In this document: one piece after another, positions 1 through 43,105 of the stretch
Layout: each line of letters opens with the position of its first letter
Position numbering within the stretch: position 1 is the stretch's first letter
Origin: Thermoplasmata archaeon
GTDB lineage: Archaea > Thermoplasmatota > Thermoplasmata > Thermoplasmatales > GCA-001856825
Assembly (NCBI GenBank): GCA_021827945.1
Contig: JAKATW010000045.1
Span: 1 to 43,105, forward strand
DNA length: 43,105 nt
Direction of reading: 5' to 3'
Notes under the pieces: model-generated
Told to the model about the DNA's origin: nothing
Databases searched by the model: none
What the model saw: the letters and a program-made list of their open reading frames with translations, nothing else
Position numbers and translations under genes: made by a program

Positions 1-1
1 T

Positions 2-403
2 CCGATCTCTAGGTTGGGGCTTCATCTCTACAAGGTAGGCCCTGCTGTCTCTCTCCCCAGGTTCAAAGAGAAATTCCGACCACTCTCCCCATACGACAAG
101 ATAAAGGATAACTCAAAGAGGGGGTTACACACGATATTGCTCTTAGATACTGAGCCTCCTCTGGAATTGAAGGATGCACTCGAGGAGCTTCTATGGATGG
201 AATCAGAAAAAAACGAAGGACTGCTCGATAGGAGGAGGGAAGTGGGAATCCTGAGCAGTTTGGGTACTCCAGACGAGAAAATCGTTTATGGTAGGATTGA
301 GACCATGATGGAATGGAAAGGAGGAACGGTTCCCTTCACCATAGTTATTCCTGCAGAGCTTCATTTTCAGGAGAAAGAAGCACTTGATCTATTCCACATC
401 TAG
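2..403 (+). CDS. dphB: Diphthine synthase, C-terminal part (5' end cut by window edge)
   Basis: The reading frame is open from the first bases of the window, so the N-terminal half lies upstream. The visible ~133 residues match the C-terminal half of diphthine synthase (Dph5/DphB), the SAM-dependent methyltransferase that methylates the diphthamide precursor on elongation factor 2. Diagnostic stretches are GLHTILLLD (core strand of the second domain) and the C-terminal VPFTIVIPAELHFQEKEAL, which resembles the family's closing 'hilvvPgkLHflEaeaL'. The start is outside the window, so no internal start codon should be taken as real. A second diphthamide gene (dph2) sits at the other end of the window. 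It is followed after about 75 nt by the proteasome operon. Confidence 0.85.
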   Translation, partial: PISRLGLHLYKVGPAVSLPRFKEKFRPLSPYDKIKDNSKRGLHTILLLDTEPPLELKDALEELLWMESEKNEGLLDRRREVGILSSLGTPDEKIVYGRIETMMEWKGGTVPFTIVIPAELHFQEKEALDLFHI

Positions 404-479
404 ATTAGTTTTTCTCGCTAAATGAATCTCATAAAGATTTATTACTGCGTTGACATATACGGAGAAAGTAGGTGAAATG

Positions 480-1190
480 ATGCAATCAGCACAAATGGCA
501 TATGATAGGGCTATCACAGTGTTCTCACCGGACGGAAGGTTGTTCCAGGTAGAGTATGCAAGAGAAGCCGTCAAGCGAGGGACAACTGCCATTGGTATCG
601 TGTTTGAGGACGGAGCAATCCTCATGGCAGACAAGAGAATCAAGAGTGGTCTAATCGAAGAGAAAAGCATAGAGAAGATATTCACGATCGACGGTCATAT
701 AGGCGCTGCCTCATCTGGCCTTATTGGAGATGCTAGGATATTGATAGACCATGCAAGGTTGCAGGCGCAATCCGAGAAGGTGACTTATGGACAGGACATC
801 ATAATAGAGTCACTGGTTAAGAAAGTCTGCGATCTCCTGCAACAATACACTCAGTACGGAGGAGTGCGACCCTTCGGGGCCTCTCTTTTAATCACTGGCA
901 TTGATGAGACCGGCATAAGCCTTTTTGAGACCGATCCATCTGGTCTTTCAACAGGATTTAAGGCAGACGCCATCGGATACGGAAGGGATGCAGCGGTAGA
1001 GATACTTGAAAAGGAGTACAAGGGCGGGATGCAGCTGAAGGATGCTGCAGAACTCGGCATCAAAGCCCTTAAGGCTGGTTTGGAACAGGGACAGGGACTG
1101 GGAATGGTAAGCGTCGGTGTTATCACAAAGGGTCAGAAGTTCAAGATTCTATCTCTGGAGGAAACCAACAAGCTAATAGGCACCAAGTGA
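480..1190 (+). CDS. psmA: Proteasome subunit alpha
   Basis: This is the alpha subunit of the archaeal 20S proteasome, which forms the outer rings and gates entry to the chamber. The sequence shows the family's start (AYDRAITVFSPDGRLFQVEYA, residues 7 on), the RGTTAIG segment and QQYTQYGGVRPFG. At 236 aa it has the usual length. I place the start at the second ATG of an ATGATG pair: an AGGTGA element ends 4 nt before it, and the protein then begins MQSAQMAYDR, colinear with Thermoplasma PsmA (MQQGQMAYDR). The upstream TTG at 450 would add ten residues without support. The stop is about 8 nt before the preferred SBDS start, which begins a run of exosome genes, the usual archaeal superoperon. 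Confidence 0.97.
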   Translation: MQSAQMAYDRAITVFSPDGRLFQVEYAREAVKRGTTAIGIVFEDGAILMADKRIKSGLIEEKSIEKIFTIDGHIGAASSGLIGDARILIDHARLQAQSEKVTYGQDIIIESLVKKVCDLLQQYTQYGGVRPFGASLLITGIDETGISLFETDPSGLSTGFKADAIGYGRDAAVEILEKEYKGGMQLKDAAELGIKALKAGLEQGQGLGMVSVGVITKGQKFKILSLEETNKLIGTK

Positions 1191-1198
1191 GAAATTTA

Positions 1199-1894
1199 AT
1201 GGTAAAAGTAGAGGACGCTCTCATTGCTAGATATGAATCTAAGGGTCACAGGTTCGAAGTCCTGATAGACCAAAAACTTGTAGATTTGGTAAAATCGGGA
1301 AAGACTGTCAACGTATCAGATTACATGGCAGCAGACATGATTTTCAAGGACAGCAGCAAGGGAGACAGGGCATCCGAGGAGGTTGTCAAGGAAGTATTTG
1401 GAACGGATGATTTCCCCACGGTAGTGATAGAGATAATCAAAAAGGGGCAGGTGCAGCTTACAACCGATCAGAGAAGAAAGATGCTCGAGGAAAAGAGGAG
1501 ACAGATAGTCGAAATAATCTCAAGAGAATCTATGAATCCTCAATCAGGAACTCCCCACCCGCCACAGAGAATAGAGAAGGCGATGGAGGAAGCAAGAGTC
1601 AGGATCGACCCGTTCAAGAGCGCAGAGGAGCAGGTGAACGAGGTTCTGAAGGCGATAAGAATCATTCTTCCAATAAGATTTGAGCATGTGAAAATGGAAA
1701 TAGAGATCCCAGGAACAGAGTACGGAAAGATATATGCAGAACTGACCCGCCTGGGACAAATTATAAAGGAAGACTGGAAGAACAACGGGAGTTACAGTGC
1801 GATACTCGAGATTCCCGCTGGGGTTCAGGATCAACTGTATGATTTCCTGAACAAGAGAACAAAAGGCAATGTGGATATTAAATTAATAAAGTAG
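1199..1894 (+). CDS. Ribosome maturation protein SBDS/Sdo1
   Basis: This is the archaeal Shwachman-Bodian-Diamond syndrome protein, which in eukaryotes releases the anti-association factor eIF6 from new large subunits. The FYSH-like N-terminal domain (about residues 1-90, with IARYESKGHRFEVLID and the SDYMAADMIFKD region), the helical middle (about 100-160, with RRKMLEEKRRQIVEII and the HPPQRIEKAMEEA segment) and the ferredoxin-like C-terminal domain are all present. About 231 aa is normal. ATG 1199 gives MVKVEDALIARYES, which fits archaeal homologues. A GTG at 1187, overlapping the psmA stop, would add four residues. It sits between the proteasome and exosome genes, an arrangement shared by many euryarchaea. 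Confidence 0.95.
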   Translation: MVKVEDALIARYESKGHRFEVLIDQKLVDLVKSGKTVNVSDYMAADMIFKDSSKGDRASEEVVKEVFGTDDFPTVVIEIIKKGQVQLTTDQRRKMLEEKRRQIVEIISRESMNPQSGTPHPPQRIEKAMEEARVRIDPFKSAEEQVNEVLKAIRIILPIRFEHVKMEIEIPGTEYGKIYAELTRLGQIIKEDWKNNGSYSAILEIPAGVQDQLYDFLNKRTKGNVDIKLIK

Positions 1895-1906
1895 AGGTGA
1901 ATGTAT

Positions 1907-2569
1907 TTGGATATAGAGAGGAAGATTGTTTTACCAGGAGAAGAGATAAGTCTAGAAGGAATGAAACAGGGAAACGGGATATATCACGACAATGGCAAGT
2001 ACTATTCTTACCAGATGGGCGTGATACAGACCTACAATAGCTATGCAAACATCATTCCGCTGTCAGGAAAGTACTACCCCGTGAGGAATGACAGGATAAT
2101 CGGGAAGGTTATAGACATAGCCCCATCATTCTGGATAATGGATATAAGGGGGCCTTACCCGGGTTTCCTGCACATAAACGATACGCCGTGGAAGAATCTC
2201 GATCAGGATCTCAACAAGATACTTGGAGTCGGCGATACTGTGTTCCTGAAAGTCAATGAGATTACAGAATCGAGGCAGATTTGGCTCTCTCTTAAGGACG
2301 CAGGTCTGAGGAAGCTAGAGGGTGGTCACATAGTCATGGTCCAGCCAACCAAGGTATCCAGGATAATCGGGAAGGGAGGCTCCATGGTAAATACCATCAA
2401 GGAGATAACCGGAGTGAAGATCCAGCTGGGACAGAACGGAGTCGTGTGGCTCGATGGAACGGCCGACAAGGTCATGGTTGTAAGGAATATTCTGAAATAC
2501 ATTGAGAAGGAAGCACACACATCCGGATTGACAGATAGAGTGAAGAAGATTCTAGAAGAGAGTAGGTGA
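1907..2569 (+). CDS. rrp4: Exosome RNA-binding subunit Rrp4
   Basis: This is the RNA-binding cap subunit of the archaeal exosome, which feeds RNA into the Rrp41/Rrp42 ring. The N-terminal motif ([11 protein letters not shown]) is followed by an S1 domain (about residues 60-135, [17 protein letters not shown]... GFLHIND) and a KH domain (about 140-205, with [17 protein letters not shown] as the GxxG loop). A GAGGTGA element ends at 1900, directly against ATG 1901 but 6 nt before TTG 1907. Since neighbouring genes use 4-6 nt spacing, TTG 1907 is the better start; ATG 1901 would add two residues. The gene follows SBDS by about 10 nt and its end overlaps or abuts rrp41. Confidence 0.95.
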
Positions 2570-2574
2570 TAGAG

Positions 2575-3327
2575 TTGGGAACTCAAAGCGATATAAAACT
2601 GATAAATGAAGAAGGTTTGAGGATAGACGGAAGGAAATTCAACGAACTGAGGCCGATCAAGATTGAGGTAGGGGTTTTGAATAGGGCAGACGGCTCAGCA
2701 TACATCGAGTGGGGCGGAAACAAGGTTCTGGTTGCTGTATACGGGCCGAGGGAAGCATTCCCCAAGCACACACAAAATCCCTCGAGGGCAATCATAAACG
2801 CAAGGTACAATATGGCAGCATTCTCGGTAGATGATAGAAAGAGACCGGGACCAGACAGAAGGGCGGTTGAGATAAGCAAGGTCATAGGAGAAGCCCTTGA
2901 GTGTGCTGTTTTCACGGAACAATTCCCCAGAACGAGCATTGATGTTTACATAGAAGTTCTGCAGGCCGATGCAGGTACGAGAGTTGCTGGACTAACTGCG
3001 GCCTCGGTAGCACTGGTTGATGCAGGTATCCCGATGAGGGACATGGTGGTTGGGTGCGCTGCGGGCAAGGTAGATGGCAAGGTAGTCCTAGACCTTAACA
3101 AGGAAGAGGACAATTTTGGCCAGGCGGACTTGCCGATGGCAATAATACCGAGAACACAAGAGATAGTCCTTCTGCAAATGGATGGAAACATGACGAGAGA
3201 GGAACTCGAAGAGGCGGTGGAGCTTTCAAAGAAGGCTACAATGTACATTTCGGATCTTCAGAAGGAGGCACTCCTGGCCAAGTACAAGAGTCAGGAACAA
3301 GAGAAGGAAGGTGAGCACGGTGAGTAA
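2575..3327 (+). CDS. rrp41: Exosome catalytic subunit Rrp41 (3'-5' phosphorolytic RNase)
   Basis: This is the active RNase PH-like subunit of the archaeal exosome, which degrades or tails RNA 3' ends using phosphate. The sequence shows [19 protein letters not shown] at the N-terminus, the [15 protein letters not shown] loop, the phosphate-binding [11 protein letters not shown], and the acidic catalytic region [15 protein letters not shown] with its Asp residues. About 250 aa is typical. Two starts are possible: GTG 2566, overlapping the rrp4 stop, or TTG 2575. An AGGTGA ends at 2569, 5 nt before TTG 2575, so I prefer TTG. The 3' end overlaps the rrp42 start, suggesting translational coupling of the two ring subunits. 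Confidence 0.97.
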
Positions 3328-4105
3328 GAGCGCCGATGAAATAGTCTACGGGCTGAAGAGAGAGTATCTAGCTAAGATCTGCGCTGAAGGCAGCAGGATA
3401 GATGGAAGGAAGTTTGACGAGACGAGAGAAGCGATAGTCAATACAAACTTCGTTCCGAGAGCAGAGGGCTCTGCCGAAGTCAGACTGGGAAACACAAGAG
3501 TACTCGTTGGAATCAAGATAGAACAGGGAGAACCGTTTCCGGATACACCGAACAGTGGTATTCTAACCACGAATGCAGAACTTCTCCCGATGGCATCGCC
3601 AACGTTTGAATCAGGTCCTCCGAGTGAGGATGCTATTGAACTGGCAAGAGTTGTGGACAGAGGGATCCGGGAGTCTAAGATGATCGACCTAGAAAAGCTG
3701 GTCATAAAGGAAGGGGAGAAGGTGTGGGTCGTCTTCATCGATATGCACATACTCGACTACGATGGTAACCTGATAGATGCCTGCTCGCTAGCGGCAGTGG
3801 CAGCACTCCTAGAGGCAAAGGTTCCCGCATCAAAGATCGGATCGGAGGATTTCCCTCTTCCAATCAACCATGTACCCATCACGGTAACCTTCGCAAAGAT
3901 AGGTTCTACGATGGTGGCGGACCCCAACCTCGAGGAAGAAGAGGTTGAATCTGCAAGATTGTCCGTAGCGACCAACGAAAATGGGGCCGTAGTAGCGATG
4001 CAGAAGGGACTGGGAGGAAGTATCACCAGGGAAGATCTTTTTTCCGCCGTCGATACATCAATAAAAGTGGGAAAGGATATTAGGAAGAGAGTACTGGGGA
4101 GGTGA
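3320..4105 (+). CDS. rrp42: Exosome subunit Rrp42 (non-catalytic ring subunit)
   Basis: This is the RNase PH-fold partner of Rrp41 in the archaeal exosome hexamer; in the family it contributes to RNA binding but is not itself catalytic. The sequence has [11 protein letters not shown] near residue 30, [13 protein letters not shown], and the [15 protein letters not shown] region where Rrp41 has its phosphate site. The DLN..ED catalytic cluster of Rrp41 is absent. A GGTGA at 3310-3314 lies 5 nt before GTG 3320, which decides the start over GTG 3311. The last codons of rrp41 overlap this start by 8 nt. At 261 aa it has family length. Confidence 0.96.
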
Positions 4106-4109
4106 ATCC

Positions 4110-4367
4110 ATGACTAAGAGGACAAGGAAGGTAGGAAGCTCTGGCAGATTCGGTGCCAGATATGGCTCTACTGTCAAGAAGAGGTGGCTAGAGATGGAAA
4201 ATCTCAGAAAAACCACCTACATCTGCCCAAGGTGTCATCATGTTTCGGTAAAGAGAAAACACCCGGGCATATGGGAGTGCAGGAAGTGCGGTCTGGAGTA
4301 CGTTGGAGATGCCTATTCTCCTGAGCTAAACACCGAGTTCAAAAAGGTGGACCTGGAAAATGTTTAA
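4110..4367 (+). CDS. rpl37ae: Large subunit ribosomal protein L37Ae (eL43)
   Basis: This is a zinc-ribbon protein of the 50S subunit. The basic N-terminus (TKRTRKVGSSGRFGARYGS) and the ribbon C-P-R-C ... C-R-K-C with 14 residues between the pairs are the signature of eL43. At 85 aa it has family length. GGTGA at 4101-4105 lies 4 nt before the ATG. The 3' end overlaps the rpoP start by 8 nt. Its position after rrp42 is conserved in many archaeal genomes. Confidence 0.96.
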   Translation: MTKRTRKVGSSGRFGARYGSTVKKRWLEMENLRKTTYICPRCHHVSVKRKHPGIWECRKCGLEYVGDAYSPELNTEFKKVDLENV

Positions 4368-4491
4368 GTGCATAAGATGTGGAAGGGAGCTCAAGGACGA
4401 GGGCGATACTACACAGTTCGAATGTGAGTGCGGATCAAAGGTATTTGTCAGAATTCCCGGGAACGTTGTAAAAACAGTAGAAGTAAAGTAG
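4360..4491 (+). CDS. rpoP: RNA polymerase subunit P (Rpo12/RpoP)
   Basis: This 43-codon gene encodes the small zinc-binding RNA polymerase subunit equivalent to eukaryotic RPB12. It starts MFKCIRCGREL, carries a second cysteine pair in FECECGSKVFVR, and ends with the basic R-x-P-x-x-V-K-x-V pattern typical of Rpo12. Its position between rpl37Ae and pus10 fits the common archaeal order. It overlaps the rpl37Ae 3' end by 8 nt, and the next gene starts immediately after its stop. One oddity is that the second pair reads C-x-C (C22, C24) rather than the usual C-x-x-C, so the metal site may be compacted. Confidence 0.9.
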   Translation: MFKCIRCGRELKDEGDTTQFECECGSKVFVRIPGNVVKTVEVK

Positions 4492-5562
4492 ATGTTCCTT
4501 TGCACCAGATGCAAGGAAAGGCTTTCCTATAGTGACAGTTCATCGATAGGGGACAAAGGAGTCTGTGACCTCTGCGGAAACGTTCTGGAGCGAATAGATG
4601 ACTATTTTGAAATGTTCTCAGAGGAGGCCAGACATTACGATTTCTCCACGTTCTTGATAGGCTTAAGAACACCCAGGGAAAACCTTCTACGGGAAAAGGA
4701 AATAATCGAAAAGTCAGGCAGAAACGTTAAGAGCTACAAGGAGGAATTTCAGGTGGCACTAGGCTCTAAGATTGAGAGAGAACTGCACTACAGAGCAGAA
4801 TTTGCTAAACCTGAACTTACGTTCATCGTCAATCAGGAAAACATGGACTATTCCCTGTGGATAAAACCACTCTTTCTCAGGGGGAGGTATGTCAAGAAGA
4901 GAAGGGGTATTCCACAATCTCCATGGATAAAGCCAGGGAAGGGGAAGGAGATGGAAAGGTCCATTTCAGAATATATAGGGCAACCAATCTGCGATGCACT
5001 TGATGGCAGAGACTATAACTTTTTTGCGTCCGGCAGGGAGGATGTAGATGCCCTAATGCTCGGAACCGGCAGACCATTTTATGTCGAAGTCAAGAATCCT
5101 AAGAAGCGAAGCGTAGATATCACGAAAGTTTCTGAAGAAGTACAAAGGAAATCAGGTGATGGAGTAGAAGTTTTAGAATTATCACCCGCTGATTCCGTTG
5201 AGATAGATCATATGAAAAACCTTAGGTTAGACAAGGTCTACGAGGTAGGTATAACGATCGAAGGCAAAGACATCGGTGATATCGAAGAGGTGTTAAAGAA
5301 TCATACAGATTTCAAGATAAGTCAGAAGACTCCCTTGCGAGTACTGAACATCCGTAAGGATAAAGTCAGGGACAGAACGATCAGGTCGATAGATGTCAAA
5401 AGTACCAGCGGTAAACAGCTGATCCTGCTTATAAAAGCAGAAGCGGGTACATATATAAAAGAATTCATCACCGGTGACAATGGCCGCACCGTTCCAAATC
5501 TCAAGGATGAGTTGGACGTAAACGTTAAAATAGATTATCTTAATGTGCTCGAAGTCAAATAG
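4492..5562 (+). CDS. pus10: tRNA pseudouridine synthase Pus10
   Basis: Pus10 makes pseudouridine 54 (and 55 in archaea) in the T-loop of tRNAs. The N-terminal zinc-binding module has C4, C7, C25 and C28. It is followed by a THUMP-like region and a C-terminal catalytic domain containing FASGREDVDALMLGTGRPF, the family's 'GREDVD' box, with Asp 184 and Asp 186 (the catalytic Asp is among these). KAEAGTYIKEFITGDNGRT near residue 320 is the conserved C-terminal block. The ATG follows the rpoP stop with no gap, implying co-translation. At 356 aa it is slightly short for archaeal Pus10 but no block is missing. Confidence 0.94.
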   Translation: MFLCTRCKERLSYSDSSSIGDKGVCDLCGNVLERIDDYFEMFSEEARHYDFSTFLIGLRTPRENLLREKEIIEKSGRNVKSYKEEFQVALGSKIERELHYRAEFAKPELTFIVNQENMDYSLWIKPLFLRGRYVKKRRGIPQSPWIKPGKGKEMERSISEYIGQPICDALDGRDYNFFASGREDVDALMLGTGRPFYVEVKNPKKRSVDITKVSEEVQRKSGDGVEVLELSPADSVEIDHMKNLRLDKVYEVGITIEGKDIGDIEEVLKNHTDFKISQKTPLRVLNIRKDKVRDRTIRSIDVKSTSGKQLILLIKAEAGTYIKEFITGDNGRTVPNLKDELDVNVKIDYLNVLEVK

Positions 5563-5573
5563 GAGATGGTAAA

Positions 5574-5864
5574 ATGGGAAAAATGTCTCACGGTCCCAGA
5601 TCTAAGACTAGATACAAGATGAAGAAGAAGTTACATGAGAAGGGACCCATTACAGTTAATCGTATAGTTAAGACGTTTGGGGTAGGAGACATTGTCGCTA
5701 TAGATATTGAACCATCTTTTCACAATGGTATGCCTTTCAAGAGATTCCAAGGTATGACAGGAGTAGTAGAAGGACAAAGGGGAGATGCATATCTGGTCAA
5801 GATAAGTGATCAGGGGAAACCGAAGACTGTAGTGGCTTATCCTATCCATCTTAAGAGGGCGTGA
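5574..5864 (+). CDS. rpl21e: Large subunit ribosomal protein L21e (eL21)
   Basis: The protein shows the eL21 N-terminus (SHGPRSKTRYKMKKKLHEKG), the VGDIVAIDIEPSFHNGMPFKRFQG core and the closing VVAYPIHLKR. At 96 aa it has the archaeal length. The ATG at 5574 fits; a second ATG three codons later (MSHGPRS) is also possible. It opens the conserved euryarchaeal run rpl21e-rpoF-DUF655-ksgA. Confidence 0.96.
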   Translation: MGKMSHGPRSKTRYKMKKKLHEKGPITVNRIVKTFGVGDIVAIDIEPSFHNGMPFKRFQGMTGVVEGQRGDAYLVKISDQGKPKTVVAYPIHLKRA

Positions 5865-5873
5865 AAAAGGGGA

Positions 5874-6188
5874 ATGAAGATCAACTATATCCCGCTGGCT
5901 AAGGCAAAGGAACTTCTCAACAATGCTTCAAAGGAAAGGGAGCTGAACGACGTTCAGGGGGCCGCACTCAAGCATGTGGGAAAGTTCTCGAAGGTATCTG
6001 CAGAAAGGGCTGCAAAGCTTCAAAGTGAACTCGTTTCTCTAGGGCTGGAAGATATGCTTGCAGTAAAGGTCATAGACATAATGCCAGCGAACCTGGACGA
6101 ACTCAGAACAGTTCTTTACCCACATATTCAGAATCTGGACCAGGACCTAGGTAACAAGATTATCGAAAATCTTCACAAGAGCAGGTGA
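5874..6188 (+). CDS. rpoF: RNA polymerase subunit F (Rpo4/RpoF)
   Basis: This is the archaeal Rpb4 homologue, which pairs with Rpo7 to form the RNA polymerase stalk. The all-helical sequence has IPLAKAKELLNNASKERELNDVQGAALKHVGKFSK at the N-terminus and the HRDC-like core with IDIMPANLDELRTVLY. At 104 aa it has family length. A GGGG-containing element precedes ATG 5874, 9 nt after rpl21e. The last bases overlap the DUF655 start. Confidence 0.93.
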   Translation: MKINYIPLAKAKELLNNASKERELNDVQGAALKHVGKFSKVSAERAAKLQSELVSLGLEDMLAVKVIDIMPANLDELRTVLYPHIQNLDQDLGNKIIENLHKSR

Positions 6189-6742
6189 TTTCTCTGGAAG
6201 AGTTTGCGTATGTCCTTGACATTCTACCACAGGGAAGGATGGAGGAAAAGGCATTCAAGAGGGTGCCGCTATCTCTCGCAATTGGAGAAGAGGAATTGAA
6301 GCTTTTCGAACTTATACCAAAGCAGGGCGTCGTAATGATGATCGGGGATAGGGTATACATAGGAAAGGATATAGAAAAGAGGGACAAGATAGGAAGCGTA
6401 AGGAGAAGGATCTCATTCGAGGAACTCACCCCAGGTGCACAGAATGAGATGGAATTCGTACTGAGGCAAATTGTGGAGAATAATGAGCCAAGGTTCGTGA
6501 ATTTCTTTAATGTTGCGCAGCCGGTTACAGCCAGACTTCACCAGCTCGATCTCCTCTACGGCGTTGGAAGAAACCTAATGTGGGAGATTCTAGATGAACG
6601 CAAGAAGGGACCATTCAAAAATTTTCAAGATTTGAAGTCGAGAGTTAAGGGACTTAGGGATCCAGAAAAGATGATCACAGAGCGCATCATCAGGGAACTA
6701 AAGAACAAGGAAGAAAGGCACAGGTTGTTCGTTTCCGGATAA
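6185..6742 (+). CDS. DUF655 family protein, probable RNA-binding
   Basis: This is an archaeal conserved protein of unknown biochemical role that almost always sits between rpoF and ksgA, suggesting work in transcription, translation or ribosome assembly. The visible family blocks are YVLDILPQGRMEE, VVMMIGDRVYIGK, RRISFEELTPGAQNEM, NVAQPVTARLHQLDLLYGVGRNLMWEI (a helix-hairpin-helix-like element) and FQDLKSRVKGL. The first codon is GTG 6185, which overlaps the rpoF stop. The GGTGA motif actually covers this GTG, and no standard start lies at normal spacing after it, so re-initiation is more likely than direct SD use. Confidence 0.9.
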   Translation: MISLEEFAYVLDILPQGRMEEKAFKRVPLSLAIGEEELKLFELIPKQGVVMMIGDRVYIGKDIEKRDKIGSVRRRISFEELTPGAQNEMEFVLRQIVENNEPRFVNFFNVAQPVTARLHQLDLLYGVGRNLMWEILDERKKGPFKNFQDLKSRVKGLRDPEKMITERIIRELKNKEERHRLFVSG

Positions 6743-6745
6743 GCA

Positions 6746-7441
6746 ATGCGTGGAAACAAGAAAGCAGGTATAAACTTCCTAAACGACCCAAAGGTCGCGG
6801 AGAGAATCGCATCTTCTGTAGAATTCAACGATAGAGATGTCTTGGAGGTTGGCGCAGGTCTTGGCCAACTGACAAGATTTATAAAGAATTTCAGGACGCT
6901 GACACTCATAGAAAGAGAGACCAGTTTCGCTGAGCGGTTGAAGGTTTCTTTTCCAGAAGCAAAGGTGATCAACGCCGATGCCCTTGAGTTTGACTGGCCT
7001 GAGTTCCAGGTCTTTGTGTCTAACATGCCCTATTCTATCTCTTCACCCCTACTTGAGAAGCTCTGGAACAGCAATTTTATTGAGGGTGTCGTCACAATTC
7101 AGAAAGAGGTAGCAGAGCGTATTACTGCCGTTCCGCGGTCAAAAGACTATTCGCGTCTATCAATAATGATGCAGATGAAGTTCAATGTTGTTAGGAAATT
7201 CGACATTCCGCCATCCAAGTTCACACCGGCCCCAAAAGTTTACAGCACAGTATTGAAACTGGAGAAGAGGGACGTGGAGATCCCCAAGGGGTTTGACGAT
7301 TTTTTGAAACTGATATTCTCGCAAAGGAGAAAGAAACTGAGGAATGTTGTAAACCCGAGCAGGTTCAGCGAGATGAGACCTGAGGAACTCTCTAGGGATG
7401 ACCTCTTAGATATATTTGAGGAAGTCAGCGCGAGGCAATGA
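6746..7441 (+). CDS. ksgA: rRNA adenine dimethyltransferase RsmA/KsgA
   Basis: This SAM-dependent enzyme dimethylates two adjacent adenines in helix 45 of 16S rRNA. Motif I is VLEVGAGLGQLT, the acidic SAM contact is LIERE, the motif after it is INADALEFDWP, and the catalytic motif IV is SNMPYSIS (NMPY in place of the more common NLPY). The C-terminal domain keeps FSQRRKKLRNVV. At 231 aa it is somewhat shorter than many archaeal homologues, through a trimmed N-terminus and C-terminal domain. It follows DUF655 by 3 nt and overlaps the convergent GTPase gene by 17 nt. Confidence 0.94.
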   Translation: MRGNKKAGINFLNDPKVAERIASSVEFNDRDVLEVGAGLGQLTRFIKNFRTLTLIERETSFAERLKVSFPEAKVINADALEFDWPEFQVFVSNMPYSISSPLLEKLWNSNFIEGVVTIQKEVAERITAVPRSKDYSRLSIMMQMKFNVVRKFDIPPSKFTPAPKVYSTVLKLEKRDVEIPKGFDDFLKLIFSQRRKKLRNVVNPSRFSEMRPEELSRDDLLDIFEEVSARQ

Positions 7442-8612
7442 TCTTTATGACGTCGCCGTCCTCTAATACGTAGTCCCTGCCGAGTGCTCTCTTTGTTCTA
7501 CCGTTGATCGCCCTGATGAATCTATCTCCCAGGTCAGAGTGTACTTTGTACGCAAGGTCTATTGCCGTTGAACCACGTCTCAGGAGAATTGCATCTGGCA
7601 GTATATTCCCGTTCTTGTCCGTCCAGTGATTCTCATCTTCCACGGGATATACGACGATCATCCCGAGTACCTTGTAGACAAGGTCCTCTATTGCCTCTTG
7701 TGTCCTTGTCCCCCCGTTGCAGTCCATGAATTCTCTAACTCTATTGAGAGCGTTCTTCTGGGCATTGTTCAGTTTGGTCTCGTCGATGATTTTGAATGTT
7801 GTATCGCCTGGAAAATAATCGATCAGACTGGCTTTTGCTGCCTTCCTTAGTACAAGCTCAAAATCACCCGAGGCCACATGAGCGTTCCTTTCACGAAGTT
7901 TCGAGGCTTCAGACTGATCTATCTTATCCGCTTTAGAAGCTACGATTATTCTAGGCTTAGAAGTCCTTATGATTTCTTCTGCCAGTCTGATAGTCACCTG
8001 GTCATCCCAGTTCTTGAGATTGCTTGGAATGCCAGCATTCTTGACCGCAGAAGAAACATCTTTGGGATCTATTCCGAGTCCTGAGATTTTCTCATAGATT
8101 ATGGAGTCTAGCTTTCCCCCTTCACTTTCCAACTTTCTAAGGTTCCTCACAAGCCCATCTGATATGATATTGGCCAGCCACAGTACGATCTCGTTGTGGA
8201 CAAATTCAGCATCCTCCAAGGGGTCAAATTTGCCCCTTCCTATATTGTTGCCATTCTGATCCAGCGATCCGGTGGAATCAACGACCTGTATGAATCCATC
8301 TGCTCGTCTGAGATCGTCAAGGAATTTATTTCCTAGTCCTTTTCCCTCGTGGGCTCCAGGTACCAACCCTGCGACGTCTATCAGTTCGACCGGTACAAGT
8401 CTTGTTCCATTGACACACTTCCCGAAATTTGGCTTGCATTTTTTCCCAAGCTCGGTCTCCGGGCATTTCGCTCTTATGTAAGTGACCCCCTTGTTTGATT
8501 CGATCGTGGTGAATGGATAGTCTGCTATCTCTACTGGATTCTCTGTGAGAGCTGAGAAGAATGTGCTCTTTCCCACGTTTGGCTTTCCTATGATTCCAAT
8601 GAGAATACTCAT
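7425..8612 (-). CDS. YchF/Obg-related GTP-binding protein with TGS domain
   Basis: This is an archaeal P-loop NTPase of the Obg/YchF group, thought to act with ribosomes. Motifs from the N-terminus are IGKPNVGKST (G1, residues 8-17), DYPFTT (G2), ELIDVAGLVPGAHEGKG (G3) and VASKADK (G4, with S in place of N of NKxD). A C-terminal TGS domain covers about residues 310-395 (GSTAIDLAYKVHSDLGDRFIRAI ... GDVIKI). A Cys-bearing insert (KCPETELGKKCKPNFGKC) after G2 is typical of archaeal members. At 395 aa it has usual length. Its start overlaps the UPF0179 stop by 4 nt, so the two are co-transcribed on the minus strand. Confidence 0.92.
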   Translation of the reverse strand: MSILIGIIGKPNVGKSTFFSALTENPVEIADYPFTTIESNKGVTYIRAKCPETELGKKCKPNFGKCVNGTRLVPVELIDVAGLVPGAHEGKGLGNKFLDDLRRADGFIQVVDSTGSLDQNGNNIGRGKFDPLEDAEFVHNEIVLWLANIISDGLVRNLRKLESEGGKLDSIIYEKISGLGIDPKDVSSAVKNAGIPSNLKNWDDQVTIRLAEEIIRTSKPRIIVASKADKIDQSEASKLRERNAHVASGDFELVLRKAAKASLIDYFPGDTTFKIIDETKLNNAQKNALNRVREFMDCNGGTRTQEAIEDLVYKVLGMIVVYPVEDENHWTDKNGNILPDAILLRRGSTAIDLAYKVHSDLGDRFIRAINGRTKRALGRDYVLEDGDVIKIIASR

Positions 8613-9031
8613 TCTATCTTAGCTTCTATCAGATCGAAGTCTCTAGGACACTTGTTTTTGAGGACATTATTCACCTTGAACTTCGATTTATCCTTCATAT
8701 AGCTCAGTATGCAGATATCCGCAAGATTACAATCGTAGTCGTCGCATTCCGGTCGCCTGTAGGTCACCCTTGCCCCTTCTTTTGCAATTTTCCTCGGTAT
8801 CATGATGCTTCTAGCCACTTCTTCCGCTTCAACAGTGTAGACTTTGTCTCCTTCGTGGATGAAACACTTGTGTTCCTTCTGCCGGAATTTAGTGATTTTG
8901 TAGTAAGAACCCGGCGTAAGGTTGTGGCATACATTCTTCAGATTGCACACATTGCATTCCTGTGCAGGGGAAAAATACTGGAAGATCGATCCCTCCTTGG
9001 TCAGATTCTTTGGAACCAGAGTGATTACCAT
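8609..9031 (-). CDS. UPF0179 family protein, cysteine-rich
   Basis: This archaeal conserved protein has no assigned function. The 140 residues contain C-x2-C-x4-C near residue 26 (CNVCNLKNVC), HKC, and a second set CDDYDC-x5-C, consistent with metal or iron-sulfur binding; that is inference from spacing. The family signature LKNVCHNLTPGSYYKI is clear. The ATG lies directly after the egsA stop and the stop overlaps the GTPase start, so it is the middle gene of a minus-strand unit egsA-UPF0179-GTPase. Confidence 0.85.
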   Translation of the reverse strand: MVITLVPKNLTKEGSIFQYFSPAQECNVCNLKNVCHNLTPGSYYKITKFRQKEHKCFIHEGDKVYTVEAEEVARSIMIPRKIAKEGARVTYRRPECDDYDCNLADICILSYMKDKSKFKVNNVLKNKCPRDFDLIEAKIE

Positions 9032-10090
9032 TTATGAGACTCCCGTTATGCGAAGCGCTTCCCTTGCCGCACTTTCACTGAGTCCGCTCTCTCCCAGTAT
9101 GGTATATCTGTCAGGTCTTGTCTTATGAGCCATCATCAGTGCCTGAATTGCGTCTTCCTCTGTGAGCGACACCTGATCCAGGGTGGTAGGAGCACCTATG
9201 GTCTGAAGAGTGTTCTTTATCATAACCCAGTCTGCGCCGTGGAGGTACATTGCAATTATGGAACCTATACCACAGAGCTCTCCGTGCAATCCGTTGCCCT
9301 TCTTGATCGTGTCGACAGCGTGAGCAAACATATGCTCAGATCCAGATGCAGGCCTGGAACTCCCGGCAATGCTCATTGCGATACCCGAAAATACGATCTG
9401 CTTGATCACCAGCCAGACGCTCTCTTCGACGTGCGGTTTAATTTGTGATGCATTATTGATGATCTCTCTTGCGGCGAACTCAGAAATAGCGTAGGCAGAG
9501 CTACTTACTCTCTCTCCCTTCAGCCTGTGCCCCAGATTCCAATCTCTCAATGCTGGCAAATTAGAAAGAACGTCTGCAGCACCTGACGCTAGGAACCTGA
9601 ATGGCGCAGTAACTATGATCTCAGTGTCTGCAATGATTGCAGCGGGCATGTTTGCCTCCACTGACGATGAAAGACCGTTCTTACTAATTGTAGCCCTGGG
9701 ACTGGCCACACCATCATGACTTGCCGAGGTGGGGATAGAAATGAAATCCAGTCCTAGGTCGAACGCGCTCTTCTTCGCTATATCTATCTTTGTGCCTCCT
9801 CCGATACCAATTATAACCTTTGCATCAAACTCCCTGGTCTTCTCCTTTACGATTTCCACATTTTCTTCTGTTGCCTGACCTGTGATTATGACATCTGTTT
9901 CTATGCCGGAAGACTCAAGGAGACCCTTGACTTGCTCACCCGCAAGTTTGACCGTCGTTTTGCCTGTGACTATCACTCCCTTCTTTGAAATGGTGAGTTT
10001 CTTGAACACTTCACCTATCTTTTCAACTGCACCATGGCCGCCAATCACCTCTCGTGGAAGTATCATTTCGGCCAATTTTTCGAATGGCAC
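9032..10090 (-). CDS. egsA: sn-Glycerol-1-phosphate dehydrogenase
   Basis: This enzyme reduces dihydroxyacetone phosphate to sn-glycerol-1-phosphate, the backbone of archaeal ether lipids. It belongs to the iron/zinc-dependent dehydrogenase superfamily. The nucleotide-binding GIGGGTKIDIAK (about residue 93) and the family box SIPTSASHDGVASPRA are present. Metal ligands are expected at the Asp of that box and at the His of GSEHMFAHAVD and LHGELCG. At 352 aa it has family length. It heads a minus-strand unit with UPF0179 and the GTPase. It makes substrate for the pathway that the Tes-like enzyme at the right edge would complete. Confidence 0.96.
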   Translation of the reverse strand: MPFEKLAEMILPREVIGGHGAVEKIGEVFKKLTISKKGVIVTGKTTVKLAGEQVKGLLESSGIETDVIITGQATEENVEIVKEKTREFDAKVIIGIGGGTKIDIAKKSAFDLGLDFISIPTSASHDGVASPRATISKNGLSSSVEANMPAAIIADTEIIVTAPFRFLASGAADVLSNLPALRDWNLGHRLKGERVSSSAYAISEFAAREIINNASQIKPHVEESVWLVIKQIVFSGIAMSIAGSSRPASGSEHMFAHAVDTIKKGNGLHGELCGIGSIIAMYLHGADWVMIKNTLQTIGAPTTLDQVSLTEEDAIQALMMAHKTRPDRYTILGESGLSESAAREALRITGVS

Positions 10091-10148
10091 ACGGCCATAT
10101 CCACTATTGATTATTTATGATTTGCTTGCAATAATCACAATGTGGACG

Positions 10149-11363
10149 TTAGGTTCCTTCCTGCCAGGAGTCGATATACCTCAGTTGTTCTTTCGTAAGT
10201 TTGTCAATTCGAATCCCGTAGGAGCGGAGGTAGGTATTGGCTACCTTGAGATCAATTTCAGATGGAACTGGATATACTTTAGCTTCCTTGGGGGGGTTCT
10301 CTGCTATATGCTGGGCAGTGAGGGCTTGTATAGAGAATGAAAGATCCATAATCTCTGCAGGATGACCCTGACCAGAAGCGAGATTGACAAGTCTTCCATC
10401 GGATAACACATAGGCCTTCTTCTTACCAATTGAATATTGTTTCACGTTCTTTCTCACTTCCTTCCCCTTCCCATACTCCCTCTCTATGTCGTCTACCGCG
10501 ACCTCGTTGTTGAAATGTCCCGAATTTGCCAGTATGATACCATCTTTCGCAATCCTGAGAAGTTCCGGTGTTACTATGTCTTTTACTCCAGTCGCGGTGA
10601 TAACGAAGTCAGCGTAACCTATAGCCTCTTTCATTGGCTTCACTATAAATCCATCCATGCGTGCTTCTATCGATTTGAAAGGGTCTATCTCCGTAACAGT
10701 GACATTAGCTCCGAGTCCCCTCATCTTGTTTGCGATGCCCCTGCCGCACCATCCATATCCACCCACAACAACGTTCTTGCCTGCTATCACTAGGTTTGTT
10801 GCAGTCAGTACTCCATCTATTGTGCTCTGCCCCGTGCCATACCTGTTGTCGAACAGATGCTTCATAAGGGCGTCGTTTACATCAAACATAGGAAACTTAA
10901 GTGCACCTGCTCTTTCCATGTTTTTTAGTCGGACTACTCCCGTCGTTGTCTCTTCGTTTCCTCCCTTGATATTCTTGTAGATGTGCTTGTCCTTTAGTGC
11001 CAATGCTGTCAAATCCCCTCCATCGTCGATTATTATATCAGGCTCTATCTCGATTGTTCTCGAAAGGTTCTCGTAGTATTCTTCTCTTGTAAGTCCTCTC
11101 CTCGCAAACACTTTCACTCCATAATCGTCCTTCAGTGACTTTGCCACTTCATCATCAGTGCTTAGAGGGTTGCATCCAGAAATACTCACTTTGGCTCCTC
11201 CCTGTTCTAGTGTATGGGCGAGAACTGCTGTTTTAGCTTCAAGGTGAAGAGCCATTGATATCTTCATGCCCTTTAGGGGTTCGTTTGAGATGAATTCCTT
11301 TCTGATGCTGTTCAATACGGGCATCCAATTCATTGCCCATTCGATTTTCTTCTTGCCATCCAT
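10149..11363 (-). CDS. ahcY: Adenosylhomocysteinase
   Basis: It hydrolyses S-adenosylhomocysteine to adenosine and homocysteine, relieving product inhibition of methyltransferases. The sequence shows ALHLEAKTAVLAHTL, the adenosine-binding DDGGDLTAL and EETTTGV, NRYGTGQSTIDG and the NAD-binding VVGGYGWCGRGIA. The C-terminal LASGQGHPAEIMDLSF is present. At 404 aa it is a standard archaeal form without the bacterial insert. It is separated from egsA by 58 nt and from the riboflavin gene by 20 nt, all on the minus strand. Several methyltransferases in the window depend on its activity. Confidence 0.97.
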   Translation of the reverse strand: MDGKKKIEWAMNWMPVLNSIRKEFISNEPLKGMKISMALHLEAKTAVLAHTLEQGGAKVSISGCNPLSTDDEVAKSLKDDYGVKVFARRGLTREEYYENLSRTIEIEPDIIIDDGGDLTALALKDKHIYKNIKGGNEETTTGVVRLKNMERAGALKFPMFDVNDALMKHLFDNRYGTGQSTIDGVLTATNLVIAGKNVVVGGYGWCGRGIANKMRGLGANVTVTEIDPFKSIEARMDGFIVKPMKEAIGYADFVITATGVKDIVTPELLRIAKDGIILANSGHFNNEVAVDDIEREYGKGKEVRKNVKQYSIGKKKAYVLSDGRLVNLASGQGHPAEIMDLSFSIQALTAQHIAENPPKEAKVYPVPSEIDLKVANTYLRSYGIRIDKLTKEQLRYIDSWQEGT

Positions 11364-11383
11364 AGACTATGAACCATATATCG

Positions 11384-12022
11384 TTAAAATTCTTTCTTAA
11401 TCTTTATCAGTACCCCGTCCCCTAGTTTAGATGTCTCTAACGAGCCAAGTTTCAGAGGATCGGAGAGTGCACCAAACATAGGAATCCCGTCATCTCCCAT
11501 TATGACTGGCGAGTAGAAGATAGAGATTTCATCCCAGTTGCCTTCAGAGACAAAAGAGGTGATTACGGATCTTCCACCCTCAATCATTACGGTTGTATAC
11601 CCCAGTTTTTCCAATTCCTTGACAACGAAATATGAATCGACGTAACCATCATTGCTATTTCTGACCATTATCTTGGATTCTAAATCATTTGAATCAGAAT
11701 TTACCTTGATATCTCTCCCACAGAATACAACGACATTTCTAGGATACCCGAAAACCTTTGCCTTTGGATTGACAGTCAAATTGGTGTCCAGTATTCCTAC
11801 ATCCGGCAAGTGATTTGATTTATAGTATTTTGGATTCACGACGAGCTTCGGATCGTCCAGGTTTATCGTGTTCTTTCCCACTATTATCATGTCGGTCTCT
11901 GACCTCATCTTATGAACTCTGACGAGATCTTCGTAATTTGAAAATTTGAATGCCCTACCCCCCTTTGAAGCTATTCTTCCATCAAGCGAACATGCGAAAT
12001 TGACTGTAATGTGAGGTCTCAT
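11384..12022 (-). CDS. 2,5-diamino-6-(ribosylamino)pyrimidinone 5'-phosphate reductase (riboflavin pathway)
   Basis: This is a RibD C-terminal-domain (dihydrofolate-reductase-like) protein, in archaea the reductase of the second step of riboflavin synthesis. Evidence is RPHITVNFACSLDGRIA at the start, HKMRSETDMIIVGKNTINLDDPKL in the middle and the nucleotide-binding VMIEGGRSVITSF. The gene lacks the bacterial deaminase domain, as expected in archaea. I choose ATG 12022 because homologues begin just before RPxITVNxA; ATG 12037 would add five residues. The 3' end is 20 nt from ahcY. An AT-rich stretch upstream and the divergent metal-regulator gene suggest separate promoters. Confidence 0.88.
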   Translation of the reverse strand: MRPHITVNFACSLDGRIASKGGRAFKFSNYEDLVRVHKMRSETDMIIVGKNTINLDDPKLVVNPKYYKSNHLPDVGILDTNLTVNPKAKVFGYPRNVVVFCGRDIKVNSDSNDLESKIMVRNSNDGYVDSYFVVKELEKLGYTTVMIEGGRSVITSFVSEGNWDEISIFYSPVIMGDDGIPMFGALSDPLKLGSLETSKLGDGVLIKIKKEF

Positions 12023-12140
12023 TTTACAATGAACCATTAAGAAATATTATTATTTTGTGTCTAAAAGATAGTCTTTGCCTTTAGCAAATTTTTGTGAGAG
12101 GTGAATATTTCAGGAATTAGTGGAATGGAAACCGATCATG

Positions 12141-12150
12141 CCTTTTAAGC
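12141..12150 (+). promoter_or_regulatory. TATA-like box of the DtxR-NRAMP unit
   Basis: CCTTTTAAGC ends about 33 nt before GTG 12183 and immediately precedes the palindromic operator. Archaeal initiation about 25 nt downstream would place the transcript start inside the palindrome. This is inferred from spacing only. Confidence 0.5.
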
Positions 12151-12155
12151 AAGAT

Positions 12156-12177
12156 TTAATTAGGTCACCCTAATTAA
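12156..12177 (+). promoter_or_regulatory. Perfect inverted repeat, probable DtxR/IdeR operator
   Basis: Two 9-bp arms, TTAATTAGG and CCTAATTAA, are exact reverse complements separated by TCAC. The site lies between the TATA-like box and the regulator start codon, so bound protein would block initiation. The TTAGG/CCTAA core resembles the known iron-box type sites of DtxR/IdeR proteins. Autoregulation and control of the linked transporter are inferred from position. Confidence 0.75.
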
Positions 12178-12182
12178 GTAAG

Positions 12183-12884
12183 GTGAAACATAACAGTCAG
12201 GACTATCTCCTGGCTATTTGGGAATTATATGAGAGTTATGAATTCGTCAATGAGAAGGGAGTAGCTGAACGGCTGGGCATCTCTCTCCCGTCTGCGTGGG
12301 AGGGTATCCACAGACTAGAAAAGGAAAGGCAGTTAACGGTCAGCAAAAGTGGTTTGATACTCACTAGGAAAGGTTATTTGAATGCAATGAAAGTGGTTAG
12401 AGCTCACAGAATTACCGAATATTTCGTTTATTCATACTTGGAGGTCCCATGGGACGAAGTGCATAATTCCGTTATGGACCTCGAACACGATTTCGCCGAT
12501 GGGCTCCTTGCAAATCTGTACAAGAAAATGGATTTTCCTGAGTTTTGCCCCCACGGAAATCCAATCAGACCAGACCAGAAGATGGCAGAGATAAGTGCAT
12601 CTGAAGTTCAAGGAGGGAAGTACTATTTCGTTAGACCGGTACTGGAAGAGTACTATTTTTTGAAGAAACTCCTAAACGTCGGATCGACGCCTGGTAAGCC
12701 CGTTGATATAGAAAAGGGTGAAGACAACCTGTACTTGATTGGAGAGAATGGCGAGATCAAGCTGCCAGCCGATATGGAGAAAACAATAAGGCTAAAGCCA
12801 AAAACAGATAATGAAATGACAAGGAAAACTCAGAAAGTTCGTGGAGTGCAATTTCGTCATAGTGGCCTGAACCATCTGCAGTGA
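12183..12884 (+). CDS. DtxR/IdeR-family metal-dependent transcriptional regulator
   Basis: The N-terminal winged helix (about residues 1-70, VAERLGISLPSAWEGIHRLEKE) is followed by the metal-binding dimerisation domain. It holds HRITEYF, LEHDFADGL and the family's CPHGNPI at about residue 120. Aligned with DtxR, the ancillary ligands are kept as H75, E79 and H94. The primary site reads D7, M98, E101, H102, so the Met and Cys of DtxR are replaced by Asp and Met. Residues after 150 are a reduced C-terminal region. The start is GTG 12183, only a few nt after a palindromic operator. The next gene, an NRAMP transporter, begins 6 nt after the stop. A related IdeR is known from Thermoplasma acidophilum. 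Confidence 0.93.
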   Translation: MKHNSQDYLLAIWELYESYEFVNEKGVAERLGISLPSAWEGIHRLEKERQLTVSKSGLILTRKGYLNAMKVVRAHRITEYFVYSYLEVPWDEVHNSVMDLEHDFADGLLANLYKKMDFPEFCPHGNPIRPDQKMAEISASEVQGGKYYFVRPVLEEYYFLKKLLNVGSTPGKPVDIEKGEDNLYLIGENGEIKLPADMEKTIRLKPKTDNEMTRKTQKVRGVQFRHSGLNHLQ

Positions 12885-12890
12885 CCTAAG

Positions 12891-14093
12891 ATGAATTCCA
12901 CGCTCAAGAAACTACTGCCTGTCCTTGGACCAGGCTGGGTGGTCATGCTAGCGGACTTAGACGCTCCAAGCGTGATAACTGCAGTTCAATCAGGTATTGA
13001 ATTCAAAGCCCATCTAATCATATTTCTTATAGTCCTGATAATCCCACTCTTCTTGGTCCAGGATACTTCTTCGAGAATCGGTGCGGTGACCGGCAAGACC
13101 CTGGGCCAGGTGATCTCCGAATACTTTGGCCACGGTTGGACAATTGCAGCTGTGAGTGGCACTGCGATCATAGACTTTGCAGCCTACGTTGGTGAGTTCG
13201 CGGGGATTGCACTAGCTGCATCCTTGATAGGAATTCCGGTGGTGATAACCGTAATCTTTGTGATCATCGTTCATACGCTCGTCGTAGTCACAGGAAAGTA
13301 CAAAAAAATTGAGATCTTCCTCGTTGGACTGGGATTTCTCCTATTCTTGTTTGTGGTCCTTGACTTCTTTGTCTATCCCCACAATATCCATATAGCAGAT
13401 TTTTCACCCTTCGTTCCAAGCAGCTCATTCTACTTCTTGCTGGCTGCTAACGTCGGAGCCGTAATCATGCCATGGATGCTGTTCTACCATCAGGCAGCAG
13501 ACGTTGATAGCGGCCTCAAAATATCAGGTATGAAGAAGGAAAGCTGGGGCACTTTGCAGGGAGCTATAGCATCTGAAGTTCTAATGGTTGCAATTGTGAT
13601 ATTCTCTTGGAGACTTGCCCAGGATGGATACACTGATGGTAACTCGATGACGTATGTTGCGGTAGCACTCCAGCAAGAAATTGGTCCGATAGGTCCAATA
13701 ATCTTTGCCGTAGCTCTGGGTGTAGCCGGGCTGCTCGCCATGTTTGTGATTTCGATGAGCATGTCTTATTCTCTCTCCGATGTTTTCAGAATGGGAGGGA
13801 CGTTCAATAAGAGCTTCGGTAAACAGAAGAAATTCTACGGCATATATCTCCTCGAGATCATCCCTGCTGCGATACTCACACTCCTCTTTACGGATCTGAT
13901 AAGTCTAGCACTCGACATAATGGTTCTCAGTGCTATAGCACTCGCGTTGCCTCTAATGGTGGTTATCAGAATAGGGTCAAGCAAAAAAATAATGGGTGAG
14001 CACAGAATAGGCAAACCCCGGACGATATTCCTCTATGCCTTTATGATAGCCGTGGTGGGACTGGGTATATTCTCTATACTTCAGGTGATTTGA
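12891..14093 (+). CDS. NRAMP-family divalent metal transporter, atypical
   Basis: This is an 11-helix-type NRAMP/SLC11 membrane protein of 400 aa, expected to import a divalent metal with protons. Helix 1 keeps GPG (13-15) and the metal Asp (D24), but the DPGN motif reads D-A-P-S (24-27), replacing the ligand Asn by Ser. Helix 6 keeps Ala190 and Met193 but reads MPWML where most family members have MPHNL. Such changes mark NRAMP-related side branches, so Mn/Fe specificity is not assured. It lies 6 nt after the DtxR-type regulator and surely shares its transcript and operator. Confidence 0.9.
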   Translation: MNSTLKKLLPVLGPGWVVMLADLDAPSVITAVQSGIEFKAHLIIFLIVLIIPLFLVQDTSSRIGAVTGKTLGQVISEYFGHGWTIAAVSGTAIIDFAAYVGEFAGIALAASLIGIPVVITVIFVIIVHTLVVVTGKYKKIEIFLVGLGFLLFLFVVLDFFVYPHNIHIADFSPFVPSSSFYFLLAANVGAVIMPWMLFYHQAADVDSGLKISGMKKESWGTLQGAIASEVLMVAIVIFSWRLAQDGYTDGNSMTYVAVALQQEIGPIGPIIFAVALGVAGLLAMFVISMSMSYSLSDVFRMGGTFNKSFGKQKKFYGIYLLEIIPAAILTLLFTDLISLALDIMVLSAIALALPLMVVIRIGSSKKIMGEHRIGKPRTIFLYAFMIAVVGLGIFSILQVI

Positions 14094-14205
14094 GAGCAAT
14101 CCATAGCTTTAAAATTCCTGAAGACACAGGCTATTGCAAGGACCATCCAAATGTTGAAAGCAAGTCCAAAGGAAATGTAGTTATTCTAAATCCTAATATT
14201 TCTCT

Positions 14206-15570
14206 ATGATTGTTTCTCCCCTTGACTACAGGTACGGCAGGGAAGAAGTGAAGGCTATATTCTCAGAGGAATCTGATCTAAGATACATGCTGGAGGTAGA
14301 GGCTGCCCTTGCTCTCGCTGAGGCTGAAGCGGGGATAGTGACAAGGAAGGCTGCTGAGGATATTAAGAAGCACGCAACCCTGGAGTTTGTTAAGACGGAT
14401 GAAGTTAAGAGAGTTGAGAGGGAGATAGGTCACAGTGTAATGGCAATGGTCAGGGTGCTCAGTACAGTTTGTGGCGAGAGTGGAAAATTTGTCCACTTGG
14501 GCGCAACATCCAACGACATAACAGATACTGCATATGCACTTCAATTCAAAAAGTTCTACTCCTTCCTGATTGATGATATGCTGAACCTTGCAGAAGTCCT
14601 TTACAAGCTTTCGAAAAAGTACGAACACACCGTCATGATAGGTAGAACACACGGTCAACACGCTCTTCCAATCACCTTCGGTCTCAAGACTTCGGTCTAT
14701 CTTTCAGAGGTGTTGCGCCATCTGGTGAGAATAGAGGAGTCTAGGAAGCGGGTCGTTGTTGGCAAGTTCATGGGAGCAGTCGGGACGGGAGCTGCTCTCG
14801 GAAAGGAGACTATGAAGGTCCAGTCGATACTGATGGGAAATCTAGATATCGGGGAAGAGGAGGGACCCACACAGATAGTAGACCGTGATAGATACGTGGA
14901 ATATGTTTCACTTATCGCAAACATTGCAACTTCGCTCGAGAAATTTGCGACAGAGGTAAGGAACCTTCAGAGACCAGAGATAGGGGAGGTGCAAGAACCA
15001 TTCAATGAGGCAAAACAGGTTGGATCCAGCACAATGGCCCAGAAAGTAAATCCTGTCACATCCGAAAACATAGTTTCGCTTGCTCGGATCATAAGAGGTT
15101 TCACGATACCTATGTACGAATCTGCCGTACTCTGGCACGAAAGAGACCTGACAAACAGCGCTTCGGAAAGATTCATAATCCCTTATGTTTCAATATTGAT
15201 TGATGACATACTGAACAAGATGACTGCAGTATTCAGAGATCTCAAGGTCAATTCAGAAGCTATGCTGAAGAACGTGATGAGCGATGACCTTGTCCTGGGA
15301 GAAGCTTACCTGATGGCACTGGTTGATCATGGATATGGCAGACAAGATGCTCATGAGATTGTCAGACAGGCATCAATGGAAGTGAGAGAGAAGGGAGGTG
15401 AGCTGAGGGAGAATATTGAGAAAAGGACTGGAGAAAGGATCAAGAAAATGTCTCCACTTGACTATACCGGAAATGCTGTTCAGATAACTGAGAAGATCGT
15501 GGAGCATTACGAAAATGTCAAAAAGAGCTATAGAGCTCATCGTGGCCAGCCCAAATTTTCCGTTGATTGA
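14206..15570 (+). CDS. purB: Adenylosuccinate lyase
   Basis: It catalyses two steps of purine synthesis, cleaving SAICAR and adenylosuccinate to release fumarate. The sequence has SPLDYRYG at the N-terminus, the conserved HLGATSNDITDTA, IGRTHGQHALPITFG carrying a catalytic His, and the superfamily signature GSSTMAQKVNPVTSE (the flexible loop with catalytic Ser). At 454 aa it has family length. The ATG lies about 110 nt after the transporter with no SD, and an AT-rich stretch upstream fits a leaderless transcript. A second purine gene, purN, is near the right end. Confidence 0.97.
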   Translation: MIVSPLDYRYGREEVKAIFSEESDLRYMLEVEAALALAEAEAGIVTRKAAEDIKKHATLEFVKTDEVKRVEREIGHSVMAMVRVLSTVCGESGKFVHLGATSNDITDTAYALQFKKFYSFLIDDMLNLAEVLYKLSKKYEHTVMIGRTHGQHALPITFGLKTSVYLSEVLRHLVRIEESRKRVVVGKFMGAVGTGAALGKETMKVQSILMGNLDIGEEEGPTQIVDRDRYVEYVSLIANIATSLEKFATEVRNLQRPEIGEVQEPFNEAKQVGSSTMAQKVNPVTSENIVSLARIIRGFTIPMYESAVLWHERDLTNSASERFIIPYVSILIDDILNKMTAVFRDLKVNSEAMLKNVMSDDLVLGEAYLMALVDHGYGRQDAHEIVRQASMEVREKGGELRENIEKRTGERIKKMSPLDYTGNAVQITEKIVEHYENVKKSYRAHRGQPKFSVD

Positions 15571-15618
15571 GACAAACGATGAGGCTAAGATTTTTGAGTT
15601 AAACTGAGTTCTTGTCTT

Positions 15619-16377
15619 GTGAGTAGCTGGGAACGCTTCAACAATAGATCGGAAAATTACGATCACTACCGTCCTAGATACCCGAGCAAGCTCATTGATC
15701 TGTTGCGAAATGAAGCGGATCTCACCTCCAATTCGATTGTTGCAGATATCGGATCTGGAACTGGACTACTTGCCGAGCTCCTTCTCAAATCTGAGTGTAA
15801 ACTGTTCTGCGTTGAACCGAATGGAGAAATGAGGAATATAGCTCACGAAAAGCTAGGGAAGGTTACAAACTGCAGCATTATTAATGGCACCGCTGAAAAT
15901 ACATCACTGCCAGCAAGCTCCATAGATTTGATCACAGCTGGTCAGGCATTTCATTGGTTTGACCCTACAGAATCCAGTAAAGAGTTCACAAGGATCCTCA
16001 AACGCGGAGGAAATGTCGCATTAGTATGGAACACTCGAGTCAAATCAGATTCCGGAATGAATTTTGAGTACGAGAAGCTGGTAAAGGGATACAGCAAGGA
16101 TTATCATTCAAGCGGAGTAAGAGGTATTGAAAAGGATATCATTATAGGATTCTATAACGCTGATTTCAGGTATTTCAAGCTCAGAAATTACCAGAAATTA
16201 AATCTGGATGGTCTGCTCGGACGGTACCTATCTTCATCATATGCTCTGTCTGAGAAAGAGCCAGGATTCGGAGTATTGAAGAGAGATTTCGAGAATGCAT
16301 TCATCAGGAATGAGACAGGGGGACACGTTACATTAGAGTATGAGACGGAGGTATTCATTGGGAAAATAGGCAAGTGA
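15619..16377 (+). CDS. Class I SAM-dependent methyltransferase
   Basis: This Rossmann-fold methyltransferase has an unknown substrate. It shows FNNRSENYDHYRPRYP at the N-terminus, motif I VADIGSGTGLLAELL (about residues 41-55), an acidic residue ending strand 2 (VEPN), motif II NGTAENTSLP, and the AGQAFHWFD box common to the methyltransferase-11 group near ubiquinone or small-molecule methyltransferases. The remaining 100 residues are a variable cap. GTG 15619 is preceded by a TATA-like ATTTTTG about 26 nt upstream, consistent with a leaderless start. It stands alone after purB. Confidence 0.85.
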   Translation: MSSWERFNNRSENYDHYRPRYPSKLIDLLRNEADLTSNSIVADIGSGTGLLAELLLKSECKLFCVEPNGEMRNIAHEKLGKVTNCSIINGTAENTSLPASSIDLITAGQAFHWFDPTESSKEFTRILKRGGNVALVWNTRVKSDSGMNFEYEKLVKGYSKDYHSSGVRGIEKDIIIGFYNADFRYFKLRNYQKLNLDGLLGRYLSSSYALSEKEPGFGVLKRDFENAFIRNETGGHVTLEYETEVFIGKIGK

Positions 16378-16425
16378 CAGCAAGGCCGAACTAAAGTTTT
16401 TTATTTGCTAGTTGTTTGCATAAGA

Positions 16426-16638
16426 GTGGAGTCAATCGGAAGATTCTGTTTCTACAACTCTGAAGGGAGTTGCTATTTCTTAAGGAATGCCCCTACAAAG
16501 TGTGACCTTTGCCCGAATTTTGTATCTTTCCGAAAGGAGGCACTGATGTTCTCTGAGGGGCCCAAGATTCCTGTCACGTATTTTGATTTATCAATCAGCA
16601 AAGGTACTGGTGACCAGTTCCAGATGAGCCTGGTCTAA
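16426..16638 (+). CDS. Small cysteine-containing hypothetical protein
   Basis: This is a 70-residue open frame without a recognised family. It has four clustered cysteines: C near residues 8 and 16, then a C-x2-C-P near residues 26-29 (CDLCPNF), a pattern suited to a small zinc or iron-sulfur site. A T-rich TATA-like box (GTTTTTTATTT, about 16396-16406) is about 25 nt before GTG 16426, which is why I prefer it to the in-frame TTG at 16405. The stop overlaps the convergent protease gene by 4 nt. Reality as a gene is likely but unproven. Confidence 0.5.
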   Translation: MESIGRFCFYNSEGSCYFLRNAPTKCDLCPNFVSFRKEALMFSEGPKIPVTYFDLSISKGTGDQFQMSLV

Positions 16639-18110
16639 ATTATCCTTGGTCCTATAAGTTCCCACAGTATAAGGAAAAGCACTAGCAGGCTGAAACCAGC
16701 TACTATTGCATCTCTTGCCTTCTTATTTTTTTGGAGGACTGGAATGTTCAGGAAAACATATCCTCCGTCTAGCGGGACTATAGGAAGGAGATTCATCAGT
16801 CCCAGTGCGAAATTGAGCCAGAAGAGCCAATAGAAGAGGTATTCGAGATTGAGGGTGATGGGATTGGAATAAATGGAAGAGAGGAGTACTGACGGTAGTG
16901 GAAGCTCGAAGTGGAAAGGGAGACCCAGGTACTCGAAGAATCCCAGCGGGCCCGCAGATGCTGGATTCTTGAGTAGGTTCAAGTAAGCGTACTGGTCAAA
17001 CATAGTAAGGCCTAGGATCGAAATATCTATTCCCATGAAGGGAGAATCCTTAGGTATTCCGGGATTGGAGACTCCACTAGCCACCTCGTAAGAATATCTG
17101 GACGCAAACGTGATGTTGTAGAAGTTGTATCCGGTACCATTGTACGTCTCCAGCGTAGTAGTCTGACCAGCCTTGTAGCTCGACTCTGCATTTTCAAATA
17201 CGGTGACGTTGGTGATTTTTTGGTTACCAAGTGCAATAACAATGCTTCCTACGGTGACTCCTGCATTGTACGCAGGATAATTATTCACCAGGGTCGTGAC
17301 GTACACTCCGTACATGACGCTCTCGGTTAGCTGGTGCCCATTTCGTAATAGAGTTACACTTACATTTGTACCAGGAGTAAGCGAGAGGTCCGACAACGTA
17401 GTCACGTTGGATATGGATATACCGTCAATTGTCTGCACGATGTCCCCAGGATGAAATGTGGGTGACAGGGAAGACTGAACCGGTGCACCTGCAACGGGGG
17501 CAAAGGAGAATGCCACAAGAATGGATAGAACGAGGAAAATAACAGTCAGAGTGATATTCATTCCAGGACCCGCAGCAAAGATCTTTGCCCTTACTTTTGG
17601 TTCAGCCTTCTTTGTCTCCTCTTCATCTGGTTCTACGAACGCACCGATAGGTATTATCAACCATAGCAGCCCGGTGCTTCTGACTGAAATGCCAAATCTT
17701 CTTGCCGCTATGCCATGAGATGCCTCGTGCAAGGCTACTGCGATAATCAGCCCAACTACCCCCCAGACTACCGGTATCGCCGGATTGATTCCAGGGAGAG
17801 CAAGTACGTAAGAGAGCGAGGGGGCAGCGCTCCTTGGGATTGATAATACCAGAAAGGCCTCATAAACTAGTAGGACGACACCAGCTCCACCCAATATCGG
17901 CATTGAGTAGTAGAAGAATGTAATGAAATAGTCCCAAAACTTGTATTTTGAGACTCTCTCAATGGTTCTAACTCCTGCCTGGGTTTTGATAAGGAGTGCA
18001 GGTCCATATGGAGCGACATGGCTCTTGAGTTTGGTGATAGCCAGATAAAATACCAGTATCCAGGCAGCTATCAAGATGGAGATAATCAGGAGCCAGTTCA
18101 CGCGTCGCAA
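16635..18110 (-). CDS. Site-2-type (M50) intramembrane metalloprotease with PDZ domain
   Basis: This polytopic membrane protease cuts substrates within or near the membrane. After an N-terminal helix (residues 5-25) and a long loop come two helices, the HExxH motif HEASH on the third, and the third metal ligand in PLDGG near the C-terminus. Between them is a PDZ-like stretch (HPGDIVQTIDGISISNVTTL) and a second similar loop (AGVTVGSIVIALGNQKITN), in the extracytoplasmic region. At 491 aa it is the larger of two M50 genes here. TTG 18110 or GTG 18101 is the start; CTTTAAAAG about 28 nt upstream of 18110 supports a leaderless start there. Its target is unknown; regulated proteolysis of a membrane factor is possible. 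Confidence 0.92.
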   Translation of the reverse strand: MRRVNWLLIISILIAAWILVFYLAITKLKSHVAPYGPALLIKTQAGVRTIERVSKYKFWDYFITFFYYSMPILGGAGVVLLVYEAFLVLSIPRSAAPSLSYVLALPGINPAIPVVWGVVGLIIAVALHEASHGIAARRFGISVRSTGLLWLIIPIGAFVEPDEEETKKAEPKVRAKIFAAGPGMNITLTVIFLVLSILVAFSFAPVAGAPVQSSLSPTFHPGDIVQTIDGISISNVTTLSDLSLTPGTNVSVTLLRNGHQLTESVMYGVYVTTLVNNYPAYNAGVTVGSIVIALGNQKITNVTVFENAESSYKAGQTTTLETYNGTGYNFYNITFASRYSYEVASGVSNPGIPKDSPFMGIDISILGLTMFDQYAYLNLLKNPASAGPLGFFEYLGLPFHFELPLPSVLLSSIYSNPITLNLEYLFYWLFWLNFALGLMNLLPIVPLDGGYVFLNIPVLQKNKKARDAIVAGFSLLVLFLILWELIGPRII

Positions 18111-18558
18111 TTAGAACTTCTCTATTAACCGTTTCTTTTAAAGTTCTGTGGAGTGATATCTGACTCAAGATTGATGGTCAGATTATATTCTAATAACTCA
18201 ACCAGAGAATGAGGTGACTTGATGATGTTTGTCTGGACGACGACCAGAGGTTATTAAGCAAATCTAACGTTTTGCCAGACATGTTCTCGTTCTTGTAATT
18301 CTAGACAGCAAGGGTCTCCCACTGTCAATCTTGCAAGGATAGAGAATCCACCAACTTATTTCTGGATCTGAACTAATCTTATTTGAAAGAGATGATCACG
18401 TTCCAAGCCTTTCTAAGGCGGTAGAATTCAACCAGAAGGTTATAGACTCCTTTGACCATCTGGAAACATCATCCTTCCAAAGAATTGCCAACCGGTAACT
18501 CCTGTTTCTGTATACTAGGCTGCATATAAGAATAAATACCATCTATCATTGAGGGTAG
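18111..18558. other. Gene-free interval with a decayed open frame
   Basis: No intact gene is seen. On the plus strand, 18268-18498 reads 76 codons interrupted only by one TAG. It includes VLVLVILDSKGLPLSIL, which faintly recalls the 'DSKGLPLS' block of IS5-type transposases, then a charged stretch with no family likeness. It could be an old transposase fragment or chance. The last 40 nt hold the OsmC promoter (CATATAAG, 18523-18530). Confidence 0.4.
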
Positions 18559-18999
18559 GTGCGGGCAAAGGTGGAATGGGTAGATAAACTGACTTTCATA
18601 TCCTCTGACGAATCGGGACACTATGTAATACTTGATCACTCTGAGAACAAAGAGTTACAGAAGGGGAGTTCTCCTACCAATATGCTCCTTCAGGCCATGT
18701 GCGGGTGTACTGCGATGGATGTAATCTCCATACTTCAGAAAAAAAGAGAACCCGTGACAGGTCTCGAGGTTAGCGCTGAGGGTACGAGGGCTGAAGAGCA
18801 TCCCAAGATATTTACTGACGTTAATTTGGAATATGTGGCTTATGGAAACATAAAGAAAGAAAGCCTTGACAGAGCCGTATCTCTCAGTCAGGAAAAATAT
18901 TGCAATATTTCCATCACACTAAAGAAAGCAGGTGTGAGAGTCACCTTTTCAACAAGGATAGTTAACGACCAAATTTCAAAGGATAATAGTGGTCCTTGA
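18559..18999 (+). CDS. OsmC/Ohr-family protein
   Basis: These proteins reduce organic hydroperoxides with two cysteines. The sequence has the family box GSSPTNMLLQAMCGCTAMDVISILQKKR, in which C48 and C50 sit on the central helix, and a second Cys in KYCNISITLKKAG, the usual position of the partner cysteine. At 146 aa it has family length. GTG 18559 has a TATA-like CATATAAG about 30 nt upstream and no SD, so it is probably leaderless. It stands between two gene-free stretches. Peroxidase activity is inferred from the family; the substrate is unknown. Confidence 0.88.
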   Translation: MRAKVEWVDKLTFISSDESGHYVILDHSENKELQKGSSPTNMLLQAMCGCTAMDVISILQKKREPVTGLEVSAEGTRAEEHPKIFTDVNLEYVAYGNIKKESLDRAVSLSQEKYCNISITLKKAGVRVTFSTRIVNDQISKDNSGP

Positions 19000-19475
19000 A
19001 ATTTCTGATTTCAGAAGAAGATTACTGAATACCCCCGTTTAAGGTAGCACGAGATTCTGTCTCTATAGTTTTCTGTGCTCAATTCCTTATCTGAATCTCC
19101 GGATGTATATTCTTGCTCTTGCCAATTTTCAAACGTGCAGAATCCATTTCACCTGCTTTAGTAAGCTTTCTCAAATTCTGTGCAATGCCATTAGTTGCCT
19201 TGACAAGGAGTGGTTAACTTCCTTAAGAAAGGAGTGTCCTTAGTTCCTATAATACCTTCTCCCCTTCCGGTCAGGGGATAAAAAGTTCCACATCAAAATC
19301 GATATGTGCTCCCTATTCGTTCTTTACAAAGTACGGGATTTTTGTAACTGAGGATGTTAGCCAAAGGAATATAATCGTACCCCCCTGGTATGGAATCATG
19401 AGCCACAGCTGTAAACATGGTTTACTTGGTGAAAAGATGAAGATGGTATCTTACTGGAACCGGGAAATCCCCAAG
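19000..19475. other. Gene-free interval with possible minus-strand coding relic
   Basis: No intact gene is seen. On the minus strand, roughly 19210 down to 19040, one frame reads about 55 codons with a single stop and an ordinary amino-acid mix (for example LRKLTKAGEMDSARLKIGKS), suggesting a decayed gene of unknown identity. The rest shows no repeats or structure that I can support. Confidence 0.35.
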
Positions 19476-19485
19476 ATATATATAA
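19476..19485 (+). promoter_or_regulatory. TATA box of the aIF5A-agmatinase unit
   Basis: TATATATAAA stands about 30 nt before ATG 19513, the spacing expected for an archaeal promoter with a very short or absent leader. It is the clearest TATA box in the window. Confidence 0.75.
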
Positions 19486-19512
19486 AGCACTATCTTTAAC
19501 CTGAGATAATAG

Positions 19513-19899
19513 ATGACTTGGCAAGATCAAGAGGTCAGGGAATTAAAGGAAAACAAATATATATTGATAGACGAGGAACCCTGCAAGATAGTTGAAATTA
19601 CTACTTCCAAGCCAGGAAAGCATGGTGAGGCAAAGGCAAGGATTGTGGCAATTGGAATTTTCGACAACCAAAAGAGGAGTGTCGTATATCCTACAAAACA
19701 CAAGGTCAAGGTACCGATAATAGAAAAAAAAGCCGCTCAGTTGCTGAGCATTTCTCAAAACGAAGGTCTCTTCATGGACATGGAAACTTTTGAGCAGTTC
19801 AACATTCCAATACCTGAAGAATTCAGGGATAGGGCTGTCAGTGGAGTAGAAGTGGAATACTGGGAGTCCATGGGAAAGAGAAAGTTGATGCGAATTTAA
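19513..19899 (+). CDS. Translation factor aIF5A (hypusine-containing)
   Basis: This is the archaeal homologue of eIF5A/EF-P, which relieves ribosome stalling. The N-terminal SH3-like domain carries [14 protein letters not shown], where Lys36 is the residue converted to (deoxy)hypusine with spermidine as donor. The C-terminal OB-fold domain follows. At 128 aa it has the archaeal length. A strong TATA box precedes it. The agmatinase gene starts directly after its stop, linking the factor to the polyamine supply needed for its own modification. Confidence 0.97.
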
Positions 19900-20739
19900 A
19901 TGCCTTCTCGCCTAAAGTTCTGTGATTCTTCAGACAGTTACGAAGATTCCAAGTATGTGATATTCGGAGTACCTTTTGATGCAACCGTCTCGTTTCGGTC
20001 AGGTGCAAAGTTTGCACCGAACGAGATCAGAAAGACATCTTACAATATGGAGAGCTATTCGGTATATAGAGGAGTGGATCTAAAAAACTCCGGAATATTC
20101 GATCTAGGAGATATCGACGAGTACCACGAACCTGAGGGCATGCTGGAAGAAGTTTTCTCAATTGTGGACAGAATCGTTTCAGATAACAAGTTTCCAATCA
20201 TGCTGGGAGGAGAGCATAGCATCACATATGGAGCAATCAAACGAATCAAGAGTAAGGTCATATTCATCGATGCCCATACCGACTACAGGGACACATATTT
20301 AGGAAACAAATTTTCACATGCCTGTGTGGCAAGAAGGGTCAGTGAAATTGTAGGAAAGGAAAATGTTGTCTCAATAGGGATAAGGTCAATCTCAGCAGAA
20401 GAGATAAAGGAAGGACCACAGAAATATTTTACCAGTTTTGAAGTAAATTCAGACAATAGAAAATTGAAGTCATTTCTAAAAGAGTTCTGTAATTCTCCGG
20501 TATATCTGTCCATAGACTTCGACGGGTTTGATCCAGCATACGCACCGGGAGTGGGGACTCCCGAACCATTCGGCCTTAATCCTATGGTAATAGTAGATAT
20601 TCTAGATTCTGTGGGAGGGAACCTGGTGGGTCTAGATGTGAATGAGATTACGCCAGTTTTTGATAATGGGAACACGTCCATGCTTGCTGCACGAATCATT
20701 CAAGAAGTTGTATCATATCTAGAATTGCCTAAGAAATGA
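19900..20739 (+). CDS. speB: Agmatinase (ureohydrolase family)
   Basis: This dimanganese hydrolase cleaves agmatine to putrescine and urea in polyamine synthesis. Metal-binding blocks are visible: GGEHSI, DAHTDYRD (the DAHxD box) and SIDFDGFDPAYAPGVGTPEP (the DxDxxDP box). At 279 aa it has family length. Specificity for agmatine rather than arginine or another guanidino compound is inferred from the archaeal context and from the partner gene aIF5A, which ends immediately before its ATG. The 3' end overlaps the DUF835 gene (ATGA). Confidence 0.9.
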   Translation: MPSRLKFCDSSDSYEDSKYVIFGVPFDATVSFRSGAKFAPNEIRKTSYNMESYSVYRGVDLKNSGIFDLGDIDEYHEPEGMLEEVFSIVDRIVSDNKFPIMLGGEHSITYGAIKRIKSKVIFIDAHTDYRDTYLGNKFSHACVARRVSEIVGKENVVSIGIRSISAEEIKEGPQKYFTSFEVNSDNRKLKSFLKEFCNSPVYLSIDFDGFDPAYAPGVGTPEPFGLNPMVIVDILDSVGGNLVGLDVNEITPVFDNGNTSMLAARIIQEVVSYLELPKK

Positions 20740-21335
20740 GCGATAATAAGGTATATAAGGAAGGGTACAAGGATGGATTAAAATTTGCAATTCTCGCTGC
20801 AAGAAAACAGGGAGTTAGCGAGGAGTTCATCACGCGACTGGAAAGGGAATATTCGGGAGAGAATGGAGAGACTGCCATCAAGCTCGTTTACGGAGAGACA
20901 TATCTCATATATGAGAAAAGAAACATGAAGGGGATGGAAATCATTTCTGGAGTAGCAGAACAAGGATTTCCAGTCATAGTAATGAGCAGAGACACGAAGA
21001 GTAATCTGTCTTTGTCAAAGAATGTGAAGTTCGCTCCCATTACCTACGATGAAGCACTCACTGGCTTTAATCCAACCCAGCTGAGTCAGATGCAGGAATA
21101 CGTGATAAGCAATCTTGCGGATAAAGGAGTGCTCTACATAGACTGCATCGACTATATATTTTCAACCTCAACCTCAGTTCAGAACGTGATACGGTTCCTG
21201 ACTGTTCTGAAGGATAAGGTCCTTGACAGGAGTGGCATTTTTATCCTCTCGTTGAACAAGGACGCGATAGCCAAGGCCGAGCTATCGATGATAGAAAAAG
21301 AGTTCAAGAATACTATCAAGATTAAGACGGATTAG
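20736..21335 (+). CDS. DUF835 domain protein
   Basis: This 199-aa soluble protein carries a C-terminal DUF835 domain, found in archaea either alone or attached to signalling modules. Supporting stretches are YGETYLIYEKRNMKGMEIISGVAEQGFPVIVMSR and the KGVLYIDCIDYIFSTSTSVQNVIRFLTVLKDKV core, followed by the conserved SLNKDAIAKAELSMIEKEF. The N-terminal ~45 residues are a charged helical lead. No function is established. It is translationally coupled to agmatinase through an ATGA overlap, and its end overlaps the convergent rpl10e gene. Confidence 0.8.
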   Translation: MSDNKVYKEGYKDGLKFAILAARKQGVSEEFITRLEREYSGENGETAIKLVYGETYLIYEKRNMKGMEIISGVAEQGFPVIVMSRDTKSNLSLSKNVKFAPITYDEALTGFNPTQLSQMQEYVISNLADKGVLYIDCIDYIFSTSTSVQNVIRFLTVLKDKVLDRSGIFILSLNKDAIAKAELSMIEKEFKNTIKIKTD

Positions 21336-21837
21336 TCAAGTCTATTACATCTACTCTCGATGGAGTGGGAATCTTGTGTGAAGCCATTCTAAGTGCTTCC
21401 TTTGCCTTGTTTTCTCCAGACTTTGGAATCCTCACGATTATTATTGTAGAACCTCTCCTGACTCTTGCTGCGGTTCCAACAGGTCTTCCAAAAGCCAAAC
21501 TCATTCCGCTCGATATTCTGTCAGCTCCTGCACCAGTAGCCATCTTATGTTCTCTTATAACGTGGTGAGGGAATGGTCTAACTCTCATGAAATAACCCTT
21601 TTCCCCAAAATCTCTGATCAATAGTCTGTTTGACTTAATTCTCGCAGCTTCAAGAGCGGTATGCCTGATCTGGCAGGACTCTTCGGCCACCAGTCTTAGC
21701 TCTAAATCATAATTGCCATTGACCTCACCAGCAACATACTGCTGTATTCTAGATGCTGGTACACCCCCCATGTACTCCCTCTTCGTATAAGCGGGTCCGG
21801 TGATCTTCCTGTACATCCTTCCCGGCTTTCTTACCAT
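21322..21837 (-). CDS. rpl10e: Large subunit ribosomal protein L10e (uL16)
   Basis: This is the archaeal uL16 ribosomal protein, placed near the peptidyl-transferase and 5S rRNA region. The N-terminus RKPGRMYRKITGPAYTKREYMGG and the blocks RIKSNRLLIRDFGEKGYFMRVRPFPHHVIREHKMATGAGADRISSGM are unmistakable. At 171 aa it has the archaeal length. It is monocistronic on the minus strand, convergent with and overlapping DUF835 by 14 nt. The short gap to the divergent rfcS gene holds both promoters. Confidence 0.97.
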   Translation of the reverse strand: MVRKPGRMYRKITGPAYTKREYMGGVPASRIQQYVAGEVNGNYDLELRLVAEESCQIRHTALEAARIKSNRLLIRDFGEKGYFMRVRPFPHHVIREHKMATGAGADRISSGMSLAFGRPVGTAARVRRGSTIIIVRIPKSGENKAKEALRMASHKIPTPSRVDVIDLTNPS

Positions 21838-21934
21838 TTATATTACCTTTCAGGAAAATGATTCAGAATATAAAACACTTCTCAGGTGAATCCACGAAAG
21901 GTTATTTATTTGTATACTATGATTACCAGAGGAA

Positions 21935-22888
21935 ATGGACGAAATCTGGATCGAGAAGTATCGGCCAAAAAGACTCAACGAGGTTGTCGGTCAGACGGTT
22001 GTCGTGGAGAGACTCAGAAGCTACATACAGCAGAAGAACATTCCACACCTTTTATTTTCGGGACCTCCTGGAACAGGCAAGACGACCGCCGCTACGGTGC
22101 TCGCGAGGGAATTCTATGGAGAAGAGTGGAAGGAGAATTTCCTGGAACTCAACGCTTCCGATGACAGGGGAATAAAGATGGTGAGGGAGACGGTAAAAGA
22201 CTACTCCAGAATTCTTCCAACAAATCCTCTCGGATTCAAGATTCTCTTTCTGGACGAAGCAGATTATATGACAGATGAAGCGCAGGCTGCTCTAAGAAGG
22301 ACTATGGAGAATTTTACCAGAACTACCCGGTTCATCATTTCCTGTAACTACTCTTCCAAGATCATTGAACCGATTCAGTCAAGAACCGCAATATTCAGAT
22401 TCAAGGCAATTCCAACGGAGTCAGTTGTATCGGCACTTGCTGAAATACTGAGGAAGGAAGGGAGAGAGTACGAGAAGAAATCTCTAGATGTCATAGCAGA
22501 GCTTTCTTACGGGGATATGAGAAAGGCGATCAATACGCTCCAGGTCGCTGCAACCTATTCGTCAAATATAACGGTCAATTCAATTTATGAGGCGGCTGGA
22601 TTGGTACACAAGGACTGGGCTGTCCAGGTGTTATCACTTGCGCTGAAGGGTGATATCTCTAAGGCAAAATCAATGCTTGAGGATGCGGTGATCAAGCAAG
22701 GGATATCTGGCCAGGACGTAGTAGAGCAGTTCCACCGAGTTGTGTATGATTTACCTGTTAAAGACGATCTCAAGGCAGACATACTTTTTGTACTTGGAGA
22801 TATTGATTTCAGGATATCCGAGGGTGCGAGAGAAATAATACAACTAGAGAGCTTTCTAGGCTATCTTTACGGCAAGGGTACAAAATGA
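21935..22888 (+). CDS. rfcS: Replication factor C small subunit (clamp loader ATPase)
   Basis: This AAA+ ATPase loads the PCNA sliding clamp. The N-terminus EIWIEKYRPKRLNEVVGQ, Walker A GPPGTGKTT (from residue 43), Walker B LFLDEADYM, and the sensor/SRC-type region SCNYSSKIIEPIQSR are present, followed by the C-terminal collar domain. At 317 aa it has the archaeal size and there is no intein. A TTATTTATTTG box about 28 nt before the ATG suggests a leaderless transcript. A Holliday-junction-resolvase-like gene starts 3 nt after its stop. Confidence 0.97.
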   Translation: MDEIWIEKYRPKRLNEVVGQTVVVERLRSYIQQKNIPHLLFSGPPGTGKTTAATVLAREFYGEEWKENFLELNASDDRGIKMVRETVKDYSRILPTNPLGFKILFLDEADYMTDEAQAALRRTMENFTRTTRFIISCNYSSKIIEPIQSRTAIFRFKAIPTESVVSALAEILRKEGREYEKKSLDVIAELSYGDMRKAINTLQVAATYSSNITVNSIYEAAGLVHKDWAVQVLSLALKGDISKAKSMLEDAVIKQGISGQDVVEQFHRVVYDLPVKDDLKADILFVLGDIDFRISEGAREIIQLESFLGYLYGKGTK

Positions 22889-22891
22889 GGG

Positions 22892-23398
22892 GTGGATACC
22901 GCGGTAAATGGAACTGTATATGAGAGGGAACTAAAACTCATACTAGCTGGTAACGACGAAAAGCTTGGGAAAATAGGATGGATAAGAGAAGACGTGAAGA
23001 ACAGAATCAAGTCTAGGCCTTTTCTTGTCGTCAGAGCCGCAGGCAGCCATGGATTCGACATCATAATCATTCGACACGATCTAAGCATTCCTATAGAGAT
23101 CAAGAGCTCCAAAGAAAAAATACTCAATTTCTCCTCCTCATCTCATCGGTCACAGGAGCAGGCCGAGGAGTATGTAGAAATGATAACTAAGACTGGGGTA
23201 ATGCCACTGTACGCTTACAGACTCAAGAATGTGAATGGAGATCCGTGGCGGATTTTCACATTTGATTCTGAATACGAAGGAAGATACAGGATATTTGCAA
23301 AGAATATCCCGAAACTAGAAATCACAAAAGGTGGTGCATACTCAATGAAGTGGGAAAAGGGTCTACAGCTCACTTCGCTCCTAGAATATCTATTCTAA
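22892..23398 (+). CDS. Hjc-like Holliday junction resolvase
   Basis: This is an archaeal endonuclease-fold protein that would cut four-way DNA junctions. The catalytic pattern is present: YERE near residue 10, RAAGSHGFDIIII with the metal Asp, and PIEIKSSKE with the E-x-K pair, followed by a Gln in EQAEEY. At 168 aa it is longer than typical Hjc (about 130-140) because of an insertion between the YERE helix and the RAAGS strand and a longer tail. It starts with GTG 3 nt after rfcS, so replication and recombination functions are probably co-expressed. Confidence 0.85.
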   Translation: MDTAVNGTVYERELKLILAGNDEKLGKIGWIREDVKNRIKSRPFLVVRAAGSHGFDIIIIRHDLSIPIEIKSSKEKILNFSSSSHRSQEQAEEYVEMITKTGVMPLYAYRLKNVNGDPWRIFTFDSEYEGRYRIFAKNIPKLEITKGGAYSMKWEKGLQLTSLLEYLF

Positions 23399-23411
23399 TC
23401 GCCTAATTGAT

Positions 23412-23801
23412 TTATGCAGTAACTTCAATCGCCTTATCTTTTATGTTTCCCCTTGGAAAATCTAATCCTCTCTCTATTCTCTTGTATTCAATGCTGGAGG
23501 GAGTAAGTTTTCCCAGGATATATTCAAGGGCGGATTCTGCATTTTCAGTCGGACCACACGTGAAAATGTCCAGCGCAACAAGTCCATACTCTGGCCATGT
23601 ATGAAAGCTAAGGTGAGACTCTGCAAGTAGTATTATTCCACTCACCCCACTGGGGGAGAACTGGTGATAGTAGGACCTTATTTTGGTAAGTCTACCGTAC
23701 TTTACTGCGGATTCCATTATGTCCTGCATTGACTCTGTATTTGAGATCTTCTCGGGTTCAACACCTTTAAGGTCCCCAACAAGATGAATCCCTATCGACA
23801 C
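23412..23801 (-). CDS. speH: S-adenosylmethionine decarboxylase proenzyme
   Basis: This pyruvoyl enzyme provides decarboxylated AdoMet for spermidine synthesis. The self-cleavage site is AESHLSFHTWPE, with Ser62 expected to become the pyruvoyl group; the supporting catalytic residues His67 and Cys82 (DIFTCGP) are kept. At 129 aa it is the short prokaryotic form. The start is GTG 23801 with a GGTGA element 6 nt upstream. It complements agmatinase (3 kb away) in supplying polyamine for aIF5A hypusination. Confidence 0.95.
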   Translation of the reverse strand: MSIGIHLVGDLKGVEPEKISNTESMQDIMESAVKYGRLTKIRSYYHQFSPSGVSGIILLAESHLSFHTWPEYGLVALDIFTCGPTENAESALEYILGKLTPSSIEYKRIERGLDFPRGNIKDKAIEVTA

Positions 23802-23833
23802 TCAGTTTCACCGATTTCTCTCAGGAAGTACCT

Positions 23834-23843
23834 GTATATAAAG
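23834..23843 (-). promoter_or_regulatory. TATA-like box of AdoMet decarboxylase gene
   Basis: On the minus strand TTTATATACA lies about 33-42 nt before GTG 23801, leaving a leader of about 10-15 nt that contains the GGTGA ribosome-binding element. It is one of few first genes here with both a promoter and a clear SD. Confidence 0.55.
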
Positions 23844-24131
23844 TTTGATTTTTTTACGTTAAAGAAAATACCAATTAAATAAGAAAAAAAGAAATAAAAA
23901 TCGTTAAAGTTGCATATTTAGATATGCAAAACCAGAAAAGTACGTTTTTAAGATTTATACGTTTAGGTAAATTAGAAGAATATCATACTGTTATATACTT
24001 TCGGGGTTAATCAAATTCGTAAACACTGATAAAACTTGATTTTGATTCATTAATTTATAGAGAGACAGAATGAATCTGAATATGTTTATAATCTATAATC
24101 GAATGTTGTGTTGAATGGATGACAGATTGAT
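23844..24131. other. AT-rich gene-free interval
   Basis: About 290 bp of very AT-rich DNA contains no gene. It holds several CGTTAAA or ACGTTTA-like words (near 23856, 23901, 23942, 23958 and, inverted, 24018) and an exact palindrome at 23910-23929. It could be a regulatory region, an old IS flank or a DNA-unwinding stretch. I see no origin-binding-box repeats that would make an origin call defensible. Confidence 0.5.
23910..23929. repeat. 20-bp palindrome in AT-rich interval
   Basis: The arms TTGCATAT and ATATGCAA are exact reverse complements around TTAG. Size and symmetry suit a dimeric regulator site. It lies about 110 bp upstream of the AdoMet decarboxylase gene, beyond its TATA-like box. 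No T-tract follows on either strand that would mark a terminator. Confidence 0.55.
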
Positions 24132-24389
24132 TTAGTCCTCACTTTTGTGATCCGTCAGTGCCTCTGCCTCCCTTTCTGACAGTTCAATAGACCAGGAGTG
24201 CACATTAGCCCTGTTCGACCTAAGGAATCTTATCACCCTATTGCTCTTCTCGCTCTCCACAACTATCACACCGTTTGCATACTTTATGTGCCTTATTCCA
24301 TCCAGGAACCCTTGAGTGGTATTTACCGTAGAAGGAGGAGTTGTTGTATCCGTAGAGCTTCCTGTAGAATCTGGAATAGGAAGCCGCAC
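24132..24389 (-). CDS. Hypothetical protein, possibly truncated by IS
   Basis: This is an 85-codon frame of unknown family. It has a Thr/Ser/Pro-rich lead (SSTDTTTPPSTVNTTQ) and then a compact charged domain (HIKYANGVIVVESEKSNRVIRFLRSNRANVHSW) with codon use like real genes here. The in-frame codon just upstream of GTG 24389 is a stop that lies in the flank of a dead transposase gene, so this may be the surviving C-terminus of a longer protein cut by an insertion. No promoter or SD is evident. Confidence 0.35.
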   Translation of the reverse strand: MRLPIPDSTGSSTDTTTPPSTVNTTQGFLDGIRHIKYANGVIVVESEKSNRVIRFLRSNRANVHSWSIELSEREAEALTDHKSED

Positions 24390-24505
24390 TCACTCACTTC
24401 CTGTTTCGCTCAACCCCAAACAGTATTAGGGTGGCCCTCACCATTCTTCAACCTTTTCTGGGATATAAATATACAACTGTACGCATATATATACATACAG
24501 TATCC

Positions 24506-25370
24506 ATGCCTAGGTGGGGCAGGGAGTTCAGGGATGAGTGATTCAGGGAGTTGAAGAGGCTGAACAGTTCCAAGAAGGGAGAGCAGTTCAAACTCCCTAA
24601 ATCTCTGATGAGGTGGCTGATTGTCTGGAAACAGCTGGTGGATTATAGAGGTCTTGAAGGGATAGTGAGGAAGATGGCACAGCTTGGTCTCATTCCAGGA
24701 TACCCAGATTACACCATTATATGGCACAGGATCCATTCCGACATGCCAGACCTCTCTCCGTCCTCATTCAGTGAAGCTGAAATAGGTACGGATGGCACAG
24801 ATCTCAAGACGAGGAATGCGGGGGAGTACAGGATATTCAAGTAAGGTGATAGTGAACCAAGGAGGAGGAAGCATCTGGTGGTGGTCATAACAGCGGATGT
24901 GAAGCACAAGAAGCTCCTGCGCGTTGATGTGAGGACAGAGGGGAAGGGGTATACCGAAGCATCCATAGCAATGCAGCACATCTCGTCCATATCAGAAATG
25001 AAATGAGAATAAGGAAGTTCTAGGGGATGGTGCTTTCGATCAGTCTGTGCTTTTCGAGAGGCTCCATAAATTAGGCGCTAAACCTGTCATAAAGATACGG
25101 AAAAACGCAACTGAATGGCACAGGGAAAGCAAGTACCGTAGGAGGGAGGTGAGGGATTACAAGGAGATGGGTTATGACAGGTGGCCATCTCTTAACAGCT
25201 ACGGAATGAGGTGGCCAGGAACAGAGGGGATATTTTCAGCGGTAAAACACAAGTTTGGAGAGAACACTCTCTCCAGGTCTGAGGAGGGTCTGTTGGCGGA
25301 AGGTTATCAGCGGTTCTGGACATACGATGAACTCATGCAATACGGAGAAAAACGCTTAGGAAGCACATAG
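24506..25370 (+). pseudogene. Inactivated DDE transposase (IS5-like)
   Basis: Read from ATG 24506 this is one transposase of about 285 codons broken by three lesions: TGA at 24539 (probably a lost Trp), TAA at 24842 (probably a lost Tyr in YRIFKYG), and a frameshift near 25000. The catalytic residues are still readable: first Asp in IGTDGTDLK, second in LGDGAFDQS after the shift, and Glu in GTEGIFSAVKHKFGE. The AT-rich stretch before it (ATATATATAC) may be its promoter. I could not find matching terminal inverted repeats or a target duplication, so the element's ends are undefined. Confidence 0.85.
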
Positions 25371-25510
25371 GATTCGTACACACCTTTGAACACTACAAAA
25401 AACAGCAGTCTCTATCATTCATTCAACAGAGCATAATCGTAGAAAAGGTTAATAAGCACATTAGCCTGAAGATGCTGAGCAAATAGCTCTAGACAAAGGA
25501 TTGGTAGAAT

Positions 25511-25936
25511 ATGGACGAATTTACGAAATTGAAGGATCTCAACCAGGGATCCAAGAGAGTGACTGTTTTGGCAAAGGTTTTGAATGTTGGCGAAGCAAAA
25601 GACATACAGACAAGGTATGGAGAACAGAAGAAAGTAACTGAAGCAGTCCTAGGTGACGAGACTGGAAAAGTGACAATGTCACTCTGGAATGAACAAGTAA
25701 ACCAGGTAGAGAACGGCGACAGTGTTATCGTCGAGAATGGGTATGTAAGCTTTGTCAGAGGACACATGAGACTCAATGTCGGAAAATACGGAGCAATAAA
25801 GAAATCAGAAACCGCTGTTGAATCTGTTAATGAGTCTCTGGACATGAGTGAGAAAGAATATCAAACAGACGAGGTTGATAGAAGACCCAGGAGAAGCTTT
25901 AACAACAACAACAGAAATTTTAGAAGCAGATTCTGA
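25511..25936 (+). CDS. Single-stranded DNA-binding protein, OB-fold
   Basis: One OB-fold domain fills residues 1-100 (VTVLAKVLNVGEAKDIQTRYGEQKKVTEAVLGDETGKVTMSLWNEQ), with the aromatic Trp in SLWNE and the GDSVIVENGYVSFVRGHMRL closing strands. The tail is acidic, then rich in Arg and Asn (RRPRRSFNNNNRNFRSRF), resembling the flexible tail of the crenarchaeal-type SSB. At 141 aa this is the short single-OB architecture rather than RPA. ATG 25511 follows the IS relic by 140 nt. It is convergent with an HNH nuclease gene. Confidence 0.88.
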   Translation: MDEFTKLKDLNQGSKRVTVLAKVLNVGEAKDIQTRYGEQKKVTEAVLGDETGKVTMSLWNEQVNQVENGDSVIVENGYVSFVRGHMRLNVGKYGAIKKSETAVESVNESLDMSEKEYQTDEVDRRPRRSFNNNNRNFRSRF

Positions 25937-25944
25937 AGGGAATA

Positions 25945-26562
25945 TCACCTTTCTATTATTCCCACACAAAATTTTCTTTTTTTATCTTTAATTACAATTT
26001 CCTCAATATCCAGATCGTTGTCAAAGATTATGTCATAGATCCTCCGTAAGCTAGGGAAATCACAGATTTGGCACTCAAGCGGTTCGCTTAATAATACATC
26101 ACCGTTTCTGTAATGAAATGAAGTTAAAGGGTGATTCTGGCAGTTGCTCCCGTATCTTAGAAGGGATTTGCTGTTGGTCAGCACCTCCACTCTTTCATCC
26201 AGTCGTATAGCCACGGAGGGAATACCTGTATAATTATTCTTGAAAGTCTTGATGTGACAATCCTTGCAGAGTGTTATGAGGTTTCTGGTAGAATCTGATC
26301 CACCAGCAATTCTAGGTATTATATGATGAACTTCCACTTCAATTCGCAACCTGTCAACTCCTTTTTTGCTCTCTGAAATCACTGGTGCTTTGCCACATAT
26401 CCTACACTTGTACCCGTCTCTCTCCAGGGCAATCAGTTTTGCCGTGGTCCAAGGAGAGTTTACTTCCTCTGAACTTCCCTCCCTATCATAATCATGAATC
26501 TCGCCGTAGTGTGCATACTTTCTGTTTAGTCTTTCCAACCTCTCGCTGATATCACCTTTCAT
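25945..26562 (-). CDS. HNH endonuclease domain protein
   Basis: The central HNH module is complete: CRICG, then VEVHHIIPRIAGGSDSTRNLITLCKDCH, giving the zinc knuckle cysteine pairs and catalytic His. Flanking it are an N-terminal 45 residues of charged helix and a C-terminal ~80 residues with another C-x2-C (LECQIC), not seen in minimal HNH proteins. At 205 aa it is a single domain with extensions. No methylase, helicase or other restriction partner is adjacent; its neighbour is the ssDNA-binding protein, convergent at 8 nt. It could be a repair, homing-derived or defence nuclease. Confidence 0.85.
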   Translation of the reverse strand: MKGDISERLERLNRKYAHYGEIHDYDREGSSEEVNSPWTTAKLIALERDGYKCRICGKAPVISESKKGVDRLRIEVEVHHIIPRIAGGSDSTRNLITLCKDCHIKTFKNNYTGIPSVAIRLDERVEVLTNSKSLLRYGSNCQNHPLTSFHYRNGDVLLSEPLECQICDFPSLRRIYDIIFDNDLDIEEIVIKDKKRKFCVGIIER

Positions 26563-26718
26563 TATTGCTCCGGATTAATTAAAGCCCTTCTATAGCAATA
26601 GTAAGGTCGACTATAAAATTAGGGGAGAACCTGACAGGTGCGTGTATTTATAAGTACAACTAAAACTGAATTGTTTACCTAAATTTAATAACTAGTTTGG
26701 ATAACAGATTGAACAAGA

Positions 26719-27366
26719 GTGAGTTTCTCATTATCGGGTATAATCGCATATCTCATACAAGAATCACTAGAACTAATGAGTACTCTCGGTCCTATCGGTG
26801 TATTCCTACTGATGGTCCTCGAGGGAGTAGGTCTACCTTTTCCATCAGAAGTTATAATGGTATTTGCGGGATTTCTGTCAACGGGCAATATAGGATTGTT
26901 CGTGATTTATGCCTTAGCAGGTTCAGTCGGTGGTTTCATTGGAAACCTAATACTTTACTACATAGCGGTATATGGTGGAAGACCGCTAATTCTGTTCATT
27001 GGGAAGTATTTTGGCATGAAAGAAGAACACCTCGTTAGAACCGAGAAGTGGTTTGACGCTAGAGGAGAGTGGACGGTGTTCTTTGGAAGATTTGTACCAG
27101 GATTCAGATCATATATGAGCATTCCAGCGGGGGTCTCTAAGATGAATGTGATCAAATTCTCAATATTTACATTCACTGGTTCTCTCATCTGGTCTACAGC
27201 TCTTGAAGCTGGAGGATATGTCCTCGGAAAATCGTGGGACACCTTGGTCCCGATAATTGAAAAGATTGGTATTATTCTGCTGGCTATATTCACTGGTGCC
27301 TTCATCATATACTTCATCTACAGGTGGTACCTCAAGAAAAAGAACTCAGAACCCGAGGCCCCTTAG
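26719..27366 (+). CDS. DedA/VTT family membrane protein
   Basis: This integral membrane protein belongs to the DedA (SNARE-associated, VTT) family, linked to lipid scrambling or undecaprenyl-type carrier recycling. Evidence is LEGVGLPFPSEVIMVFAGFL, the GSVGGFIGNLILYYIAVYGG segment with re-entrant character, and FFGRFVPGFRSYMSIPAGVSKMN, the family's F-G-R-F-x-P-x-x-R block. Four to five hydrophobic stretches and a basic C-terminus fit 215 aa. GTG 26719 has an AATTTAATA box about 30 nt upstream. In archaea the transported lipid is unknown. Confidence 0.92.
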   Translation: MSFSLSGIIAYLIQESLELMSTLGPIGVFLLMVLEGVGLPFPSEVIMVFAGFLSTGNIGLFVIYALAGSVGGFIGNLILYYIAVYGGRPLILFIGKYFGMKEEHLVRTEKWFDARGEWTVFFGRFVPGFRSYMSIPAGVSKMNVIKFSIFTFTGSLIWSTALEAGGYVLGKSWDTLVPIIEKIGIILLAIFTGAFIIYFIYRWYLKKKNSEPEAP

Positions 27367-27458
27367 GAAAAACACCAGAGGACTTAATGGAAGAGGTGAA
27401 CAACGCGGGTACTTCGAGGGCACCAACTTTGATGTGCCCTACTTTTGGCTTGCTTGGT

Positions 27459-28115
27459 CTATAATATCCCGAAAGAGATGAAAAAGTATCCTACCAGAAC
27501 TGCAGCGATTCCGAAAATGGTTACCCAGTACTTCTTGTTCCAAGCGAACACCTTGCTTCCATCAAGAGGTGGAATAGGGACTAGGTTAAAGAGTCCGAGC
27601 CAGAGGTTGATATACACTAGGAAGAATACGGCTGCGTAGAAACCAAATGGAAGAGATACGAACAGCAGAATCGGGAGAAGGGCTACACCCATCACTAGAT
27701 TTGCAATCGGACCAGCGACGGCAATCTTACCTTCCCTTATTGGATTTCTATAACTGGCAAAATATACTGCTCCGGGAAGTGCAAAGAGGAATCCAATGAG
27801 GCCCGTTATTATTGTAAGTACCAGTCCCATTGGCCACATTCTGAATTCAGACCACGCACCATAATGAATAGCGGTGAACTTATGACTCATCTCGTGAATC
27901 AAGAATGCAGTAATTGTCATAAGGAATCCAATTCCCAGTGCTGGAAGTAGTCCAAGTCTTATAGGCACCCCATTTACTCTGAATGAAGAGCGGTATATGA
28001 CAAGAAACAATGCAACAGAAAGAGTGATCACGGAAATTACGATATCTTGCAACTCTTTCTTGGAAAAGTTACTCTTCTTGTACGTAACGGTGTATGTGGC
28101 CATTCCCCCATGCAT
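27459..28115 (-). CDS. Site-2-type (M50) membrane metalloprotease, minimal form
   Basis: This 218-aa protein has five to six hydrophobic segments, the metal motif HEMSH on the second and the third ligand in PIPPLDGSKVF. It lacks the PDZ insert present in the other M50 gene of this window. The NPIREGKIAVAGPIANLVMG block is typical of the minimal archaeal/SpoIVFB-like group. Starts at ATG 28115 or 28103 (MATYTVTYKK) are possible. It is divergent from the MscS gene across 98 nt. Confidence 0.92.
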   Translation of the reverse strand: MHGGMATYTVTYKKSNFSKKELQDIVISVITLSVALFLVIYRSSFRVNGVPIRLGLLPALGIGFLMTITAFLIHEMSHKFTAIHYGAWSEFRMWPMGLVLTIITGLIGFLFALPGAVYFASYRNPIREGKIAVAGPIANLVMGVALLPILLFVSLPFGFYAAVFFLVYINLWLGLFNLVPIPPLDGSKVFAWNKKYWVTIFGIAAVLVGYFFISFGIL

Positions 28116-28213
28116 TGAATTAGCATATTTAACCTGATTAGTCGGATTAGAGATTACCGAGTCGTCCTGGCAAAATTTTTTATTAAATAATTAGGTAAGT
28201 TGTTGATCAGTGC

Positions 28214-29092
28214 ATGGAAAAAAAGGGATTGATTAGTCAGATATACTGGATAGTTTTAGCGGGTTTGGTACTGATAGCCTTAGTTTTCGTCCTCACGAAA
28301 GTACTCTCGATAATACCAATTTTATATAGGCCCTATACAGGCGACATTCAAGCTGTTCTTTTCGGAATCATTCTCTATATAGTACTAAGATTCATTCTTA
28401 AGACTCTCCAGTCCGCACTAGAAAGGAGAATCCAGAAGAAGTATGTAAGACCATTAATATTCCTTGTATCAATCATAGGTTATTTTATAATATTGCTCGC
28501 CATCCTTGCATTGCTAGGTGTCGACCTAAGCTCGATAATTCTTGGCAGCGCATTTGCAGGAGCCATAATAGGACTTGCTGCACAACAAATCCTTTCAAAT
28601 TTTTTCAGCGGTATATTATTGATATGGTCCAGGCCATTTGTTCCAGGCGACTACATTGAGTTCAACTCGTGGCAGTTTTCCTACATGCTTCCCTCATATC
28701 CTCCAAAGTATCTATCTCGTGACGAGTTCAGGTGGAAGATTACAGGTAGAGTTGATGACATATCCATGAACTTCACGACCATTGTAGAAGATGATGGAAC
28801 GGTACTAAAACTACCCAACAGTATAGTTATTCAGGGTGCAACTACAGTAAACCCGGTCAGAAACAAGATACAAGTCAGAACAGAGATATTGAAGAGCGTC
28901 GATTATGGAGTACTAAAAAAGGAAATCGAGTCCACAGTCTCAAAGATCAGGGAAATAACAGATTTCAGGACTAGCGTAGAGGAGATTGGAAGGGAGACCT
29001 ACCTTGTGAAGATCACCCTGAATATCACAGGTGGAGATTCTGAAGGAATCAGAGCGCGGTTTATGGAAAGCTTGCTTTCTGCCGAAAGATAA
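28214..29092 (+). CDS. Small-conductance mechanosensitive channel (MscS family)
   Basis: This membrane channel releases solutes under turgor. Three or more N-terminal helices are followed by the pore helix and vestibule signature GLAAQQILSNFFSGILLIWSRPFVPGDYIEF, then the beta domain with the DDGTVLKLPNS loop. Between these lies an extended insert (SWQFSYMLPSYPPKYLSRDEFRW), longer than in E. coli MscS. At 292 aa it is near family size. A TTTTTATTAAA box about 30 nt before the ATG marks its own promoter, divergent from the M50 gene. Confidence 0.93.
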   Translation: MEKKGLISQIYWIVLAGLVLIALVFVLTKVLSIIPILYRPYTGDIQAVLFGIILYIVLRFILKTLQSALERRIQKKYVRPLIFLVSIIGYFIILLAILALLGVDLSSIILGSAFAGAIIGLAAQQILSNFFSGILLIWSRPFVPGDYIEFNSWQFSYMLPSYPPKYLSRDEFRWKITGRVDDISMNFTTIVEDDGTVLKLPNSIVIQGATTVNPVRNKIQVRTEILKSVDYGVLKKEIESTVSKIREITDFRTSVEEIGRETYLVKITLNITGGDSEGIRARFMESLLSAER

Positions 29093-29180
29093 CAATGCAT
29101 TATTTTGATTTCCAATACAGGAAATCACTAACAAAATTTTTTATCTAATGTTGATAATCGGATTAAGGAGTGGAAAAGGA

Positions 29181-29840
29181 ATGGTAAAGCTAACATGGTA
29201 TGGCCACGCGGCATGGCAGATAGACTTTCTGGATACGATAGTTCTGGTAGATCCGTTTCTTAGGAACAACCCGAAATCGCCAATAAAACCAGATGACCTG
29301 AAGAAGGTTGACTTTGTGATTGTTACACACAATCACGACGACCATCTGGGCGATGCATTCGAAATCACTAGGAGCAAAGGAGCAAAACTGATCTCGATGT
29401 TCGAAAACGTGCTTCCAGGTGTTAAGGAGAATATTCCAGAAGAAAACCTTATTGGAATGAATATCGGAAATGAAGTCGATTTCGGAAAGATAAAAGTCGC
29501 TCTGGTACCAGCGGTTCACAGCGGGAACTGCGCAGGGGCAGTCATTACAGGGGATGGGGTCACTATATATCACGCAGGAGATACTGGGCTCTTTGGAGAC
29601 ATGAAGCTGATCGGGCAGATGTACAAACCAAGGATATCGCTCTTGCCCACAGGTGGTTTCTATACGATGGGACCTAAAGAAGCGGCCATTGCAGCAAGGA
29701 TGATAGGCTCGGAGGTAGTCATTCCCATGCATTATGGGACCTTCCCTGGTATCAACTCAAATCCAATTGAACTTCGCGAAGCACTCGGAGAAGGGTTCAA
29801 AGTACCAATTCTAAAACCAGGAGAGTCGTTCATCGTTTAG
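29181..29840 (+). CDS. UPF0173 metal-dependent hydrolase (beta-lactamase fold)
   Basis: This is a soluble metallo-beta-lactamase-fold protein with unknown substrate. It shows KLTWYGHAAW at the start, the metal motif THNHDDHLGD (HxHxDH type), VPAVHSG, the strand YHAGDTGLFGDM carrying the bridging Asp, and IPMHYGTFP near the end. ATG 29181 gives MVKLTWYGHA, the usual UPF0173 start; an in-frame TTG at 29148 would add eleven unsupported residues. It lies about 90 nt after MscS with its own AT-rich promoter (ATTTTTTATC). Confidence 0.92.
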   Translation: MVKLTWYGHAAWQIDFLDTIVLVDPFLRNNPKSPIKPDDLKKVDFVIVTHNHDDHLGDAFEITRSKGAKLISMFENVLPGVKENIPEENLIGMNIGNEVDFGKIKVALVPAVHSGNCAGAVITGDGVTIYHAGDTGLFGDMKLIGQMYKPRISLLPTGGFYTMGPKEAAIAARMIGSEVVIPMHYGTFPGINSNPIELREALGEGFKVPILKPGESFIV

Positions 29841-29882
29841 AAGAAACGAGAAAGAATAAATTTCACAATAACCTAATCTGTC

Positions 29883-30824
29883 GTGCCTAATGGTAACTAT
29901 CTGGGCTTTGATGTCGGTGGAACCAAGATAACTGCGGTTCTTGCTTCTAGAGAAGGGAAGATAAAGAAGAGAGTAGAGGCAAAGACCAGAAAATTGAAGG
30001 GGGTCTCTGACCTTATCGGGCAAATTCACTCTATAGGGAAACAGTTCGACAGTTATGATGATATCGGGGTAATATTCCCTGCTCCCATATCCAAGAAGGG
30101 GGTTTCGCTCTTTGCTCCCAATCTGATGGGGTGGGGGGTCGTCGATCTTAAACAGAGGCTAAGAGAAGCATTCAATAAGGAGGTCTATGTAGAAAACGAT
30201 GCAACTGCCCAGGCCATATCCGTCAAGCTCTTTGATAGGGGGAAGAAGTATCGGAACTTCGTCTACCTAGTCGTGGGTACAGGAATAGGAGGTGGGATAT
30301 TCGTGAATGACGAAATTTACAGGGGAGGAAATGGATATGCTGGGGAGCTTGGACACGCAGTTATCCTTACAAACGGTCCTGTCTGCGGTTGTGGCAGGAG
30401 AGGGTGCATAGAGGCTCTGGCATCGGGCCGTGCACTAGTAAGAAGAGCTGCAGAGAACTCTAAGGAGATCAGGAACTCCACCTTCTTGTCTTCAATCCCA
30501 CTGGACAGATTGTCTGCAGAAGACATATTCAGCGGTAAGGAGCTTGGTGATCCGTTCTGTACTCTACTGGTTGATGAAACTGTCTACTACCTCTCTGTAG
30601 CTATATCTAACTTTATTGACGAGTTCGATCCGGAAGCCGTTTTTCTCGGGGGTGGATTGATGAAGAACGACCCTAAATTGGTCTCCGAACTAAAAGAATC
30701 GGTCGATCATGAGCTGGGAAAATACTACAGGAATGTTCCTATCATAAAGGTCTCAGACCGTACCATAGATCTGGCTCCAATAGCCCTCTCGATCTACGAG
30801 TCGAGTGAACATAAGAAAGTCTGA
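29883..30824 (+). CDS. ROK-family sugar kinase (glucokinase-like)
   Basis: This ATP-dependent sugar kinase or related ROK protein shows the phosphate-1 motif GFDVGGTKITAVLA at the N-terminus, ENDATAQAI (catalytic Asp region), VVGTGIGGGIFVN, and the ROK zinc signature GHAV ... CGCGRRGCIEALASG. No winged-helix domain precedes it, so it is an enzyme rather than a NagC-type repressor. At 313 aa it has kinase length. The start is GTG 29883. Substrate could be glucose, mannose or an amino sugar; the downstream sugar-acid genes make glucose attractive but not proven. Confidence 0.9.
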   Translation: MPNGNYLGFDVGGTKITAVLASREGKIKKRVEAKTRKLKGVSDLIGQIHSIGKQFDSYDDIGVIFPAPISKKGVSLFAPNLMGWGVVDLKQRLREAFNKEVYVENDATAQAISVKLFDRGKKYRNFVYLVVGTGIGGGIFVNDEIYRGGNGYAGELGHAVILTNGPVCGCGRRGCIEALASGRALVRRAAENSKEIRNSTFLSSIPLDRLSAEDIFSGKELGDPFCTLLVDETVYYLSVAISNFIDEFDPEAVFLGGGLMKNDPKLVSELKESVDHELGKYYRNVPIIKVSDRTIDLAPIALSIYESSEHKKV

Positions 30825-30910
30825 ATGGCAGTCTTATCAAGAATTCCGTTCATAAGACTTAGAAATCAGGCTTTAGAAATGTTTTTAGTCATATTTCATT
30901 GAATATAAGT

Positions 30911-32089
30911 ATGACACGAATTAGAGATATTGACATATTAGAATTAGGTGAAGAGGGTGAGAAGTCAAGTCCCTGGAGTTCTACAATATTGGTTTTGAGA
31001 ATGGTCACGAGCGATGGAGAAATAGGTTATGGTGAGGCACCAACCACCCTCATGACGAGACCTGTTTTTGAGGAGATGAGAGAGGTCGGAAGAGTTTTCC
31101 AGAACAGAGAGGTAGAAGAAATAAGGAAAAACTACACTGAATTCTACAAGCACTCATTCTACCTTCCAGTTTCCATGGAATCCACTGCTGCGTTGAGTGC
31201 ATTTGAGATAGCGTCATGGGATATAGTAGGAAAGGAATTCGGTGCTCCCATTTACAATCTGCTTGGAGGTAAGGTGAGGGATAGCGTAAGGGCATATGCG
31301 AATGGATGGTACGATAACAGCATTACGCCGCAGAGCTTTCTCAAAAGGGCCAGAGAGGTAGAAGGGATGGGATTCACAGCAGTAAAATTCGACCCCTTTG
31401 GGCCATACTATGACCACATTGAAGAAGGAGAAGTCAGCAATGCAAGAAAGATTGTAGAAACCTTGAAGGAGCACACAAAACTGGATCTTCTAATAGAATG
31501 TCATGGAAGGTTTTCTGCAAATTCTGCAATAAGGATGGCAGAGGGATTAGAGGACCTGGAACCATTCTTTGTCGAGGAGCCAGTTCATCCGGACCAATTT
31601 GTTGGACTCAAAAGACTCCGTGAGAGAACCGATGTGCGAATTGCCCTCGGTGAGAGAGTACTGAACAAAAACCTCTTTCTTCCTTACTTTACGTCGGATT
31701 TGGTTGATGTGATACAGCCAGATGTAACAAATGTAGGTGGAATAATTCAGGCTAAAGAGTCTGCCGTTCTAGCAGACTCATTTGGGGTAGAGGTGGCCTA
31801 CCACAACGCATTTGGCCCCATTCAAACAGCAGCAACTCTGCACCTAGATTATAACATTCCTAATTTCCTGATTCAGGAGAGCTTTGAAAAGTTCTGGCCG
31901 AAATGGAAGAAGGGGCTAGTCAAATCAGGCTACAGACTCGAGGACGGATATTTCTCACTTAGTGGTAAACCAGGTCTAGGGATAGATATTGACGACAGGA
32001 TCTTGACTGATTACAGAACGAACAAGATGGAACCTTTCAATCCTGAAGAGCCACCTTGGGTAGTAAAGGGCACGTTCAAGAAGGGATGA
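30911..32089 (+). CDS. Sugar-acid dehydratase of the enolase superfamily (gluconate dehydratase-like)
   Basis: This mandelate racemase/muconate lactonising family enzyme would dehydrate an aldonic acid to its 2-keto-3-deoxy form. Visible catalytic elements are KFDPF (base and metal strand), ECHGRF, FFVEEPVHP, GER and the final VAYHNAFGP with the catalytic His; the His after the first Glu ligand fits the gluconate/galactonate dehydratase subgroup. At 392 aa it has family length. ATG 30911 is preceded by TTTTTAG about 26 nt upstream, so a leaderless start is likely. It is coupled to a cyclase gene (ATGA) and then a glucose dehydrogenase, matching the nonphosphorylative Entner-Doudoroff pathway of Thermoplasmatales. 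Confidence 0.87.
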   Translation: MTRIRDIDILELGEEGEKSSPWSSTILVLRMVTSDGEIGYGEAPTTLMTRPVFEEMREVGRVFQNREVEEIRKNYTEFYKHSFYLPVSMESTAALSAFEIASWDIVGKEFGAPIYNLLGGKVRDSVRAYANGWYDNSITPQSFLKRAREVEGMGFTAVKFDPFGPYYDHIEEGEVSNARKIVETLKEHTKLDLLIECHGRFSANSAIRMAEGLEDLEPFFVEEPVHPDQFVGLKRLRERTDVRIALGERVLNKNLFLPYFTSDLVDVIQPDVTNVGGIIQAKESAVLADSFGVEVAYHNAFGPIQTAATLHLDYNIPNFLIQESFEKFWPKWKKGLVKSGYRLEDGYFSLSGKPGLGIDIDDRILTDYRTNKMEPFNPEEPPWVVKGTFKKG

Positions 32090-32709
32090 AGCAATTGAAA
32101 ATCTTCGATCTATCAGTCCCACTGGAAGAAGGAATGCCATACTTCAAGGGGGACCCTATCCCAGAGATACGGCAATTCAAAAGCATCAAGGACAACGGTT
32201 ACAATTTAAAGGAACTCAAAATTGGGACCCACACAGGAACTCACGTTGACGCTCCTTCACACTTCATAGAGAATGGAAAAACGATAGACCAGTTGGACCT
32301 TTCCGATCTAATGGGAAGCGCAACCTGCTTGTCCTATGACCCATTCAGGCAATTAAAGCTACCAGAAGAGCACTACGATATCATTTTCCTATATACCGGG
32401 TACAACTTATCCTGGGGGAAATTCAAAACATTTGAAAATTTTAGCTACATCAAGGATAAGGATGCAGGGTCCCTCAGAAATTATGGCGTAAAAGTGGTGG
32501 GAATAGACTCTCCATCAGCGGAAATTCAAAATTCCAAGAGTTTTGATGTTCATCGCATTTTGCTCGGAAACTCGATTCCAATCGTGGAAAATCTCAATTC
32601 TGTAACACTCTCTGGCCTCGTTGATCATTCATTCACAGTTCAGGTTATGCCGATCCTCGTAAAAGGAGGAGATGGTGCACCAGCCAGAGTAATAGCAATA
32701 GAGGAGTGA
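32086..32709 (+). CDS. Cyclase/kynurenine-formamidase-like metal hydrolase
   Basis: This PF04199-type hydrolase of 207 aa shows IFDLSVPLEEGMPYFKGDP at the start, the metal motif HTGTHVDAPSHF (residues about 50-61), GIDSPSAEI and the ending PILVKGGDGAPARVIAI. The start is ATG 32086, overlapping the dehydratase stop; GTG 32706 of the next gene overlaps its own stop. Known relatives cleave cyclic amides, N-formyl amides or related bonds. Wedged between the dehydratase and glucose dehydrogenase it could hydrolyse a sugar lactone, but that is inference. Confidence 0.85.
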   Translation: MKQLKIFDLSVPLEEGMPYFKGDPIPEIRQFKSIKDNGYNLKELKIGTHTGTHVDAPSHFIENGKTIDQLDLSDLMGSATCLSYDPFRQLKLPEEHYDIIFLYTGYNLSWGKFKTFENFSYIKDKDAGSLRNYGVKVVGIDSPSAEIQNSKSFDVHRILLGNSIPIVENLNSVTLSGLVDHSFTVQVMPILVKGGDGAPARVIAIEE

Positions 32710-32711
32710 GT

Positions 32712-33779
32712 ATGAGAGCAATAACTACTATGCCACCAAAGGGAGGTGTTGAGCTATCTGATATTGATCTAGGGAGTCAGGTCGGAATCAAGGTAAGAAC
32801 TTATAGAACCGGAATCTGTGGGACAGACAAGGAGATAGTTGAGGGACGTCTAAAATTTGCACGACCGGAGAGTGGGAACTCTTTGATTCTTGGCCACGAA
32901 GCAGTTGGAATAGTTGAAGAACCTGATGGGAGTTCGGACTTCAAAGAGGGGGATATAGTAGTTCCCATGGTCAGACGGCCGGGGAGCTGCCGGATGTGTC
33001 AACTCGGGAGACAGGACTACTGCGAGGATGGAGATTTCGTTGAAGCAGGGATCAGAGGAAAGAATGGTTTCATGCGGGACGAGTTTACCGATTATCCAAG
33101 GTTCCTGGTCAGGGTAGGAAGCAGGTCTGTACTAGACCTGGCCGTTCTCACTGAACCGCTGAAGAACGTAATGAAGATGAAGGAGATATTCCAGTTCCTC
33201 AGGATGAGATTGCCGTGGTATTGTGAAGATTCAACGCTTTCGTGCAAGAACATGTATGTGTTCGGAACTGGCACAGAGGGCCTCCTGATCTCGTCCGTTT
33301 TCAAGTCGATAGGGATGAATGTAGTGGAGGTAAATCGGCATCCCCTTGGTGAAAACGTAATGGATTACCTTGATTACAACAAAATAGACTATCTCGACAC
33401 ATCCAACGAGAGTCTTGAAAATAAAGTGAAGGATGTGCCAATGGATGCAGCTATAGATGCTGTGGGAGCCATGGATGTTCTGAAAGAGATCACAGACAAC
33501 ATTAGGAACAATGGAATTGCCATCATGTTCGGCACAAGCGGGCAGCTCCCTTCTTCTACCTACGAAGTACTGGAAAATATAGTCGATAGAAATATCGTTG
33601 TCGTGGGTAGCGTTGATGGAGCAAAGGAACACTATGCAGAAGCAATAAGGTTCATAGAATCTCATGGAGCCTCCCTGCAAATGGGACGGCTTATCACCGG
33701 AACATACAAGCCTGAGGATCTCAAGGTGTTCACCGAGAAGGAAAAACAAGAGATAAAAAAGGTAATAGCATGGTCGTGA
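32712..33779 (+). CDS. gdh: Glucose 1-dehydrogenase (zinc-dependent MDR)
   Basis: It oxidises glucose (often galactose too) to the lactone with NAD(P), the first step of the archaeal nonphosphorylative Entner-Doudoroff route. It aligns throughout with Thermoplasma acidophilum glucose dehydrogenase: ICGTDKEIVEG (catalytic Cys), LGHEAVG, VVPMVRRPG.CRMC.LGRQDYC (structural zinc loop), AGIRGKNGFMRDEF, LTEPLKNVMK, and the nucleotide fold GTGTEGLL followed by VNRH, a basic residue pattern that suits NADP. At 355 aa it has family length. ATG 32712 has a GAGGAGTGA element just upstream; GTG 32706 is the alternative. Confidence 0.95.
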   Translation: MRAITTMPPKGGVELSDIDLGSQVGIKVRTYRTGICGTDKEIVEGRLKFARPESGNSLILGHEAVGIVEEPDGSSDFKEGDIVVPMVRRPGSCRMCQLGRQDYCEDGDFVEAGIRGKNGFMRDEFTDYPRFLVRVGSRSVLDLAVLTEPLKNVMKMKEIFQFLRMRLPWYCEDSTLSCKNMYVFGTGTEGLLISSVFKSIGMNVVEVNRHPLGENVMDYLDYNKIDYLDTSNESLENKVKDVPMDAAIDAVGAMDVLKEITDNIRNNGIAIMFGTSGQLPSSTYEVLENIVDRNIVVVGSVDGAKEHYAEAIRFIESHGASLQMGRLITGTYKPEDLKVFTEKEKQEIKKVIAWS

Positions 33780-33801
33780 TACGCTCTCCAGGAGTTAAAG
33801 C

Positions 33802-34983
33802 TTGAAGAGTGGTCTCAAAAATATCTACATCTATACTTTTTTCTATTCCTTCCTTCTCTTGAATCCGATTTGGGTATTATATCTCCTTAACCTAGGATAT
33901 AGCATATTTTATGTAACTGTTCTGGACGTCGTGTTCTATCTCTCTATTGTACTCACAAGTATTCCGATGGGAAGAATCACTGACAGGATTGGAAGGAAAA
34001 CCGCTCTATTCATTTCTTCTCTACTCACTGGGATTGGAATAATCTTTTTTGGTCTTTTTCAATCGTTCATTGGTATCGCCATCAGTTATACTGTCTGGGG
34101 AGTCGGTGTTGCCATAAACTCAAGTGCGCTAGAGAGTGTCACCTATGAATACTCTGAGTCTCACAACCTGAAGTATCTCCAGATAATAGGGGCAGTCAAT
34201 TTTCTTTCGGCACTGTCTGTTGCAATAGCATCTTTATTAGGAGGGTATATTGGAGAGTACATCAGTTTGAGGATTGTCGTGTTGATTACTGCACTAGTAG
34301 TTCTCTTCTCATCGGTATACACTCTCAAACTCAAAGAAAGGAAGAGAGATAACCCGCAAAGAAAGCTGGCTCTAAAGCTCGGGTACTATGTCAGAGATAG
34401 AAGGATTCTAAGTATCATACTACTCAGAGTCGCACTTCTCCTAAACTTCAACATGATGCTCATCTTTAAACAACCCTACTATAAGGAAATGGGCATAAGC
34501 ACAGGAATCATCGGAGTGATTTTTTTCGCCGATGTTCTTCTTAGAGGGTTGGCGTCGCTCAATACGCAGAGATTTGCCTTCATAGCGAAGAACAGATTCT
34601 TTGCGATGCTATTCTTTACTTCTCTGACTTTCTTCACCATTTATATCCCGGGTCTTATAGAGAATTTCTTTTCATTAATCTTCCTGATCCTGAATTCCGT
34701 GATATTCGGTTTCTATTCAAACATCCTTAGCGAAGAGGTCAACATACTGGTACCTTCAGAGGTCAGAGCTACGGTTCTTTCTGTGGTCTTCCTTGTAAGT
34801 TCTCTTATGACAGCGTTTGCTGAACCTTTTCTTGGTTATTCAGCGACGGTGATCGGACTCGAGAAGACGCTACTGATATTCAGCGTAATTTTCCTCATTA
34901 TCTCGACCTTTGCAATATTGATTCACATTATGGGGAGGGAAAACGGAGAATTTAGACTTGTACTTGACAAAAAGGGAGATTAG
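33802..34983 (+). CDS. Major facilitator superfamily transporter
   Basis: This 393-aa permease has about 12 hydrophobic segments. The MFS loop 2-3 signature is GRITDRIGRKTALF, and a cytoplasmic basic loop (LKLKERKRDNPQRK) splits the two halves. TTG 33802 has GGAG 8 nt upstream. It follows the glucose dehydrogenase by 22 nt on the same strand, so import of the sugar or sugar acid used by the upstream enzymes is a reasonable guess. The substrate cannot be read from the sequence; its halves look closer to drug/unknown MFS groups than to the sugar-porter group. Confidence 0.88.
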   Translation: MKSGLKNIYIYTFFYSFLLLNPIWVLYLLNLGYSIFYVTVLDVVFYLSIVLTSIPMGRITDRIGRKTALFISSLLTGIGIIFFGLFQSFIGIAISYTVWGVGVAINSSALESVTYEYSESHNLKYLQIIGAVNFLSALSVAIASLLGGYIGEYISLRIVVLITALVVLFSSVYTLKLKERKRDNPQRKLALKLGYYVRDRRILSIILLRVALLLNFNMMLIFKQPYYKEMGISTGIIGVIFFADVLLRGLASLNTQRFAFIAKNRFFAMLFFTSLTFFTIYIPGLIENFFSLIFLILNSVIFGFYSNILSEEVNILVPSEVRATVLSVVFLVSSLMTAFAEPFLGYSATVIGLEKTLLIFSVIFLIISTFAILIHIMGRENGEFRLVLDKKGD

Positions 34984-35447
34984 GTTTTAGTCATAAATAT
35001 AGAACGCGTTCGCAGCAGATTGATAATGGATTCGTCCAACGGGTAGGCGTATTCCCAATTTCTCGCTTCCTCTAGAAACTCCCTTAGTTCCATCTTTGCA
35101 TCTCCAAAAATTCTAATAGAATTAGAATTGTGGTTCATCTGATAATGTACCATTGAAACGCATAGCAGGACGACTCCATGAAAGAACTTGCTCTTGTCTC
35201 CTGAGAGTTGTTTCCAAAAGTCCTCGAATATTTCGTGAGCAAACCAGTACTTTTCCTCGCTCATTGAGTGAAATCCTTCGTCTATACGATTCAACATCTC
35301 CTTAGGGCTATTCAGAGATACAGATTCTCCACGGGCAAAGATGTATAACTCGTCGATTTCACTTATATCAGAGACATAATCTAGCCCCTCGTCCAAAAGT
35401 GAAAATCTTAGATCAACTTCCATTGAATATTTTCCATTCCTAAACAT
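34980..35447 (-). CDS. DUF309 family protein
   Basis: This is a small helical protein of unknown function. The family core is present: MSEEKYWFAHEIFEDFWKQLSG, FFHGVVLLCVSMVHYQMNH and the following SIRIFGDAKMELREFLEE, matching the HE..E..W pattern of DUF309. The N-terminal ~50 residues are lineage-specific. The start is uncertain: TTG 35525, ATG 35447 and ATG 35423 are all in frame. An AATAAATT box at about 35455 suits a leaderless start at ATG 35423, while the TTG would add an Arg/Asn-rich lead. It overlaps the MFS gene end by 4 nt, convergent. Confidence 0.8.
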   Translation of the reverse strand: MFRNGKYSMEVDLRFSLLDEGLDYVSDISEIDELYIFARGESVSLNSPKEMLNRIDEGFHSMSEEKYWFAHEIFEDFWKQLSGDKSKFFHGVVLLCVSMVHYQMNHNSNSIRIFGDAKMELREFLEEARNWEYAYPLDESIINLLRTRSIFMTKT

Positions 35448-35547
35448 CTTGAATTTATTAGGTTGAAATCTGTTCCTATCTCTGTTCCTGGTAAAGAGCA
35501 AAATTCTGAAATTCCATTCAAGCACTTTTAGTTGAGATCACATCTCG

Positions 35548-35770
35548 GCTTAAGACTATCACAGGCAAGTCAGGTTATATTCAAAAAGAGGAGGGAGGAG
35601 ACGGAAGAGGGAGAACTGACACGTTGGAAGGTGGTTAGTACGATATATCTCCCTCGAATCGAGGGGGTTATGGGTGAAGTAATAGAGGCAGTAAAGACAA
35701 AACCACAGCACAGGAGATGGCCATGAAAGCGGTCCGGTACGACGAAATGAGAAAAATGACATATGCCTGC
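35548..35770 (+). pseudogene. Transposase C-terminal relic
   Basis: About 70 codons resemble the end of a DDE transposase around its catalytic Glu region: TRWKVVSTIYLPRIEGVMGEVIEAVKTKP, then MKAVRYDEMRKMTYAC after a small frame disturbance near 35725. The pattern W-K-V-V..I(F/Y)...(K/R)..MGE..EA(V/K) is that of archaeal IS transposases. The rest of the element is gone. It lies in a 0.8 kb stretch without intact genes. Confidence 0.5.
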
Positions 35771-36278
35771 TGATTAAATACACGCCTAATTCAACAAAGC
35801 AGTAGCCTTTAACAAACTCTCTGAAAATAGTTCAACTCTTAACTTAATAATGACCATAAGAGTGCCCGTATTCGCAGTACTATGGCCAATTTTCAACCAT
35901 TTTCACACCATGTGGGAGATTTGCAACAAAAGTTTAACTCTGTACCGCCTAAATACCTCTACTATTCCAAAAACTTCGCGTTCCAATCGTAGAACTTATA
36001 GAGATTTTAAATGGTTTTTTAGGCTTGTATCTTCCGTAAACTTGGTTCTGACTCACGTTCTCCCCTCAGCACAGCAAAATTAACTTGAGTAATGGTTTCG
36101 GCCTACAGAATTGTTCAAAGTTTTGCATCAGTTTAGGAAAGTCATGCCATTTTGCAGGTTTAGCATTTGACCCAGAAATGTAAACCTGTTCCTGTCTGTA
36201 AAATCAGCTTTTGTTGGGGCAATTTTCTATAAAGGTTTCGGAAAGGAGGAGACTAGAAATCTTTGGAGATAAGTGAAT
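35771..36278. other. Gene-free interval with decayed minus-strand frames
   Basis: No intact gene is seen in about 500 bp. On the minus strand, 36207 down to 35950 reads mostly in one frame with two stops (KPAKWHDFPKLMQNFEQF, then VYGRYKPKKPFKISISS), which looks like a worn transposase N-terminus. This is suggestive only. It separates the DUF309 gene from the thermopsin cluster. Confidence 0.4.
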
Positions 36279-37757
36279 TTACTTCTTTAATCTCTTTGTA
36301 ACTGCCACTGAAATTACTATCGATATTACAATCGTTACCACCAATAAGACTATCACCGGCATATAGACTGTAGAAAATGCTGGAGGAGAAATACTTAGGG
36401 CCCCTCCTGGTTTGAGAATCACTGTGGTGTTCCACTGCGTAAGAATATCCAAGAAGCTCGTACTGACTCTGACGTGGTAGCTCCCTGGCCAAAGGGAGAG
36501 AGTGATCCTTCCGTTAACAAAACTGTAGGTTTCTTCCCCGATCGTGACTTTCCCTTGAGTTAGTAGACCTGATATGGTGAGAGATGAAGTATTCTCTTGG
36601 TCGTAAATTTCTGCAAGTTGGCCCTCTCCATTAGATAGCTCCACGAACAGTGAGCCGTTACTTGCAAAGTGTTCTGCAGAAACCGAAATGTTCGATATCG
36701 TTTCCAAGGTATCAGATCCAAAATCGAACGCGTTCCGAATCGCTTGAAGATTGTGTCCATTCCAAAAATCCAGTTGGAGGCTGACGTTCGAAGAAACGTC
36801 AGTTGTTGAATGGCCACTTCCTGGCCCTCCTAGGACTAGTTCAGCGTCGTAGTCTTGTCTAGCTGGAGTTTGTCCATTGCCATCGACTACGAATCCCCTG
36901 TCAGAGGTAGTGCGTGCAAATTTGAAAATTACCGTATCAAAAGTCTGCCATCCGTTGCCATCGCAGTACCTAAATGATACTTCAGGCTGGCCAGAGTGAG
37001 TCTCAAAAGAGGCGATCTCAAGGGAAAATGTAGTTGGGAAATTCAACTCTACTCCTGAACCTGGTAACTGAGAGTTGGCTGTGTAGTAGGAAACCGCATT
37101 ATTTGAACCAAAAATCGTGCCGTTTCCAGAGAGGGTTGAAACATAAATGTTACTGCCGGGCCAGGATGAATTCCAAATGTTGTTCAGGAACGAGACCTCA
37201 TTCGAGGTAGTTTGTAAGATTGCAATATCCTGTATCCAGTAATCATACTGCTTCCCCAAATTGTTGAAAACAAGTATTGTGTTCAATTGGAATTCCATGG
37301 AATTTCCCACAGATTTATTTCCTTGAGTCAAGAGAGAATTTATCATGACATTTCCCAAGAATTCGGGAGTTGAGTAGGAGTAAGTGCTAAAGGTTCCGGA
37401 CGAGATGGGAGTGCTTAAACCATAATCAACAATCCCCATTGGTGCGGGTTCCGATGTATAATAGAACAGCTTGCTTCCGCCAATTGGGTTACCCGCACTG
37501 GGAAAAGATGAATAAGAGTAAGGAGTCAAAGAAAAGTTAGCAAAGTAAGGTGCAGTCGAGCAATCTTCTGGGTATACCAAACTCGGCCAGAGAGTGGGAT
37601 TACTCAATGAAGATGTAGCATTATGGGAACTTCCAATTATAGAATAAGATCCGCTACTCCCGATATTTGTTGCAATCAGGATTATTGCCAAGAGAATCGC
37701 AACTCTTACAAAGAAAGAAGGCTTTTTCTTCTCAGTCCACGAGCCTAAGTTCTGCAT
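36279..37757 (-). CDS. Thermopsin-family acid protease, membrane-anchored
   Basis: This secreted pepstatin-insensitive-type acid endopeptidase belongs to family A5. The N-terminal segment VRVAILLAIILIAT (about residues 18-32) acts as signal or anchor. The mature start has the family box YYTSEPAPMGIVDYGL, FQLNTILVFNNLGKQYDYWIQDIA and FLNNIWNSSWPG. Many N-x-S/T sites point to surface glycosylation. A C-terminal helix (VYMPVIVLLVVTIVISIVISVAV) followed by KRLKK would hold it in the membrane, unlike the secreted Sulfolobus enzyme. At 492 aa it is longer than the prototype because of a C-terminal beta-rich extension. It is downstream of two other minus-strand genes of the same region. Confidence 0.88.
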   Translation of the reverse strand: MQNLGSWTEKKKPSFFVRVAILLAIILIATNIGSSGSYSIIGSSHNATSSLSNPTLWPSLVYPEDCSTAPYFANFSLTPYSYSSFPSAGNPIGGSKLFYYTSEPAPMGIVDYGLSTPISSGTFSTYSYSTPEFLGNVMINSLLTQGNKSVGNSMEFQLNTILVFNNLGKQYDYWIQDIAILQTTSNEVSFLNNIWNSSWPGSNIYVSTLSGNGTIFGSNNAVSYYTANSQLPGSGVELNFPTTFSLEIASFETHSGQPEVSFRYCDGNGWQTFDTVIFKFARTTSDRGFVVDGNGQTPARQDYDAELVLGGPGSGHSTTDVSSNVSLQLDFWNGHNLQAIRNAFDFGSDTLETISNISVSAEHFASNGSLFVELSNGEGQLAEIYDQENTSSLTISGLLTQGKVTIGEETYSFVNGRITLSLWPGSYHVRVSTSFLDILTQWNTTVILKPGGALSISPPAFSTVYMPVIVLLVVTIVISIVISVAVTKRLKK

Positions 37758-37808
37758 CTAAATCTTGCTAGGGTATAACTGCAGCTGTAGATACACAATC
37801 CCATTTCC

Positions 37809-38378
37809 TTAGATGTGAAGGGCTGTCATGGCGTTGATTTGATCTATAGCGACTTCAGACATATTTCCCTTGGGTGGCAAGGGGGATTGTCCAGTGACCT
37901 TGAAAACAAGGTCCCCTGAATATCCCCAGGCTCCCCAGTAATACGCTGTTCCGTAACTTTCATTGATTTCCTGCGGTTCAGTCGCGTAAGTGTAGTGGAA
38001 TCCATTATGGGTACCGTTTCCCGTATTGCCGATGTTCCCCCCAGTGAAAAGTCCAGCAAGCATCAGATAGGCTGTCACAGCCAACGTTGTGTTGTTGAAC
38101 TTGAGAATCTGGACTTGGAAGTTATAGTTAAAACCAGAACCAGTCGATTCGTTAAGGTAATAGATCTGCCACACTTTTGAACTTCCTAGGGTGAGGCCAC
38201 TGCCGTCATAGGTTGACAGAATTGACTGACTGTAGTTCTGACCAGACAATCCCTCTGCGACTCGCTCCGAAATGAATGCCACATGGGGCTCCTCTGAGAG
38301 TACGATGAAGGATACTGATGCTACGATAACCACTATAACCGCAACGGAAACAATCGAAACTAGTAATTTTCTCACCAT
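37809..38378 (-). CDS. Membrane-anchored secreted protein of unknown function
   Basis: The 189 residues begin with RKLLVSIVSVAVIVVIVASVSFIVL, a single signal anchor. The rest is an extracytoplasmic domain rich in Gly, Asn, Ser, Thr and Tyr with several N-glycosylation sites (NYS, NES, NTT, NGT, NMS). No family is recognised. ATG 38378 has GGGTGA 4 nt upstream, which decides it over TTG 38381. Thermopsin starts 51 nt after its stop and the Cys-rich gene ends 96 nt before its start, all on the minus strand. The extracellular composition matches the thermopsin neighbour. Confidence 0.8.
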   Translation of the reverse strand: MVRKLLVSIVSVAVIVVIVASVSFIVLSEEPHVAFISERVAEGLSGQNYSQSILSTYDGSGLTLGSSKVWQIYYLNESTGSGFNYNFQVQILKFNNTTLAVTAYLMLAGLFTGGNIGNTGNGTHNGFHYTYATEPQEINESYGTAYYWGAWGYSGDLVFKVTGQSPLPPKGNMSEVAIDQINAMTALHI

Positions 38379-38474
38379 CAATTCACCCAGACACGCTTAC
38401 CCTCCCGTTCTCTATGTATCACTCGAACAGCCAATTTTGAATGTGGTAAGATTTGGTCAGTTTGGCACATCTTA

Positions 38475-38834
38475 TCATCCATCGTAGTCGCAATGATAAT
38501 TCATACTTTCGCAACAAGCAACACAATTGGTAGTACTATTGCAATTATAATAGAGTGGATCATCTCCGCAAACATCATAATTGAAGTTGAAGCAGTTTGT
38601 TTGGCAGAAGTGGATGCAGGCCCCGTTTTCTGTTGGAATGCACGCACAGCAATACTTCCCATTACCACAAGTGCAAGGATACGTGACGCACTCTGGATTT
38701 TCAATCACAACTGTCCCACTCCGTTTTCCAGCTGCAATGTCAGCTTTGATAGCTTGATAAATTGCTTCTCTCACTTTATCCGGGATCGGAGGAATCTCCT
38801 TTCTCTTGATTGGATTTCCTCTGTCTGGATTCAT
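38475..38834 (-). CDS. Cysteine-rich protein with cysteine-free lead
   Basis: This is a 119-aa protein of unknown family with two clear parts. Residues 1-51 have no Cys and look helical (IPDKVREAIYQAIKADIAAGKRSGTVVIENPE). Residues 52-119 hold 15 cysteines, including two CC pairs, C-x-C pairs and many Asn/Tyr. There is no signal peptide or membrane segment. I choose ATG 38834 because a GATTATTATC box lies about 24 nt upstream on the minus strand, the leaderless pattern of this genome; an upstream in-frame start at 38900 lacks this support. A metal-binding or disulfide-knotted product, or a modified-peptide precursor with a leader, are all possible. Confidence 0.65.
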   Translation of the reverse strand: MNPDRGNPIKRKEIPPIPDKVREAIYQAIKADIAAGKRSGTVVIENPECVTYPCTCGNGKYCCACIPTENGACIHFCQTNCFNFNYDVCGDDPLYYNCNSTTNCVACCESMNYHCDYDG

Positions 38835-38961
38835 ATCAATCGAATTGTGGCTCGATAATAATCTTTTTTCATGAAACCAACTGTATTTCTTAATGGTCAA
38901 ACATTGGAATTTAAAGATTTGATTGGGTTGGTCGTTGAATTTGTGAGCACGGAATTAACCC

Positions 38962-39516
38962 ATGCACCATGTCAGAGAGGGATTGAAAGATATTGTCTAG
39001 GAAGCAACAGAAGGTGTGGGCAGGTACGACAGGTCATTGGTTGATCTTGTTTACGACCTTCTATATCCTGAGTTATTCAGGGATCGGAATGTTCTTCAGG
39101 AACGGATGAACAGAGCCAAGAGGGGAAGGCACTTCAAGGTGTTGGATATATTCGTAGTGTTCCTGGCTAAGATAAGGGCAATGTTCAACGCACTCTTCAG
39201 GACGATCGATGTTACAGGGAGGATGGCTTCGGGGATCCTGAACATTCCATGCATCTCCTATTCAAGGTTGTTGAGGAGGATCAGGAAGCTCAACCTAGCC
39301 ATCGACTCGTCCGGTATAAGGGAGGAAGGGGAAATGGATCCAAGAAAACCATCAGGGGCGATTATATCGGTGCCAGGTGGAAGAGGAGGGATGGTGGAGA
39401 GGCTTCATGCGATAGTCTCTATCTACGGAATAACTGCCCTGATACTCTACACAGCGGACGACCACGGAGGTGATGCTATGTACGGAAGGAAGATGCTAGA
39501 GCGCGTTTGGTGTTGA
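38962..39516 (+). pseudogene. DDE transposase N-terminal relic (IS5-like)
   Basis: Read from ATG 38962, an early TAG at 38998 breaks the frame. The long open part then shows YDRSLVDLVYDLLYPELF, a helical DNA-binding region, and AIDSSGI, the first catalytic Asp. After it the correct reading slips to another frame (GDYIGARWKRRDG) and back (ERLHAIVSIYG). Sequence ends before the second and third catalytic residues, where a different transposase fragment begins. It is clearly non-functional. Confidence 0.75.
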
Positions 39517-39875
39517 TGCTCCTGATGGACTAGTACTGAGGGTCAACAACGGTCCTCAGTATATATCACAGCAGTTCAGGAGTTCAATGAACCTGCTGGG
39601 AATCTCCCTGGAATACATCCAGAAGATCACCCCTGTAGACAATGGAACATATAATCATTCCACTCATCCCTAATAACGGATTATGCCTGGCCATTCGAAT
39701 TCTCAGATTACGGAGAAGCGTCAGCCGCAATAGAGAATGCATTCAAAGATTACAATGAGAATAGACCTTATTCGATTATCTTCCTCCAAGGGAGTTCAGG
39801 AGGAAGTTCCTAAATGATTTGTCATTCAGGGAGGGTTACACCAGGAAATTCAAGGTGAAAATGAATGAAAAATGA
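39500..39875 (+). pseudogene. IS3-family transposase C-terminal relic
   Basis: The integrase-core C-terminus is readable across three frames: FGVDAPDGLVLR then NNGPQYISQQFRSSMNLLGI and EYIQKITPVDNG, next SFHSSLITDYAWPFEFSDY and IENAFKDYNENRP, then LPPREFRRKFLNDLSF to a stop. The DNG Asp is changed to Asn (NNG), and frame breaks lie near 39650 and 39785. The relic is fused directly to the IS5-like fragment upstream, showing successive insertions and deletion next to a tRNA gene. Confidence 0.8.
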
Positions 39876-39933
39876 GGAAAAGTGTTACAACTCTAAGGGT
39901 AGCAGATCAGTCATAGTTAGTTTTGAATGATCT

Positions 39934-40020
39934 TGGCGCCGTGGGGGAGATTTGAACTCCCGATCTCGTGAGAGAACCAGATCTCAAGTCTGGCGCGTTA
40001 GGCCGCTTCGCTACCACGGC
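39934..40020 (-). tRNA. tRNA-Ser (anticodon UGA)
   Basis: A class II tRNA folds on the minus strand. The acceptor stem is GCCGTGG/CCACGGC with discriminator G and encoded CCA (39934-39936). The D-stem is GCG/CGC. The anticodon stem is CCAGA/TCTGG with loop CTTGAGA, giving anticodon UGA, which reads UCA. The long variable arm has stem TCTC/GAGA. The T-stem is GGGAG/CTCCC with TTCAAAT loop. G73 and the long variable arm identify serine. There is no intron. A TATATC box is about 25 nt upstream (40042-40047). Confidence 0.95.
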
Positions 40021-40024
40021 TCAA

Positions 40025-40047
40025 TCATTATTAACAAGTTTGATATA
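40025..40047. promoter_or_regulatory. Overlapping divergent promoters of tRNA-Ser and dph2
   Basis: The 38-bp gap between the tRNA 5' end and the dph2 ATG holds a minus-strand TATATC (40042-40047), about 25 nt from the tRNA, and a plus-strand ATTATTAAC (about 40027-40035), about 28 nt from ATG 40059. The two boxes are so close that the polymerases would compete. Confidence 0.5.
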
Positions 40048-40058
40048 GCTTTTTACGA

Positions 40059-41057
40059 ATGGACTTCCCTGCAGTTTTGAGGAGACTCAAGGAGGATGTA
40101 CGCTACAAGACTGCCAGGTCTATAGCGGTGCAGCTCCCTGAGGGAATGAAGAGAGGAATAGTAGAAATTACCAAGGAATTCAATGACAAGGAACTCATTT
40201 TCATAGGCGACCCGTTCTGGGGGGCATGTGACGTACCTCAAAATGGCAAATGGGATCTACTCATTCAGTTCGGACACAGCCGGATTCCTAACCTTGGCTT
40301 ATTTCAACAGGTTATTTTTGAAGAGATTCAGGAAGATCTTGAATTTGATCTGGATGTGAATGCCATTCCATTCAAATCCCTTGTACTGACCTCAAACGTG
40401 ACTTATTCTAATCAACTTCCAAGGATAAAGAAGCTTCTTGAATCCAAAGGAATCACAGTGTCTCTCAAAAAGGGTGACTCCAGGGTCTTCTATCCGGGTC
40501 AGGTACTCGGTTGCAACATTTCAACAGCGAGAGGAACCGAGGAGAACGTGCTGTTCATCGGAGAGGGTATCTTCCATCCGTTAGGGATTGCATTAGCTCT
40601 CCCAGACAAGAAAGTACTGGCTTTTAATCCAAAGACAGGCGAATACCAAGACATGGAAAAAGAAAAGAGGAAATTTCTTAGTCAAAGATATGGTGCCATA
40701 GACTTAGCATCTCGGGCAAAGAAATTTGGAATAATAGTGTCAACTAAGATCGGCCAGACACGATATTCACTCGCAAGGGTTGCAGTAAATCTCTTACAAA
40801 ATGCTGGAAAGAACCCATTCATCATAACACTCGATCTCGTTCGCGATGAAGAGTTGATGAACTTCCCTGCAGACGTATATGTCAACACTGCATGCCCAAG
40901 AGTAACTGTCGAAGACTACGGGACTTTCTCAAAGCCCGTCATAACATTCTATGAACTTCAGATGGCGTTAGGACTCAAGGATAAAAGCAGATATATATTC
41001 GATGAAATTGTTATGACAGATGAAATTGGCAGTTCTAGTTTCCGGAAACGGAACTAA
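40059..41057 (+). CDS. dph2: Diphthamide biosynthesis enzyme Dph2
   Basis: This noncanonical radical SAM enzyme transfers the 3-amino-3-carboxypropyl group of AdoMet to the target histidine of elongation factor 2. The three conserved cysteines that hold its 4Fe-4S cluster are visible in GDPFWGACDV, VLGCNIS and NTACPR, spread over the three domains. At 332 aa it has the archaeal length. ATG 40059 appears leaderless. The 3' end overlaps purN by 38 nt. It acts before DphB, whose gene lies at the left edge of this window. Confidence 0.95.
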   Translation: MDFPAVLRRLKEDVRYKTARSIAVQLPEGMKRGIVEITKEFNDKELIFIGDPFWGACDVPQNGKWDLLIQFGHSRIPNLGLFQQVIFEEIQEDLEFDLDVNAIPFKSLVLTSNVTYSNQLPRIKKLLESKGITVSLKKGDSRVFYPGQVLGCNISTARGTEENVLFIGEGIFHPLGIALALPDKKVLAFNPKTGEYQDMEKEKRKFLSQRYGAIDLASRAKKFGIIVSTKIGQTRYSLARVAVNLLQNAGKNPFIITLDLVRDEELMNFPADVYVNTACPRVTVEDYGTFSKPVITFYELQMALGLKDKSRYIFDEIVMTDEIGSSSFRKRN

Positions 41058-41607
41058 TCTCCAGTCTATTATCGATGCCATAAAAGACGGTTACATTTCA
41101 CAGGTCAGGATATCGTATGTGATATCCAGCAACCCCGATGCTTACGCTCTGAAGAGGGCAGAGGAGAGTGGTATCCCAACCAAGATTATTGCCAAGAAGA
41201 ATATGGTCGGGGAACTGAAACCGATTTTTGACGAGGTTGACATGGTAGTGCTTGCCGGTTTCCTCTGGATAATTCCTGATGTGCTTCTTCATTCAAAACC
41301 CGTAATCAATGTCCATCCATCTCTTCTTCCCCTGTTCGGAGGCAAGGGTATGTATGGAACAAGAGTAGGTGAAGCTGTTTTGGCGAGTGGAATGAAGGTC
41401 TCGGGACCAACAGTTCATCTTGTTACGAACGACATAGATGGAGGGCCCATAATAATGCAGAGGTGCCTGGAAGTCAGAGATGATGATACTCCAGAATCTC
41501 TATTAGAGAGAACGCATCCATTGGAACATCAAATTTTAGTAGAATCTATCAAACGAATGAGCGAAAAGAAATATAAAATAGTAGGGAAAAGAGTGACTTT
41601 TCCCTAG
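41020..41607 (+). CDS. purN: Phosphoribosylglycinamide formyltransferase
   Basis: This is the 10-formyl-tetrahydrofolate-dependent GAR transformylase of purine synthesis. The phosphate-binding SGNGTNLQ at the N-terminus, the catalytic INVHPSLLPLFGGKGMYG (Asn-x-His) and GPTVHLVTNDIDGGPII with the active Asp are intact. At 195 aa it has family length. ATG 41020 is inside the dph2 coding region, a 38-nt overlap in another frame, so translation may be coupled. The stop is 1 nt from the convergent radical SAM gene. Confidence 0.95.
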   Translation: MKLAVLVSGNGTNLQSIIDAIKDGYISQVRISYVISSNPDAYALKRAEESGIPTKIIAKKNMVGELKPIFDEVDMVVLAGFLWIIPDVLLHSKPVINVHPSLLPLFGGKGMYGTRVGEAVLASGMKVSGPTVHLVTNDIDGGPIIMQRCLEVRDDDTPESLLERTHPLEHQILVESIKRMSEKKYKIVGKRVTFP

Positions 41608-41608
41608 T

Positions 41609-43105
41609 TTAGGCTAGCTTTCTACCGATCGATTTCTCGTAGTATGCTATTACCCGAGCCTTTTCCTCATCGGAGTACTTCCTGATGAATTTTTCTTCCT
41701 TCAGTGTCCTCCCTGTCTTCTCTTCGTAGGCTTTTGGCTCCATTGAGAATCTCCGCTGGGTTGCATCTCTGTATAGCTCCGGAATAACATTGAATGCGCA
41801 GAATGGTACCACTTTCCCGTCAGGCATTGCGTAGTGGATATCGCATCTCTCTACCCTGTCAACATCGTATGTGTAAGGATCCATGAAGTGCATGAATCCT
41901 ACGAACATTGAGTTGTAGTGGAATGCCTTTAGTCCATGGTAGTCTCCGCCCGTGAATGCTCCGAAGATCATCTCTCTCATCTTGAAGCCTTCAGGCGCCT
42001 TCGTCTCGTCCACGAATGTGTTGAGCTTCCTCAGGAGCGTCGTGAGCGCTGAAGCTTTCTTGAGCGACTTCACCCTCGACTCATTGATGTCAGCGGATAG
42101 CTCGTTAAGGTATTCGAATAGTCCCTCTACATCTATGAATTTCGTGACAGGAATAATCGACCCGTCTGGCTTCTTAAAAATGTATGTACCCATACCGCAA
42201 GCAAAGTGGATGCTCAGCCTGTAAGTTGGCTTACCCTTCAGAGCCTCTACGAAATTTGTGACTGCAGTTGTGCTTGGGACAGTGAAGAAGTCTTCCCTCC
42301 CGATAGCTCCATCTGTCTGAGCCTCTATCTTCTTGATGCAGCCAGGAATTGTGACTCTCTGTCTCTCCCTGAGCTTGTCCGGCATTCTTCCCACCAGAGA
42401 TACTGGTTGGAAGTTGACACTCCTGACCACGTCTAGGTTCGATAGACCAAACTTTATTATGTCTCCGAGCTCTCCGTCGTTCACTCCGCCAATTACTGTA
42501 GGGACAAGTACGACTCCTACATTGGCCTTCCTGTACGTATTGAGCGCTTCTGGTATTTCCCAGAAGTTCTTTGGGTTTGACCTTGGTGTTACCCCGTCGA
42601 AACTCGTGTAAATGACGTTTGATCCAGCATCTCGGCACTTCTGTACAAACTCGAGGTCTCTTGAAGCCCTTATGCTATTAGTGTTTAGCTGTACGTGCTC
42701 GTATCCTTCCTCTCTTGCGATCTTGATGATTTCTGGAAGATCATCCCTCATGGTCGGTTCTCCTCCCGTAAGCTGAACCGCATTGGCGCCAACAGGCTTT
42801 TCGTTCCTCATCCTTCTAAGCATCATTCTGATCTGGTCGTGAGTCGGCTCGTAAATAGGGTCATTTTCCTTCGCGTAAAAGAAACAGTACCAGCAGGATA
42901 AGTCGCATCTGTTTGTTAGAACGACGTTTCCGAGACCCGTATGGCTCTTGTGTTTGACGCAAAGACCGCAGTGTGTTGGGCAGTTTATTTTTTCTGCGGC
43001 TAGGCTGATCATCGGGTTCTCGAGTTTGATCCCCTTGTCCAGCCACTTCTTTGCCTTCATGTACATGTCATAGTCCTCCCAATACTTCTCCTTCGTGACT
43101 CCGTG
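41609..43105 (-). CDS. Radical SAM enzyme, tetraether-lipid-synthase-like (5' end beyond window)
   Basis: The frame is open to the right edge; ATG 43066 is internal and the upstream residues HGVTKEKYWEDYDMY continue the family's N-terminal zinc-ribbon region. Evidence is CPTHCGLCVKHKSHT, NRCDLSCWYCFFYA with the radical SAM CxxxCxxC cysteines, QLTGGEPTMRDD and the C-terminal cysteine box VERCDIHYAMPDGKVVPFCAFN. This architecture is that of the MJ0619-type enzymes shown to join two archaeol chains into tetraether lipids. Thermoplasmatales make tetraethers, so the role fits, but paralogues with other substrates exist. Confidence 0.85.
   Translation of the reverse strand, partial: HGVTKEKYWEDYDMYMKAKKWLDKGIKLENPMISLAAEKINCPTHCGLCVKHKSHTGLGNVVLTNRCDLSCWYCFFYAKENDPIYEPTHDQIRMMLRRMRNEKPVGANAVQLTGGEPTMRDDLPEIIKIAREEGYEHVQLNTNSIRASRDLEFVQKCRDAGSNVIYTSFDGVTPRSNPKNFWEIPEALNTYRKANVGVVLVPTVIGGVNDGELGDIIKFGLSNLDVVRSVNFQPVSLVGRMPDKLRERQRVTIPGCIKKIEAQTDGAIGREDFFTVPSTTAVTNFVEALKGKPTYRLSIHFACGMGTYIFKKPDGSIIPVTKFIDVEGLFEYLNELSADINESRVKSLKKASALTTLLRKLNTFVDETKAPEGFKMREMIFGAFTGGDYHGLKAFHYNSMFVGFMHFMDPYTYDVDRVERCDIHYAMPDGKVVPFCAFNVIPELYRDATQRRFSMEPKAYEEKTGRTLKEEKFIRKYSDEEKARVIAYYEKSIGRKLA

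Follow-up and report, generated by a model that had tools for sequence, protein, structure and literature searches.

The window analysed here, a stretch of 43,105 nucleotides, corresponds to contig C9 of the archaeal genome G000 (1.83 Mb, 87% complete), whose relatives are Thermoplasmata. Consistent with the first-pass annotation, it carries three consecutive genes on the same strand, with outer limits at positions 36279 and 38834. These genes and their surroundings are the following (window coordinates):

36279–37757, minus strand: thermopsin gene (A5 acid protease family), 492 aa, with an N-terminal signal/anchor and a C-terminal membrane helix
37809–38378, minus strand: gene of an anchored surface protein, 189 aa, with a predicted Mog1p/PsbP-like fold (model and Foldseek)
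38475–38834, minus strand: Cys-rich gene, 119 aa; residues 1–48 are Cys-free, residues 49–119 hold 15 Cys, 14 of them conserved; homologues on contigs G000:C45 and G076:C70
38835–38924, minus strand: candidate promoter upstream of the Cys-rich gene, AT-rich, with a TATA-like GATTATTAT some 25 nt ahead of the ATG (by eye)
39016–39840, plus strand: decayed, non-working transposase remnants (context), a DDE_Tnp_1_5-like ORF (39016–39516) and a frameshifted second piece
39934–40020, minus strand: tRNA-Ser (UGA; context), adjoining the module

The 119-aa product shows the organization initially described, a cysteine-free helical lead followed by a 15-cysteine body, as confirmed by its frame and by the positions of its cysteines (residues 49, 54, 56, 62, 63, 65, 73, 77, 81, 89, 98, 104, 107, 108 and 115). 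The leader contains an amphipathic helix (about residues 19–34) and lacks a hydrophobic export segment, the maximum hydropathy of any 19-residue leader window being 0.33. The 71-residue core is acidic (net −6) and includes CxC, CC and CCxC motifs. Since it holds 10 F/Y/W (about 14%) and a single Lys or Arg, its composition is disulfide-protein-like rather than metallothionein-like; metallothioneins have few or no aromatic residues in their Cys-dense chain. The cysteine density is above chance, with 15 cysteines in this frame versus 9 in the next best open 72-aa stretch over all frames of the window.

The frame itself is real, because 14 cysteine positions are kept in its homologues and the two G000 paralogues differ more at synonymous than at non-synonymous sites (dN/dS about 0.4 over the whole gene). 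The preferred start is the ATG at position 38834; a TTG start at 38900, taken from the ORF list, has no homologous support and was rejected, and the opposite-strand ORF at 38493–38858 (+) was regarded as a shadow of the gene. No family was matched by the protein in Pfam, NCBIfam or the protein data bank, the structure-database matches of the Cys-rich proteins to KP4 (E 2.6) and PrhC (E 0.03) being driven by composition and discarded. Its AlphaFold model (pLDDT 42.5) was too poor for a fold search.

Searches of over 600 genomes (overlapping sets of 117 from the order, 400 from the class, where two profiles were used, and 390 from the phylum) recovered only three copies of the Cys-rich gene in Thermoplasmatota: the window copy, a paralogue on contig C45 of the same genome, where paralogues were collected by sequence search, and a homologue on contig C70 of genome G076, which belongs to the same order but to a different family. 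Weaker matches of the Cys profile were obtained in G204, G276, G297, G415, G594, G636 and others; those that were opened proved to be ordinary proteins, reads in the wrong frame or frames broken by stops. The gene was not found in viral, plasmid or phage collections, and an origin from such elements was set aside for want of matches there. Homology of both G076 genes was assessed in a non-circular manner, by shuffles with fixed cysteines and by a profile excluding the G076 row. For the Cys-rich gene, none of 2,000 shuffles reached the observed alignment scores of 130 and 142, which makes its homology secure.

All three copies have 14 cysteine positions in common, and the G000 paralogues keep 14 of 15. 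The earlier annotation asked whether the lead is more conserved than the Cys body, and the answer differs with the comparison. Between the window copy and its C45 paralogue the leader is 50% identical, compared with 22% for the non-Cys core (Fisher p 0.006); against G076 the leader is no better kept than the core, while the cysteine framework persists. For this reason the constant element of the protein is its cysteine framework. Between the paralogues, NG86 dN/dS is nearly the same in the leader (0.37) and the whole core (0.38) and reaches about 1 in the non-Cys core, bearing in mind that one copy is a pseudogene, that synonymous sites are near saturation and that dropping conserved cysteines raises the value of the remaining core by construction.

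In all three known loci, spanning two families and with two loci in one genome, a homologue of the anchored gene directly follows the Cys-rich gene. On G000:C45 the Cys-rich copy (27646–27971, minus strand) precedes an anchored gene at 26988–27560 (minus strand). This Cys-rich copy is a pseudogene (L012, 13635–13972), its leader part being frameshifted and its core interrupted by an in-frame stop, and the anchored gene beside it is still open. Decay of an effector-like gene with retention of its partner would parallel, by analogy, the pattern of orphan immunity genes. In G076 the order is the same, the anchored homologue beginning 72 nt after the Cys-rich one and running into the contig end; it matches a profile built without G076 with an E of 1.7e-16. 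Because the pair recurs in a distant relative, the two proteins probably work together.

The thermopsin is not part of this conserved arrangement. The first-pass annotation took the three genes as a possible unit and named a check and a refuting condition that bear on this point. The trio does not stay together: no thermopsin stands at C45 or, C73 apart, at any further anchored-gene locus that was read, and the trio was abandoned as a unit. The refuting condition, that the Cys-rich gene should turn up away from the other two, holds for the thermopsin and not for the anchored gene. The conserved unit is composed of the Cys-rich and anchored genes only. Among the anchored-gene loci read, a thermopsin follows the anchored gene only in G000, at the window locus and on C73, where a third anchored gene that the start of the contig truncates precedes a second 492-aa thermopsin; the G076 contig ends before the position where a thermopsin could show. 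The window protein (36279–37757) is a plain member of the thermopsin family (PF05317, MEROPS A5), matching profile positions 7–256 of 256 with an E of 6e-77 and 259 bits against a gathering cut-off of 25. With 10 sequons and hydrophobic segments at both ends it bears out its description as a membrane-tethered thermopsin, and differs from the family in being a short form with a C-terminal tether. Three of the other four G000 thermopsins are longer frames. The thermopsin is a local passenger of the pair or, at most, a protease that would serve for maturation or clearing in G000 alone.

The 189-aa protein had been described as signal-anchored and glycosylatable, and it does have an N-terminal hydrophobic anchor and 7 N-x-S/T sequons; it contains no cysteine. 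It has no Pfam or NCBIfam match, and the best hit of a profile search of the protein data bank (E 0.31) was to unrelated chains. The lack of Pfam and NCBIfam matches for both it and the Cys-rich protein agrees with the early impression that neither belongs to a named family. Its AlphaFold model, built from a 33-sequence alignment (pLDDT 87.8), shows a single N-terminal membrane helix followed by an α/β sandwich. The top Foldseek matches of this model are PknH_C, PsbP, TiME, LpqN, DcrB, Eag chaperones, Tsi3 and 3hlz (best E 1.7e-3, probability near 1), with TM values of about 0.5 to PknH_C and TiME and ~0.3–0.4 to Tsi3. The predicted structure class is thus a Mog1p/PsbP-like fold, shared by the outer domain of the protein with PknH_C, PsbP, TiME, LpqN, DcrB and the Eag/DUF1795 proteins, from which it differs by its low identity (about 10%), its lack of cysteine, its archaeal origin and the absence of a Pfam or NCBIfam match. 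As modelled, such a fold speaks for an extracellular role in binding or as an adaptor and does not point to any one function.

Members of the anchored family occur in 48 of 400 Thermoplasmata genomes, mostly in unrelated gene contexts; some genomes have three to five copies, that of the window five. The family (180–210 aa) is a widespread surface family without a name. Since only G000 and G076 have the Cys-rich gene while the anchored family is widespread, the former is a rare passenger, so far always accompanied by a gene of this common family of surface proteins. After the anchored gene on G000:C23 lies a second small unnamed secreted-type protein (L014, 5722–6315, minus strand). A tree of the family places the G076 partner apart from the window's copies (AU p 0.033), with the reservation that its row is truncated and its branch very long.

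The flanks of the pair show several features of expression and context. GGGTGA stands before the ATG of the anchored gene at 38378, and a putative ribosome-binding site, GGTGA, is seen ahead of the anchored genes of both C9 and C45; at C45 a TATA-like AT-rich stretch lies right before the ATG of the Cys-rich gene (by eye). The TATA-like stretch before the C45 Cys-rich ATG, together with GGTGA before the anchored genes, would fit the Cys-rich gene being the first in an operon. A sigma-70 promoter scan was set aside as that model is unsuited to an archaeon. The transposase remnants and the tRNA-Ser gene listed above lie upstream of the module, and the second remnant has a 78% copy on contig C123, matched over window positions 39488–39909. 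The tRNA-Ser and transposase remnants beside the module may mark an insertion hot spot. An integrated element with an attachment repeat at the tRNA-Ser was considered and rejected, the sole shared word being 10 nt long (35914–35923) and at chance level.

In G076, the Cys-rich homologue overlaps at its start with a gene for a DCC1-like thiol-disulfide oxidoreductase (G076:C70; L054, 7702–8172). The product of this gene matches PF04134 below the cut-off (E 5e-4) and has a hydrophobic stretch at its C-terminal end. This overlap favours disulfide chemistry for the Cys-rich protein. DCC1 was not found in the genome of the window, and for that reason it was dismissed as a constant partner of the module. 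The region upstream of the DCC1-like gene resembles a leaderless promoter. A TnpB-like fragment lies upstream of the G076 Cys-rich homologue, and the same contig also encodes a 287-aa Cys-containing protein without a Pfam match (L054, 2979–3842, minus strand).

Fixed cysteines among varying non-Cys residues, rarity, decay and mobile-element remnants are best accounted for by a disulfide-rich effector and a cognate surface partner. We therefore favour, with a probability of roughly one in three, a rare accessory two-gene antagonism module composed of a bacteriocin-like Cys-rich effector and its surface immunity or adaptor protein. In such a module the product of the first gene would be a small protein built on a framework of 14 cysteines, with an N-terminal leader that is helical, has no signal and would keep the protein inactive or guide its export. 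Once oxidised, the protein would become a disulfide-rich miniprotein suited to strong acid, would leave the cell and might then act on competitors. The second gene would provide a membrane-anchored, outward-facing Mog1p/PsbP-like domain that may bind or neutralise the Cys-rich protein at the surface of the producer. The accessory nature of the module is consistent with the rarity of the Cys-rich gene, its decayed copy, the IS remnants and the nearby tRNA. Against antagonism stand the lack of any secretion signal, transporter, processing site or maturation enzyme among the features seen, the small number of loci (three, two of them in one genome), the failure of the G076 partner to group with the window's copies in the tree, and a whole-core dN/dS that equals that of the leader once cysteines are included. 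The anchored family must also have other roles, being widespread without the Cys-rich gene, and its fold serves many functions, which counts against inferring a single role. The more specific proposal of a new antagonism system of hyperacidic habitats, in which an acidic knotted 14-cysteine miniprotein without a classical signal undergoes a leader-dependent export and is counteracted by an anchored Mog1p/PsbP-like immunity protein, is doubtful.

Some of the same observations can be read differently. The sensor and envelope domains closest in fold to the partner (the PknH extracellular domain, PsbP, DcrB and LpqN), and the spread of its family through diverse contexts as a general surface protein, would suit a non-toxic pair in which an exported, disulfide-bonded Cys-rich protein docks on the anchored protein and serves in the envelope, in adhesion or in sensing. 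This is a tentative possibility, as a gene that is rare, has a decayed copy and is free to vary in its loops resembles a fast-evolving accessory gene more than it does an envelope component, and an export signal is absent here too. If the Cys-rich protein instead stayed in the cytosol as a buffer that binds metal ions or stores reducing equivalents, the anchored gene being merely co-transcribed, the missing secretion signal, the CxC, CC and CCxC motifs and the adjoining thiol oxidoreductase gene of G076 would all find an explanation. The aromatic-rich, acidic core and the spaced 14-Cys framework with variable loops are unlike metallothioneins, and the pairing with an extracellular-facing protein at every locus speaks against a cytosolic role, which makes a buffer distinctly unlikely.

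The remaining explanations are weaker still. The Cys-rich protein might be an inhibitor or a substrate of the adjacent thermopsin, in the manner of knottin-type inhibitors, given the proximity of the two genes in the window, the second anchored-protein and thermopsin pair on C73, and a spacing in two Cys-rich homologues ('C..SDSDC..C') that we take to be knottin-like; a protease-centred system nevertheless has little likelihood, since the thermopsin is missing from C45 and from all other anchored-gene loci read. Archaeal RiPP clusters have been predicted to be common, including in Thermoplasmatota, the phylum of the Thermoplasmata (PMC12144867), and the conservation of the leader over a variable core between paralogues would suit a modified peptide whose leader recruits an unlinked enzyme and whose core is cross-linked by non-disulfide chemistry. 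The first-pass annotation saw no maturation enzyme or exporter next to the genes, and a Pfam scan of 30 ORFs of the window likewise found none; among the Pfam-scanned ORFs of the window, C45 and G076 loci, none encodes the nearby modifying enzyme characteristic of RiPPs, the DCC1-like protein of G076 being an oxidoreductase. With a leader poorly conserved in G076 as well, a RiPP is very improbable. The slimmest chance is given to unrelated neighbours without a joint function: the sample is small, each gene could have its own start signal and the thermopsin is clearly separable, but the same two genes stand in the same order in three of three loci from two families.

The nearest functional analogy to the favoured effector and immunity pair is provided by halocin C8-type bacteriocins with their immunity protein, likewise archaeal and likewise a Cys-rich peptide core encoded with a partner. 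In halocin C8, which has a Tat signal, peptide and immunity protein come from one and the same precursor; the Cys-rich gene studied here encodes no signal, and its partner is an anchored protein with a gene of its own. No sequence match was found in the family libraries, and neither the leader nor the genes adjoining the pair supply a secretion signal or an exporter; the linkage of effector and partner is seen at each of the three loci in both families. By analogy, the Cys-rich protein may work like a halocin-type bacteriocin despite the absent signal. Its acidic core is unlike typical cationic antimicrobial peptides. With knottins and other disulfide-rich miniproteins it shares a small core, dense fixed cysteines and variable loops, together with the 'SDSDC' turn of two homologues; it differs in having no signal peptide, and neither Cys-rich homologue has a Pfam match or a meaningful sequence match in the protein data bank.

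The partner invites a second comparison. Tsi3 is a cognate immunity protein whose reported structural neighbours are 3hlz (the nearest by DALI), Mog1p and PsbP (PMC3792639). Its fold is similar to that of the anchored protein by Foldseek, and its immunity function is exerted outside the cytosol. The Tse3–Tsi3 pair differs in its effector, Tse3 being a large muramidase that a type VI secretion system delivers, and sequence similarity is absent.

To our knowledge, very few archaeal peptide weapons have been described, and we know of none characterised from Thermoplasmatales. If the favoured reading is true, the locus offers a testable antagonism pair of acid communities and a new family of disulfide-rich miniproteins, and raises the question of how archaea export proteins without a signal sequence. 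Should it prove not to be a weapon, the pair still defines two families that lack a name, of which one is common throughout the class. Elsewhere in the window, a radical SAM gene (41609–43066, minus strand) matched the general radical-SAM family only; its product presumably resembles tetraether lipid synthase.
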